From positions 1 to 41,321 of the forward strand of contig JAUIAO010000054.1 of assembly GCA_030425425.1 (NCBI GenBank): a stretch of 41,321 nt of DNA, written 5' to 3'. Positions 1-41,321 of the stretch are shown here, in pieces. Under the pieces are notes generated by a model. That model made no database searches, was not told where the DNA came from, and was given only the letters and a program-made list of their open reading frames with translations. How positions within the stretch are numbered: the stretch's first letter is position 1; the number at the start of each line of letters is the position of its first letter. The position numbers were made by a program, and so were the translations under genes. Origin of the DNA: Bacteroidia bacterium. GTDB taxonomy: Bacteria > Bacteroidota > Bacteroidia > Cytophagales > Cyclobacteriaceae.

Positions 1-1
1 T

Positions 2-568
2 CAACCATTATCAGCCGATGGGAAACTCTGGATAGTACTATCGATCTCTGCATTCAGCAACTCGCAAGATACCATTGCCAAATTCAACAGAATCATAAAC
101 GAAATTCTGTAACTTGACAAAGTAGGAGTAGTATTCATTAAAGAAATCGTGCCAAAACCAGCCATTACATTTGTGGCCAATACTATATTCAAAGAGTGGT
201 ATCAGACACTACCAATGAATCATGACTGGCAAAAAGAACCAACTAGCCAAACCATCAGCTATCAATGGGGGAGCACAAGCGAAGTGTCCGTCCGCATTGG
301 ATTAGAGGCAGAGGAAATGATAGCTGGATCTGAAGAAGAATTCATTGCTGAGCATTATTGGGGATATAGCCAGTCCAGAAAACAAACTTTCGAATATGAA
401 GTGAAGCATCCAAAATGGAAGATATACCCTGTTACAGAGTTTTCTATCAATTTGGATTTCGAGTCAAATTATGGTAGAGATTTTGAAATACTAAATCATC
501 AAAAGCCTCAGAGTGTATTGCTTGCTGAGGGCTCTGAAATTGCTGTGTTGAACAAAACGAATCTATAA
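2..568 (+). pseudogene. broken DUF2071 (YqjF-like) gene, 5' end outside the window
   Basis: The reading frame from 113 to 568 encodes the C-terminal half of a DUF2071 protein. It shows the family's GVVFIKEIVPKPAI stretch, then EEFIAEHYWGYS and EYEVKHPKWK. The same frame is also open from base 2 and reads DGKLWIVLSISAFSNS, which matches the family's upstream DGKxYVSLVGFxFxNT segment. Between the two, an in-frame TAA at 110-112 interrupts the frame, and the conserved NLRFYV-type strand expected there is missing. That points to a deletion plus a nonsense codon. A GTG at 149 could start a truncated product but would give half a domain. The stop codon directly abuts the stop of the convergent gene at 569. 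The function of the family is not established. A sequencing error cannot be excluded. Confidence 0.65.
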
Positions 569-2233
569 TTATTCGTCTTCCCTCTCCAATTTCATCAAAA
601 TGTTATGATCAATCCTCACGGAGGTAGCCGTGCGTGGGAGTTCTAGCTCTTGTTCATCCTGTGTAGGTGTGATGGTAAGAACTTGATTGCCAAAGTCGAG
701 TTTTATTTCGAGCTGATTAAACCCAGGAAGTGTTTTTTTCCAGTGATAATAAAGTCTTCCATTGAGAATAGTAAAGTGTAGCTCAGGAATTTGGTAGTGA
801 TATAGATATTGCTCAAAAAACCAATTATAATTTTTGGTGGTCTTTTCATTTACCACATCGATGAAGTCCTGAGAATCAACTACCTGATATCTAAAGCGAT
901 AGTAAAAAGTCCTGATAATATCAAAAAATAATTCATCACCAACTTGCTGTCTGAGAGTGTGTAGTATCCAGGCACCTTTCACATAAACGTCACTACTTTT
1001 TCTGAAATGAAACCAACGCCTATCTGGAAAACTTACCACTGGATATTTGTTATTGATCGTATGCTGATAAAAATTCAAAAGCTGATCTGCACAGTTTTCA
1101 CAATCAGTTTTTTCTAAAAATAAGTATTCAGAGTAGGTGGCAAATCCTTCCTGAATCCAAACATCTGAAAGGTCAGCCACAGAAATTGCATTTCCCCACC
1201 ATTCATGAGCTGTCTCATGTATAATGATATAATCGTAAGTATCATATAAATCATTTTTGAAGCCACTGCCGTAAGCAATAGCACTTTGATGCTCCATACC
1301 TTCATATGGTGCTTCGATCAACTTAAAACCATCTTCTTTCCAGGGATATGGACCAATGATTTTTTCGAAAGCATGAATCACTTCCTCTACTTGTTTGAAA
1401 TGACTGGTGGCTTTTTCTTTATTTTTAGGCAGGACGTAATATTCCAGACTAATCGAGTCACCTGTAATTGAAGGTAAATTATTACTGATTGACTCAAAGT
1501 CACCCAAATAAAATGTCACATTATACACATTGATTGGTTGAGAAATTTTCCAGTTGTAGGTAGTCTTTTCTTCTTGATTATCAGTGCTTTGTAGTACTCC
1601 GTTGCTAATGGCTTTTACCATATTTGGTACAGTGAGGTGAACATCCATGCTATCAGGCTCATCTGAAGTGTGATCCTTGCAAGGCCACCAAATACTAGCA
1701 CCTTCAGACTCACAGGTTACACCAGCCCAGGGCAAATTATTATCATCTTTATCCCAAACAAAGCCACCTTTCCATGGCGGTTTTTTAGCTTTTTTAGGCT
1801 TTCCTGAATAAGTAATTTGAATTCTGAATGGCTCACTCTCTAGTGTGTTTCTAACAATGAAAACACCTCGTTGATCTCTGGAATAAACCAACTCTTCACC
1901 GGTCCAGGCATCCTTGAGAGACGAAATCTCGAAGTTTTGATCTAGATCTAATTGAAACATATCGAAATCTGATAGAGCAGTTGCGTGCATTGTTACACTG
2001 CCAGAAATGAATTTCTTTTTGGGATCAATGTCCAGATCAAGGTTATAATAAGAAACATCATAGCTGCTCCTCATTGGCGTCAATTCGCCCAGCATGATCG
2101 TTTCCTTATCGAATTTGGGAGGTTTGTTTGGTTCCTCGGGATTTGGGATGGTTTTGTAGTACCCAAGCAAAGAGCAGCCATGTAACATGACTGACCATAA
2201 AATCAAAAATAACCATGGGCGGAAATTCTGCAT
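569..2233 (-). CDS. M1 family metallo-aminopeptidase, lipoprotein
   Basis: This 554-residue protein is a gluzincin aminopeptidase that should remove N-terminal residues from peptides in the periplasm or at the cell surface. A lipoprotein signal ends in MLHGC with the lipidated cysteine at residue 20. The zinc site is HETAHEWWG (339-347) with the third ligand E362 in WIQEGF. The exopeptidase motif, usually GxMEN, is GMEHQ (312-316), so the Asn that normally follows Glu is replaced by His. A YVKGAW segment further on carries the likely catalytic Tyr. The protein is shorter than classical PepN and lacks its C-terminal helical domain. It is monocistronic and convergent with the broken DUF2071 gene. 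The family assignment is firm; substrate and partner are unknown. Confidence 0.92.
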   Translation of the reverse strand: MQNFRPWLFLILWSVMLHGCSLLGYYKTIPNPEEPNKPPKFDKETIMLGELTPMRSSYDVSYYNLDLDIDPKKKFISGSVTMHATALSDFDMFQLDLDQNFEISSLKDAWTGEELVYSRDQRGVFIVRNTLESEPFRIQITYSGKPKKAKKPPWKGGFVWDKDDNNLPWAGVTCESEGASIWWPCKDHTSDEPDSMDVHLTVPNMVKAISNGVLQSTDNQEEKTTYNWKISQPINVYNVTFYLGDFESISNNLPSITGDSISLEYYVLPKNKEKATSHFKQVEEVIHAFEKIIGPYPWKEDGFKLIEAPYEGMEHQSAIAYGSGFKNDLYDTYDYIIIHETAHEWWGNAISVADLSDVWIQEGFATYSEYLFLEKTDCENCADQLLNFYQHTINNKYPVVSFPDRRWFHFRKSSDVYVKGAWILHTLRQQVGDELFFDIIRTFYYRFRYQVVDSQDFIDVVNEKTTKNYNWFFEQYLYHYQIPELHFTILNGRLYYHWKKTLPGFNQLEIKLDFGNQVLTITPTQDEQELELPRTATSVRIDHNILMKLEREDE

Positions 2234-2303
2234 ATAGCTTCCTTTGAGGAATGAAGTGGCGAATTTAGGTCTTAAAATTCACTTGAGGCAGATGGTTAGT
2301 GTT

Positions 2304-2570
2304 TTATAGCCTTCTTTTCGGTGCTTCAAACTTGAATTCTACTTTATCGATGATTACTGGGTCGTACGCTTTTTTCTGTTTTGCGCCAGATAAGAAAACT
2401 ACCAGGCTTATTAGTATCAATAGAGCAACTAAAATCATCACAATCCGAACAATCATGTTCGATCTTTTTCGCATTTGATAGCGCTTTTCTATCGCTTCGA
2501 AGTTTTGGAATCGTTCTGTACCAGAACGTTTGAAAAGCTGTCTTCTAATTCTGAAATCGTACCTAGTCAT
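2304..2570 (-). CDS. small single-pass membrane protein cotranscribed with the ECF sigma factor
   Basis: This 88-residue protein has a basic, arginine-rich N-terminal half (1-39), one hydrophobic helix (about 40-64) and a short tail with KVEFKFEAPKRRL at the end. Its ATG overlaps the end of the sigma factor gene by 8 bases, so the two are almost certainly cotranscribed and translationally coupled. The position after an ECF sigma gene is where an anti-sigma factor often sits. However, it has no zinc-binding HxxxCxxC motif, and the soluble part is too short for a classical anti-sigma domain. I do not recognise a family. A membrane tether or modulator of the sigma factor is only an inference. 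Confidence 0.8.
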   Translation of the reverse strand: MTRYDFRIRRQLFKRSGTERFQNFEAIEKRYQMRKRSNMIVRIVMILVALLILISLVVFLSGAKQKKAYDPVIIDKVEFKFEAPKRRL

Positions 2571-3114
2571 GCTTCACCTCCAATCTTTTCCTTAGCTTGT
2601 TCAATAACCGGTATAGTTTCATTTTCACAGCACTTTCAGACATGTTCAGCAAAATAGCAATTTCTCTGAAAGTCTGTGATTCAAAGTATTTCAATTCTAT
2701 TAATTGAAGATCGTCCTCTTGAAGATCGTTGAGAATGGAGATGAGTCTATCCTGTGAAAGGTTGAGCCAATGATCACGGATTTCGTCATGTTCCAGTAGT
2801 TTGTCTTCTTCTATCACGAAAACCCATTTTTGGTCTCTATAATGCTTTTTGATTTCATTTAGAGCAATCACATAAAGCCAGCTGATGAATGGTTTACCTA
2901 TCCATTGGTATTTTGGCAAACTGATCATCGCTTTGTAAAAAGTCTGCGAACACAGGTCGTCTGCCAGGCTTTCATCATCCGTCCGCCTGAAGATGTATCG
3001 AAAAATCCGTCCATGATACTTTTTGTAGAGTGGCTCAAAATGCCTGATGTCGTTTTTGGCGGCAGCAATCCATTTTTGATCTTCATTAAGGGTATGGTCA
3101 GGCTCGTCTGTCAT
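2563..3114 (-). CDS. ECF-type RNA polymerase sigma factor (sigma-70 family)
   Basis: The protein of about 183 residues directs RNA polymerase to a stress or envelope regulon. Region 2 is visible in YHGRIFRYIFRR and the following SLADDLCSQTFYKAM, which resembles the core-binding and -10 recognition helices. Region 4 is the C-terminal HTH TFREIAILLNMSESAVKMKL. I chose the ATG at 3114; the frame stays open to 3213, but that extension is hydrophobic, unlike a sigma N-terminus, and runs into the divergent exbD gene. The downstream gene overlaps by 8 bases. The sigma gene and two exbD genes are divergent from one intergenic region, which suggests, but does not show, a role in envelope or TonB-type energy transduction. 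Confidence 0.88.
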   Translation of the reverse strand: MTDEPDHTLNEDQKWIAAAKNDIRHFEPLYKKYHGRIFRYIFRRTDDESLADDLCSQTFYKAMISLPKYQWIGKPFISWLYVIALNEIKKHYRDQKWVFVIEEDKLLEHDEIRDHWLNLSQDRLISILNDLQEDDLQLIELKYFESQTFREIAILLNMSESAVKMKLYRLLNKLRKRLEVKHD

Positions 3115-3246
3115 CAGTGTTATAATCCAGAGACTTTGTTTAGTCACAACGAGTGACTGTGGGATTATCGTATAATTGGCCAAAAGCCAAAAGAATGTGA
3201 CTATTTGCTTCAACAGGATTATAGCATTGAATCAATCTTGAAAAAC

Positions 3247-3789
3247 ATGAGATCGAAAAACCTGAAACAAGAACCTATCAATTCTGGCTCCATGGCAGAT
3301 ATTGCCTTTCTTCTGTTGATTTTCTTTTTAGTTTCTACTACACTGGCCCAGGAAAAGGGATTGTCTCTTTTACTACCACCTAAAACTGAAGAGAAAATAG
3401 ATGTCCCAATTCATGAGCGGAATCTTTACAAGATTCTCATCAACTCGCAGAACCAGTTCTTAATCAATAATGAGCCAAAAACCAGTTTGGAAGGAGTGAA
3501 GGAAGAGGTTCGGAAGTTTGTGATGAATAATGGGGCTGATCCGAATCTATCGATTAACCCTGAAAAAGCCATTGTATCCATCAAAGCCAATAGAGGAACG
3601 GAATATAAATATTTCGTGGAAGTGCTGGATGAAGCCAAGGCGGCTTATTATGAAATCTATGCAGAACGCGTTGGGTTGACTGCAGAGCAATACCGGGCAA
3701 TCAATCATGATGACCCGATTGAGTATGATATGTATCTGAAAGGAAAGGAGGGGATTCCCATGAATATTTCCATCGCACAACCAGATTGA
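3247..3789 (+). CDS. ExbD/TolR family biopolymer transport protein (first copy)
   Basis: ExbD proteins form the proton-motive stator with ExbB and energise TonB or Tol systems in the inner membrane. The single N-terminal membrane helix carries the essential aspartate in GSMADIAFLLLIFFLVSTT, followed by a periplasmic domain of about 140 residues. I prefer the ATG at 3247 (product about 180 residues) because the helix then sits close to the N-terminus as is usual; a TTG at 3205 would add 14 residues. The periplasmic domain contains YKYFVEVLDEAKAA, typical of Bacteroidetes ExbD. A second exbD follows after about 105 bases, but there is no exbB (three-helix MotA/TolQ-like) gene anywhere in the window, although Bacteroidetes usually keep exbB just upstream. 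Confidence 0.9.
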   Translation: MRSKNLKQEPINSGSMADIAFLLLIFFLVSTTLAQEKGLSLLLPPKTEEKIDVPIHERNLYKILINSQNQFLINNEPKTSLEGVKEEVRKFVMNNGADPNLSINPEKAIVSIKANRGTEYKYFVEVLDEAKAAYYEIYAERVGLTAEQYRAINHDDPIEYDMYLKGKEGIPMNISIAQPD

Positions 3790-3894
3790 CCCACAAGAAA
3801 ATATAAACCACAGAGATTGGGAGAGCTCTGAGTATTAGCTAATGAAGATCATATTCTAGTAAAACTCCGCTATCTCTTTTTCCCAGCGGAAGGA

Positions 3895-4359
3895 ATGATA
3901 TTAAATCAATTGAACATGTTTAGAAAAAAATCAAAGAAACAAACCGAGATCACCACTGCTGCATTGCCAGACATTGTATTCCTTTTGTTGTTCTTTTTTA
4001 TGGTGAGTGCAACTATACGTCCACCGGAAGAATTGCTCAAAACCAAACTCCCTCAGGCAGACGCGATTAGTAAAGTCAATCGAAAAGAGCTAATCAGGGA
4101 AATCAACATTGGTATTCCGAAAAACGCTCAGTTTGGTACGGAACCAAAAATATCTGTGGAGAGCCGCTTCATTGACGTGGAGGATGTCTCCCGGTGGGCC
4201 GTAGAGCAAAAAGAATCTTTACCTGAAAACCTTAAAGACCATATGATTGTGTTGATTCGTTCGGATGAGCTGGTTCATATGGGGCTGATCGCTGATATAC
4301 AGGAAGAACTGAAAAAAGTCAATGCCAGAAAGGTGGTTTACAGGACTTTAGAGGAGTGA
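3895..4359 (+). CDS. ExbD/TolR family biopolymer transport protein (second copy)
   Basis: This is a 154-residue ExbD paralogue. The N-terminal helix has the conserved aspartate in LPDIVFLLLFFFMVSATI, followed by RPPEELLKTKLP and a periplasmic domain ending in KVNARKVVYRT, the usual ExbD C-terminal strand. Two start codons are possible: ATG at 3895, preceded closely by a GGAAGGA Shine-Dalgarno-like stretch, and ATG at 3916. The spacer to the first exbD holds a short stem-loop (TCCGCT/AGCGGA, about 3866-3891). The pair probably forms heteromeric ExbD with an ExbB encoded elsewhere. It is convergent with rlmF and ends one base before that gene's stop. Confidence 0.9.
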   Translation: MILNQLNMFRKKSKKQTEITTAALPDIVFLLLFFFMVSATIRPPEELLKTKLPQADAISKVNRKELIREINIGIPKNAQFGTEPKISVESRFIDVEDVSRWAVEQKESLPENLKDHMIVLIRSDELVHMGLIADIQEELKKVNARKVVYRTLEE

Positions 4360-4360
4360 T

Positions 4361-5317
4361 TTATACCTTCCACCTGCTCAGTTTCCACTCTTTCTGTTGT
4401 GCTTTGGTCAGAAATGTCCAGGTGACGATTCTGCTGGTTTTGTTTCCTTGACCCATCGGGATCGTATGATGCTGAGTAGCTCCGGCGTTTTCCAGCTGAT
4501 GATAAATGGCTTTGAGATGGGTTTCTTTTGAAACGAGAGATGAGAACCAATAAACGCTTGCCCCAAACTTCCTGCTTTGCTTGATATAGTTACGGATAAA
4601 CTGTTTTTCACCACCTTCACACCAGAGCTCATTGGATTGCCCTGAAAAATTGAGATCGGCATTTTTCACTTTTTCTCCAGTCAGGTTACTCACTTTCCGA
4701 TTGGTGCCTTTTTGTGCTTCTTCTGCCGAACTGTGAAAAGGAGGGTTGCAAACGGTGAGATCAACTTTCTCTTCATGATTTAGGATTCCGTAGAGGATGT
4801 CTTTCGGATTGCTTTGCAGTCTAAGTTCAATGTTTTGCAAAGAATTATTTTGATCTATGATTTGCTGAGATGACTCCAGAGAATTAGCATCAATGTCTGA
4901 CCCGATAAATGACCAGCCATATTCAGTCGCACCAATAATCGGATAGATTAGGCTTGCCCCAACCCCAATGTCCAAACATTTGATTTTGGGTCCAACAGGC
5001 ATTCTTCCAAAATTGTTACTTGTCAGCCAGTCAGCCATGTGATGAATATAATCCGCACGACCAGGAATGGGAGGACACAGGTTTCCCTCTGGTATTTCCC
5101 AGAAGCCAATACCATATTGTTGTTTGAGTAGGGCTTTATTCAGAGTCAAAACAGCCTTAGGGTCAGCGAAATTTATGGAAGGCTCTCCTTTGAGATTGGG
5201 AGTAACGAAAGACTGAAGTTCTGGTGAGGAAGCAACTAAAGCCTCAAAGTCATATCTACCCGTGTGCTTGTTGCGAGGATGGAGGTTGGCGATTTTCTTG
5301 GGTTGCTTTTTGGACAT
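4361..5317 (-). CDS. rlmF: 23S rRNA (adenine-1618-N6)-methyltransferase RlmF
   Basis: The 318-residue enzyme transfers a methyl group from S-adenosylmethionine to the N6 of A1618 in 23S rRNA, in the cytoplasm. The N-terminus has the family signature LHPRNKHTGRYDF. The SAM-binding motif I is LDIGVGAS (115-122). The catalytic NPPFH motif (191-195) is typical of N6-adenine methyltransferases. Length and order of motifs match E. coli RlmF (YbiN). The conserved PPIPGRADYIHH segment (82-93) is present. The gene stands alone, divergent from the HigBA operon, so the short region 5318-5429 must hold both promoters. Confidence 0.94.
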   Translation of the reverse strand: MSKKQPKKIANLHPRNKHTGRYDFEALVASSPELQSFVTPNLKGEPSINFADPKAVLTLNKALLKQQYGIGFWEIPEGNLCPPIPGRADYIHHMADWLTSNNFGRMPVGPKIKCLDIGVGASLIYPIIGATEYGWSFIGSDIDANSLESSQQIIDQNNSLQNIELRLQSNPKDILYGILNHEEKVDLTVCNPPFHSSAEEAQKGTNRKVSNLTGEKVKNADLNFSGQSNELWCEGGEKQFIRNYIKQSRKFGASVYWFSSLVSKETHLKAIYHQLENAGATQHHTIPMGQGNKTSRIVTWTFLTKAQQKEWKLSRWKV

Positions 5318-5380
5318 GACTTTGTGTATTGAGCAAAGTTGGTATAATTGGTTTAATCGAGGAAATTAAAATATCAAACA

Positions 5381-5404
5381 GATAGTATCGAATGTCGATA
5401 GTAT
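5381..5404. promoter_or_regulatory. palindromic operator candidate of the higBA operon
   Basis: TATCGA-ATG-TCGATA at 5386-5400 is a perfect 6+6 palindrome with a 3-base centre. It overlaps a direct repeat of GATAGTAT at 5381-5388 and 5397-5404. HigA-type antitoxins bind palindromes just upstream of their operon, so this is the natural autoregulatory site. It starts about 45 bases before the higB start codon. Confidence 0.6.
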
Positions 5405-5417
5405 TGCTTTGTGTTAT

Positions 5418-5425
5418 TATATTTG
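5418..5425 (+). promoter_or_regulatory. possible Bacteroidetes -7 promoter element of higBA
   Basis: TATATTTG fits the Bacteroidetes -7 consensus TAnnTTTG exactly. It lies only 4 bases before the higB ATG, so the transcript would be leaderless or almost so. A clear -33 TTG at normal spacing is not evident. A weaker TATAATTG at 5343-5350 is an alternative. Confidence 0.35.
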
Positions 5426-5429
5426 AGGA

Positions 5430-5711
5430 ATGATTATCAGTTTTGGATGTAAGTACACGGAGAAAATTTGGAAAGGAGAGCATTCAAATACATGGAATAG
5501 TCAGATTGTGAATATTGCCCTAAGAAAATTGTTCATGGTAAATGCTGCGAATAATATTAAAGATTTAATGATTCCGCCCTCAAATCGGCTGCACAAGTTA
5601 CAAGGCGATATGAGTGAATATTGGTCGATTAGCGTGAATATGCAATGGAGAATTATTTTTAAATGGGAGGAAGGTGAAGCATCCGACGTACAACTTGTAG
5701 ATTATCACTAG
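5430..5711 (+). CDS. higB: HigB-type mRNA interferase toxin (RelE superfamily)
   Basis: The 93-residue toxin would cleave mRNA on the ribosome until neutralised by the adjacent antitoxin. It shows the HigB layout: an N-terminal MIISFGCKYTEKIW helix region, the central LRKLFMVNAANNIKDL, then PPSNRLHKLQGD and YWSISVNMQWRIIFKW, which contains the conserved RIIF(K/R)W strand. It ends in VQLVDYH, and His92/Tyr91-type residues are usual at the active site of this family. The toxin-first gene order with only two bases before the antitoxin gene is the hallmark of higBA. The ATG follows a promoter-like element almost directly. Confidence 0.9.
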   Translation: MIISFGCKYTEKIWKGEHSNTWNSQIVNIALRKLFMVNAANNIKDLMIPPSNRLHKLQGDMSEYWSISVNMQWRIIFKWEEGEASDVQLVDYH

Positions 5712-5713
5712 AA

Positions 5714-6010
5714 ATGGAAATGAAAACGAACATACACCCGGGAGAAATACTAAAAGAAGAGTTCTTGTCACCTATGAATTTGACGGCATATAAGTTGGCC
5801 AAATCAATTGGTGTTCAACAAACCAGAATAAGCCAGATTCTCAATGAAAAACGTTCGATTACAGCAGATACTGCTATTCGCCTTTCTAAATTTTTTGGGA
5901 CTACTGAGGAGTTTTGGATGAACCTTCAGAGAGAATATGATTTGAGAAAGGCTCATTCAGAGAAGGATCCCGAGTTTTCGCAAATCGAACACTTTGAGTT
6001 TCAAGGTTAA
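5714..6010 (+). CDS. higA: HigA-type antitoxin, HTH-XRE family
   Basis: The 98-residue antitoxin binds the HigB toxin and represses the operon. The N-terminus reads HPGEILKEEFLSPMNLTAYK, the standard HigA start, followed by the XRE helix-turn-helix LAKSIGVQQTRISQILNEKR (about 29-48) and TADTAIRLSKFFGTTEEFW. The gene begins two bases after the higB stop, so both are translated from one transcript. The palindrome at 5386-5400 is the likely operator. Stability function, phage defence or persistence roles are all possible; the sequence does not distinguish them. Confidence 0.93.
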   Translation: MEMKTNIHPGEILKEEFLSPMNLTAYKLAKSIGVQQTRISQILNEKRSITADTAIRLSKFFGTTEEFWMNLQREYDLRKAHSEKDPEFSQIEHFEFQG

Positions 6011-6051
6011 CAAGTAGGTATTATAGATTTTTTTAGCGGATTAAAGAATTT

Positions 6052-6453
6052 CTAAAACTCACCTGGGCCACAAACTGCTATCTGCTGTTCCTGATACTTT
6101 TGATAAGTATCTACACCGAGTCTAATAGTGTTGAAGAATAGCACTACACTCATGACTATGATCGTGTAAAAAAATGTCTTGTGTTTTTTGAATTGGAAAG
6201 ACATGAGCAAATTAACAACCATCCACACAAAAGAGACAAGGGCAATGAAAGTGGACTTTTCTACTTCTGAAACCACTTTATAGTCAAAACCAACAATAAC
6301 AATCACTCCAGTGAAGAACAATGCGGCCAGACCCACAGCCCCGGTGAAAAGAATTCCGGATAGTATGTTGAGCAGTGTTTTCAAGATGTTCGAGATTTCA
6401 TGTTCTGGATTTATGCGAAGGTAGGATGTATTGTAATAATTGGTATCAACCAC
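6052..6453 (-). CDS. hypothetical membrane protein with three to four helices
   Basis: The 133-residue protein begins with a polar stretch (1-20) and then has a long hydrophobic block (about 28-56, room for one or two helices), a helix at FIALVSFVWMVVNLLMSF and another at FFYTIIVMSVVLFFNTI. It ends with a short soluble tail. The start used is GTG at 6453; no upstream ATG is available in frame. I do not recognise a family. It is convergent with higA and divergent from the M1 aminopeptidase gene, so it is a single-gene unit. Confidence 0.7.
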   Translation of the reverse strand: MVDTNYYNTSYLRINPEHEISNILKTLLNILSGILFTGAVGLAALFFTGVIVIVGFDYKVVSEVEKSTFIALVSFVWMVVNLLMSFQFKKHKTFFYTIIVMSVVLFFNTIRLGVDTYQKYQEQQIAVCGPGEF

Positions 6454-6490
6454 TGATCAAAATGATACTATCAAAGTAAAAAGACTCTTT

Positions 6491-6498
6491 TACATTTG
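6491..6498 (+). promoter_or_regulatory. possible -7 element of the second M1 aminopeptidase gene
   Basis: TACATTTG matches TAnnTTTG and lies 21 bases before the preferred ATG at 6520. No TTG is seen at the normal -33 spacing, so support is partial. The element would be inside the coding region if the TTG at 6496 were the start, which argues for the ATG. Confidence 0.35.
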
Positions 6499-6519
6499 CC
6501 CAGATCAAATTTTACAGCA

Positions 6520-8379
6520 ATGACTAAATACTTACCTCTTTTATTACTTTTTGGCGTATTCGCATGTCAGCAACCGAAGGAAGAAATGAAAACAAAGATT
6601 ACACAAGACCCACATTCATTTGCTAAGCCAAATGAAGCAATCGTGAAGCACCTGTCGTGGGATGCTGTGGTCGATTTTGAAAATAAACAAATTCAAGCGA
6701 CGGCTACTTTCGATATTGAAACATCAGAGGGCGCGAAAGAATTGATCCTGGATACAAAAGCTCTGAGTATAGAAAGTGTGACTGCTGATGGGGAACCAGC
6801 TGAGTATTCTCTGGGAGAATATGTAGAGCATCTAGGAAAACCTCTGGTGATCAAAATAAGCTCAGAAACAAAGAAAGTCGCCGTGACTTATACTTCAAGC
6901 CCAGAGGCTGAGGCGCTGCAATGGCTTAGTCCACAGCAGACTGATGGTAAAGAGCTGCCGTTCTTATTTACACAATCACAGGCAATATTGGCCAGAAGCT
7001 GGATTCCATTGCAGGACTCTCCAGGAATCAGATTTACTTATGACGCCAAAGTGAAAGTCCCTCAGGGAATGCTTGCGTTGATGAGTGCCGAGAACCCAAC
7101 AGAAATGAACGATGAAGGTGTATATACCTTTAAAATGGAACAGCCGATTCCTGCTTATTTGATGGCTTTGTCTGCTGGAGATCTGAAATTTCAGTCTCTT
7201 GGAGCGAGAAGTGGAGTGTATGCTGAGCCGGGTGTTTTAGAATCAGCTGCTTTTGAATTTGAAGACACAGAAGCAATGATCGAAGCGGCAGAAAAGCTTT
7301 ATGGTCCGTATGCGTGGGATCGTTATGATTTGTTGGTATTACCACCGAGCTTTCCTTTTGGAGGAATGGAAAATCCACGATTGACTTTCGCAACTCCTAC
7401 GATTTTGGCAGGTGACAAGTCATTAGTCGCTCTTGTGGCGCACGAGTTGGCACATAGTTGGTCTGGAAATCTGGTAACCAATGCCACTTGGGATGATTTC
7501 TGGTTGAATGAAGGATTTACAGTTTACTTCGAAAACAGAATCATGGAGTCACTTTACGGTAGAGAATACTCTGAAATGTTAGCTCAATTGTCTTTGCAGG
7601 ACTTGAGAATAGAAGTAGATGAAATGCTGGCAGGTGAGCATCCAGAGGATACTAAATTGAAACTAGACTTGAAAGGAAGAAATCCTGATGATGGTGTTTC
7701 TTCTATTGCTTATGATAAAGGATATGAGTTTTTAAGATTGCTGGAAGAGACTGTGGGCAGAGAAGCATTTGATGTCTTCTTGAAAGAGTATTTTACCAAG
7801 AATGCTTTCAAAACAATGACCACAGAAGCATTTGTGGAATATATGAAAACTAACCTTTTGGATAAGAATGGGGTAGAGGTTTCTTCTGAGTTTTATAATG
7901 AGTGGATTTACGGTCAGGGACTTCCTGACAATGCTCCTGTTCCATCATCTAACAAATTTGCAATAGTAGAAGATGTGCTGGCAAAATGGAAAACTGGTGA
8001 GTCGATAGATCAATTGATTGTGAAGGACAATGACTGGAACACCCATCAGTGGTTACATTTCCTGAGAAATCTGCCAGAAACGATGACTGTTGAGCAGATG
8101 ACGACTTTGGATGATTATTTAGGATTTACAGCTTCTGGAAACAGTGAAATCACCCATGATTGGCTAAGGCATGTTGTGAAGAATAGCTATGAACCGGGAT
8201 ATGATAAACTGGAATCATTTCTTGTAAACGTGGGAAGAAGAAAATTTCTCACACCGCTATACCAGGACATGATGGATGCTGGAAAAACAGATATGGCGAT
8301 GGAGATATATACTAAGGCCAGACCCAACTACCACTTTGTATCTGTCAATTCAGTAGATAAGATTGTAGGCTGGGAATGA
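6520..8379 (+). CDS. M1 family aminopeptidase, LTA4-hydrolase-like lipoprotein
   Basis: With the ATG at 6520 the product has 619 residues and a lipoprotein signal ending in VFAC (Cys16). It is therefore exported and anchored in a membrane. The catalytic domain has the exopeptidase motif GGMEN (281-285), the zinc motif HELAHSW (308-314) and the third ligand Glu331 in WLNEGF. The region after about residue 470 (DDGVSSIAYDKGYEF, then helical repeats) corresponds to the C-terminal alpha-helical domain of leukotriene A4 hydrolase and aminopeptidase B-like enzymes. It should release N-terminal residues from peptides in nutrient acquisition. An upstream TTG at 6496 is open but would bury the signal peptide. 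A strong terminator follows. Confidence 0.94.
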   Translation: MTKYLPLLLLFGVFACQQPKEEMKTKITQDPHSFAKPNEAIVKHLSWDAVVDFENKQIQATATFDIETSEGAKELILDTKALSIESVTADGEPAEYSLGEYVEHLGKPLVIKISSETKKVAVTYTSSPEAEALQWLSPQQTDGKELPFLFTQSQAILARSWIPLQDSPGIRFTYDAKVKVPQGMLALMSAENPTEMNDEGVYTFKMEQPIPAYLMALSAGDLKFQSLGARSGVYAEPGVLESAAFEFEDTEAMIEAAEKLYGPYAWDRYDLLVLPPSFPFGGMENPRLTFATPTILAGDKSLVALVAHELAHSWSGNLVTNATWDDFWLNEGFTVYFENRIMESLYGREYSEMLAQLSLQDLRIEVDEMLAGEHPEDTKLKLDLKGRNPDDGVSSIAYDKGYEFLRLLEETVGREAFDVFLKEYFTKNAFKTMTTEAFVEYMKTNLLDKNGVEVSSEFYNEWIYGQGLPDNAPVPSSNKFAIVEDVLAKWKTGESIDQLIVKDNDWNTHQWLHFLRNLPETMTVEQMTTLDDYLGFTASGNSEITHDWLRHVVKNSYEPGYDKLESFLVNVGRRKFLTPLYQDMMDAGKTDMAMEIYTKARPNYHFVSVNSVDKIVGWE

Positions 8380-8403
8380 TCCAATAATTATCAACATTAA
8401 TAG

Positions 8404-8434
8404 AAAAGCAGCTCAAATGGGCTGCTTTTTGTTT
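8404..8434. terminator. bidirectional rho-independent terminator
   Basis: AAAAGCAGC (8404-8412) pairs perfectly with GCTGCTTTT (8421-8429) across an 8-base loop, followed by a T-run on the plus strand and preceded by A residues serving the minus strand. It separates the convergent M1 aminopeptidase and DUF1501 genes. Confidence 0.85.
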
Positions 8435-9598
8435 TTAGATGAATTTCAATTTATCAAATGACTTCCTGAGAATTCGAGTGGAATCACTTAAGAGCCAATT
8501 ATCCAGTATAGTTGCATAAACTTGTCTGAAGTCAATTTTGTATTGAATATCCCCATTATCCAGGTTAGATAAATCTGCCATCTCATTATATAGTCCGGCT
8601 GATTTTAGGTTTCCTCCAGCGATGAATAGATTATTCGCCTTTCCGTGATCTGTGCCTTTGCTGGCATTTTCTTTTACCCTTCTACCAAACTCGCTAAAGG
8701 TCATTACAATCGTATTCTTCCACTCGTTTTTAGACTTCAGCTCATCTCTGAAAGCTTTTAAAGCAGCACTGTAAATTTCCAGTAGTTTATCCTGTCGATT
8801 TCTCTGATTGACATGGGTGTCAAATCCTCCCAGACTCACATAATAGACAGGTGATTCCACACCAGAACAGATCATTCGTCCTATCATTTTGAGTTGATTA
8901 CTCAATCTGTTTTTAGGGTATTCAATGTGAGATTTATAAGTTTTGGTAGTGCTGAATAGATACTCTGCACTAGATTGAATTTCAACTGCTGATCTGTAAA
9001 GAAAATCTGCCATTGGGTGATCGTGAGTGTGATGCTCAAGAGATAGATTTCTGGTAGAATTATAAAGTTGCCAGATATTATTCACAGTGATTCCTTTGTG
9101 AGCAGAACCTTTAAGAGCCAGATTTAGAATTCCATCTGCATCAATTCCTGTGATCAATTCACCCCCAGAGTATTGGTCGTCAAAATACCTTCCTAACCAA
9201 CCTGTAGAGAGATATTCACTAGCACCACTTCCGGATTGCCAGATATCCATTGACCTAAAGTGTGATCTGTTCGGATCGGGATAGCCTACATTATTGATAA
9301 TACATAGCTCACCATGGTCATATAGAGTTTTCAGTCCCCTCATTTTTCCATTCAGTGCCACATCGTCTGTTAGTTTCAGGATTTCCTGATTCATTCCGGC
9401 CAAAGATGGCCTTTCGCGATAATAAATATCGTTGTGGAAAGGGATCACCGTATTGAGGCCGTCATTCCCACCCGATAGCTGAATAACAACAAGCCTTTTG
9501 CCAGACGGTAGGACATTTCCTCTCAGAAAAGAAGGAATCATCAATGTGCCTGCAGCCAGTGCGGCTGATTGTTGTAGGAAGTCTCTTCGGTTTAGCAT
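8435..9598 (-). CDS. DUF1501 family secreted protein with Tat-type signal
   Basis: The 387-residue protein starts MLNRRDFLQQSAALAAG, a twin-arginine-like signal (R4 R5), so it is probably exported folded. The family hallmark LSGGNDGLNTVIPF follows, then NRSHFRSMDIWQS, GGFDTHVNQ and TFSEFGRRVKENASKGTDHG. These carry the metal-binding-like Asp/His residues that relate DUF1501 to the alkaline phosphatase/sulfatase fold. The biochemical function is unknown. Its start overlaps the end of the DUF1800 gene by 7 bases. DUF1800-DUF1501 pairs recur in Bacteroidetes and Planctomycetes, which implies that the two proteins work together. Confidence 0.93.
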   Translation of the reverse strand: MLNRRDFLQQSAALAAGTLMIPSFLRGNVLPSGKRLVVIQLSGGNDGLNTVIPFHNDIYYRERPSLAGMNQEILKLTDDVALNGKMRGLKTLYDHGELCIINNVGYPDPNRSHFRSMDIWQSGSGASEYLSTGWLGRYFDDQYSGGELITGIDADGILNLALKGSAHKGITVNNIWQLYNSTRNLSLEHHTHDHPMADFLYRSAVEIQSSAEYLFSTTKTYKSHIEYPKNRLSNQLKMIGRMICSGVESPVYYVSLGGFDTHVNQRNRQDKLLEIYSAALKAFRDELKSKNEWKNTIVMTFSEFGRRVKENASKGTDHGKANNLFIAGGNLKSAGLYNEMADLSNLDNGDIQYKIDFRQVYATILDNWLLSDSTRILRKSFDKLKFI

Positions 9599-10935
9599 AG
9601 CTGAAATTCAGGTTTAGAAGTGTAATACACTATTTGATCAATCAGGCTTTTCTTTGAGTCTGCTTTTTGGACAGGGATTTGTGAGATAAATTCTGCCAAT
9701 TGATCATCCTTGAGAGCCATTTGCAATGACTCAAGGTTCAATTGAGTATCCAATTTTTTCAATGGTCCTTTTAATTTGAATTGATCATTGTCATCAAAAG
9801 ATTCTTCAGGTTCATTTTCAATTGCAGCGGCTTTGAATACCAATTCTGGTAGTCGCATTCTGAAAAGTAGCGAGGCACTATCCACCCAGGCTTTTCCATC
9901 TGGCCATCCGGCTACATTCGGTGGATCAAAAAGCGTTTGCCCCATCGTGCGTTGGAGGTAAGTAAGACTGTCTTCATCTTCAATCTTCACACCGAGCTGG
10001 CGTTGCATGCTTACTATCAGTTCTATGGGCGACTTGATTCGGACACCAAAATTGCGCTCGTCATAAAAGGACTTAGAAGTGAATAAGACATGCAGTGCAC
10101 ATTTGATATCATAATTGCTGCTGAACAATGCTTCTGCTACTTCATTTTCCAGGTCTTCCTGTCCGTCTGGATGTACAAAGTACCTGACCCATTTTTGACT
10201 GATGTACCTGGCTGTTTGCTTTTCACCTAGTAGAAGATTGATAATCTGTTCGCCATGATAATTGCCGGTATTTCCTAAAACTGTTTTGAGTCCTTCATCA
10301 TGCTGTTTCTTTCTGAGAATAAAATTACCGTCTTTCTCAAATGCCCAGCCAGTAAATGCTCTGGCCGCTTCAGAAATATCTTTTTCGGTATAACCCTGAT
10401 CGCGACCCAAAGTGAATAGCTCCATTACTTCCCGAGCGAAATTCTCATTAGGAGACGATTTTCTGTTTTGTTGATTGTTGAGGTATTGAAGCATGGCTGC
10501 TGATTTTGAAACTGCCACGAGTAAGTCCCCAAAGTTTCCTAGTGCATTTTCACGGATAATATTAAGGTAGGATTGTACAAAAAGTGGGTTATTGGATTTG
10601 ATCGGGAAGTGATCATGCCAGAAGAAGGCCATTTTTTCATTTAGCGCAGAAGAAGCATTGACCATCTCTTTGATCCATAGGGCATTAAGTGTTTTGATGG
10701 ATTGGCGGGCAGTTTTTCGCATCTCCTGCTTCTCTTCAGGGGTCGATTCCTTCATTAGGTAGGGTGGTGTAAACGATATCTTAGTTTCAACAGGTCGAAC
10801 GCTATTTGACTTTGTAATTAAATCTCCAAATATCTCTTCAGGCTTTTTGCCAATGAATGATTTTACAACAGGATAGGAATCTCCAAATCCGGATCGGAGC
10901 AACAAGTGTTGAACTTGTGTTTGATTAAGTTTCAT
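9592..10935 (-). CDS. DUF1800 family protein
   Basis: The 447-residue protein has the DUF1800 signature: LLLRSGFGD near the N-terminus, the helix with EKMAFFWHDHFPI, the conserved NFAREVMELFTLG, and PPNVAGWPDGKAW with LFRMRL near the end. No clear signal peptide is visible. It is the first gene of a two-gene operon with DUF1501 and overlaps it by 7 bases, indicating translational coupling. The family is widespread and uncharacterised; a role with the exported DUF1501 partner is inferred from context only. A perfect 17-base palindrome lies 7 bases upstream of its start. Confidence 0.93.
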   Translation of the reverse strand: MKLNQTQVQHLLLRSGFGDSYPVVKSFIGKKPEEIFGDLITKSNSVRPVETKISFTPPYLMKESTPEEKQEMRKTARQSIKTLNALWIKEMVNASSALNEKMAFFWHDHFPIKSNNPLFVQSYLNIIRENALGNFGDLLVAVSKSAAMLQYLNNQQNRKSSPNENFAREVMELFTLGRDQGYTEKDISEAARAFTGWAFEKDGNFILRKKQHDEGLKTVLGNTGNYHGEQIINLLLGEKQTARYISQKWVRYFVHPDGQEDLENEVAEALFSSNYDIKCALHVLFTSKSFYDERNFGVRIKSPIELIVSMQRQLGVKIEDEDSLTYLQRTMGQTLFDPPNVAGWPDGKAWVDSASLLFRMRLPELVFKAAAIENEPEESFDDNDQFKLKGPLKKLDTQLNLESLQMALKDDQLAEFISQIPVQKADSKKSLIDQIVYYTSKPEFQLC

Positions 10936-10942
10936 TATTGAT

Positions 10943-10959
10943 AATTGATTGAATCAATT
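10943..10959. promoter_or_regulatory. 17-base perfect palindrome upstream of the DUF1800-DUF1501 operon
   Basis: AATTGATT-G-AATCAATT is fully symmetric. It ends 7 bases before the DUF1800 start codon, in the divergent region shared with the J-domain gene. A repressor operator or transcript-start hairpin are both possible. No regulator gene is adjacent. Confidence 0.4.
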
Positions 10960-11106
10960 TACGTTCAATAAACTTGAACGAGGTTTGTTTCTGGTTATTT
11001 TTTGTTCAAATAATGGTATTCGTAGTTGATGAACAGTTTTCAGTAATCACCAAATCTCACTATTTTGTCATCTGTTTGAAAAACTCGTCATCTCAAAAAT
11101 CAACGA

Positions 11107-11907
11107 ATGACCTATTACGAGATCCTGGGTGTCACCCCTGAAGCTGGATTTGCTGAAATCAAAACCAATTATCGAAATCTGGTAAAGCAATATCATCCTG
11201 ATTTGAATCCGTCTGAGGAGGCTAAAGAATTGATTATTCTAATCACAGAAGCATATGAGGTCCTTTCCAATCCGTCAAAAAAATACATCTATGATCAGCA
11301 GCTAAATGGAGTAGAGTTGGTTGTTGAGGAAGAGCCTCAGGTGGATGAGTATGAGCTATTTCGGCAGGATTATATCCGAAGGAATCGTGAGAAAGAAGAA
11401 CATCACTGGCGTCAGCTGTTTGCTATGAAGGTGAAGTTTTATAAAATGCAGCGCTACTTCGCGGTGTTTTTCGTAATTGTCTCTTTGGTCTATTCATATG
11501 ATTACTTTTTTACCGAAATCTGGCACATAGAGCAGGTTGATCGAGTGTTGATCAATGGTTATGGTGAGGGAACTGTAATTTGTGGGAAAAACAAATTCAT
11601 TACTACGCCTGATATCTATTATGATTTTGTAAAATCTGGAGATGTGACTGTAAATGTGCATTTTTCGTGGTTACATGGAGAGCCCGTCGGCTTGAGTTTT
11701 GAGCATTCTTCAAAGTATTACATTCTATATGGTACTCTTCACAGTTATAAGAATTTCTTTCCAGTCCTGCTACTCATTCTTTCTGTGGTGTTGCTTGTTT
11801 ATCATGAATACAATGACTGGTTGCTGACCATTGGTTTACTGCCATTTTTCATAGTTATGTTTTTATTCCTATTTACTTACATGATGATCAATGGCGGGCT
11901 TTATTAG
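11107..11907 (+). CDS. membrane-anchored J-domain (DnaJ-like) protein
   Basis: The 266-residue protein has an N-terminal J domain (1-66): YYEILGVTPEAGFAEIKTNY, the Hsp70-stimulating HPD tripeptide at 30-32, and AYEVLSNPSKKYIYD. After an acidic linker and a basic patch (about 90-115) there are a membrane helix at roughly 117-135 and two C-terminal helices (about 219-236 and 239-264). The middle soluble region (about 140-215) is unlike the Gly/Phe and zinc-finger domains of true DnaJ, so this is a specialised type III J protein. It would recruit DnaK to a membrane-associated client. The client is unknown. Confidence 0.88.
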   Translation: MTYYEILGVTPEAGFAEIKTNYRNLVKQYHPDLNPSEEAKELIILITEAYEVLSNPSKKYIYDQQLNGVELVVEEEPQVDEYELFRQDYIRRNREKEEHHWRQLFAMKVKFYKMQRYFAVFFVIVSLVYSYDYFFTEIWHIEQVDRVLINGYGEGTVICGKNKFITTPDIYYDFVKSGDVTVNVHFSWLHGEPVGLSFEHSSKYYILYGTLHSYKNFFPVLLLILSVVLLVYHEYNDWLLTIGLLPFFIVMFLFLFTYMMINGGLY

Positions 11908-11921
11908 ATTTTATTATCGGG

Positions 11922-11947
11922 AGATTTTAGTCTATAATCTAAAGTCT
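11922..11947 (+). terminator. weak hairpin after the J-domain gene
   Basis: AGATTTTAG (11922-11930) pairs with CTAAAGTCT (11939-11947) over nine positions including one G-T pair, with an 8-base loop. It has no T-run, so intrinsic termination is doubtful. Confidence 0.35.
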
Positions 11948-12070
11948 TACATCTCCAATTCTCAAACTAGATTGATTTTAAATAACAAAGAATATTTTAT
12001 TATATTCCAAATATAATTTGGTTTTTAAGAATGCTTTTCCGAGTATTGCATCACAATTAAAAAAGAACAA

Positions 12071-12163
12071 ATGCGTCAATTTATTCAACATACAAAAAGC
12101 TATGATAACCCGATAGGGATGGGATTGCTTTGTTTATTGGAATATTGGCCTGGTAATAGTTGA
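12071..12163 (+). CDS. short ORF of 30 codons before a terminator
   Basis: ATG at 12071 follows AAAAAAGAACAA and opens a 30-residue peptide beginning MRQFIQHTKSYDNPIG and ending LLEYWPGNS. No family is recognised. It lies 22 bases before a strong terminator, a position typical of leader peptides or tiny independent genes. The peptide does not show a run of one amino acid that would identify classical amino-acid attenuation. Confidence 0.3.
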   Translation: MRQFIQHTKSYDNPIGMGLLCLLEYWPGNS

Positions 12164-12184
12164 TTTATCAATTAAAAGATATTG

Positions 12185-12213
12185 AAACCCAGGCCTTACG
12201 GTCTGGGTTTTTT
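12185..12213 (+). terminator. strong rho-independent terminator
   Basis: AAACCCAGGCC (12185-12195) pairs with GGTCTGGGTTT (12200-12210) around a TTAC tetraloop, with one G-T pair, and is followed by further T residues. It ends the unit containing the 30-codon ORF. Confidence 0.85.
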
Positions 12214-12236
12214 GTTTTATACGGATTTAGGAAAAA

Positions 12237-12370
12237 TGCCTATGATACAGAATAATATTTTGTTTTTGACGGAAAGTCAGTGGGAGGGGTATGCCCTTAC
12301 AGATCGTCATTTTAATGAGGATTTGAGATTTGACCAAAGAATATTTCAGAAAGGAATTAGTATGACTTAG
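12237..12370 (+). CDS. short ORF of about 44 codons between two terminators
   Basis: From the ATG at about 12237 the frame encodes a peptide starting MPMIQNNILFLTESQWEG and ending FQKGISMT, with mixed polar and hydrophobic content and no recognised domain. A TTG start further upstream would lie inside the preceding terminator hairpin and is not credible. It is followed by a second strong terminator. Coding status is uncertain. Confidence 0.3.
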
Positions 12371-12392
12371 CGTAAGCTGAATCATGCTTATG

Positions 12393-12427
12393 AGCCCCGG
12401 TCTGATTATTCAGGTCGGGGCTTTTTG
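12393..12427 (+). terminator. strong rho-independent terminator directly before the tRNA cluster
   Basis: AGCCCCGGTCTGA (12393-12405) pairs with TCAGGTCGGGGCT (12410-12422) over 13 positions (two G-T pairs) around TTAT, followed by TTTTTG. It ends only six bases before tRNA-Gln, so any promoter further upstream must read through it to express the cluster. Confidence 0.88.
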
Positions 12428-12432
12428 TTTAT

Positions 12433-12503
12433 CGCCGATTGGTCTAAAGGTAAGATGTCAGAATTTGGCTCTGAAGTTACAGGTTCGATTCCTGTATCGG
12501 CTG
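12433..12503 (+). tRNA. tRNA-Gln (anticodon TTG)
   Basis: The folded gene has a D arm GTCT/AGAT (12442-12445 with 12453-12456) and a perfect anticodon stem TCAGA/TCTGA (12458-12462 with 12470-12474). The loop ATTTGGC places TTG at 12465-12467, and the T arm is ACAGG-TTCGATT-CCTGT (12479-12495). The acceptor pairs at six of seven positions (12434-12439 with 12496-12501); the outermost pair is C-T. T8, A14, GG in the D loop and G73 are all present. CCA is not encoded. Its start a few bases after a terminator and its company of odd tRNAs suggest it is an accessory copy. Confidence 0.85.
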
Positions 12504-12676
12504 CTATGCTTAGGGAAGGGTAGAACAGGCGCTTCCCTGTAAATCTGGAGAGTGGTTGAAGGCCTCAAGCGTGGTTCTGTTTCACTGCGTGATGTTTGTA
12601 AAAGCTCTGGATATGAAAGCGAATGGTCATCGGAGGATCGTGGTGATAAAAGGACGATCCGTTCGGTGATCAATAT
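12504..12676 (+). other. unexplained spacer between tRNA-Gln and tRNA-Tyr with tRNA-like scraps and hairpins
   Basis: No complete tRNA can be folded here because no TTCGA-type T loop is present. Fragments resemble the D-arm region of serine tRNAs (GAGAGTGGTTGAAGGC at 12549-12564). Hairpins are GGGAAG/CTTCCC (12513-12518 with 12532-12537) and GGATCGT/ACGATCC (12635-12641 with 12654-12660). A short plus-strand frame also runs through it into tRNA-Tyr but has no credible start. It may be decayed tRNA sequence or a separate structured RNA. Confidence 0.4.
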
Positions 12677-12760
12677 GGGAATACGACGTAGTAAGGAGAG
12701 ACGTGCTTGACTGTAAATCAAGTGTCTATGACTCAGTAGGTTCGAATCCTGCTATTCCCA
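12677..12760 (+). tRNA. tRNA-Tyr (anticodon GTA), class II
   Basis: The acceptor GGGAATA/TATTCCC (12677-12683 with 12753-12759) is perfect with A73 at 12760. The D stem is ACGT/ACGT (12686-12689 with 12701-12704). The anticodon stem CTTGA/TCAAG (12706-12710 with 12718-12722) encloses CTGTAAA with GTA at 12713-12715. The long variable arm (12723-12735) has a GTC/GAC stem as expected for bacterial tRNA-Tyr, and the T arm is GTAGG-TTCGAAT-CCTGC. Position 8 is C instead of the nearly universal T, and CCA is not encoded. It may be an accessory or phage-derived tRNA. Confidence 0.85.
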
Positions 12761-12868
12761 CTGGAAAACGAAAGTAAGAAAGACCAGACGGGTGTTTCTG
12801 TATAGCACTGTAGTATCTGCCTGTAGGTGAGGATATGCTGCTTTTTGCTGGAGGTTTTCCTATCGTCT

Positions 12869-12942
12869 GCTGTAGTTGAGGGTTCGATTCCCTCTCCGCC
12901 AATGGGTGGATAGTTTAATTGGATAGAACAACAGCCCCTTAT
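12869..12942 (+). tRNA. circularly permuted tRNA-like gene 1 (3' half before 5' half)
   Basis: The 3' piece comes first: anticodon-stem strand GCTGT (12869-12873), variable AGTT, T arm GAGGG-TTCGATT-CCCTC (12878-12894) and acceptor strand TCCGCCA (12895-12901). The 5' piece follows at once: acceptor GGGTGGA (12904-12910), T8 and A9, D arm GTTT-loop-GAAC (12913-12929, A14 and GG in the loop), position 26 and anticodon-stem strand ACAGC (12931-12935). ACAGC pairs perfectly with the upstream GCTGT, and the acceptor pairs at six of seven positions. Read linearly instead, neither neighbour supplies a matching acceptor or anticodon stem. The termini fall in the anticodon loop, so the anticodon is uncertain (CTT if taken from the 5' piece, CGT if from the 3' piece). 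The acceptor ends are joined by only a few bases. A decayed tandem array is the alternative. Confidence 0.6.
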
Positions 12943-13026
12943 GTCGCGGGTTCGAGTCCCGTCATTACTGTGCTGAAAGGCCTGGGTAGTGTAGCTCAGA
13001 GGTAGAGCACCATGTTTAGGCCATGG
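12941..13026 (+). tRNA. circularly permuted tRNA-like gene 2 (anticodon TAG in the 5' piece)
   Basis: The 3' piece is variable loop ATGTC (12941-12945), T arm GCGGG-TTCGAGT-CCCGT (12946-12962), acceptor strand CATTACT (12963-12969) and G73. After a 14-base linker the 5' piece reads GGTAGTG (12985-12991), T8 A9, D arm GCTC-AGAGGTA-GAGC (12994-13008), A26, and the full anticodon arm CCATG-TTTAGGC-CATGG (13010-13026) with TAG at 13017-13019. The acceptor pairs at seven of seven positions, two of them G-T. Joining CATGG to ATGTC gives a canonical class I tRNA with all usual invariant bases. TAG would be a leucine anticodon, yet leucine tRNAs are class II, so identity is unclear. No T arm exists downstream of 13026. 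Confidence 0.65.
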
Positions 13027-13594
13027 GATTTGCGGAGATTGGCTTGTTCTTCGCTGTAAACAAAAAAAGCCTCCATTTATGGAAGGTAAAACTGAAGTGT
13101 CCTTTTCCAAACCCCAGTGTTTGGATCAAAATGCCGAAAGAGGCTTTGAGCAATGAGGATACCGTTTGATGACTAATTGGTTCTTCCCGTCAGAAAGAAA
13201 GAGTGTGAAGTTGGAGGAAGTGAAAACTGAAAGGAACAGTCAATCGAGAATCAAACTCAATCATAACTCCGCCATTTCTTTTGGTGGATACTTCAGCTAG
13301 CCTTCTTTTAAAATCCTTTTCTATGTGAATAGAATAGGTTTTGAGTCAATGACTTTTGGGTAAGCTCCACTTATCCCTCTATTAAATAAGAGAGGGTGAA
13401 GGGTGAGATTAAAAAAGGATGCTTAACCAAATGGCATTGCTTAGGAAAAAGAAATTATTGATCAATAGTGATAGCCTTTCTGGTCAATGAATGACTAAGA
13501 AAGGAATCAGCGGCTTTTGAGACTTTCCCTTTAGGGGTAGGGGTAAAAAGGTCGAAATGGCAAACGAAGTTTAACAATTAAATGAGTAAGCGAA
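13027..13594 (+). other. long hairpin-rich leader between the tRNA cluster and the slipin operon
   Basis: No ORF of note is present. An inverted repeat AAAGCCTC (13066-13073) and GAGGCTTT (13140-13147) encloses a smaller hairpin around CCAAAC/GTTTGG. CCCTCT/AGAGGG flanks an AT-rich loop near 13375-13398. CCTTTCT-G-GTCA / TGAC-TA-AGAAAGG forms a nested stem-loop at 13475-13504. A pyrimidine-to-purine element CCCTTTAGGGGTAGGGG lies near 13528-13546 and resembles, by eye, GGGTGAAGGGTGAG at about 13392. The stretch may be a structured 5' leader of the slipin-TPR-rtcB mRNA, or a site of small repeats. Confidence 0.4.
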
Positions 13595-14698
13595 ATGTTG
13601 AAACGAGTAAAAATCAACGAAGGATTCGCGGGACTGGTGTTTCGTGGAGGTGATTACCAGCGAGTGATCACAGCGGGAGTTTACTGGCTGTATTGGTATG
13701 AGACAGTGAGAGTTTTTGATATGTCTCAGGCACTTTATACCACAGTAAGCCTGGATGTGTTGCTCAGGGATGATAGGCTCAAATCACTATTGGAAATCAT
13801 TGAGGTAAAAGATGGTGAATTGTCGCTGGTATATGAAAATGATTCTTTCAAAAATGTACTGACAGCAGGCAGATATGCTTACTGGAAAGGCCTGACAAAC
13901 AGAGTCTTCCAGAAAGTAGATACTTCCTCAGTGGATATGAAAGAAACTGTAGCGCTCTCTGTGCTGGAGAAAGCTGAAGTAGCCAAATATGTAAGGATTC
14001 TGGTGATCGAGGATTTCGAAAAAGGAGCGCTTTTCATTGATGGCAAATACAGCAGAATGCTGTCAGCCGGTACGTACTACTTCTGGAAAAACTCCATTGC
14101 TCTTCGGGTATCCAAAGTGGATATGAGAAGTAAGCATCTGGAAATTTCCGGCCAGGAAATACTGACTGGTGACAAGGCTGCTCTTAGAGTCAACTTTGTG
14201 GTAGAATACAAAGTGACTGATGTGGAGAAAGCTGTTATCGAGAATAAAGATTTTGAAAAGCAGCTTTATGTCGATGTGCAGCTGGCACTGAGAGATTTTA
14301 TTGGTACTTACACGCTTGATGAAGTTTTGGAACAAAAAGAATCCATTGCAGACTATGTGCTCAATGAGGTTCGGGCCAAAGCAACATCACTTGGGGTACA
14401 AGTGAAAGACTGTGGTGTGAGAGACATCATTTTGACTGGTGAAATGAAGGATATCATGAACCAGGTGCTTGTAGCGCAGAAAAAAGCGCAAGCCAATGTG
14501 ATCATGCGCAGGGAAGAAACTGCTTCTACCCGAAGCCTTCTCAACACCGCAAAATTGATGGAGGACAATGAAATGTTGTTCAAACTCAAAGAGATGGAAT
14601 ATGTAGAAAAGATCGCTGAGAAAATTGGTCAGATCACTGTTGCCGGAAACGGAAACGTGATCAGCCAGCTCAAAGAGATCTTCGCTACAACTAAATAG
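13595..14698 (+). CDS. slipin/SPFH (band 7) domain protein with three N-terminal repeats
   Basis: The 367-residue protein has the SPFH domain of stomatin-like proteins at about 137-300 (DMRSKHLEISGQEILTGDKA, then the LGVQVKDCGVRDIILTGEMK strand) and a C-terminal helix (about 305-350). There is no membrane helix. Three related segments precede or enter the SPFH domain: about 3-43, 70-110 and 136-178. Each has the pattern hydrophobic-x-G/D-x-aromatic-x-x-h-L/I-(T/S)-AG-x-Y-x-x-(W/Y), as in YQRVITAGVYW, FKNVLTAGRYAYW and YSRMLSAGTYYFW. It is the first gene of an operon with a TPR-like protein and RtcB. Slipins are known neighbours of rtcB in bacteria, which points to RNA repair or its placement in the cell, but the mechanism is not known. 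Confidence 0.88.
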   Translation: MLKRVKINEGFAGLVFRGGDYQRVITAGVYWLYWYETVRVFDMSQALYTTVSLDVLLRDDRLKSLLEIIEVKDGELSLVYENDSFKNVLTAGRYAYWKGLTNRVFQKVDTSSVDMKETVALSVLEKAEVAKYVRILVIEDFEKGALFIDGKYSRMLSAGTYYFWKNSIALRVSKVDMRSKHLEISGQEILTGDKAALRVNFVVEYKVTDVEKAVIENKDFEKQLYVDVQLALRDFIGTYTLDEVLEQKESIADYVLNEVRAKATSLGVQVKDCGVRDIILTGEMKDIMNQVLVAQKKAQANVIMRREETASTRSLLNTAKLMEDNEMLFKLKEMEYVEKIAEKIGQITVAGNGNVISQLKEIFATTK

Positions 14699-14699
14699 T

Positions 14700-14750
14700 A
14701 TTCCCCACGGATCCTGGTCATTCTGTAAGAATCTCAGGGTCTGGGGGAAT
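14700..14750 (+). promoter_or_regulatory. nested stem-loop between the slipin and TPR genes
   Basis: Three stacked helices share one axis: ATTCCCC/GGGGAAT (14700-14706 with 14744-14750), CCTG/CAGG (14713-14716 with 14735-14738) and ATTCT/AGAAT (14720-14724 with 14728-14732). No T-run follows, so this is more likely an RNA processing, stability or protein-binding element than a terminator. It begins two bases after the slipin stop codon and ends 15 bases before the next start. Confidence 0.5.
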
Positions 14751-14765
14751 CAAACCTTAACTAAA

Positions 14766-15290
14766 ATGAAAATTGTAGATGATTCAATGGAGCAATTGAT
14801 AACAATTGCCGAAGATGCAGTTTACGATGGAGAATACCGGCAAGCAAAGTCTCTATATGAGTCTGGCTTGATGGACGAGCCGGGCTACCCGAAACTTCAT
14901 GCTTCTTTGGCTTGGATGTATCATTATCATCAGGAGAACTTTGAATTGGCTGAGAGGCATTACCTTTTGTCGATTCACTTTGATCCGTCTTATGAATACC
15001 CATTGAATGGGTTGATAGACTTGATGATGACTCAGAAACGCTATGCATTTTTGAAATCCAAATTATTGATTGCGCAGAAAAACCAGGAGCTAGATCAGGA
15101 ACATATTTTAAGGACTCTTGGTAAAATCGCTGAACGTCAGGGAGAATTCATTGAAGCCATTAAATATTACCGCATGGCCATGATGGAATCTACCGACAAT
15201 GACGATTCTGCTGAATTGAAAAAAGATGTAAAACGAATCCGCATGAAGCGGTTCAAAACCATATTAAAACGATGGCAACTACAAAGTTGA
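14766..15290 (+). CDS. TPR-like helical repeat protein of the rtcB operon
   Basis: The 174-residue protein consists of helix-turn-helix repeats typical of tetratricopeptide domains: AVYDGEYRQAKSLYESGLMD, LAWMYHYHQENFELAERHYL and LGKIAERQGEFIEAIKYYRM. These have the usual small residues at positions 8 and 20 and a G/Y at the turn. The basic C-terminus (KKDVKRIRMKRFKTILKRW) could contact RNA or a partner. It lies between the slipin gene and rtcB, and its last 19 bases overlap the start of rtcB, so RtcB and this protein are translationally coupled. An adaptor linking slipin and ligase is an inference. Confidence 0.82.
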   Translation: MKIVDDSMEQLITIAEDAVYDGEYRQAKSLYESGLMDEPGYPKLHASLAWMYHYHQENFELAERHYLLSIHFDPSYEYPLNGLIDLMMTQKRYAFLKSKLLIAQKNQELDQEHILRTLGKIAERQGEFIEAIKYYRMAMMESTDNDDSAELKKDVKRIRMKRFKTILKRWQLQS

Positions 15291-16693
15291 CTGGAAAAGA
15301 ACTGAGAGGGCTCGGATATCCCGAGGGTAAAGTCATCGGGATAGCGCTCAAGGTGATGGAAGCACATTACAAAGGCAAAAGCAAGAAGCTCAAGTTAGAA
15401 CTGCTTCAGAGAGTGATTGAAAATCCTGCATTTCATGTGAAAAATGAACTGCTGGCGCCAATTGCCAAAAGCTTGATTATTAAGACTGAGCACAATGATG
15501 TCCATGATTTGAACACTCATCGGCTGGATTACAATATTTACGGTGCTGATGGAATCGAACCAGGGGCAATTAACCAAATGGAGATTGCTATGAAGCTCCC
15601 TATTACCAGAAAAGGTGCCTTGATGCCCGATGCACATCAGGGGTATGGCTTACCAATTGGTGGTGTGCTGGCAGTGGAAAACGCTGTAATACCGTATGGC
15701 GTAGGAGTGGATATAGGTTGTAGAATGTGTATGACGCTTTATGACTTGCCTGCTGTGTTTGATTACCACAAAGTCCATGATTTTAGAAAGATGCTGGAGG
15801 ATAATACCAGATTTGGAAATGCATCCTTTAGGCGGCCAAAAGATCATGAAGTGCTTGAAAGAAAGGAGTTTGGTGAAATCAATGTTTTAAAGGCACTCAA
15901 GGACAGAGCCTATGCGCAGATTGGTACATCCGGTGGAGGTAATCACTTTGTGGAGTTTGGAGTCGGGGAGATTCTGGATAAGAACAACGAGTTTCGACTA
16001 CCAGTTGGTAAATATCTCTCAGTGTTGTCTCATTCTGGGTCGAGAGGTCTGGGTGCCAATATCGCGAGGCATTACACCAGATTGGCGATGGATATGTGTA
16101 AACTCCCTTCTCAGGCCAAGAATCTGGCTTGGCTCGATCTGGATACAGAGGAAGGCCAGGAGTATTGGTTGGCGATGAATCTTGCCGGTGATTATGCCTC
16201 TGCTTGTCATCATCAGATCCATGAGAGAATAGCCGCTACTTTAGGTGAAAAGCCGCTGGCAATGGTTGAAAACCATCACAATTTCGCCTGGAAGGAGCAA
16301 GATGAAAACGGTAAGGAATTGATCGTACATAGAAAAGGAGCTACTCCAGCAGGAGAGGGAGTTTTGGGGATCATTCCCGGTTCAATGGCGTCTCCGGGTT
16401 TCATAGTGAGAGGTAAAGGTGATCACAACGCTGTGAATTCTGCTTCGCATGGAGCTGGTAGAGTCATGAGCAGGACTAGAGCCAAACAGTCTCTTTCCAG
16501 AGATGAAGTAAGAAAACATCTGAAAAAGGCTGGTGTTTCTGTGATTGGGTCTGATTTGGATGAAGCACCACAAGTGTATAAAGACATCCATCGGGTGATG
16601 CAAAACCAAACCGATCTGGTGGATGTCGTGGGTACATTCACCCCGAAAGTGGTAAGAATGTGTGGTGAGAGAAGGTTTGCTGAGATGGATTAA
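15272..16693 (+). CDS. rtcB: RNA ligase RtcB (3'-phosphate/2',3'-cyclic phosphate to 5'-OH)
   Basis: RtcB joins RNA ends bearing a 3'-phosphate or 2',3'-cyclic phosphate to 5'-OH ends, using GTP and Mn2+. It repairs cleaved tRNAs and other broken RNAs in the cytoplasm. The 473-residue sequence has every family motif: MPDAHQGYGLPIGG (118-131), GVDIGCRM with the metal ligand C150, GTSGGGNHFVE (218-228), SHSGSRGLG (253-261), ENHHNFAW (333-340), HRKGATPA and SASHGAGR with the guanylated H393. The length is normal. The start overlaps the TPR gene. There is no rtcA, archease or rtcR gene in the window, so any regulation differs from that of the enterobacterial operon. A terminator follows. Confidence 0.97.
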   Translation: MATTKLTGKELRGLGYPEGKVIGIALKVMEAHYKGKSKKLKLELLQRVIENPAFHVKNELLAPIAKSLIIKTEHNDVHDLNTHRLDYNIYGADGIEPGAINQMEIAMKLPITRKGALMPDAHQGYGLPIGGVLAVENAVIPYGVGVDIGCRMCMTLYDLPAVFDYHKVHDFRKMLEDNTRFGNASFRRPKDHEVLERKEFGEINVLKALKDRAYAQIGTSGGGNHFVEFGVGEILDKNNEFRLPVGKYLSVLSHSGSRGLGANIARHYTRLAMDMCKLPSQAKNLAWLDLDTEEGQEYWLAMNLAGDYASACHHQIHERIAATLGEKPLAMVENHHNFAWKEQDENGKELIVHRKGATPAGEGVLGIIPGSMASPGFIVRGKGDHNAVNSASHGAGRVMSRTRAKQSLSRDEVRKHLKKAGVSVIGSDLDEAPQVYKDIHRVMQNQTDLVDVVGTFTPKVVRMCGERRFAEMD

Positions 16694-16720
16694 CAGATTC
16701 AATATATCTACCCTTTCTTG

Positions 16721-16786
16721 ACCGACCATCAATGATTTTCAACATCTAACATTAGATGTGTTGAATTCTGGATGGTCGGTTTTTAT
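16721..16786 (+). terminator. nested rho-independent terminator after rtcB
   Basis: ACCGACCATC (16721-16730) pairs with GATGGTCGGT (16771-16780), followed by T residues. Inside lies a second long hairpin, TTCAACATCTAA with TTAGATGTGTTGAA. It closes the slipin-TPR-rtcB operon. Confidence 0.88.
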
Positions 16787-16818
16787 ATTATTCGCTCATT
16801 CATAAAAACAGATTCCAG

Positions 16819-19416
16819 ATGATCAACAGGTTGAAGCAAATTCCAATTTTTCTGCTGGTTATATTTCCATTTTTCATTTCTGCCCAGTCGATACCAGCCC
16901 CAGAGGATGTCTTTGGGTTCAAAGTGGGAGCTGACTACAAACTAGCGGACTATTCCCAAATAGAAGACTATTTGGAGCAATTGGATCGGGCTAGTGATCG
17001 AGTTCAAAAGATTGAAATTGGAACATCGGTTTTAGGTAGAAAGATGTACTTGTTGTTCATTTCTAGTGAAGAAAACCTTGCCGATTTGGACAAGCACAAG
17101 GCAATTAGTGCGAAAATGGCTAGAGCTAGAGTTTCGGATGATGAAGCTAAAAAGTTATCCATTGAAGGCAAAGCGGTGGTTTGGATAGATGGCGGTATGC
17201 ACTCTACGGAACTTGCTCATGGACAAATGACCTCTGAATTAGCTTATACTTTAGCTACATCTGAAGATGCTGAATTTCAGAATATTCGCGAAAATGTCAT
17301 TACCCTTTTGATGCCTGTTATGAATCCAGATGGATTGGATATTGTGGTCAATTGGTACAAACAAAACCTGGGAACGCCATACGAAACTTCCTATCCACCA
17401 GTGCTTTACCACTATTATATGGGGTATGACAATAATCGGGATTGGTTCATGAACAATATGCCAGAAACCCAAGCGGTCACGAAAGTCTTATACAATGATT
17501 GGTATCCACAGATTGTATACAATCATCACCAATCATCACCTGCATGGACCAAGATCTCTATACCGCCTTATGCAGATCCGGTGAATCCTAATATTCATCC
17601 AGCAGTGACGACAGGTGTTAGCGAAGTTGGCTCGGCCATGTCCAAGAGGTTTTCGTTGGAAAATATGCCTGGTGCCATAGCGGATAATTATTATACCATG
17701 TTTTGGAATGGAGGAGGACGCACAGTGCCATACTATCATAATATGATAGGTATATTGACTGAGACTGGTCACCGGACCCCAACTCCAAGATATTACGATC
17801 CCCAAAAGCTTCCGAAAACCATCGCAGGAATGCCAACTGATGGTACGGATATTATGTACCCAAATCCATGGAAAGGTGGTGAATCTCACTTTAGAGACGC
17901 AGTGGATTACATGCTTACAGCCACTTGGACTGTTTTAGATTTGGCCGCAGATCGCAAGTCTGATTATCTGTTCAACATCTACAGAATGGGGAAAGATGCG
18001 ATTGACAAAGGTCAAACGAGCGAAATCAAAGCCTATGTGATAGGAAAAGATCAGTGGGATTCATTTGAAGCTGAAAACCTGGTCAACGTATTGATGCAAG
18101 GAGGAATGGAAGTCCATCAGGCAACGGAAAAATTCAAAGTGGATGATCAGAGTTTTTCCAAAGGATCTTATGTGGTCTACACAGATCAGGCTTTTCGCCC
18201 TTATCTGACAGATTTGATGGAGAAGCAGGAGTACCCAACCAAATACCAATATCCCGGTGGCCCTGCCAAGACGCCATACGATTTAGCGGGATGGACATTG
18301 CCATTGCAAATGGGAGTGAAAGTAGATAGAGCGGCTGAAAAACCAATAGTTAATACTGAACTCGTGTCATCATTGATTGGATCTAGACCGGCTCAGATAG
18401 AAGGAAATGCGACATTTGGATATATCATTTCTGTAAATTCAAATGCATCTGTGGCTGTGACGAATCGGTTATTGAAATCAGGAAATAAAGCTTACCGAAC
18501 CACTGAATCGATGAAAATTGGCAAAGAAACATTTCCAATTGGAAGTTTTGTAGTGTTAGGATCAGAATCAGAGGAGAAAGCACTTTCTGAAGAGTATGGG
18601 TTAAAATTCAGTGGATTAAAATCAAAACCCAAAATAGACTTAGTAGAAATCAGTTTGCCAAAGGTTGGTCTTTACAAAAGCTGGATTCCGAACATGGATG
18701 AAGGTTGGACTCGATTCATTATGGATGATTATTATTTTGATATGGATACGCTACATGATGAAGATATCCAGTATAAAGACCTATCTGTTTATGACGCGAT
18801 CATCATTCCTTCGCAAGATGCCGAGAACATAATGCATGGGAGAAGTGTCCTACAGATGCCAGTGCCTTTTACCGGTGGTTTGGAGTTGGAAGGAACTTTG
18901 GCTTTGAGCAATTACGTGAAAGGTGGAGGAACTCTTATAACCTTTGATGCTGCAAGTGATTTTGTAATAGATCAGTTTGGACTACCACTCAGAAATGTAG
19001 TGCAAGAAGTGCCATCTAAAAATTTCTTCATTGCAGGTTCTCTGATAAAAGCTGGAGTAAATATTAACAATGCTCTTGCATATGGAATGCAGGATACTGT
19101 TGCTCTTTCTTTTAATAGGAGTAGAGCATTTTCTGTTGATAAGCAACGTACTTCAGGAGAAGGAGGTGAAGAAAAACTGGCAGAAGCACCAAGACCAGAA
19201 GTAGATATAGTAGTGAAATATGCGAAAGAAGACTTGCTGATGAGCGGTTGGGAAATGGGGGCTAAGAGGTATTTGGCTGACAAAGCGGCATTAGTCAATG
19301 TGCCATATGGACAAGGGAATATCGTATTATTTGCTTTCAGGCCACAGTTTCGTGCCCAGCCTAGAGGAACTTATAAGTTGATATTCAATGCGCTTTATAA
19401 TAGTACAGAGCAATAA
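16819..19416 (+). CDS. secreted M14 zinc carboxypeptidase with a C-terminal GATase-like domain
   Basis: The 865-residue protein has a signal peptide (about 1-22, ending ISAQ) and an M14 peptidase domain. Zinc ligands are H128 and E131 in GGMHSTE and a histidine in YNHHQSS (about 236). NNRDWF (205-210) and ILTETGHR (about 312-319) hold substrate-binding and catalytic residues, the Glu being the general base. From about residue 610 a second domain reads DLSVYDAIIIPSQDA and LALSNYVKGGGTLITFDAAS, like the class I amidotransferase fold often found at the end of large bacterial M14 enzymes. It should degrade exogenous peptides outside the cytoplasm. It is monocistronic. Confidence 0.92.
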   Translation: MINRLKQIPIFLLVIFPFFISAQSIPAPEDVFGFKVGADYKLADYSQIEDYLEQLDRASDRVQKIEIGTSVLGRKMYLLFISSEENLADLDKHKAISAKMARARVSDDEAKKLSIEGKAVVWIDGGMHSTELAHGQMTSELAYTLATSEDAEFQNIRENVITLLMPVMNPDGLDIVVNWYKQNLGTPYETSYPPVLYHYYMGYDNNRDWFMNNMPETQAVTKVLYNDWYPQIVYNHHQSSPAWTKISIPPYADPVNPNIHPAVTTGVSEVGSAMSKRFSLENMPGAIADNYYTMFWNGGGRTVPYYHNMIGILTETGHRTPTPRYYDPQKLPKTIAGMPTDGTDIMYPNPWKGGESHFRDAVDYMLTATWTVLDLAADRKSDYLFNIYRMGKDAIDKGQTSEIKAYVIGKDQWDSFEAENLVNVLMQGGMEVHQATEKFKVDDQSFSKGSYVVYTDQAFRPYLTDLMEKQEYPTKYQYPGGPAKTPYDLAGWTLPLQMGVKVDRAAEKPIVNTELVSSLIGSRPAQIEGNATFGYIISVNSNASVAVTNRLLKSGNKAYRTTESMKIGKETFPIGSFVVLGSESEEKALSEEYGLKFSGLKSKPKIDLVEISLPKVGLYKSWIPNMDEGWTRFIMDDYYFDMDTLHDEDIQYKDLSVYDAIIIPSQDAENIMHGRSVLQMPVPFTGGLELEGTLALSNYVKGGGTLITFDAASDFVIDQFGLPLRNVVQEVPSKNFFIAGSLIKAGVNINNALAYGMQDTVALSFNRSRAFSVDKQRTSGEGGEEKLAEAPRPEVDIVVKYAKEDLLMSGWEMGAKRYLADKAALVNVPYGQGNIVLFAFRPQFRAQPRGTYKLIFNALYNSTEQ

Positions 19417-19425
19417 GCCGGCATG

Positions 19426-19899
19426 TTATATGTTTTGAGGCTTTAATCTTTCGTCAAAATTAGCGGGAGCTATATCCTTGATATTGATAGCACCTTCATA
19501 CCCATGAAATCTTGGGTTTAGGAGGTAATTGAATTCGCCTGGCACTACTACCGACGGAACTTTTAGACCAAGAGTCATATCCGTAAATAACCGGGTGGTT
19601 GTTTGCTGAACTTGCACATCGTATTTCATCGATTGCCAATTGATTGGCAGTTCCTCACCAATTAATTCATGAATTAATGTATTGTCTTTAATTTCTATTG
19701 TAGCAATCATCAAGTCTGTAGGCCATAGTTCTCGATCATACTGATGAACTAAAAATTCGAGATAGGCCAGAGATCTGTGTGAAGCGAGATATAGACAATA
19801 TGTTCCGGGTAAATTCCATCTCCCTCCATATAAATAGGCTCCATATCCAGAAAGATCATCTATATATTGACTTTGGGCAATTCGGTAAGTTGTGATCAT
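19426..19899 (-). CDS. RES-domain toxin of a Xre-RES toxin-antitoxin system
   Basis: RES toxins degrade NAD+ in the cytoplasm and arrest growth. The 157-residue protein has the three name-giving residues: an Arg early on (YRIA, and again in GGRWN at 25-29), Glu48 in LAYLEFLVH, and Ser116 in KVPSVVVPGEFNYLLNP. The length is typical. Its ATG overlaps the antitoxin gene by four bases (ATGA), so the pair is translationally coupled with antitoxin first, the normal order for this system. It is convergent with the M14 gene. Confidence 0.94.
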   Translation of the reverse strand: MITTYRIAQSQYIDDLSGYGAYLYGGRWNLPGTYCLYLASHRSLAYLEFLVHQYDRELWPTDLMIATIEIKDNTLIHELIGEELPINWQSMKYDVQVQQTTTRLFTDMTLGLKVPSVVVPGEFNYLLNPRFHGYEGAINIKDIAPANFDERLKPQNI

Positions 19900-20369
19900 G
19901 CCATAATGCCATGCTGGGCTCTTCTGATCTCATCTATTACCACCTGACAGCCTGTGGTTGTATTTAAAAATGATCGAGGTTCATCACCCAGCATTGGATG
20001 ATATTTTTGTAGCCATTTTTTGAATTTTTCAATATCTCCAAAAAGTTGCTCTCCTGCTCTAAAAACACGAATGATATTCAGGATGCGCTCTCCGGTAGCT
20101 TCGTCAAGAATTTGCTTTCTGGAAAATGTTTTGATGGAGCTGGGAAGCAATTCTTCAAACTCAGTCTTTGAGCTCTTGATTGATTTGAGAAATTCCCAGA
20201 ACATCTTGGTCTTAACGCCTTTTCTGGCTTCTGTGATGATTGATAGGTCAGTATCCAACTGCATAGGAGTTACTCCATATGCGGCAAGGGGCTCTTCTAC
20301 GAGGCTGTGATCACCATATTTTTCTTCATATCCCACATCCAAATATAGACATTTTTCCTTGGTATTCAA
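19896..20369 (-). CDS. Xre/MbcA/ParS-type antitoxin (DUF2384) of the RES system
   Basis: The 157-residue antitoxin binds the RES toxin and should repress the operon. The C-terminal half shows the antitoxin Xre/MbcA/ParS toxin-binding domain: RILNIIRVFRAGEQLFGDIE, then KFKKWLQKYHPMLGDEPRSF, with the conserved W...P...G..P element, and a final helix VVIDEIRRAQHG. The N-terminal part contains the atypical HTH. The gene starts just downstream of the S41 protease gene and may share its transcript or use a promoter in the 13-base gap plus the end of that gene. Confidence 0.92.
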   Translation of the reverse strand: MNTKEKCLYLDVGYEEKYGDHSLVEEPLAAYGVTPMQLDTDLSIITEARKGVKTKMFWEFLKSIKSSKTEFEELLPSSIKTFSRKQILDEATGERILNIIRVFRAGEQLFGDIEKFKKWLQKYHPMLGDEPRSFLNTTTGCQVVIDEIRRAQHGIMA

Positions 20370-20382
20370 GTAATTTGTCCAA

Positions 20383-21396
20383 TTATTCTAATATCTCCGC
20401 AATGGCTCTATCTAGGACTTCATCCTTTGTTAGATCACTCCAATCAAAGAGGGCTACAACATCAGGAGGCACTCCATTCTCAAAAGATTCGTCCATATCT
20501 AGTGTCAATGCTTGTGTAACAGAGAATCGATAAGTCCAACCGTTTGGTAATTGCCCGCCATTTGGTAAACCTAAGCCCCCACCGGTGGTATCGCCCATCA
20601 GTAGCATGTTGGGAATAGCTTTTATAGCCAACGATGTAAATGAACCAGCGCTATAGGTGCCTCTATCTATAAGTACAATTACTTTTTTTAGATACGTAGT
20701 TCCCTCATTTGGAGAGACATAAGCTGGTTCTGGATCAGAAAAATCTTCCTCACCTGGACCTGTTTTGAGCCTTGAATAGTAAACAAGAGTTTTTTTATCA
20801 ATGAATCTACTGAGTAATTCAAAAACATCAGTGACAGCACCACCACCATTTTCTCGGAGATCCAAGATGAGTCCTTTAGTTTCCTTGTATTTCTGCAAGG
20901 CAAAATCCAGGTTTCTAATCGATATTGCTCCGGAATATGAAGGAAAACGGATGTAGCCAATCTGTCCATTAGCAACAAAATCATGGACAAACGGGCCAGA
21001 TATATAAAAATCATCTGGCAGATAATTGTCTTTAATCGTTCTCCAGTTGTAATTGTCCTGACCGAGTTTGTCTATATCAAAAAATGAAATATTAAAATCG
21101 GAACTCAGGTTTGAGTGTGCGTCATTAAGCTCTGTCAGCATAGCACCCAATACTTTAAATAATGAATCATCGGAAATCTCTTCAAAAAGAAATGATTCAT
21201 ATTTAGCTTTTTGAGCTTCCCAGTCGATACCCTTCAATTCGAAATAAGAATATCGATCATTCACCTCATTCCATAAATAATCAAGATTCACCCAAGGATC
21301 AGTATTTCCCTCATCTTTACCCAAGATCAATTCTGGCTCACACCCCAATAAAATGATAACAGTCAATAAGCCGAATAAAGCGTTCAGATATTTCAT
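20383..21396 (-). CDS. S41 family serine peptidase, lipoprotein
   Basis: The 337-residue protein has a lipoprotein signal ending in IILLGC (Cys19). The C-terminal-processing-protease domain contains IGYIRFPSYSG, LILDLRENGGG and the nucleophile Ser249 in RGTYSAGS, followed by GDTTGGGLGLPNG. A PDZ domain is not evident between the N-terminal helices and the catalytic core, so it is a short S41 variant, close to tricorn/retinol-binding-like members. It is probably an exported peptidase. Its start overlaps the upstream outer-membrane-like gene by four bases, indicating a two-gene operon. Confidence 0.9.
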   Translation of the reverse strand: MKYLNALFGLLTVIILLGCEPELILGKDEGNTDPWVNLDYLWNEVNDRYSYFELKGIDWEAQKAKYESFLFEEISDDSLFKVLGAMLTELNDAHSNLSSDFNISFFDIDKLGQDNYNWRTIKDNYLPDDFYISGPFVHDFVANGQIGYIRFPSYSGAISIRNLDFALQKYKETKGLILDLRENGGGAVTDVFELLSRFIDKKTLVYYSRLKTGPGEEDFSDPEPAYVSPNEGTTYLKKVIVLIDRGTYSAGSFTSLAIKAIPNMLLMGDTTGGGLGLPNGGQLPNGWTYRFSVTQALTLDMDESFENGVPPDVVALFDWSDLTKDEVLDRAIAEILE

Positions 21397-22265
21397 TTGG
21401 TGCGAAATAAGAGTGAAAAACTAACTGTATTATGTGTCATTCCGAAAAAGTTTACACCATCTGGAGTATTGAACCCATCGAATTGGTAAGCCCATCTGAT
21501 GGCGTTTCCTGTTTTCAGATATCGTGTGTACATCACCTTGTAGCCTAGTCTCAAACCAGAAAATGCATTGAATTGGTAGCGGTCAAAAAGCTCAAAATCA
21601 TTGATTACTTGAGACTGTCCCGTATAAGCGTATCCATTCCTAATATGCGTATTTATCAAACCGAAATTTCCGCGAAGACTGATATTTCTTGATTTTTCTT
21701 TCAATGTGTATTTCAAAAACCATAGTCGGAGCACTTTTTCTTCATCTCTAGATATATCAGTACTTACTTGTCCTGTAACCATCAGATTGCCAAAATATTC
21801 TATGCCAAAGCTGTTGTTTTGCAAGTCAGGGTTGAAGCGAATATTCCCTGTGAGATTGATTTCACCCCCAATTTTAAAATTGAAAATTTCGTCCAAGGGA
21901 GTTTTTATTTGATACAATCTGGTATGATCAATGAAAACCGAATTGACAATGCTCGAAGAGTAATGATCTCCACTTCCACCCAAATATAAGCCGCCAATGT
22001 AACAGAAATTACTACCACCTTCATAGATAGTATCCAGCTTGAGTTTTCCGATATTTAGTCCAGCACCAATGCCATGATAGGTAAGGGGAGAGGTGGCCTT
22101 ATCTTTAAAAGCTCCAATATCAACCAAGCTGCCTATTTCAACAAATGTTGGCAGATTTTTCCTGCTTTTTTTCATGTCTGGCTGAGATTGCCCCAAAGCA
22201 TCTTGATGTATGTAGAGAGTTAGAATAGATAGAATTAATATTCTGATGGTAAATTTTATTTTCAA
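21393..22265 (-). CDS. predicted outer-membrane beta-barrel-like protein
   Basis: The 290-residue protein has a signal peptide (1-25, cleavage after ALG) and then alternating hydrophobic/polar strands with aromatic girdle residues (NFCYIGGLYLGGSG, NISLRGNFGLINTH, FSGLRLGYKVMYTRYL). It ends with VSFSLLFRTK, a strand with near-terminal Phe as in outer-membrane barrels. No database family is recognised. It is cotranscribed with the S41 lipoprotein (four-base overlap), which suggests the peptidase acts at the same envelope site. The count of strands cannot be fixed by eye. Confidence 0.72.
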   Translation of the reverse strand: MKIKFTIRILILSILTLYIHQDALGQSQPDMKKSRKNLPTFVEIGSLVDIGAFKDKATSPLTYHGIGAGLNIGKLKLDTIYEGGSNFCYIGGLYLGGSGDHYSSSIVNSVFIDHTRLYQIKTPLDEIFNFKIGGEINLTGNIRFNPDLQNNSFGIEYFGNLMVTGQVSTDISRDEEKVLRLWFLKYTLKEKSRNISLRGNFGLINTHIRNGYAYTGQSQVINDFELFDRYQFNAFSGLRLGYKVMYTRYLKTGNAIRWAYQFDGFNTPDGVNFFGMTHNTVSFSLLFRTK

Positions 22266-22309
22266 TGTCTTATCTTATTTCAATTTAAAGCTACTTAAAA
22301 AACTCCCTC

Positions 22310-23962
22310 TTATATCTGATTAATTTCTTGCATGAGATCAGAAACAGCCATTTTCTTTTTTAGACGCTCTCTCGCTTTTTCTACAGCTCGGGGAGAAACT
22401 CCGTTTATTGTAGCAATTTCCTTTGTTTTCAATCCCATTTTTAAGAACGCACTTATTCTTTGATCATTGAGTGTCAGAGTAGGATGTTTCATTAGTAATT
22501 GACTAAGGAAATTTGGATGTACATTTTCAAAATACTCCCTGAATGTATCCCAATTTGCAGACGCGTTCAGTATTTGCTCAAAGTGCCTTTTAATCTTGTG
22601 CTTTGAATCTTCCTTTTTAATCAATTTGAGACTTTCCATTTTTAGAGACTCCAGAGCTTTGTTGCGTTCTACCTGCTCCACCAAATAGGTGGTCAATTCT
22701 CTGTTTTTCCGAATCAATTCATCACTAAGCGTCGTTTTTTCGCCTTCAAGTATTTTTCGCTCTCTCTGAAAGGTGATGAATCTACCGCTCGTGATAATAG
22801 TGAATACCAGGGCTTCAATAAGAAGCATGGTGATGGAAATGTAATGTCCAACCCAATAATTCAATTCTGCATTTCTTAGATAAAAAAGGATCACTATGAC
22901 TCCAACATTAACAAGCGTCGCATTGACGATAAAAATACCAGCGAATGGTTGTTTTTGTCTGTAGGAAACGATTGAAGCCGCAAAAATGAGGATATACAAT
23001 ACGATTGATAGGTTTTGTACGATGCTTTCAACCCATTGATTAAAGTTGATTACATAGGTAAGGGTAAGTGCCACATAGGTAATTGCTAAACTTAAAATCA
23101 TTTTACCGAGTCTTGGTGCGTTCTGATTGAGATCCAAAAAATGATAGGTGAAAAAGCTGTAACCAAATATGAGCGTAGGTAGTACAGTCACTTTTCGAAT
23201 CAGCCTTTCCGTTACCGGATCATGGATTATATCAAAATAAACAAGCATCCCACCAAAAACGAATAGCCAAAGAGCAAAACCAAAATTGTAAATAGCTAGA
23301 TAGCCATATGATTTTTCCTGACCCCATATATAAATGCTGAAGTTGAATAAAATGAGAAGAACAGCAATGCCGAGCAGCATAAATTGATAGCGTTCGCCAG
23401 ATACATACCATTTCTTAAAACCACTTTCTGAATAAGCTGTAAAAGCCATATGCACGGAGTTTTTTGTACCTGCTTTACCAAACTTTGTAGGGTTGATAAT
23501 ATGAAATAGCCAGGTATAAGTCGATTGAGGAGGAATTTCAAGAGGAACGATAGATGATTGATGATAGGTAAACGCACGCTCTTCAAAAGGTACAAGGTAG
23601 CCATTATTAGTACTATATAGAATGGTGTCAAGATTTTCGCTGATCCTGTAAACCACAATTGAGTCTAAAAAAAACGTACTCATCTTGAGTTTGATGGCTT
23701 CATCATGAGAGTTGCGAATTTTAATTCTGACTAAGTGTTCTTGAATTTTTGTGCTGAAATTGGAGGCTAATAAAGGTTTGAATTCCAATTTCTGTGAGTT
23801 AAAATCAGAACCCTCGGACAATTGGACTACTTCCATAAATGGCTTTAATACTACGAATTCAAACTCATCAGGAATTTGCCATTCAGTATTTCCGTCATCT
23901 AGATTTATAGGGTGAGCAACCATTGATTGCATTAAAAATAGTGTCGTAATGATAATTCTCAT
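22310..23962 (-). CDS. 7TMR-DISM sensor with coiled coil and C-terminal LuxR-like HTH
   Basis: The 550-residue regulator senses something outside the cell and carries its own DNA-binding domain. After a signal peptide comes a periplasmic 7TMR-DISM extracellular domain (about 30-180), then seven membrane helices (about 190-390), a coiled coil (about 395-445) and an HTH region at 480-550. The last reads LNDQRISAFLKMGLKTKEIA and VSPRAVEKARERLKKK, as in LuxR-type response modules of Bacteroidetes. No kinase or receiver domain is present, so the signal passes directly through the coiled coil. It is divergent from the giant surface-protein operon, with an inverted repeat between them, and is its likely regulator. 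Confidence 0.88.
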   Translation of the reverse strand: MRIIITTLFLMQSMVAHPINLDDGNTEWQIPDEFEFVVLKPFMEVVQLSEGSDFNSQKLEFKPLLASNFSTKIQEHLVRIKIRNSHDEAIKLKMSTFFLDSIVVYRISENLDTILYSTNNGYLVPFEERAFTYHQSSIVPLEIPPQSTYTWLFHIINPTKFGKAGTKNSVHMAFTAYSESGFKKWYVSGERYQFMLLGIAVLLILFNFSIYIWGQEKSYGYLAIYNFGFALWLFVFGGMLVYFDIIHDPVTERLIRKVTVLPTLIFGYSFFTYHFLDLNQNAPRLGKMILSLAITYVALTLTYVINFNQWVESIVQNLSIVLYILIFAASIVSYRQKQPFAGIFIVNATLVNVGVIVILFYLRNAELNYWVGHYISITMLLIEALVFTIITSGRFITFQRERKILEGEKTTLSDELIRKNRELTTYLVEQVERNKALESLKMESLKLIKKEDSKHKIKRHFEQILNASANWDTFREYFENVHPNFLSQLLMKHPTLTLNDQRISAFLKMGLKTKEIATINGVSPRAVEKARERLKKKMAVSDLMQEINQI

Positions 23963-24011
23963 TTTTGATGACCCTATTAGGTGGTAAGTATTTGATAATC
24001 AAATGGAAATA

Positions 24012-24059
24012 ATTTTTGTTTACATGACAAAAATCATAATGTCGTAGTTTTGTCGTAGT
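24012..24059 (+). promoter_or_regulatory. operator-promoter candidate of the surface-protein operon
   Basis: ATTTTTGT (24012-24019) and ACAAAAAT (24027-24034) form a perfect inverted repeat with a 7-base spacer. Just downstream, GTCGTAGT occurs twice in phase (24041-24048 and 24052-24059, 11-base period). TAGTTTTG (24045-24052) fits the -7 consensus TAnnTTTG and overlaps the first direct repeat. Both arrays sit between the divergent 7TM regulator and the operon starting at 24147. Confidence 0.5.
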
Positions 24060-24146
24060 AAATTTATTTACTCCCTAACTAAAAGCACAATCTTATTTGG
24101 TTATTATTGATCGGAAATTTAAAACCTGCACTACTAAATAACGATC

Positions 24147-26705
24147 ATGAGAAAAATCTACTCAACCCTCTTTTTGGCTTTTATAACAATTGCCTCATTT
24201 GCTCAAACCATTTCTATACAAGGAGTTCTTCGCGATCCGAATGGACGATCTGTTGATGATGGATTTCATAACATCACTTTTGCTATTTACAATGTAGCTG
24301 AAGGAGGTTCGCCACTTTGGTCAGAAAATTACCCCAGTTTGGAAACAGTACATGGAGTATTTCAAGCCAATCTGGGAACAAATACACCTTTCGGGGATTT
24401 GTCTTTCAATGAAACTTACTATGTTGGAGTCACTGTAGACAACTACGCAGAAATGTCTCCACGAATAATGCTAAGCACATATCCTTATGCTATGGCAATT
24501 CATGGACAAGAAAATGAATTTCCTTCTACGGGCAACGTGATACTTAATAGAGACAGCATCATCGTAAAACAAGGAGCTCTAAAACTGGAAGGACCTGATG
24601 GGTGTATTGTTTTCAACGATGGTACATCACTTAATACTGCTGAGTTTGGTGGACCTGCTGGTTCTGTATTGAATCCTTCTAGTGTCAACCTGAATGCAGA
24701 TAAAGATGGGGTAGGTAGCGGAGCGATCAATTTTCAGATCGCTGGAGTAAACAAAGCTTCCATTGGAAATCAAGGTTCTTTCTACATCAATCAAATAGGT
24801 GGACTAGAAGGAGGGGAAATTAACTTGCAAGTGGCTGAAGGCCATACGGACAACTGGGACAATTATGGTCAGGATGTGTTTGAGGATTTTTATCGCTTCT
24901 TCAGTTGGAAAGCTGATCCCTTTACTTTCAGAGAAATTATGAGATTCAATCAATGGGGACAAGTGGGGATTGGCTACAGTAACCCATCATCCAGAGTGCA
25001 AATTTCGGATTTCGTGGGAATGGATCTTAATGGAGGCGGAGGTCTGACTATTGGAGATAATGGATTAGGTAATATGGTTTTTGATGATAATGACATTCAG
25101 GCAAGATATGATAGTGCTGTAACGGGATTATACTTAAACACTTTCGGCGGTGATGTGAATGTAGGAGTGCTTGATCCTGATGTTGCATTTCTAGGTATTG
25201 GAGCTGAAGATTTATATGATAGATCAATATTGGATCTTCGAGGAGCCGGTTCGGGTAATGTTTTTGGAGGTACTGCTCAATTCTTTACCGCGGCTGATCA
25301 TGACGATGTAATTAATGCTTATTACGCTCTTGCAATAGAAGATGATTTTAGAATTGGAGGTGCAGGTTATGGTGAAATGATGAGCTTTACTCCACAAGGA
25401 AAGGTTGGTATAGGTTATTTAGCTCCCACTTCCAGATTACATGTTTCCAATTTTAATGAAGCTAATCTGACATCAGCCGGAGCCTTGACACTTGGTAATG
25501 ACGATAGTTTTAATCTGGTTTTTGATGCCAATGACATACAAGCCAGAAATAATTTTGGTGCTTCTTCACTTTATTTAAATACTTATGGAGGTTCTGTCAA
25601 TATCGGTGCAGAAGAAACGGGAAACGCTGTTTTAAATATCGGTAAAGAAGATGAAAACGCACGAGGGGTTTTATCACTAAAAGGAGCTGGCGCCGGTTCT
25701 CTTGATGGCGGGGTAGTGGACTTTTTGACTGCCGCTGATTATGACGATAACGTTAATTATTATTATGTGTCGGCTCTTGAAGATGATTTGAGAATGGGAA
25801 GTATAGGTAACTTAGGTGTGGCTGATCAATTAGTCTTAGATGGGAATGGTAATGTGGGAATTGGTACAAATGCACCTAATAATGCCAAACTGGTTATATC
25901 CGGAGGAACTGCAACTCCTTTGATTTATTACAACTATTTGTCTGATCCAACCAGTGGAGCTCCAGCAACGGGGTATGTCAATACAATACAAAACAATACT
26001 TTTTCTTTATGGGCAACGGGGTATGTTGCTGCCCAGGAGTTTAATGCATTTTCTGATCAAAGAATTAAGGATATCAAAGGAGTTTCAGATTCAGAAATAG
26101 ATCTAAACACTATTAATTCAATAGAAATCACAGATTACCAATTCATAGATAAGGTAACAAATAGCGCGAAAACCTATAAGAAAGTGATTGCTCAACAGGT
26201 GGAAAAGGTCTTTCCACAAGCTGTGTCTAGATCGAGAGATGTGATTCCTTCCGTTTATGATCGATCTACTAGCATCAAATATGATGAAGTTACTCAGGAA
26301 TTAACTATTAAAACAGCCAAGGAACATGGCTTTGAGGTTGGAGATATCGTAAAAGTGATAACTTCTAAAGAGACATTAGAAACTGAAGTGCTTCAGGTGA
26401 AAAATTCGAAAAGTTTTGTGATTTCTTCTACAAAACCAGAAAAACAGGTTTTTGTATATGGTAAATATGTAGATGATTTTAGATCAGTAGATTATGAAGC
26501 CATCTCCATGCTCAACGTATCTGCCACCCAAGAACTAGCCAAGCGCACTGAAGATCAGGAAAAAAGAATTGCCAAACTGGAAAAAGAAAATGCTAAGCTA
26601 AAAGCGCAATTGGAAAAAGTGGATATGCTGGAAGCTAAGCTTGACGCATTTCTGAAGCTTCAGGAAAACCAAACAGAAGCATCCACTTTAGTAGGTCAAC
26701 AGTAA
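24147..26705 (+). CDS. secreted tail-fiber-like protein with S74 intramolecular chaperone domain
   Basis: The 852-residue protein has a signal peptide (about 1-20, SFAQ) and an N-terminal domain (TISIQGVLRDPNGRSVDDGF...) common to Bacteroidetes surface proteins. Two repeats of about 130 residues follow (each with NDIQAR...LYLNT(F/Y)GG(D/S)VN(V/I)G; about 290-430 and 430-560). At about 637 the S74 chaperone begins with FSDQRIKDIKG, where self-cleavage before the Ser would occur, and continues through YKKVIAQQVEKVFPQAV. An extra domain of about 75 residues (about 710-785, TIKTAKEHGFEVGDIVKV...) is inserted before the end. A leucine-zipper coiled coil (about 795-840) closes the protein. It is likely a trimeric surface fibre. 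It is the first gene of a three-gene operon. Confidence 0.88.
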   Translation: MRKIYSTLFLAFITIASFAQTISIQGVLRDPNGRSVDDGFHNITFAIYNVAEGGSPLWSENYPSLETVHGVFQANLGTNTPFGDLSFNETYYVGVTVDNYAEMSPRIMLSTYPYAMAIHGQENEFPSTGNVILNRDSIIVKQGALKLEGPDGCIVFNDGTSLNTAEFGGPAGSVLNPSSVNLNADKDGVGSGAINFQIAGVNKASIGNQGSFYINQIGGLEGGEINLQVAEGHTDNWDNYGQDVFEDFYRFFSWKADPFTFREIMRFNQWGQVGIGYSNPSSRVQISDFVGMDLNGGGGLTIGDNGLGNMVFDDNDIQARYDSAVTGLYLNTFGGDVNVGVLDPDVAFLGIGAEDLYDRSILDLRGAGSGNVFGGTAQFFTAADHDDVINAYYALAIEDDFRIGGAGYGEMMSFTPQGKVGIGYLAPTSRLHVSNFNEANLTSAGALTLGNDDSFNLVFDANDIQARNNFGASSLYLNTYGGSVNIGAEETGNAVLNIGKEDENARGVLSLKGAGAGSLDGGVVDFLTAADYDDNVNYYYVSALEDDLRMGSIGNLGVADQLVLDGNGNVGIGTNAPNNAKLVISGGTATPLIYYNYLSDPTSGAPATGYVNTIQNNTFSLWATGYVAAQEFNAFSDQRIKDIKGVSDSEIDLNTINSIEITDYQFIDKVTNSAKTYKKVIAQQVEKVFPQAVSRSRDVIPSVYDRSTSIKYDEVTQELTIKTAKEHGFEVGDIVKVITSKETLETEVLQVKNSKSFVISSTKPEKQVFVYGKYVDDFRSVDYEAISMLNVSATQELAKRTEDQEKRIAKLEKENAKLKAQLEKVDMLEAKLDAFLKLQENQTEASTLVGQQ

Positions 26706-26732
26706 TATTTCTCAGTTATAACATTCGCTAAG

Positions 26733-29700
26733 ATGAATAAATTAGAGAAATATTGGGCACTGTGCATGCTATTGACCTTTTGGGGTTATGAATTGCAAGC
26801 ACAAGAGGATTGTAAAGACGGAATAAATTATTCCATTTCTAATGTTACTATCAATGGAGGGCAGACAGGATACATCATTTCCGATGATCAGAGTTTACAA
26901 GTTACCATTGGTCAGACTTATGTGGGTAAGGCAGGAAGCAGAAAACAAGGCATTACAGGTAGAGCTGGTATTTGGGGATATTATGAGTTAGAACCTCAGG
27001 CACCTATTGCCAAAGCTTCTCAGGGAGAATATATTGATCGCATTGAAGTAGAATGGGAGATTGTAGATGACTATGTGGGACCTGTCGTTACTGAGGAAAT
27101 CACCAAGATATTCAGAAATGGTCGTTTGATTACCTCAGTACCTCTCAAACAAACGACTTATGTGGATTACAATGTATTTCCCGGGGAGTTTTACACTTAT
27201 GAAATAGTTACAACGAATAGTTATGGTGACGCCAAACCGATGGAAGCTGTTGGGTTTTTAAACCCTAATGGCAGAATGACCGGAACCGTGGAATCAAGAC
27301 TAGGGACTCCTGTAGCTGACGTGAAAGTTACGCTGACACCAAACCTGGGAAGGTCATTAGACCTTGATGGTGTAGATGATTACGCGTATTTCATGGATCA
27401 AAGTTTTGAATTCGGAGATTACTATACCATAGAAGGTTGGTGGAGAAACGTAGAGGTTAAAGATCAGACGATTTTCGTTGCAGTTGATTCCGGAACGTCA
27501 ACTCCTGTGGTCAAAATATCATTGGATGATGAAGGGAGAATTCATTATTATCATGATGGAGATGCTAATGGAGAAGGGTTAGAGCTAATCTCTAAATATG
27601 GATATAATCTTGATAATTTTTCTCGGGCATGGCACCATTTTGCTGTAGTCTATGATACTCTTGAGACATACCTGTACGTAGATGGTCAGCGAGTCGCTAA
27701 GTCGCCTACCCAAGACCCAATCACAGTTACTACGGAATTAGAATTTGGTAAATCTGGTCCAAATACTTACGAATCCTACTTTATGGGTCAATTAGATGAG
27801 TTTAGGGTTTGGGATATTGGTAGAACTCGAGAGCAAATCCGCAAGTACAAAGACATTACTTTGACTGGTGAAGAAGACTATTTGGCACATTACTGGAAAT
27901 TTGATGAACAGTATAGTGACAAGCTTTTTGATTTTGCAGAAGTTTCAGTAGCTGATCGAGAGCATGGTTTTATTTGTGGTGTCACCCGATCAGATTTTAT
28001 TTCACCGGCTCAGCTTGGAGCCTATACAGATGGAGGTGGAGATTACCTTATAAAAGGTATATACTATGGAAATGGAACAACTTTCCAAGTTTCCCCCTCA
28101 AAAGAAACACCAATTGGCTATTCCCTGGATTTTGATGGTGTAGATGATTTCATTTCATTTAACCTAGACAGAATTAACTTAGATCAGGCTTTTACACTCG
28201 AAGGCTGGTTCAAAACAGATGTTGATAAAAAAGAGATGACCTTTTTTGAGATCAGTGATGACACAGGCACTGAAATGTTATTACAAATAGGGTTACAATC
28301 TACGGGTGAATTGACAGTATCATCTGGTTTTGGAGGAAGCTTAGGATCTTTCATTTCTTCGGAGTTGTACAATGATGAATTTTGGTACCATTATGGTTTG
28401 GTGCATAATGGTTCTAGTCTTACAATATATCTAGATGGACAGGTGATAGGAAGTATCTCGGATGGACCAATATCAAACATTACTGCTAGAACAGTTATCG
28501 GGAGGTCTGGCACTCTTGAATATGAAGCTGGAGAGAGTTATTTTGAGGGTTGGTTAGATGAAATAAGGCTTTGGGACTATGCCCGGTCAAGTACTCAAAT
28601 AAACGCCACTATAAACCAGATCATTCCTGGCGATGAACAGGGAATTGTTGATCCTGATGGTGAACTTGGTTTAGAAGCGTATTGGATGTTAGGTGAAGGT
28701 AGAGGAACATTAATTACGGATGTCACACCTAATAATCATACAGGTAATCTCAAAAACCCACAGTTGCAGCAAGTAAGTTCAGATGAGTATTTGGTAAAGA
28801 ACTGGGATGGTGATAATATTCCGTTAGACGTAGAATATTTTGTGCATGACTATGACCCTAACGCGAGAAATGTCTCTTTAGATCCCTCCAATATCTCAGT
28901 TGACCGGGTTGATTTTACTGATATATCTCAGCTAAGTGTAAGTGGGTTTGTCCGATATGATGGCACCAATTGTTTTGCTGATAGTGTGGAAGTTTTTGTG
29001 AATGGCAACCCCACGCTTCCGAGAACATTTACAAATGATGCTGGTAAATTTATAGTAGAGTTTGAACCGGGAGCTACCAGCCAGTTCTTATCGTTCAAAT
29101 TGAACGATCACAACTTTGATCCCGGATTTATTGAATTACCAAGATTAGTTAGACCATTGTCAGGTTTATCAATAACAGATACAAAAAAGCGTGAATTAAA
29201 GGGACGAGTAGTTGGTGGTTCTTGTGGTTATTCCATAGGGGAAGCCAAAGTTATTTTATCAACTTCACCTTTTTGTTATACGGATACGGCGAGCGTTGAT
29301 GAATTCGGAAATTTCGAATTCAGTGATATTCCTCCTTTAAATTACATTGGTTACATCGAACATTCAGATCCAACAGTGCAATCATTTTTTGATCAGGAAG
29401 GAGCGATTGAGATTGATTTAACTCAGGGGGATGATACAGTGGATTTTATATACAGATCACCATTAAATGTATCTATCAAAGGGCTGGAGCCAGATATTTG
29501 TTCAAGTCCATTGGTTAAACAAAATGAAAAGGTCAACTTGGACATATATACGTATGAAGTCTATGGTAACGATAGTTGTATAGTTGACATAGGTACCTAC
29601 AAGATCTCTGATAACATCAGTGATAGAGATCAAATCGAACTGGATTTTAATTCTTCGAGCTATACTTATGAAATGTTTATTGGTGAACCAAACACTCTAG

Positions 29701-32700
29701 ATGGCGGGACGAATCCCTATCAAAAGAACATTCAGGTAATAGCTGAAGACACCTTAGGAAGACAAGCCGAAATAAACACCTGGGCTACAGTTATTGGAAG
29801 CAAGTCGAAACTTGTAAATTTTGCTACCACTACCCCTCAAATCCCATTTATTATTCTAAGAGCCCCTCCGGGAGATCAAAGCTATATTAGATTGGAAAAA
29901 GGAACTACAATTGGCACTTCTATATCCTTTTCGAAAGAAAGAAGCACAAATCAAGGTTTAGACTTAAACCTACATTTAGGGCTTAAAACTACAACCTCTG
30001 CTGGGATTGGATTTTCCTATACTACAGATATTGAGAGCAAATACACCATATCGAGTGAATTCGAAGCAACTCAATCAAATATTTCAGAGACAGAGCAATC
30101 CCTTGAGTTTACGACAACTGATGCTTATCAAACAGAGGGAACTAGCGATGTGTATGTTGGCGGAGCTTTGAACATACTTTATGGGACAACAGATATTTTA
30201 GAGATAGATTCAGGTACATGTAGTGTGAATGTATATGAAGATGTAATATTAGTTCCCGATGGCTTTAATACTACTTTTGTTTATTCCAAAGATTTTATTG
30301 AACAAACGGTAGTTCCAGAATTATTCCATATAGGAGACACTACTTCAGCAGAGACATGGCTAAGTTTTATTAAGCGTGATAGCATGTTGCAAGCTCAAGC
30401 TGTATTAAAAGAAAATATTTCTTTTGATGCTAGTTCTTCATTTGAAAGAGTCCAAGAGACTGTTCAGACTGATAGCTATACGGAAAGTTTTGAGATGACT
30501 ATTGATGAAACATTTGCCATTTCATCAGGGTTCACTTTCAACAAAACTGGTCTCTCAGGTGAAGTTTCTGCAGGTTTTGGGTTTACGAATGGAAAGAGTA
30601 AAACAAGTGAGAAAACCTCTACGATTGTTACGGAGTACCTTCTGGCAGATGATGATTTCGGTGACAACTATACAGTAAATATCTACGATGAACCAGTATA
30701 TGGTACTCCGGTGTTTAAATTAATCAGTGCTGCTACATCCTGTCCTTGGGAAGGCGGGTTGAAGAGGGAAGCTGTAAGATTGACTTCTGATAAAAACTCT
30801 GCAATTAATATTCCTGAGGATCAGTCAGCTGTTTTCAAACTGAACCTTGGAAATATTTCCGAAACAAGAGAAAGTGGTACTTATAACCTTACCCTATTAG
30901 CAGAAAGCAACCCCAATGGGGCAGTAGTTAAAGTGAATGGAGTTCCTTTGAGTGGTGAGCAGGACATCACCTATACGCTGCAGCCGGATGAGAATATTGA
31001 AGTCACGATGACCGTAGAGAAAGGTCCTGAATCTTTCGAGTATAGCGGTCTTCAAATGATGCTTTATTCGGCCTGTGAAAAAGAATGGGCTGATTTTAGA
31101 GGTTACAATATTCCTGAAGAACCATTTGCTTCCATTATTGATCTGGATGTTTCTTTTATCGAAGTATGTAGTCCGATAACCATATTTGATCCGGGAGATG
31201 ATTTTGTCATTACTCAGGCAAATAATAATTCTCTGGATGTGGTACTGACTGATTATGTAATTGATCGTACAGATTTTACAGATGTTAAGCTTCAGTATAG
31301 GGAGAAAATTGAAGGTCAACCATGGATCAATGCAGTGGAAATAGTTAGGGCAGACTTAGATCCAGGTAACACTGTATTGCAATGGGATGTAACTAACCTT
31401 GATGATGGTGTTTATGAAATCAGAGCGATGACTTTCTGTGATGCAGTACCTGACCCCAGAAGTTCTGAAATTCTTAAGGGTACAATTGATAGAGAAGCAC
31501 CTAAACTATTCGGAACGGCTTCACCTGCTGATGGTGTTTTATCTGCTGATGATGAAATCAGTATCCAGTTCAATGAGAATATTCAATGCGGAGATATTGT
31601 TAGCTTAGGAATCCCGGTTAGCCTAACACAAGGTGAATTAAATAACGTGGCTTTAAGCAACACGGAAACCGGATTGTTCATTGATGCAATAGTGAGCTGT
31701 GAAGATAATAAGCTAATCATCGTGCCTGATATTCAGAATAAGTTTCTCGAAGAGAAGGTCTTAAGGGTAGATGTGCTGGGAATGACAGATGAGCTGGGAA
31801 ATGTTCAAATGCAAACTGAAACATGGGAATTCCTGGTAAGAAGAAACCCATTGACGTGGCAAGGTGGCGATATTCAATCTGTAGTATATGAAGGTGATTC
31901 ACCACAGTTTATTAGACAGATAAAAAACAATGGAGCCTTTGCTGTGAATGTCAATCTGAGCGGCGAACTGGATGTGCAAACTCTAGATGAGACCTCTTTG
32001 CCAAGTTGGCTGAGTGCAAGTCCAAGAAGTTTTACACTCCAGCCTGGAGCAACACAAGATGTAACTTTTACAGTGAGCAATCAGATAGGTGGCGGTAGCT
32101 ATGTAGACATGGTGACTGCTGCTACCAGCTTCGGAGCACCGGAGTTGAGATTTGATGTGCGTGTTTTATGTGAGGATCAGGGTTGGGCGGTTAATGCCAG
32201 TGATTTTGAATATTCTACTACCCTGACGGGTCAATTAGATATCAGAGGAGATTTAAGCACAGATATATATGATCAGGTTGCAGCATTTGTAGGAGACGAA
32301 TTGAGAGGAGTAGGGGAAGTGGTGTACGCACCGGAGCTGGAAGCCATTCCAGGAGAACATCCTTATCTGGTCTTCATGACGATTTATAGCAACAGTACCA
32401 ATACTGAAGAAATTGATTTTCAGGTTTGGGATGCGAGCAGGTGTCAATTGTACGGTCAGGTATCGGAAAACTATGATATTGGTGCAACAAGTATCAGCAT
32501 TGGAAGCCCTACAAGTCCAGCAACAATTACGGTGACGAATAATGTGGTTCAAAAGCTGAGTCTCAATAAAGGTTGGAACTGGATATCTTTCAATTTGGAC
32601 ATGGAATCGAGTAAGATCAATGATGTATTGGGAACGCTGCAAAATACAGATCGTGGTGCCATTATTAAATCTCAGTCACAATACAGTCAGTTTGTTCCTA

Positions 32701-33716
32701 GTCTCGGTTGGGTAGGTCCATTGTCTAAAATTGATAGTACCAAAGCATATAGAGTGAAGCTTACAGCAAATGATGTATTGGAGGTGAAAGGAATGCCGAC
32801 TGACTTTGAAACCACCTTTGTGGAGTTGGATTCAGGATGGAACTGGGTGAGTTTCTTGCCTCCTGTCGGTATGGAGATCAATGAAGCTCTGACAAGTCTA
32901 ACTGCCACTGCCGATTTCATAATCAAAGGACAGAAAGAGTTTGCGCAGTATGTTGATTTTCAGGGTTGGATAGGTAGTTTAGACTTCCTGAGACCTAACC
33001 AAGGTTATCTGATTTACACCGATAGATCACAGACATTGGAGTATCCTGTAAATGATGAAAATGCAAGGATCGAAATTCCTGAAGAGCAGGATTTGACTCT
33101 GCCTAATGGTTGGACACTTAATCCTTCTGAATTTGAATTCAATGCAAACTACATTATTCGCATTGATGGAGCTGAAATCAGAGAAGGAGATATTTTAGGA
33201 TTGTTCAATGACGAAAATCTTGTTGGTATTGGCGAAGCACAATATCTGGATTTTTCAGATGAGTACATCTTTTTCGTCACCGCTTACAGTAATAGCCATA
33301 CACAATTGCTGTCGGCTGTAGTGGCTCGGGAAGGAAGCAAATTAGCTTTTGAAGACCAGTCTTTGGAATATCGATCAGATCAGGTGTTTGGGACAGTCAA
33401 AGATCCGGTTTTATTGCAATCAGAAGCAATTTTGGGAGCTAAAATGCCGAAGTTGGCCATTGATTTATACCCTAACCCAGGTGAGCTGAGTACTACATTG
33501 AGTTTAAGCATGATTACTTCCAAAAATGTAGAAATATCTGTTCAGAATCTGATGGGACAGACGATGTTTGTAAAAAATCTGGGTCAGTTAACAACGGGAA
33601 ATCATGAGATAGCGATCAGTAGATATGTGAATAATAAAGCACTTAGTTCGGGTATCTATTTCATACGAATTAAAGTTGGGAGCGAGGTTTACACAGAGAA
33701 ACTTGTCTGGAAATGA
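26733..33716 (+). CDS. giant LamG-domain surface protein with T9SS C-terminal signal
   Basis: The 2327-residue protein has a signal peptide (about 1-23). Two LamG/concanavalin-like domains lie at about 205-385 and 463-660 (each starts LD(L/F)DGVDD and contains TIEGW or TLEGW). Ig/CarboxypepD_reg-like domains follow, then a long Ser/Thr-rich, beta-alternating region (about 1030-1320), a Big_5-like domain (about 1586-1706, ASPADGVLSADDEISIQF), two GWNW(I/V)SF repeats (about 1949 and 2034) and two copies of a module shared with the next protein (about 1816-1935 and 2126-2225). The tail (about 2243-2327, YPNPGELSTTLSLS...) is a type A T9SS sorting domain for export and cell-surface attachment. 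An adhesin or glycan-binding role is likely. Its stop overlaps the next start by four bases. Confidence 0.9.
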   Translation: MNKLEKYWALCMLLTFWGYELQAQEDCKDGINYSISNVTINGGQTGYIISDDQSLQVTIGQTYVGKAGSRKQGITGRAGIWGYYELEPQAPIAKASQGEYIDRIEVEWEIVDDYVGPVVTEEITKIFRNGRLITSVPLKQTTYVDYNVFPGEFYTYEIVTTNSYGDAKPMEAVGFLNPNGRMTGTVESRLGTPVADVKVTLTPNLGRSLDLDGVDDYAYFMDQSFEFGDYYTIEGWWRNVEVKDQTIFVAVDSGTSTPVVKISLDDEGRIHYYHDGDANGEGLELISKYGYNLDNFSRAWHHFAVVYDTLETYLYVDGQRVAKSPTQDPITVTTELEFGKSGPNTYESYFMGQLDEFRVWDIGRTREQIRKYKDITLTGEEDYLAHYWKFDEQYSDKLFDFAEVSVADREHGFICGVTRSDFISPAQLGAYTDGGGDYLIKGIYYGNGTTFQVSPSKETPIGYSLDFDGVDDFISFNLDRINLDQAFTLEGWFKTDVDKKEMTFFEISDDTGTEMLLQIGLQSTGELTVSSGFGGSLGSFISSELYNDEFWYHYGLVHNGSSLTIYLDGQVIGSISDGPISNITARTVIGRSGTLEYEAGESYFEGWLDEIRLWDYARSSTQINATINQIIPGDEQGIVDPDGELGLEAYWMLGEGRGTLITDVTPNNHTGNLKNPQLQQVSSDEYLVKNWDGDNIPLDVEYFVHDYDPNARNVSLDPSNISVDRVDFTDISQLSVSGFVRYDGTNCFADSVEVFVNGNPTLPRTFTNDAGKFIVEFEPGATSQFLSFKLNDHNFDPGFIELPRLVRPLSGLSITDTKKRELKGRVVGGSCGYSIGEAKVILSTSPFCYTDTASVDEFGNFEFSDIPPLNYIGYIEHSDPTVQSFFDQEGAIEIDLTQGDDTVDFIYRSPLNVSIKGLEPDICSSPLVKQNEKVNLDIYTYEVYGNDSCIVDIGTYKISDNISDRDQIELDFNSSSYTYEMFIGEPNTLDGGTNPYQKNIQVIAEDTLGRQAEINTWATVIGSKSKLVNFATTTPQIPFIILRAPPGDQSYIRLEKGTTIGTSISFSKERSTNQGLDLNLHLGLKTTTSAGIGFSYTTDIESKYTISSEFEATQSNISETEQSLEFTTTDAYQTEGTSDVYVGGALNILYGTTDILEIDSGTCSVNVYEDVILVPDGFNTTFVYSKDFIEQTVVPELFHIGDTTSAETWLSFIKRDSMLQAQAVLKENISFDASSSFERVQETVQTDSYTESFEMTIDETFAISSGFTFNKTGLSGEVSAGFGFTNGKSKTSEKTSTIVTEYLLADDDFGDNYTVNIYDEPVYGTPVFKLISAATSCPWEGGLKREAVRLTSDKNSAINIPEDQSAVFKLNLGNISETRESGTYNLTLLAESNPNGAVVKVNGVPLSGEQDITYTLQPDENIEVTMTVEKGPESFEYSGLQMMLYSACEKEWADFRGYNIPEEPFASIIDLDVSFIEVCSPITIFDPGDDFVITQANNNSLDVVLTDYVIDRTDFTDVKLQYREKIEGQPWINAVEIVRADLDPGNTVLQWDVTNLDDGVYEIRAMTFCDAVPDPRSSEILKGTIDREAPKLFGTASPADGVLSADDEISIQFNENIQCGDIVSLGIPVSLTQGELNNVALSNTETGLFIDAIVSCEDNKLIIVPDIQNKFLEEKVLRVDVLGMTDELGNVQMQTETWEFLVRRNPLTWQGGDIQSVVYEGDSPQFIRQIKNNGAFAVNVNLSGELDVQTLDETSLPSWLSASPRSFTLQPGATQDVTFTVSNQIGGGSYVDMVTAATSFGAPELRFDVRVLCEDQGWAVNASDFEYSTTLTGQLDIRGDLSTDIYDQVAAFVGDELRGVGEVVYAPELEAIPGEHPYLVFMTIYSNSTNTEEIDFQVWDASRCQLYGQVSENYDIGATSISIGSPTSPATITVTNNVVQKLSLNKGWNWISFNLDMESSKINDVLGTLQNTDRGAIIKSQSQYSQFVPSLGWVGPLSKIDSTKAYRVKLTANDVLEVKGMPTDFETTFVELDSGWNWVSFLPPVGMEINEALTSLTATADFIIKGQKEFAQYVDFQGWIGSLDFLRPNQGYLIYTDRSQTLEYPVNDENARIEIPEEQDLTLPNGWTLNPSEFEFNANYIIRIDGAEIREGDILGLFNDENLVGIGEAQYLDFSDEYIFFVTAYSNSHTQLLSAVVAREGSKLAFEDQSLEYRSDQVFGTVKDPVLLQSEAILGAKMPKLAIDLYPNPGELSTTLSLSMITSKNVEISVQNLMGQTMFVKNLGQLTTGNHEIAISRYVNNKALSSGIYFIRIKVGSEVYTEKLVWK

Positions 33717-36700
33717 TCATGAAGGCCAAAAGCAAATTAGTCTGTATACTGGTATGGTTTCTATCATTAACTCCTGGCTATGGTCAGGTAGAGATACAGG
33801 ATATCCCAAACCAAACAATAGGACTAGGAGGGCAATTCTCTGAAATCAATTTGTCTGGTTATTCAGTCGGTGATCCTGTGGTCTGGGAAGTAGCGTTTCC
33901 ACTTTCTAAATCTTCTACGTCCGCTCCACAATGGAGTGTGAGGAGTGCGGATTATCAGTTCGAAATGAATATTACAGCGGTGATAGCGAGTAAGGGGGCT
34001 GCAGCCAAAGGCAGCAGTCACCTGCTTGCGATTTTAGATAATCATGAAAATGTGAGAGGTGTTGCTAGTGCGATTGAAGTGGCTGATAGTTGGGTGTATT
34101 TTATGACGGTTTATGGAAATCTCGCTGGAACAGAATTGCAGTTTGTATTCTATGATGCCAATTATCAGGAAGTTTTAAAGGGTGGTGAAATCAATTTCAA
34201 TCCGAACGCCGTGATAGGGCAACCAGATGATCCATACGTCATCAATGCCGAAATTCTGAACTTGACTTTGGACGGTAGCTTGCTGAAAGTTAACATCACC
34301 GACAAGACTTTTATAGGAACGGAGAAAGTAGTCATCACAGCGACGGGAGTTGATAATCCATCTGACGTCCATCGAGATACTGTGGACTATTCTGTAATTA
34401 GCGATTATGAACCCATATTGGAAGAAATACCTAATCAGGTAGTTGGATATGGTGAACCTTTTGATCCAATTGACCTTGAGTCTTTTACCAGACTGGAAGA
34501 CGGTGATTTGGTTACTTATTCCGCAATAGCTGGAGATCAGTTAAGTGTACAAATTAATGAATCCACGTCTCTAGCAACGATTAGTTATCCTGCAGGTTGG
34601 GCTGGGTCCGAAATCGTGACTTTTACGGTCACAGATCAGACCACCCAACAATTCAAAGCAAGTAGAGATGTGAGTTTTACAGTCAGGCCTGAGGAAGTTG
34701 CTCCTATTGTTTCAGGACTCGAAGATCAGACAATTGGTACGGGCGGTATTCCAGAATCGATTGATTTATCAGCATATCTACAGACAAATAACCCTGAAGG
34801 AATAGTTTGGAGCTACAAAGTTTATGAAGAGCATGGAGCAGGATCACCAATCTGGGAGGTAAATCCTAGTTCGTTTGAGCTAAGTATGACCATGACTTGT
34901 GCGGTTTCTTCTTACGGGAGGGAAATCTCAGGCGAAAACCACCGATTGGCCGTGTTTCAGCAGTCCGATAGTTTATTGGTTGGTGTAGCTGAAGCTATTG
35001 AAGTTGGAATGGATTGGTATTTCTTTCTTACAGTCTATGGTGGAACGAAACCCGAGGAATTATTCTTCAGATTTTATGATGCTGATTTTGATAAGGTAAT
35101 CAATGTAATAGAGAAGGAGTCGTTTGTTTCCAATGCAGTATTGGGTGATCCATTGGCACCTGTCCATTTACAAGCTGGGTATATCGCTCCTGAAATTTCA
35201 GGTAATATGGTTGAGTTTAATATGCTGGATGAAACCTGGTCAGGTGAGGAGCAATTCATTTTCATAGCTACAGATACTACTACAGCCAATAAACTAAGTG
35301 GACAAGATACCTTGAAAATTGAAGTAATTGATATCAAATCTCCAACTCTTGCCGAAATTCCTACACAGGAGATTTACGAAGGTGAGAATTTTGGGCCTAT
35401 CAATCTTGAAAACTATTTAGGTGGTGTGACATTAGACCAGGTGACTTTTAGTATTTCTGGTGCTGATACACTGAGTCCTGTGATGAGTAATAATCGTGTC
35501 AACGTGACGCTACCAGGTACTGATTATTTTGGTTCGGCGGTTCTTTCTGTTAATGCGACTCACAATGACTTTCCAAACCTGATGGCTACCCGACAAGTGG
35601 AATATAGAGTCGTTAATGTAAACGATCCTCCTACGATAGTTGGTGAAGAGCCTGCAACTGAAGTTTATGTAGGAGAGCTATACCAATACGAAATCAATGG
35701 GTTAGATATTGATGATACAAGCCTTGAACTAAAAGTGACAGGAAACCCCGAATGGCTGGTATTTGTGAAAAATGGAGCTTTTGGTCTTTTATTCGGCACT
35801 CCATCAGCAACTGATGCCGGGCAATATGATATTCATATTGAATTGACTGACGGAGAAGCTACAATTACCAAAAGCTTTACAGTGGAAGTTGTTAATAGTT
35901 ATGCGAAATTAACTTCGGCGCCTGATCAGATTACTGATGAAGGAAGTGCTTTTGGTGCTTTTGATTTAACGACAATTACCGATAAAACGGATGATTACCC
36001 CGTGACATATTCTATCACTGGCGGGTCTGAATTGACATACAGCCTGGAAGGAACATTGTTGTCCATTATTGTGCCTGATATGGACTGGTATGGTTCAGAA
36101 ACTTTCACAATTCAGCTTTTAGATCAAAATAATAGTGATGCCATTTTAGATGAGGTAACTATCACTTTTGAGGTGATAAACGTGAATGATGCTCCTGTGA
36201 TTATCACCGAATCACTTCCGAACCTGAAAGTTTTGGAAGGTTTTGAAGAATTGATTGAGGTTTCTGATATTGATGATTCACAATTCAATTATACGATCAC
36301 TGGCTTGCCTTCCTGGCTCAAAAGTGTTTCGACTGCAGCCGGCTTATTGCTTTATGGGACTCCATCACGAACTGATTTCGGAATTGTTAGTCTTTCGATA
36401 GAGGTTAGCGATGGTGAATTGACAGCAACAAAATCATTTGAATTTGAAGTAGCGAATAGCTACGCCTTGCTCAATACTCCTTCAATACAATCGATCAGTG
36501 AAGGTGAAGTTTTTTCAGTGTTTGATCTATTGAGTATCACTGATAAGACTGACGATTTTAAAGTAGGATATTCGATAACTGGCGGAGAAGCATTATCACC
36601 TGTGGTTTCTGGTTCTAGTTTAATAGTAAACATACCTGATGAAAACTGGTTTGGTCAAGAATCTATGATCATTCAAATGTTAGATTCTTTAAATGACTTA

Positions 36701-37276
36701 GAAATCATAGATGAGGTGAATATTCTCTATGAAGTCATAAATGTCAATGATGTCCCTGAGATTATCACAACGGAACTACCCGATGCAGGGAGAGAGTTGA
36801 CATATAGTCAAACTATCAAGACTGTGGATGTTGATGGAGATTCACTGGGATTTAGGTTCATTGATAAACCTGATTGGATAGATTATTCTCCTACTACAGC
36901 TGGAATCGTACTTTTCGGTTTTCCTCAGAAAAAGGATGTAGGTGTCAGGAAATTCACTCTTGAGCTTTTTGACCAGATAGATACTGTTTCTCAGGAATAT
37001 TCAATCACTGTAAAGAATAAACTTATCTTAGATGTGGAGGACACTCAGTTTTTGATTTATCCAAATCCTACCTCTGAAAAGATTCATGTTAGTAGTTTGA
37101 TTGCTATTAAAGCGTATACCATTTATAACTTATCAGGGCAGATAGTTCTAAGTAAGGTGAGGTGCAATCGCTCGGATTTGGATATTAATCTTAATGCTCT
37201 TTCAAATGGAGAGTATATTCTAAAAATCGAGACGAAGGAGAAGATAGTGACCAGAAAAATAATTCTTCGTAAATAA
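33713..37276 (+). CDS. cadherin-like repeat surface protein with T9SS C-terminal signal
   Basis: The 1187-residue protein has a signal peptide (about 1-25) and tandem cadherin/Ig-like domains. Repeats of the type ISIELTDGEATITKSF-xVEV and INVNDAP are seen, with GTPSATDAGQY and GTPSRTDFGIV as parallel copies. Two copies of the module shared with the upstream protein lie at about 72-175 (W-S-V-x-x-ADYQFEMNITA...YFMTVYGN) and 378-475 (W-E-V-NPSSFELSMT...FFLTVYGG). The tail (about 1110-1187, IYPNPTSEKIHVSS...NGEYILKI) is a type A T9SS domain. Expressed with the LamG protein (four-base overlap), it is probably a second part of the same surface assembly. Confidence 0.9.
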   Translation: MIMKAKSKLVCILVWFLSLTPGYGQVEIQDIPNQTIGLGGQFSEINLSGYSVGDPVVWEVAFPLSKSSTSAPQWSVRSADYQFEMNITAVIASKGAAAKGSSHLLAILDNHENVRGVASAIEVADSWVYFMTVYGNLAGTELQFVFYDANYQEVLKGGEINFNPNAVIGQPDDPYVINAEILNLTLDGSLLKVNITDKTFIGTEKVVITATGVDNPSDVHRDTVDYSVISDYEPILEEIPNQVVGYGEPFDPIDLESFTRLEDGDLVTYSAIAGDQLSVQINESTSLATISYPAGWAGSEIVTFTVTDQTTQQFKASRDVSFTVRPEEVAPIVSGLEDQTIGTGGIPESIDLSAYLQTNNPEGIVWSYKVYEEHGAGSPIWEVNPSSFELSMTMTCAVSSYGREISGENHRLAVFQQSDSLLVGVAEAIEVGMDWYFFLTVYGGTKPEELFFRFYDADFDKVINVIEKESFVSNAVLGDPLAPVHLQAGYIAPEISGNMVEFNMLDETWSGEEQFIFIATDTTTANKLSGQDTLKIEVIDIKSPTLAEIPTQEIYEGENFGPINLENYLGGVTLDQVTFSISGADTLSPVMSNNRVNVTLPGTDYFGSAVLSVNATHNDFPNLMATRQVEYRVVNVNDPPTIVGEEPATEVYVGELYQYEINGLDIDDTSLELKVTGNPEWLVFVKNGAFGLLFGTPSATDAGQYDIHIELTDGEATITKSFTVEVVNSYAKLTSAPDQITDEGSAFGAFDLTTITDKTDDYPVTYSITGGSELTYSLEGTLLSIIVPDMDWYGSETFTIQLLDQNNSDAILDEVTITFEVINVNDAPVIITESLPNLKVLEGFEELIEVSDIDDSQFNYTITGLPSWLKSVSTAAGLLLYGTPSRTDFGIVSLSIEVSDGELTATKSFEFEVANSYALLNTPSIQSISEGEVFSVFDLLSITDKTDDFKVGYSITGGEALSPVVSGSSLIVNIPDENWFGQESMIIQMLDSLNDLEIIDEVNILYEVINVNDVPEIITTELPDAGRELTYSQTIKTVDVDGDSLGFRFIDKPDWIDYSPTTAGIVLFGFPQKKDVGVRKFTLELFDQIDTVSQEYSITVKNKLILDVEDTQFLIYPNPTSEKIHVSSLIAIKAYTIYNLSGQIVLSKVRCNRSDLDINLNALSNGEYILKIETKEKIVTRKIILRK

Positions 37277-37297
37277 GACTGGTTCTAAAAAAAATCG

Positions 37298-37333
37298 AAA
37301 GACCACCTGATAATTCAGAGTGGTCTTTTTCGT
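37298..37333. terminator. bidirectional terminator after the surface-protein operon
   Basis: AAAGACCAC (37298-37306) pairs with GTGGTCTTT (37320-37328), with an inner CTGA/TCAG stem around TAAT and T residues after it. It separates the operon from the convergent 37374-37724 gene. Confidence 0.85.
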
Positions 37334-37373
37334 CTTTTGACACCTTTTATGATGTCCTTTAGATTTTCTTTTT

Positions 37374-37724
37374 TTACTCTTCAGTCTTTTCTGATACCTG
37401 AGAAACTGTCAAAACAAAATTCTTGTCCATTTTAAATTCATACACCGTATCATCCATCAGGCCTTTTGCAGTACCTGATTGAACCAAAACTTGCATCATA
37501 TCTTTAGCAATGGCGTTTTTTGCCGATTTTCCAAGTATTTTTCCCTGGTGTGCCTTTAAATTGAACGAATAACCGGTGCTTTTTTTGTTATTCACATCCT
37601 GAAATTCATGTGGAGATAACTGATAAGTCTGAGTATCATTTTCAGAATCTTTCATCATTTTCAAAAGTACCGGACGGTATTTTTCCCAAATCCAGAAGTA
37701 TTTCGAAGAATCTGTACTGATCAT
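37374..37724 (-). CDS. conserved hypothetical cytoplasmic protein
   Basis: The 116-residue protein has no signal or membrane segment. It reads as alpha/beta, with YRPVLLKMMKDSE early, then STGYSFNLKAHQGKILG and KDMMQVLVQSGTAKGL, and a strand YEFKMDKNFVLTVSQVS near the end. I do not recognise a family. The ATG at 37724 is the only plausible start. It lies upstream-in-line with the 37799-38020 gene on the same strand, 74 bases downstream of it, so the two may be cotranscribed. Confidence 0.7.
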   Translation of the reverse strand: MISTDSSKYFWIWEKYRPVLLKMMKDSENDTQTYQLSPHEFQDVNNKKSTGYSFNLKAHQGKILGKSAKNAIAKDMMQVLVQSGTAKGLMDDTVYEFKMDKNFVLTVSQVSEKTEE

Positions 37725-37798
37725 AACAGGTATTTTTGTTTGCGTTTAATCTATAAAATTTTTTAATGTTTCGGTAAGAAAAGCAGGGTAAATCTCAA

Positions 37799-38020
37799 TT
37801 AAGACTGATCTTCGCTTTTATCTGAGGGTTTTTTGTGTGTTTCTTCAGGTGGCTCATCCAGGATATTTCCAAATTCATCCACATAGGCGATCATGTCTTC
37901 TAATTTTCCACTCGTGTCCTCATTCTTCTTCTCTATTTTTCTTTGCAACTTCTCGTCTCTTTTCTTCTTTTTCCTGTTCGCTTTCTGATTTTTGATGAAT
38001 TTGTTTTGGGATCTGGCCAT
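37799..38020 (-). CDS. small lysine-rich conserved protein (cold-shock-associated type)
   Basis: The 73-residue protein has a strongly basic N-terminus (MARSQNKFIKNQKANRKKKK), a charged helix, and the conserved tail LEDMIAYVDEFGNILDEPP. From memory, short proteins with this (L)(D/E)DMIAYVDENG ending are common in Bacteroidetes, often near cold-shock-domain genes. No cold-shock domain is present here. An RNA- or ribosome-associated role fits the charge but is only inferred. Confidence 0.75.
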   Translation of the reverse strand: MARSQNKFIKNQKANRKKKKRDEKLQRKIEKKNEDTSGKLEDMIAYVDEFGNILDEPPEETHKKPSDKSEDQS

Positions 38021-38356
38021 GTAGTAATGTTAAAATGATCAATAAAATGACGCATCTCCAATGATGCTATCATTCTTTTACTGTTTTAAATCCAAAGGAT
38101 TGTTGCATTGCTGTATATATTCAACAAGAACAAACAGTTACTGTTCGCAGGAAGCAGTCTGAAAACTATGGAAAGTTGAAAAAACCGATTCAGGAAATCA
38201 ACAGATACAGGGTGTGGTATCAGTGATTAATTCTTAAAAACAATATTAACAGCAAAGCAAAGTACAAAGAACAACAATTATGAGGAAGATACATAATGTT
38301 AGAGAATAAGAATGGTAAAGGAATCCATGATTATTCAAACATAACCAAGAAAAAGT
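38021..38356 (+). other. intergenic region of 336 bases
   Basis: The stretch is AT-rich between two divergent small genes. It holds a 24-codon frame (ATG at 38296, stop at 38368-38370) that overlaps the next gene's start. No clear promoter, palindrome or terminator was found. Confidence 0.4.
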
Positions 38357-38587
38357 ATGTTATCGAATAAACCAATATTAAGAAAAATGGATTTGAAGTT
38401 AAAAGCGAAAGAAGAATTAGAAAGTCGTGTAAAGGCTATAGAAGAATTGATCGAAAATAAAGGTTTAGGATCAAAATATCTCAAAAAGGCACGTAAAACG
38501 CAGCGATTGATGAACCTGACTGTTTTGGCTGGAGTTGGAGTGGTAGTTGTAAGTTTAGCCACATGGGCAGCCTTAAACAGAGAATGA
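38357..38587 (+). CDS. small single-pass membrane protein with coiled-coil N-terminus
   Basis: The 76-residue protein has a charged helical N-terminus (KLKAKEELESRVKAIEELIE) and one C-terminal membrane helix (about 51-71, LTVLAGVGVVVVSLATWAAL). A second ATG at 38387 would remove ten residues and follows a better spacing. The opposite strand has an open frame of similar length, but the plus-strand protein has the more natural composition. No family is recognised. It is convergent with the DUF808 gene, with a gap of only seven bases. Confidence 0.6.
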   Translation: MLSNKPILRKMDLKLKAKEELESRVKAIEELIENKGLGSKYLKKARKTQRLMNLTVLAGVGVVVVSLATWAALNRE

Positions 38588-38594
38588 GTGCTCT

Positions 38595-39482
38595 TTAATC
38601 TTTTTTGCCAGCGGTTTTGATCAGTTTTTTCAAACCGGAAATAAGGATAAACATTACTAAGCCGACAATTAACCCTGTAAGCAGCTCAAACAGAATTCCC
38701 GGAATAGAAATCACTTCCTCCAGATGATGAATGTAAGGTATGTTGTGGACAAACAACCCGCCAGATACCATTAGTAATGCTATTGTACCAATAATTGAGA
38801 GGCTTTTCACCACTTTAGGCAATGCTTGGACCAAGAATCTGCCGATTTTGTCAGATAATGTGTCATTTTCATCATTCCAATTGATGAGTCGCCAACCCAA
38901 ATCATCCATTCTTACAATTAGTGCCACAATGCCATAAACACCTACGGTGGCGATTATGGCTATCGCAGATACCACGGGAATTTGGATATTAAGATGTTGA
39001 CCTTGGACAGAACCGAGTGCGATGATGACTATCTCTACTGAAAGAATAAAATCTGTCAAAATTGCGGACTTAACTTTCACTTTTTCCTGTTCTAGAATTT
39101 CATTTTCGGAGAGCGGCTCTAATCTGGACTGGGATTTTACATGATGGTGAGGAACTATAAACTCATATACTTTCTCTGCACCCTCATAAGCCAGATACAA
39201 TCCGCCAATGATTAGAATGAAAGCTATTGCAGGTGGAAAAAAGACACTCAATAAGAAGGCAAAGGGAAGAATGATCACTTTGTTGAGCAAGGAGCCTTTG
39301 GTAATGGCCCAGAGTACCGGAAGCTCACGAGAAGAGACAAATCCAGATGCTTTTTCGGCATTTACAGCTAGATCATCTCCTAGAATACCGGCTGTTTTTT
39401 TACCGGCAATTTTGCCCATAGTGGCTACATCATCCATGAGCGCAGCGATATCATCAAAGAGTGCAAAAAAGCCAGATGCCAT
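38595..39482 (-). CDS. DUF808 family (YedI-like) inner-membrane protein
   Basis: The 295-residue protein starts with the family signature MASGFFALFDDIAALMDDVA, followed by KTAGILGDDLAVNAEKASGF and several membrane helices (about 68-100, 145-165, 175-195, 230-250 and 265-285). The ELPVLW and YLAYEGAEKV segments are typical. E. coli YedI belongs here; the function is unknown, and a transport role is usually assumed. The gene is monocistronic. Confidence 0.92.
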   Translation of the reverse strand: MASGFFALFDDIAALMDDVATMGKIAGKKTAGILGDDLAVNAEKASGFVSSRELPVLWAITKGSLLNKVIILPFAFLLSVFFPPAIAFILIIGGLYLAYEGAEKVYEFIVPHHHVKSQSRLEPLSENEILEQEKVKVKSAILTDFILSVEIVIIALGSVQGQHLNIQIPVVSAIAIIATVGVYGIVALIVRMDDLGWRLINWNDENDTLSDKIGRFLVQALPKVVKSLSIIGTIALLMVSGGLFVHNIPYIHHLEEVISIPGILFELLTGLIVGLVMFILISGLKKLIKTAGKKD

Positions 39483-39591
39483 ATTTTTGAATTTTAATGA
39501 GCAAAATAACAGGAATTATTCAGATAGGGAAAGTGAGCACTTAGATTCAAAACAATAATTTGAACGAACTCTCTCGAAGTTCATCAAAATT

Positions 39592-39700
39592 GCTACGTTT
39601 CCTCGGGCTCTCCGGTACGTAGCGATGGTGCCGAGGGAACGCAGCCTCAGACCTGTCGGTACGTAGCAAAAGGGTTGAGGGAACGTAGGTGTTAGTCTTG
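39592..39700. repeat. 44-base tandem repeat with inverted arm, REP-like element
   Basis: CGGTACGTAGC (39613-39623 and 39657-39667) and GAGGGAACG(C/T)AG (39633-39644 and 39677-39688) recur with a 44-base period, giving two diverged tandem copies. Just upstream CTACGTTTCCTCGG (39592-39605) is the inverse of CCGAGGGAACGCAG, so the element can fold back. It lies in the 449-base gene-free stretch 39483-39931. Confidence 0.65.
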
Positions 39701-39883
39701 GTTATTATACCCAATTGGATTTAAAAAATAGAGTTAACCAATTTCTATTTGCCGATACAATATCTAATGCGCTACTGACTATCAGTTAGTTAGCTGTTGA
39801 CAGGTGCAGATTAGCAACAAAATCTATTGGTTTATAGCTAAATAAGGGCTAAAGAAAGGAAAAACAAAGGGTGTGGGCATAAA

Positions 39884-39913
39884 AAAACCGCTCTACAAAG
39901 AAAGCGGTTTTTC
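39884..39913 (-). terminator. rho-independent terminator of the DUF6266 gene
   Basis: AAAAACCGCT (39884-39893) pairs with AGCGGTTTTT (39904-39913) over ten positions. On the minus strand it is followed by a T-run. It lies 18 bases after the DUF6266 stop. Confidence 0.85.
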
Positions 39914-39931
39914 AAGAAAACGTCAATCGCT

Positions 39932-40573
39932 TTACGCAACTGTTACAGAGCCTAAATAAGAGCTGTTAGCGACTTTAGAGCCATCTTCTGAGATAAACCC
40001 TAAGAACACTTCAACATCTTCACCAGTGTATTTAGAAGGCACGGAAATGGTCTCAGTTCCGGCTGATCTTGCTGGTCCAGCTGTGGTGAATACTGCTTCT
40101 TGGCGTGTGGTGTTCAATAGAACAATCAGAGCTTTGTCTGTTGCCTGTGCGCTACCACTTCCTGAATTGTCGTCCCAGGTGATTTGAACATCTCCAGCAC
40201 TTGGAGAAGAAGCTGCTCCATTAGCTGCACCTGAGAGATTTCCACGGGTAACCAATGCATTTGCATAGTCAACCATGAAGTTTGGATAAGCTCCCGTGAT
40301 TGCGTTGTTCAGGTTGTATGACATGGCCGCATTGAACTGCGTCATCTTGTTAGCATACAACTTGAAGCCTACTCTCAGGAAGTCAGTCATTGGTTGCAAG
40401 AACCTTAGAACTGTTGAGAATTTGGAACGTTGGTCAACCTGACCTTCTGTTCTCGGGTTGGTTACATTGGCAGGCTTGATTCTCATGTAGTCAATGCCCT
40501 TCCAAGTTCCACCTACGACATTTCCGACCTTGCCGGAGAAGCCGCCTAATACACCTTGTGAAATTTTTCCCAT
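39932..40573 (-). CDS. DUF6266 family protein
   Basis: The 213-residue protein starts MGKISQGVLGGFSGKVGNVV, followed by GGTWKGIDYMRIKPA, the hallmark of DUF6266. A region FSTVLRFLQPMTDFLRVGFK follows. The C-terminal half (about 115-213, DVQITWDDNSGSG, then ALIVLLNTTRQEAVF) is Ig-like in strand pattern and ends with the SYLGSVTV strand. The family is largely restricted to Bacteroidetes and uncharacterised; it often occurs in multiple copies and near accessory genes. It has its own terminator. Confidence 0.88.
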   Translation of the reverse strand: MGKISQGVLGGFSGKVGNVVGGTWKGIDYMRIKPANVTNPRTEGQVDQRSKFSTVLRFLQPMTDFLRVGFKLYANKMTQFNAAMSYNLNNAITGAYPNFMVDYANALVTRGNLSGAANGAASSPSAGDVQITWDDNSGSGSAQATDKALIVLLNTTRQEAVFTTAGPARSAGTETISVPSKYTGEDVEVFLGFISEDGSKVANSSYLGSVTVA

Positions 40574-40751
40574 TGCTTTTTAAATTTTACGGGGTTAAAC
40601 AAATGCTTGGACTTGGCACGGACTAAACACGGCTTTATCCCATCGCATCTAAAATACCCCAAGAAGTATGCAAGGTTGTTGGCTTGGGTGCTGTTGCATT
40701 AGAACGCTTCTTTTTGCTCGTCAGTCAGTTACAAGTTGGCAGGGTAGGTAT

Positions 40752-41186
40752 TTATCCTGCACCCGTGTCACGAAGTAGCTGGCAGAAAATTGACCTTCTT
40801 GCTGTATCTACCATCTTTAATGAGACCTTGATTTTTTCTTCATAGATTTCCAAAAGTCTGAGTGCGTTGATTGCCTTTTCAAATGCCTGGGCTTTGGTGC
40901 TTGCTTTCATTTCTGAGTCAATCAGGTGCTTTCTCAATTCGTGAATGGATATGAAAGGAATTACAGATCCACGGAGAAAGAACTGGAAGGATTTGGAACG
41001 CCACAATCCGAAGCAAAGCCAGTACATAAACTCTCTGTCTCCTTCATTTTCAGTCAGGCAAACAAAGCAATTCGGGCAAGGTGCATTCAGCGGTTTCCCA
41101 CTATTCAACCCTTTGTTCAGGATAAAGAAATGGGGTTTGGTGTAGGTGGTTTCTGGTCTGTGTGTTTTCAAGCGAAACGATTTCAT
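40752..41186 (-). CDS. DUF6943-like protein
   Basis: From the ATG at 41186 the product has about 144 residues. The first half contains HFFILNKGLNSGKPLNAPCP, then NCFVCLTENEGDREFMYWLC, and FFLRGSVIPFISIHELRKHL. The second half is helical and basic (KAQAFEKAINALRLLEIYEE). The C-P-N-C motif suggests a possible metal or disulfide site. This pattern matches, from memory, the DUF6943 family of Bacteroidetes, seen near mobile-element and accessory genes; I am less sure of the number than of the conservation. An open extension to 41237 exists but gives a poor N-terminus. Confidence 0.7.
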   Translation of the reverse strand: MKSFRLKTHRPETTYTKPHFFILNKGLNSGKPLNAPCPNCFVCLTENEGDREFMYWLCFGLWRSKSFQFFLRGSVIPFISIHELRKHLIDSEMKASTKAQAFEKAINALRLLEIYEEKIKVSLKMVDTARRSIFCQLLRDTGAG

Positions 41187-41230
41187 ATAGCAAGCCATTA
41201 GATTTATGCTCGCTGCGCTTCGCACAGGCA

Positions 41231-41280
41231 TTTTCAAAAGAGAAAAGAAAAAAGGGAAAAAAAGAAAAGAGAAAGCTCTT
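41231..41280 (+). other. purine-rich tract flanked by an imperfect inverted repeat
   Basis: A run of almost pure A and G covers about 41238-41275, bounded by TTTTCAAAAGAG and an approximate inverse (CTCTTGAAAA). It lies upstream of the DUF6943-like gene and may hold its promoter region. No element is recognised with confidence. Confidence 0.3.
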
Positions 41281-41321
41281 GAAAAGGCGGGTGTGGGAGG
41301 GTTGACAAGGTTTTTGGGAAA

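Follow-up and report, generated by a model that had tools for sequence, protein, structure and literature searches.

The window (the whole stretch of DNA analysed, 41,321 nt) carries on its plus strand a locus in which ordinary tRNA genes, tRNA-like elements and genes for RNA repair follow one another. Genes for tRNA-Gln (TTG; 12433–12504) and tRNA-Tyr (GTA; 12677–12761), both found by ARAGORN and Rfam, are followed by two permuted tRNA modules and then by a slipin–TPR–rtcB operon. The slipin (SPFH/Band_7) gene (13595–14698) has a Band_7 match and encodes N-terminal beta repeats according to the predicted structure, and the operon is completed by genes for a TPR protein (14766–15290) and the RNA ligase RtcB (15272–16693). 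The cluster ends ∼570 nt before slipin. An earlier note on this DNA had reported two ordinary and two permuted tRNAs at this distance from the operon, and ARAGORN, Rfam and a covariance model confirm the arrangement. The tRNA-Tyr is diverged from the other tRNA-Tyr examined in the genome, with 59 of 91 aligned positions identical. Two further stretches, Segment A between the tRNA genes (12505–12676; not recognised as tRNA) and Segment C (13061–13340), are kept in some relatives as judged by nhmmer. Across the whole 5.8 Mb genome rtcB is single-copy, and RtcR, RtcA (RTC) and archease have no match at E≤0.001, in agreement with the earlier note. Ahead of the first tRNA (12071–12430), and outside the region discussed in that note, lie two units of a leader open reading frame (ORF) and an intrinsic terminator. 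No other strong plus-strand terminator is listed between the tRNAs and rtcB. No plus-strand promoter was identified, promoter-like sites occurring at chance level.

ARAGORN and Rfam at default settings miss the permuted units. Both units are parts of a more extended structured RNA, which begins near 12768. Its 5′ domain is a predicted three-way junction (12768–12866), followed by module 1 (12865–12939), consisting of T arm, acceptor hairpin, D arm and an anticodon-type closing stem, and by module 2 (12932–13018). An anticodon-arm-like hairpin of 5 bp with a 7-nt loop (13010–13026) after the second D arm was read from the sequence and also located by script. The module covariance model scores 63.9 bits for module 1, itself a member of the training alignment, and 47.1 bits for module 2 in the 5.8 Mb genome; the next-best places, at 43.9 and 33.3 bits, are adjacent ordinary tRNAs. 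The alignment of module 1 was derived from 96 distinct block-B sequences, of which 6 had no module pick, 15 had picks excluded as second modules or wrong places and 2 had repeated cores. In the remaining 73 sequences, 20 of 21 pairs show changes in both partners. For the 5′ domain, 20 of 90 picks were excluded; across the other 70 sequences, both partners vary in 16 of the 20 predicted pairs. A canonical reading, in which a 5′ acceptor strand before the first D arm pairs with a 3′ strand after the second T arm, was set aside because the hairpin between the first T arm and the first D arm covaries. Anticodon-type hairpins were counted in 81 of the 96 sequences and in 217 of 1407 control sequences. 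This count is inflated, since in 22 cases, probably T arms, the loop reads CGA. As judged from covariation and position, the permuted modules belong to one conserved structured RNA of Bacteroidota slipin–rtcB loci.

Of 79 evaluable loci, mostly ones used for training, 77 have this RNA ahead of the same slipin family; so do 31 of 33 family genomes among the matches listed and, in a second sample, 12 of 13 genomes. The number of modules, as counted by eye, differs among loci and is usually two. Rfam at gathering level, applied to 11 of the 80 related loci, gave tRNA matches, one tRNA-Sec match and no YrlA. Same-strand tRNA arrays of up to 18 genes usually accompany the RNA. In the 80 loci, tRNA density upstream on the slipin strand is 1.03 per kb (425 tRNAs), compared to 0.009 per kb elsewhere in the same loci (14 tRNAs). 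The coupling of tRNA cluster and permuted tRNAs with slipin–RtcB that the earlier note proposed is real and conserved. Relatives with the operon and no tRNA cluster, which the note had named as counter-evidence, do exist with respect to ordinary tRNAs (absent upstream in 14 of 73 loci with >3 kb of upstream sequence, by ARAGORN), but nearly all evaluable loci keep the permuted RNA. No description of a tRNA array with slipin–rtcB in Bacteroidota was found in open-licence PMC papers.

With RtcR, RtcA and archease absent, the earlier note had called for another sensor, and leader-peptide attenuators would be a candidate for it. Leader ORF 1 (12071–12163) has 30 codons covering 18 amino-acid types and directly precedes terminator 1 (12184–12214; 12 pairs). 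Leader ORF 2 (12236–12370), with 44 codons and likewise 18 amino-acid types, lies ahead of terminator 2 (12392–12430; 14 pairs), which ends just 5′ of tRNA-Gln. Leader 1 recurs in relatives. The predicted antiterminator strand falls within the last codons of leader 1 (12146–12154) and pairs with the 5′ arm of the terminator (z −2.45; 2.3% of shuffles as good). For leader 2 the pairing is not significant (z −0.23), leaving leader 1 as the only one in the window for which it is.

Most loci with the permuted RNA and a tRNA array carry such units. Of the 140 terminators that lie upstream of slipin on its strand, 112 have a leader ORF; of 169 at other places in these sequences, 17 do. As a class, the leaders also hold an antiterminator strand in their last codons: pairing has a mean z of −2.25 at 130 upstream terminators versus 0.02 at 159 others, although many loci are related and summed z values overstate independence. 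Amino-acid coverage of the leaders exceeds both nucleotide-shuffle nulls. These replaced a proteome null, since the leaders are enriched in Cys, Arg, His and Trp in the way that non-coding DNA is. Peptides of over 60% similarity were collapsed for the coverage test and for one pairing test, in which at least 15 amino-acid types were also required. The composition of the peptides resembles non-coding DNA, and no purifying selection on them was detected in 58 pairs (synonymous share 0.218, versus 0.212 for random changes). A strict unit rule, used for the coverage comparisons, for that pairing test and for the terminator counts, rejected leaders with a frame open for >62 codons, among them leader 2 of the window, whose frame is open upstream; of the two units that pass the rule in the window, one is far upstream. 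By this rule, units are missing in 6 of 55 loci of the first set that have tRNAs and 5 kb or more of upstream sequence, and present in 8 of 13 loci without detected tRNAs. The split is sharper in the second sample, with units in 8 of 8 loci with tRNAs and 0 of 5 without. No description of such leaders was found in open-licence PMC papers.

We consider it rather probable that this operon, under attenuator control, responds to tRNAs that are broken or missing. What sequence comparison across relatives documents is the fold of the RNA and its position ahead of slipin, together with the tRNA arrays and the leader ORF–terminator–antiterminator layout; translation of the leaders, the inducing signal, read-through to rtcB and the function of the RNA are what we infer. 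In the proposed mechanism, two tandem attenuators head the operon, each a short leader ORF with nearly all amino acids and an intrinsic terminator. A ribosome reading the leader freely would cover the antiterminator strand, the terminator would form and transcription would stop. If almost any tRNA were missing, for instance after cleavage by an anticodon nuclease, the ribosome would stall early and the antiterminator would form. RNA polymerase would then read through into replacement tRNAs, the permuted-tRNA RNA, slipin, the TPR protein and RtcB, and RtcB would reseal the cut tRNAs. The permuted RNA may act as a tRNA mimic, may serve as a decoy for a nuclease or may be an RNA on which slipin and RtcB dock.

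The same layout could serve a broader purpose. The attenuators may sense any slowing of elongation, as caused by ribosome-targeting drugs or starvation, and the operon would then be a general translation-stress regulon. Leader peptides that are not conserved would fit any slow-down. Moreover, a single regulator in Anabaena represses a tRNA array together with rtcB and a slipin gene, and translation inhibitors lift this repression (PMC10272220); PA5471.1 responds to ribosome inhibitors as well as to loss of the CCA enzyme (PMC13041342). However, sensing of a global slow-down has no need of amino-acid coverage above shuffled sequence, and what the switch controls is a set of tRNA genes and a gene for an RNA ligase. 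We regard this explanation as possible but rather unlikely.

A role of the permuted tRNAs as RtcB substrates, cut or joined into working tRNAs or circular RNAs, appears improbable. RtcB joins tRNA halves in other organisms, and here the RNA shares an operon with rtcB. As the earlier note had proposed, module 1 corresponds to a tRNA that is open at its anticodon stem, but it has no anticodon loop, the remainder of the RNA standing in its place, and therefore joining of its ends would yield no ordinary tRNA. Its acceptor strands are already linked by a short covarying hairpin, and the variable module number likewise speaks against a substrate role. Maturation by RtcB, which the note had also suggested, is thus unlikely, and of its suggestions a decoy or signal is favoured. 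It is more doubtful still, to the point of being hardly credible, that the odd units are functionless remnants of decayed tRNA genes or of a phage-derived array. Some array members do fall below tRNA detection, and tRNA gene clusters are also known from phages, which one paper reportedly describes. Against this stand the compensatory changes in nearly every pair of module 1, the fixed position ahead of slipin, and the absence of full-length relatives of slipin from 50,697 phage records.

The response-operon reading can be extended, more tentatively, to slipin itself. Its predicted structure gives whole-model matches to major vault protein (MVP), a resemblance in predicted fold only. The same slipin family adjoins rtcR in Citrobacter, which speaks for the response-operon reading; for other phyla, 4 of 44 plasmid-collection records with a match were looked at. 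It is conceivable, though we would not count on it, that the tandem pan-amino-acid attenuators form a universal tRNA-integrity sensor controlling replacement tRNAs and a Ro60-independent Y RNA relative built of permuted tRNA bodies, with a small MVP-like slipin as partner. The locus may then be a bacterial counterpart of vault-type ribonucleoproteins coupled to RtcB, and diverged forms may precede the same slipin in Pseudomonadota and Bacillota. If the proposal is correct, bacteria without RtcR would sense broken tRNAs through ribosomes reading a short test message of nearly all amino acids, with one general sensor, rather than one per amino acid, wired to tRNA replacement and repair. It would take the tRNA-like module of Y RNAs beyond the Ro60 context, with slipin as the conserved protein neighbour, and would make the roles of slipin and the YrlA module in RNA repair directly testable. 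Similar loci are widespread in Bacteroidota and would amount to a general alarm for broken tRNAs.

Among known RNAs, the modules most resemble YrlA (RF02553), with the same order of T arm, acceptor hairpin, D arm and closing stem and a similar proximity to rtcB. Salmonella has rsr-yrlBA-rtcBA, with a YrlA-type bacterial Y RNA and Ro60/Rsr (PMC7790460). When the module model, derived from slipin loci, was applied to 8 retrieved loci, it located modules next to Ro60 (TROVE) genes in 6 of them. The YrlA matches in the window score 37.1 bits (12873–12930) and 32.3 bits (12942–13008), below the gathering score of 69. Little weight can be placed on this threshold within the phylum, since RNAs beside a TROVE gene at one locus (L121) also fall under it (38.0 and 34.3 bits). 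In contrast to YrlA, the RNA in the window has its own 5′ domain and, as at most loci, two modules, and the Rfam model matches the module only (positions 26–82 of 114). The matches in the window do not reach as far as the Ro60-binding stem. No Ro60 (TROVE) gene was matched in this genome, and 26 of the 33 slipin genomes have none. Permuted tRNA genes of algae and archaea likewise place the 3′ part of a tRNA before the 5′ part, but these mature to tRNAs, whereas module 1 has an acceptor hairpin and no anticodon loop. Of the rtcBA RNA-repair operon, RtcB is present here, and RtcA and its regulator RtcR are absent. In the biosynthetic attenuators of trp and his, the antiterminator strand also lies in the last codons of the leader ORF, but one amino acid is repeated, whereas the leaders in the window spread over nearly all. 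In Pseudomonas aeruginosa PA5471.1-armZ, a leader peptide, terminator and antiterminator report translation failure, including tRNA defects (PMC13041342). In that short leader two codons are implicated (Gln, Phe), and the gene that follows is for an efflux regulator, whereas the window has near-complete amino-acid sets, in units that are often tandem, ahead of tRNA and RNA-repair genes. As is proposed for our locus, the Anabaena trn operon and TrcR regulon put rtcB, a slipin gene and an array of additional tRNAs under common control, with translational stress as inducer, but there the genes are scattered and governed by a protein repressor, and the excerpts of that report do not mention a permuted RNA (PMC10272220).

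The window carries, in order, tRNA-Gln, tRNA-Tyr, two permuted tRNA units (12865-12939 and 12932-13018) and the genes for slipin, a TPR protein and RtcB. An earlier note on this DNA had tied the tRNA cluster and the permuted tRNAs to slipin-RtcB, and the association is real: the position of the array next to slipin-RtcB is conserved. We compared the best 80 of 222 slipin loci from genome contigs. Of these, 73 had more than 3 kb upstream, where at least one tRNA lay on the slipin strand in 59, at least two in 44 and at least five in 30, the largest array holding 18. Across the 80 loci tRNA density was 1.03 per kb upstream of slipin on its strand, compared to 0.009 per kb elsewhere, and RtcB was found within the available stretch in 43 (25 before slipin, 18 after). 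The arrays of these loci are nearly devoid of some isotypes (Ala 1, Gly 1, Thr 2, Met 2 and Val 3, together 9 of 405 tRNAs). One of the 80 records (L033) is titled Rickettsiales bacterium; its slipin is 74% identical to that of the window, as in a same-genus genome, and it is possibly a mislabelled bin.

The tRNA-Tyr of the window array is strongly diverged, with 59 of 91 positions identical to the other tRNA-Tyr examined. Between tRNA-Gln and tRNA-Tyr lies a conserved non-tRNA segment (12505-12676) that recurs in part of the relatives and may be another structured RNA. The gap between the permuted RNA and slipin holds a further conserved segment (13061-13340). A stretch in it resembling GGATACCG turns up again in relatives and, on visual inspection, in a locus of another phylum (L131). 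Approximately 2.7 kb past rtcB, a RES-domain toxin and an Xre/MbcA-type antitoxin are encoded on the minus strand (19426-20369).

By comparative sequence analysis, the permuted tRNAs are part of a conserved structured RNA with a Y-RNA-type module. Standard tRNA tools missed the permuted units in the window. An alignment of 73 first modules gave the order anticodon-stem strand, variable loop, T arm, acceptor hairpin, D arm and other anticodon-stem strand, with the acceptor strands closed into a hairpin. In this alignment 20 of 21 module pairs changed on both sides, 94.4% of cells paired (71.4% when shuffled), and the covariation score was 0.671, compared to 0.232 for shuffled and at most 0.189 for slid versions. 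A second domain occupies the 99 nt 5' of module 1, and 16 of its 20 predicted pairs changed on both sides among 70 sequences. In most loci, homologs of the segment 12762-13060 sit immediately upstream of slipin, also where tRNAs are not detectable, as in L058 and L104.

A covariance model of the module, R1, scored 63.9 bits in the window. At 45 bits or more and within 0.9 kb before slipin, it was found in 77 of 79 evaluable loci among the best 80 of 222, most of which were R1 training loci; L061 had too little upstream sequence to be evaluated. Only L041 and L042 lacked the permuted RNA by this measure; in both, a tRNA-Tyr ends ∼30 nt before slipin. A further search covered 196 genomes from the family to which this genome belongs; among the matches listed, the R1 place adjoins slipin in 31 of the 33 genomes with slipin (E<1e-100); of the two exceptions, the place in G159 was not among the matches listed, and slipin in G022 starts at a contig end. 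A second sample of 296 genomes across the phylum contained 14 with slipin, one being the present genome. The other 13 loci had no nucleotide match above 85.5% identity to the first set, judged by the longest match, and 11 of them had an R1 match 0.3-0.6 kb upstream of slipin with E≤1e-9. The twelfth scored 35.4 bits at 0.27 kb before slipin, and the thirteenth matched in the T arm only.

Full-length slipin relatives with 35-43% identity were found outside Bacteroidota. In Citrobacter freundii the gene has rtcR on one side and a nucleotidyltransferase gene on the other. Slipin also adjoins a nucleotidyltransferase of that kind in an E. coli plasmid record, and rtcB follows slipin in Subdoligranulum and Burkholderia records. 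All four records examined have a weak R1 match on the slipin strand 0.14-0.29 kb before it (31.6, 26.2, 17.4 and 15.1 bits), and no other match reached E≤0.1 in the 52,338 bases searched. By eye, three of the four have a T arm and then a hairpin of acceptor type; the Burkholderia stretch looks like a tRNA with an extra T arm. An R1-like RNA before slipin in other phyla is a lead.

A permissive Rfam scan gave matches to YrlA, a bacterial Y RNA, on the permuted units, confined to the tRNA-like module. Eight places with good R1 scores away from slipin (L121-L128) were fetched, and a TROVE protein was close by in six, by Pfam in L121, L122 and L125 and by coordinates in L123, L124 and L128. Since the slipin-trained model recovered these modules beside Ro60 genes, they are probably Y RNAs; those of L121 (38.0 and 34.3 bits) also fall below the Rfam YrlA threshold. 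The modules of L126 and L127 (62.4 and 60.3 bits) had neither TROVE nor slipin nearby; beside those of L126, a CobW protein and a 722-residue protein with no Pfam match are encoded. In L125, from a genome that also carries slipin, RtcB and TROVE are joined by Y-RNA-type modules and two RlaP-family proteins, making it a second RNA-repair locus of that genome. Ro60/TROVE had zero matches in the present genome and occurs in only 15 of the 196 family genomes and 7 of the 33 with slipin; dependence on Ro60 can therefore not be a general property of the slipin RNA.

Whole-genome searches likewise gave zero matches to RtcA, RtcR and archease, confirming the absences listed in the earlier note, which had called for a sensor other than RtcR. 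Leader-peptide attenuators are a probable candidate. Before the first window tRNA are two short ORFs (12071-12163 and 12236-12370), each followed by an intrinsic terminator. We defined a unit as an ORF 18-60 codons long whose end lies 15-50 nt ahead of a terminator hairpin. In the best 80 of 222 loci and the window, 140 terminators were located on the slipin strand in the 6 kb upstream of slipin, and 112 of them had such an ORF; of 169 terminators elsewhere in the same sequences, 17 had one. With the window counted, 69 sequences extended 5 kb or more upstream; one or more units were present in 58 of these and two or more in 45, while 11 lacked units. In the second sample, the 8 loci with tRNAs detected by ARAGORN all had units and the other 5 had none; the link was looser in the first set (49 of 55 loci with tRNAs, 8 of 13 without; best 80 of 222). 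Where rtcB precedes slipin, an extra unit lies ∼140-160 nt before rtcB in L054, L055, L059, L067 and L070.

The terminator 5' arm is complementary to the ORF end (mean z -2.19 over 52 clusters, 41 below -1). In 33 of the 52 the strand that pairs begins 14-23 nt upstream of the stop. With a fixed 100-nt window that ignored the ORF, mean z was -2.25 for upstream terminators (n=130) versus 0.02 for others (n=159; p 5e-24), and different arms were matched by different complements. In the window, antiterminator pairing was significant for leader 1 (z -2.45) and not for leader 2 (z -0.23). The predicted combination of ORF, terminator and complementary ORF end is the layout of a ribosome-mediated attenuator. 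Leader peptides averaged 16.6 amino-acid types in 64 clusters, a set including some ORFs that are probably not leaders, versus 15.0 after nucleotide and 15.4 after position-wise shuffling; the Stouffer values for coverage (9.1 and 7.7, respectively) overstate the evidence, as do z sums generally, because the loci are related. Several leader peptides, e.g. in L066, L091 and L100, use all twenty amino acids. No purifying selection on the peptides was seen in 58 pairs (257, 254 and 287 differences at codon positions 1, 2 and 3), and their composition resembles non-coding DNA. Translation of the leaders is therefore argued from where the ORFs lie, from coverage exceeding that of the shuffles and from the antiterminator's position. 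No promoter stands out in the window. A set of leader-peptide attenuators, and not RtcR, is thus the probable regulator.

In the likeliest scheme, ribosomes would stall on a leader when a tRNA is depleted. The stalled leader would let the terminators be bypassed, and read-through would yield replacement tRNAs, the mimic RNA, slipin, the TPR protein and RtcB, which would reseal cut tRNAs. The diverged array tRNA-Tyr would fit a replacement set able to escape a nuclease. The mimic RNA is most likely a nuclease decoy or docking RNA; anticodon nuclease inhibition has been suggested for the YrlA module (PMC7790460).

Two known systems resemble parts of this scheme. In Anabaena, a tRNA array answers to the same repressor as rtcB and a slipin gene, and translation inhibitors relieve that repression (PMC10272220); the likeness is the common control of these genes. 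In Pseudomonas aeruginosa, PA5471.1 is described in PMC13041342 as a leader peptide reporting translation failure, tRNA defects included, and the likeness there is the leader peptide as reporter. We file the present locus as a variant of RNA-repair operons, placed in neither the YrlA nor the rtcBA family.
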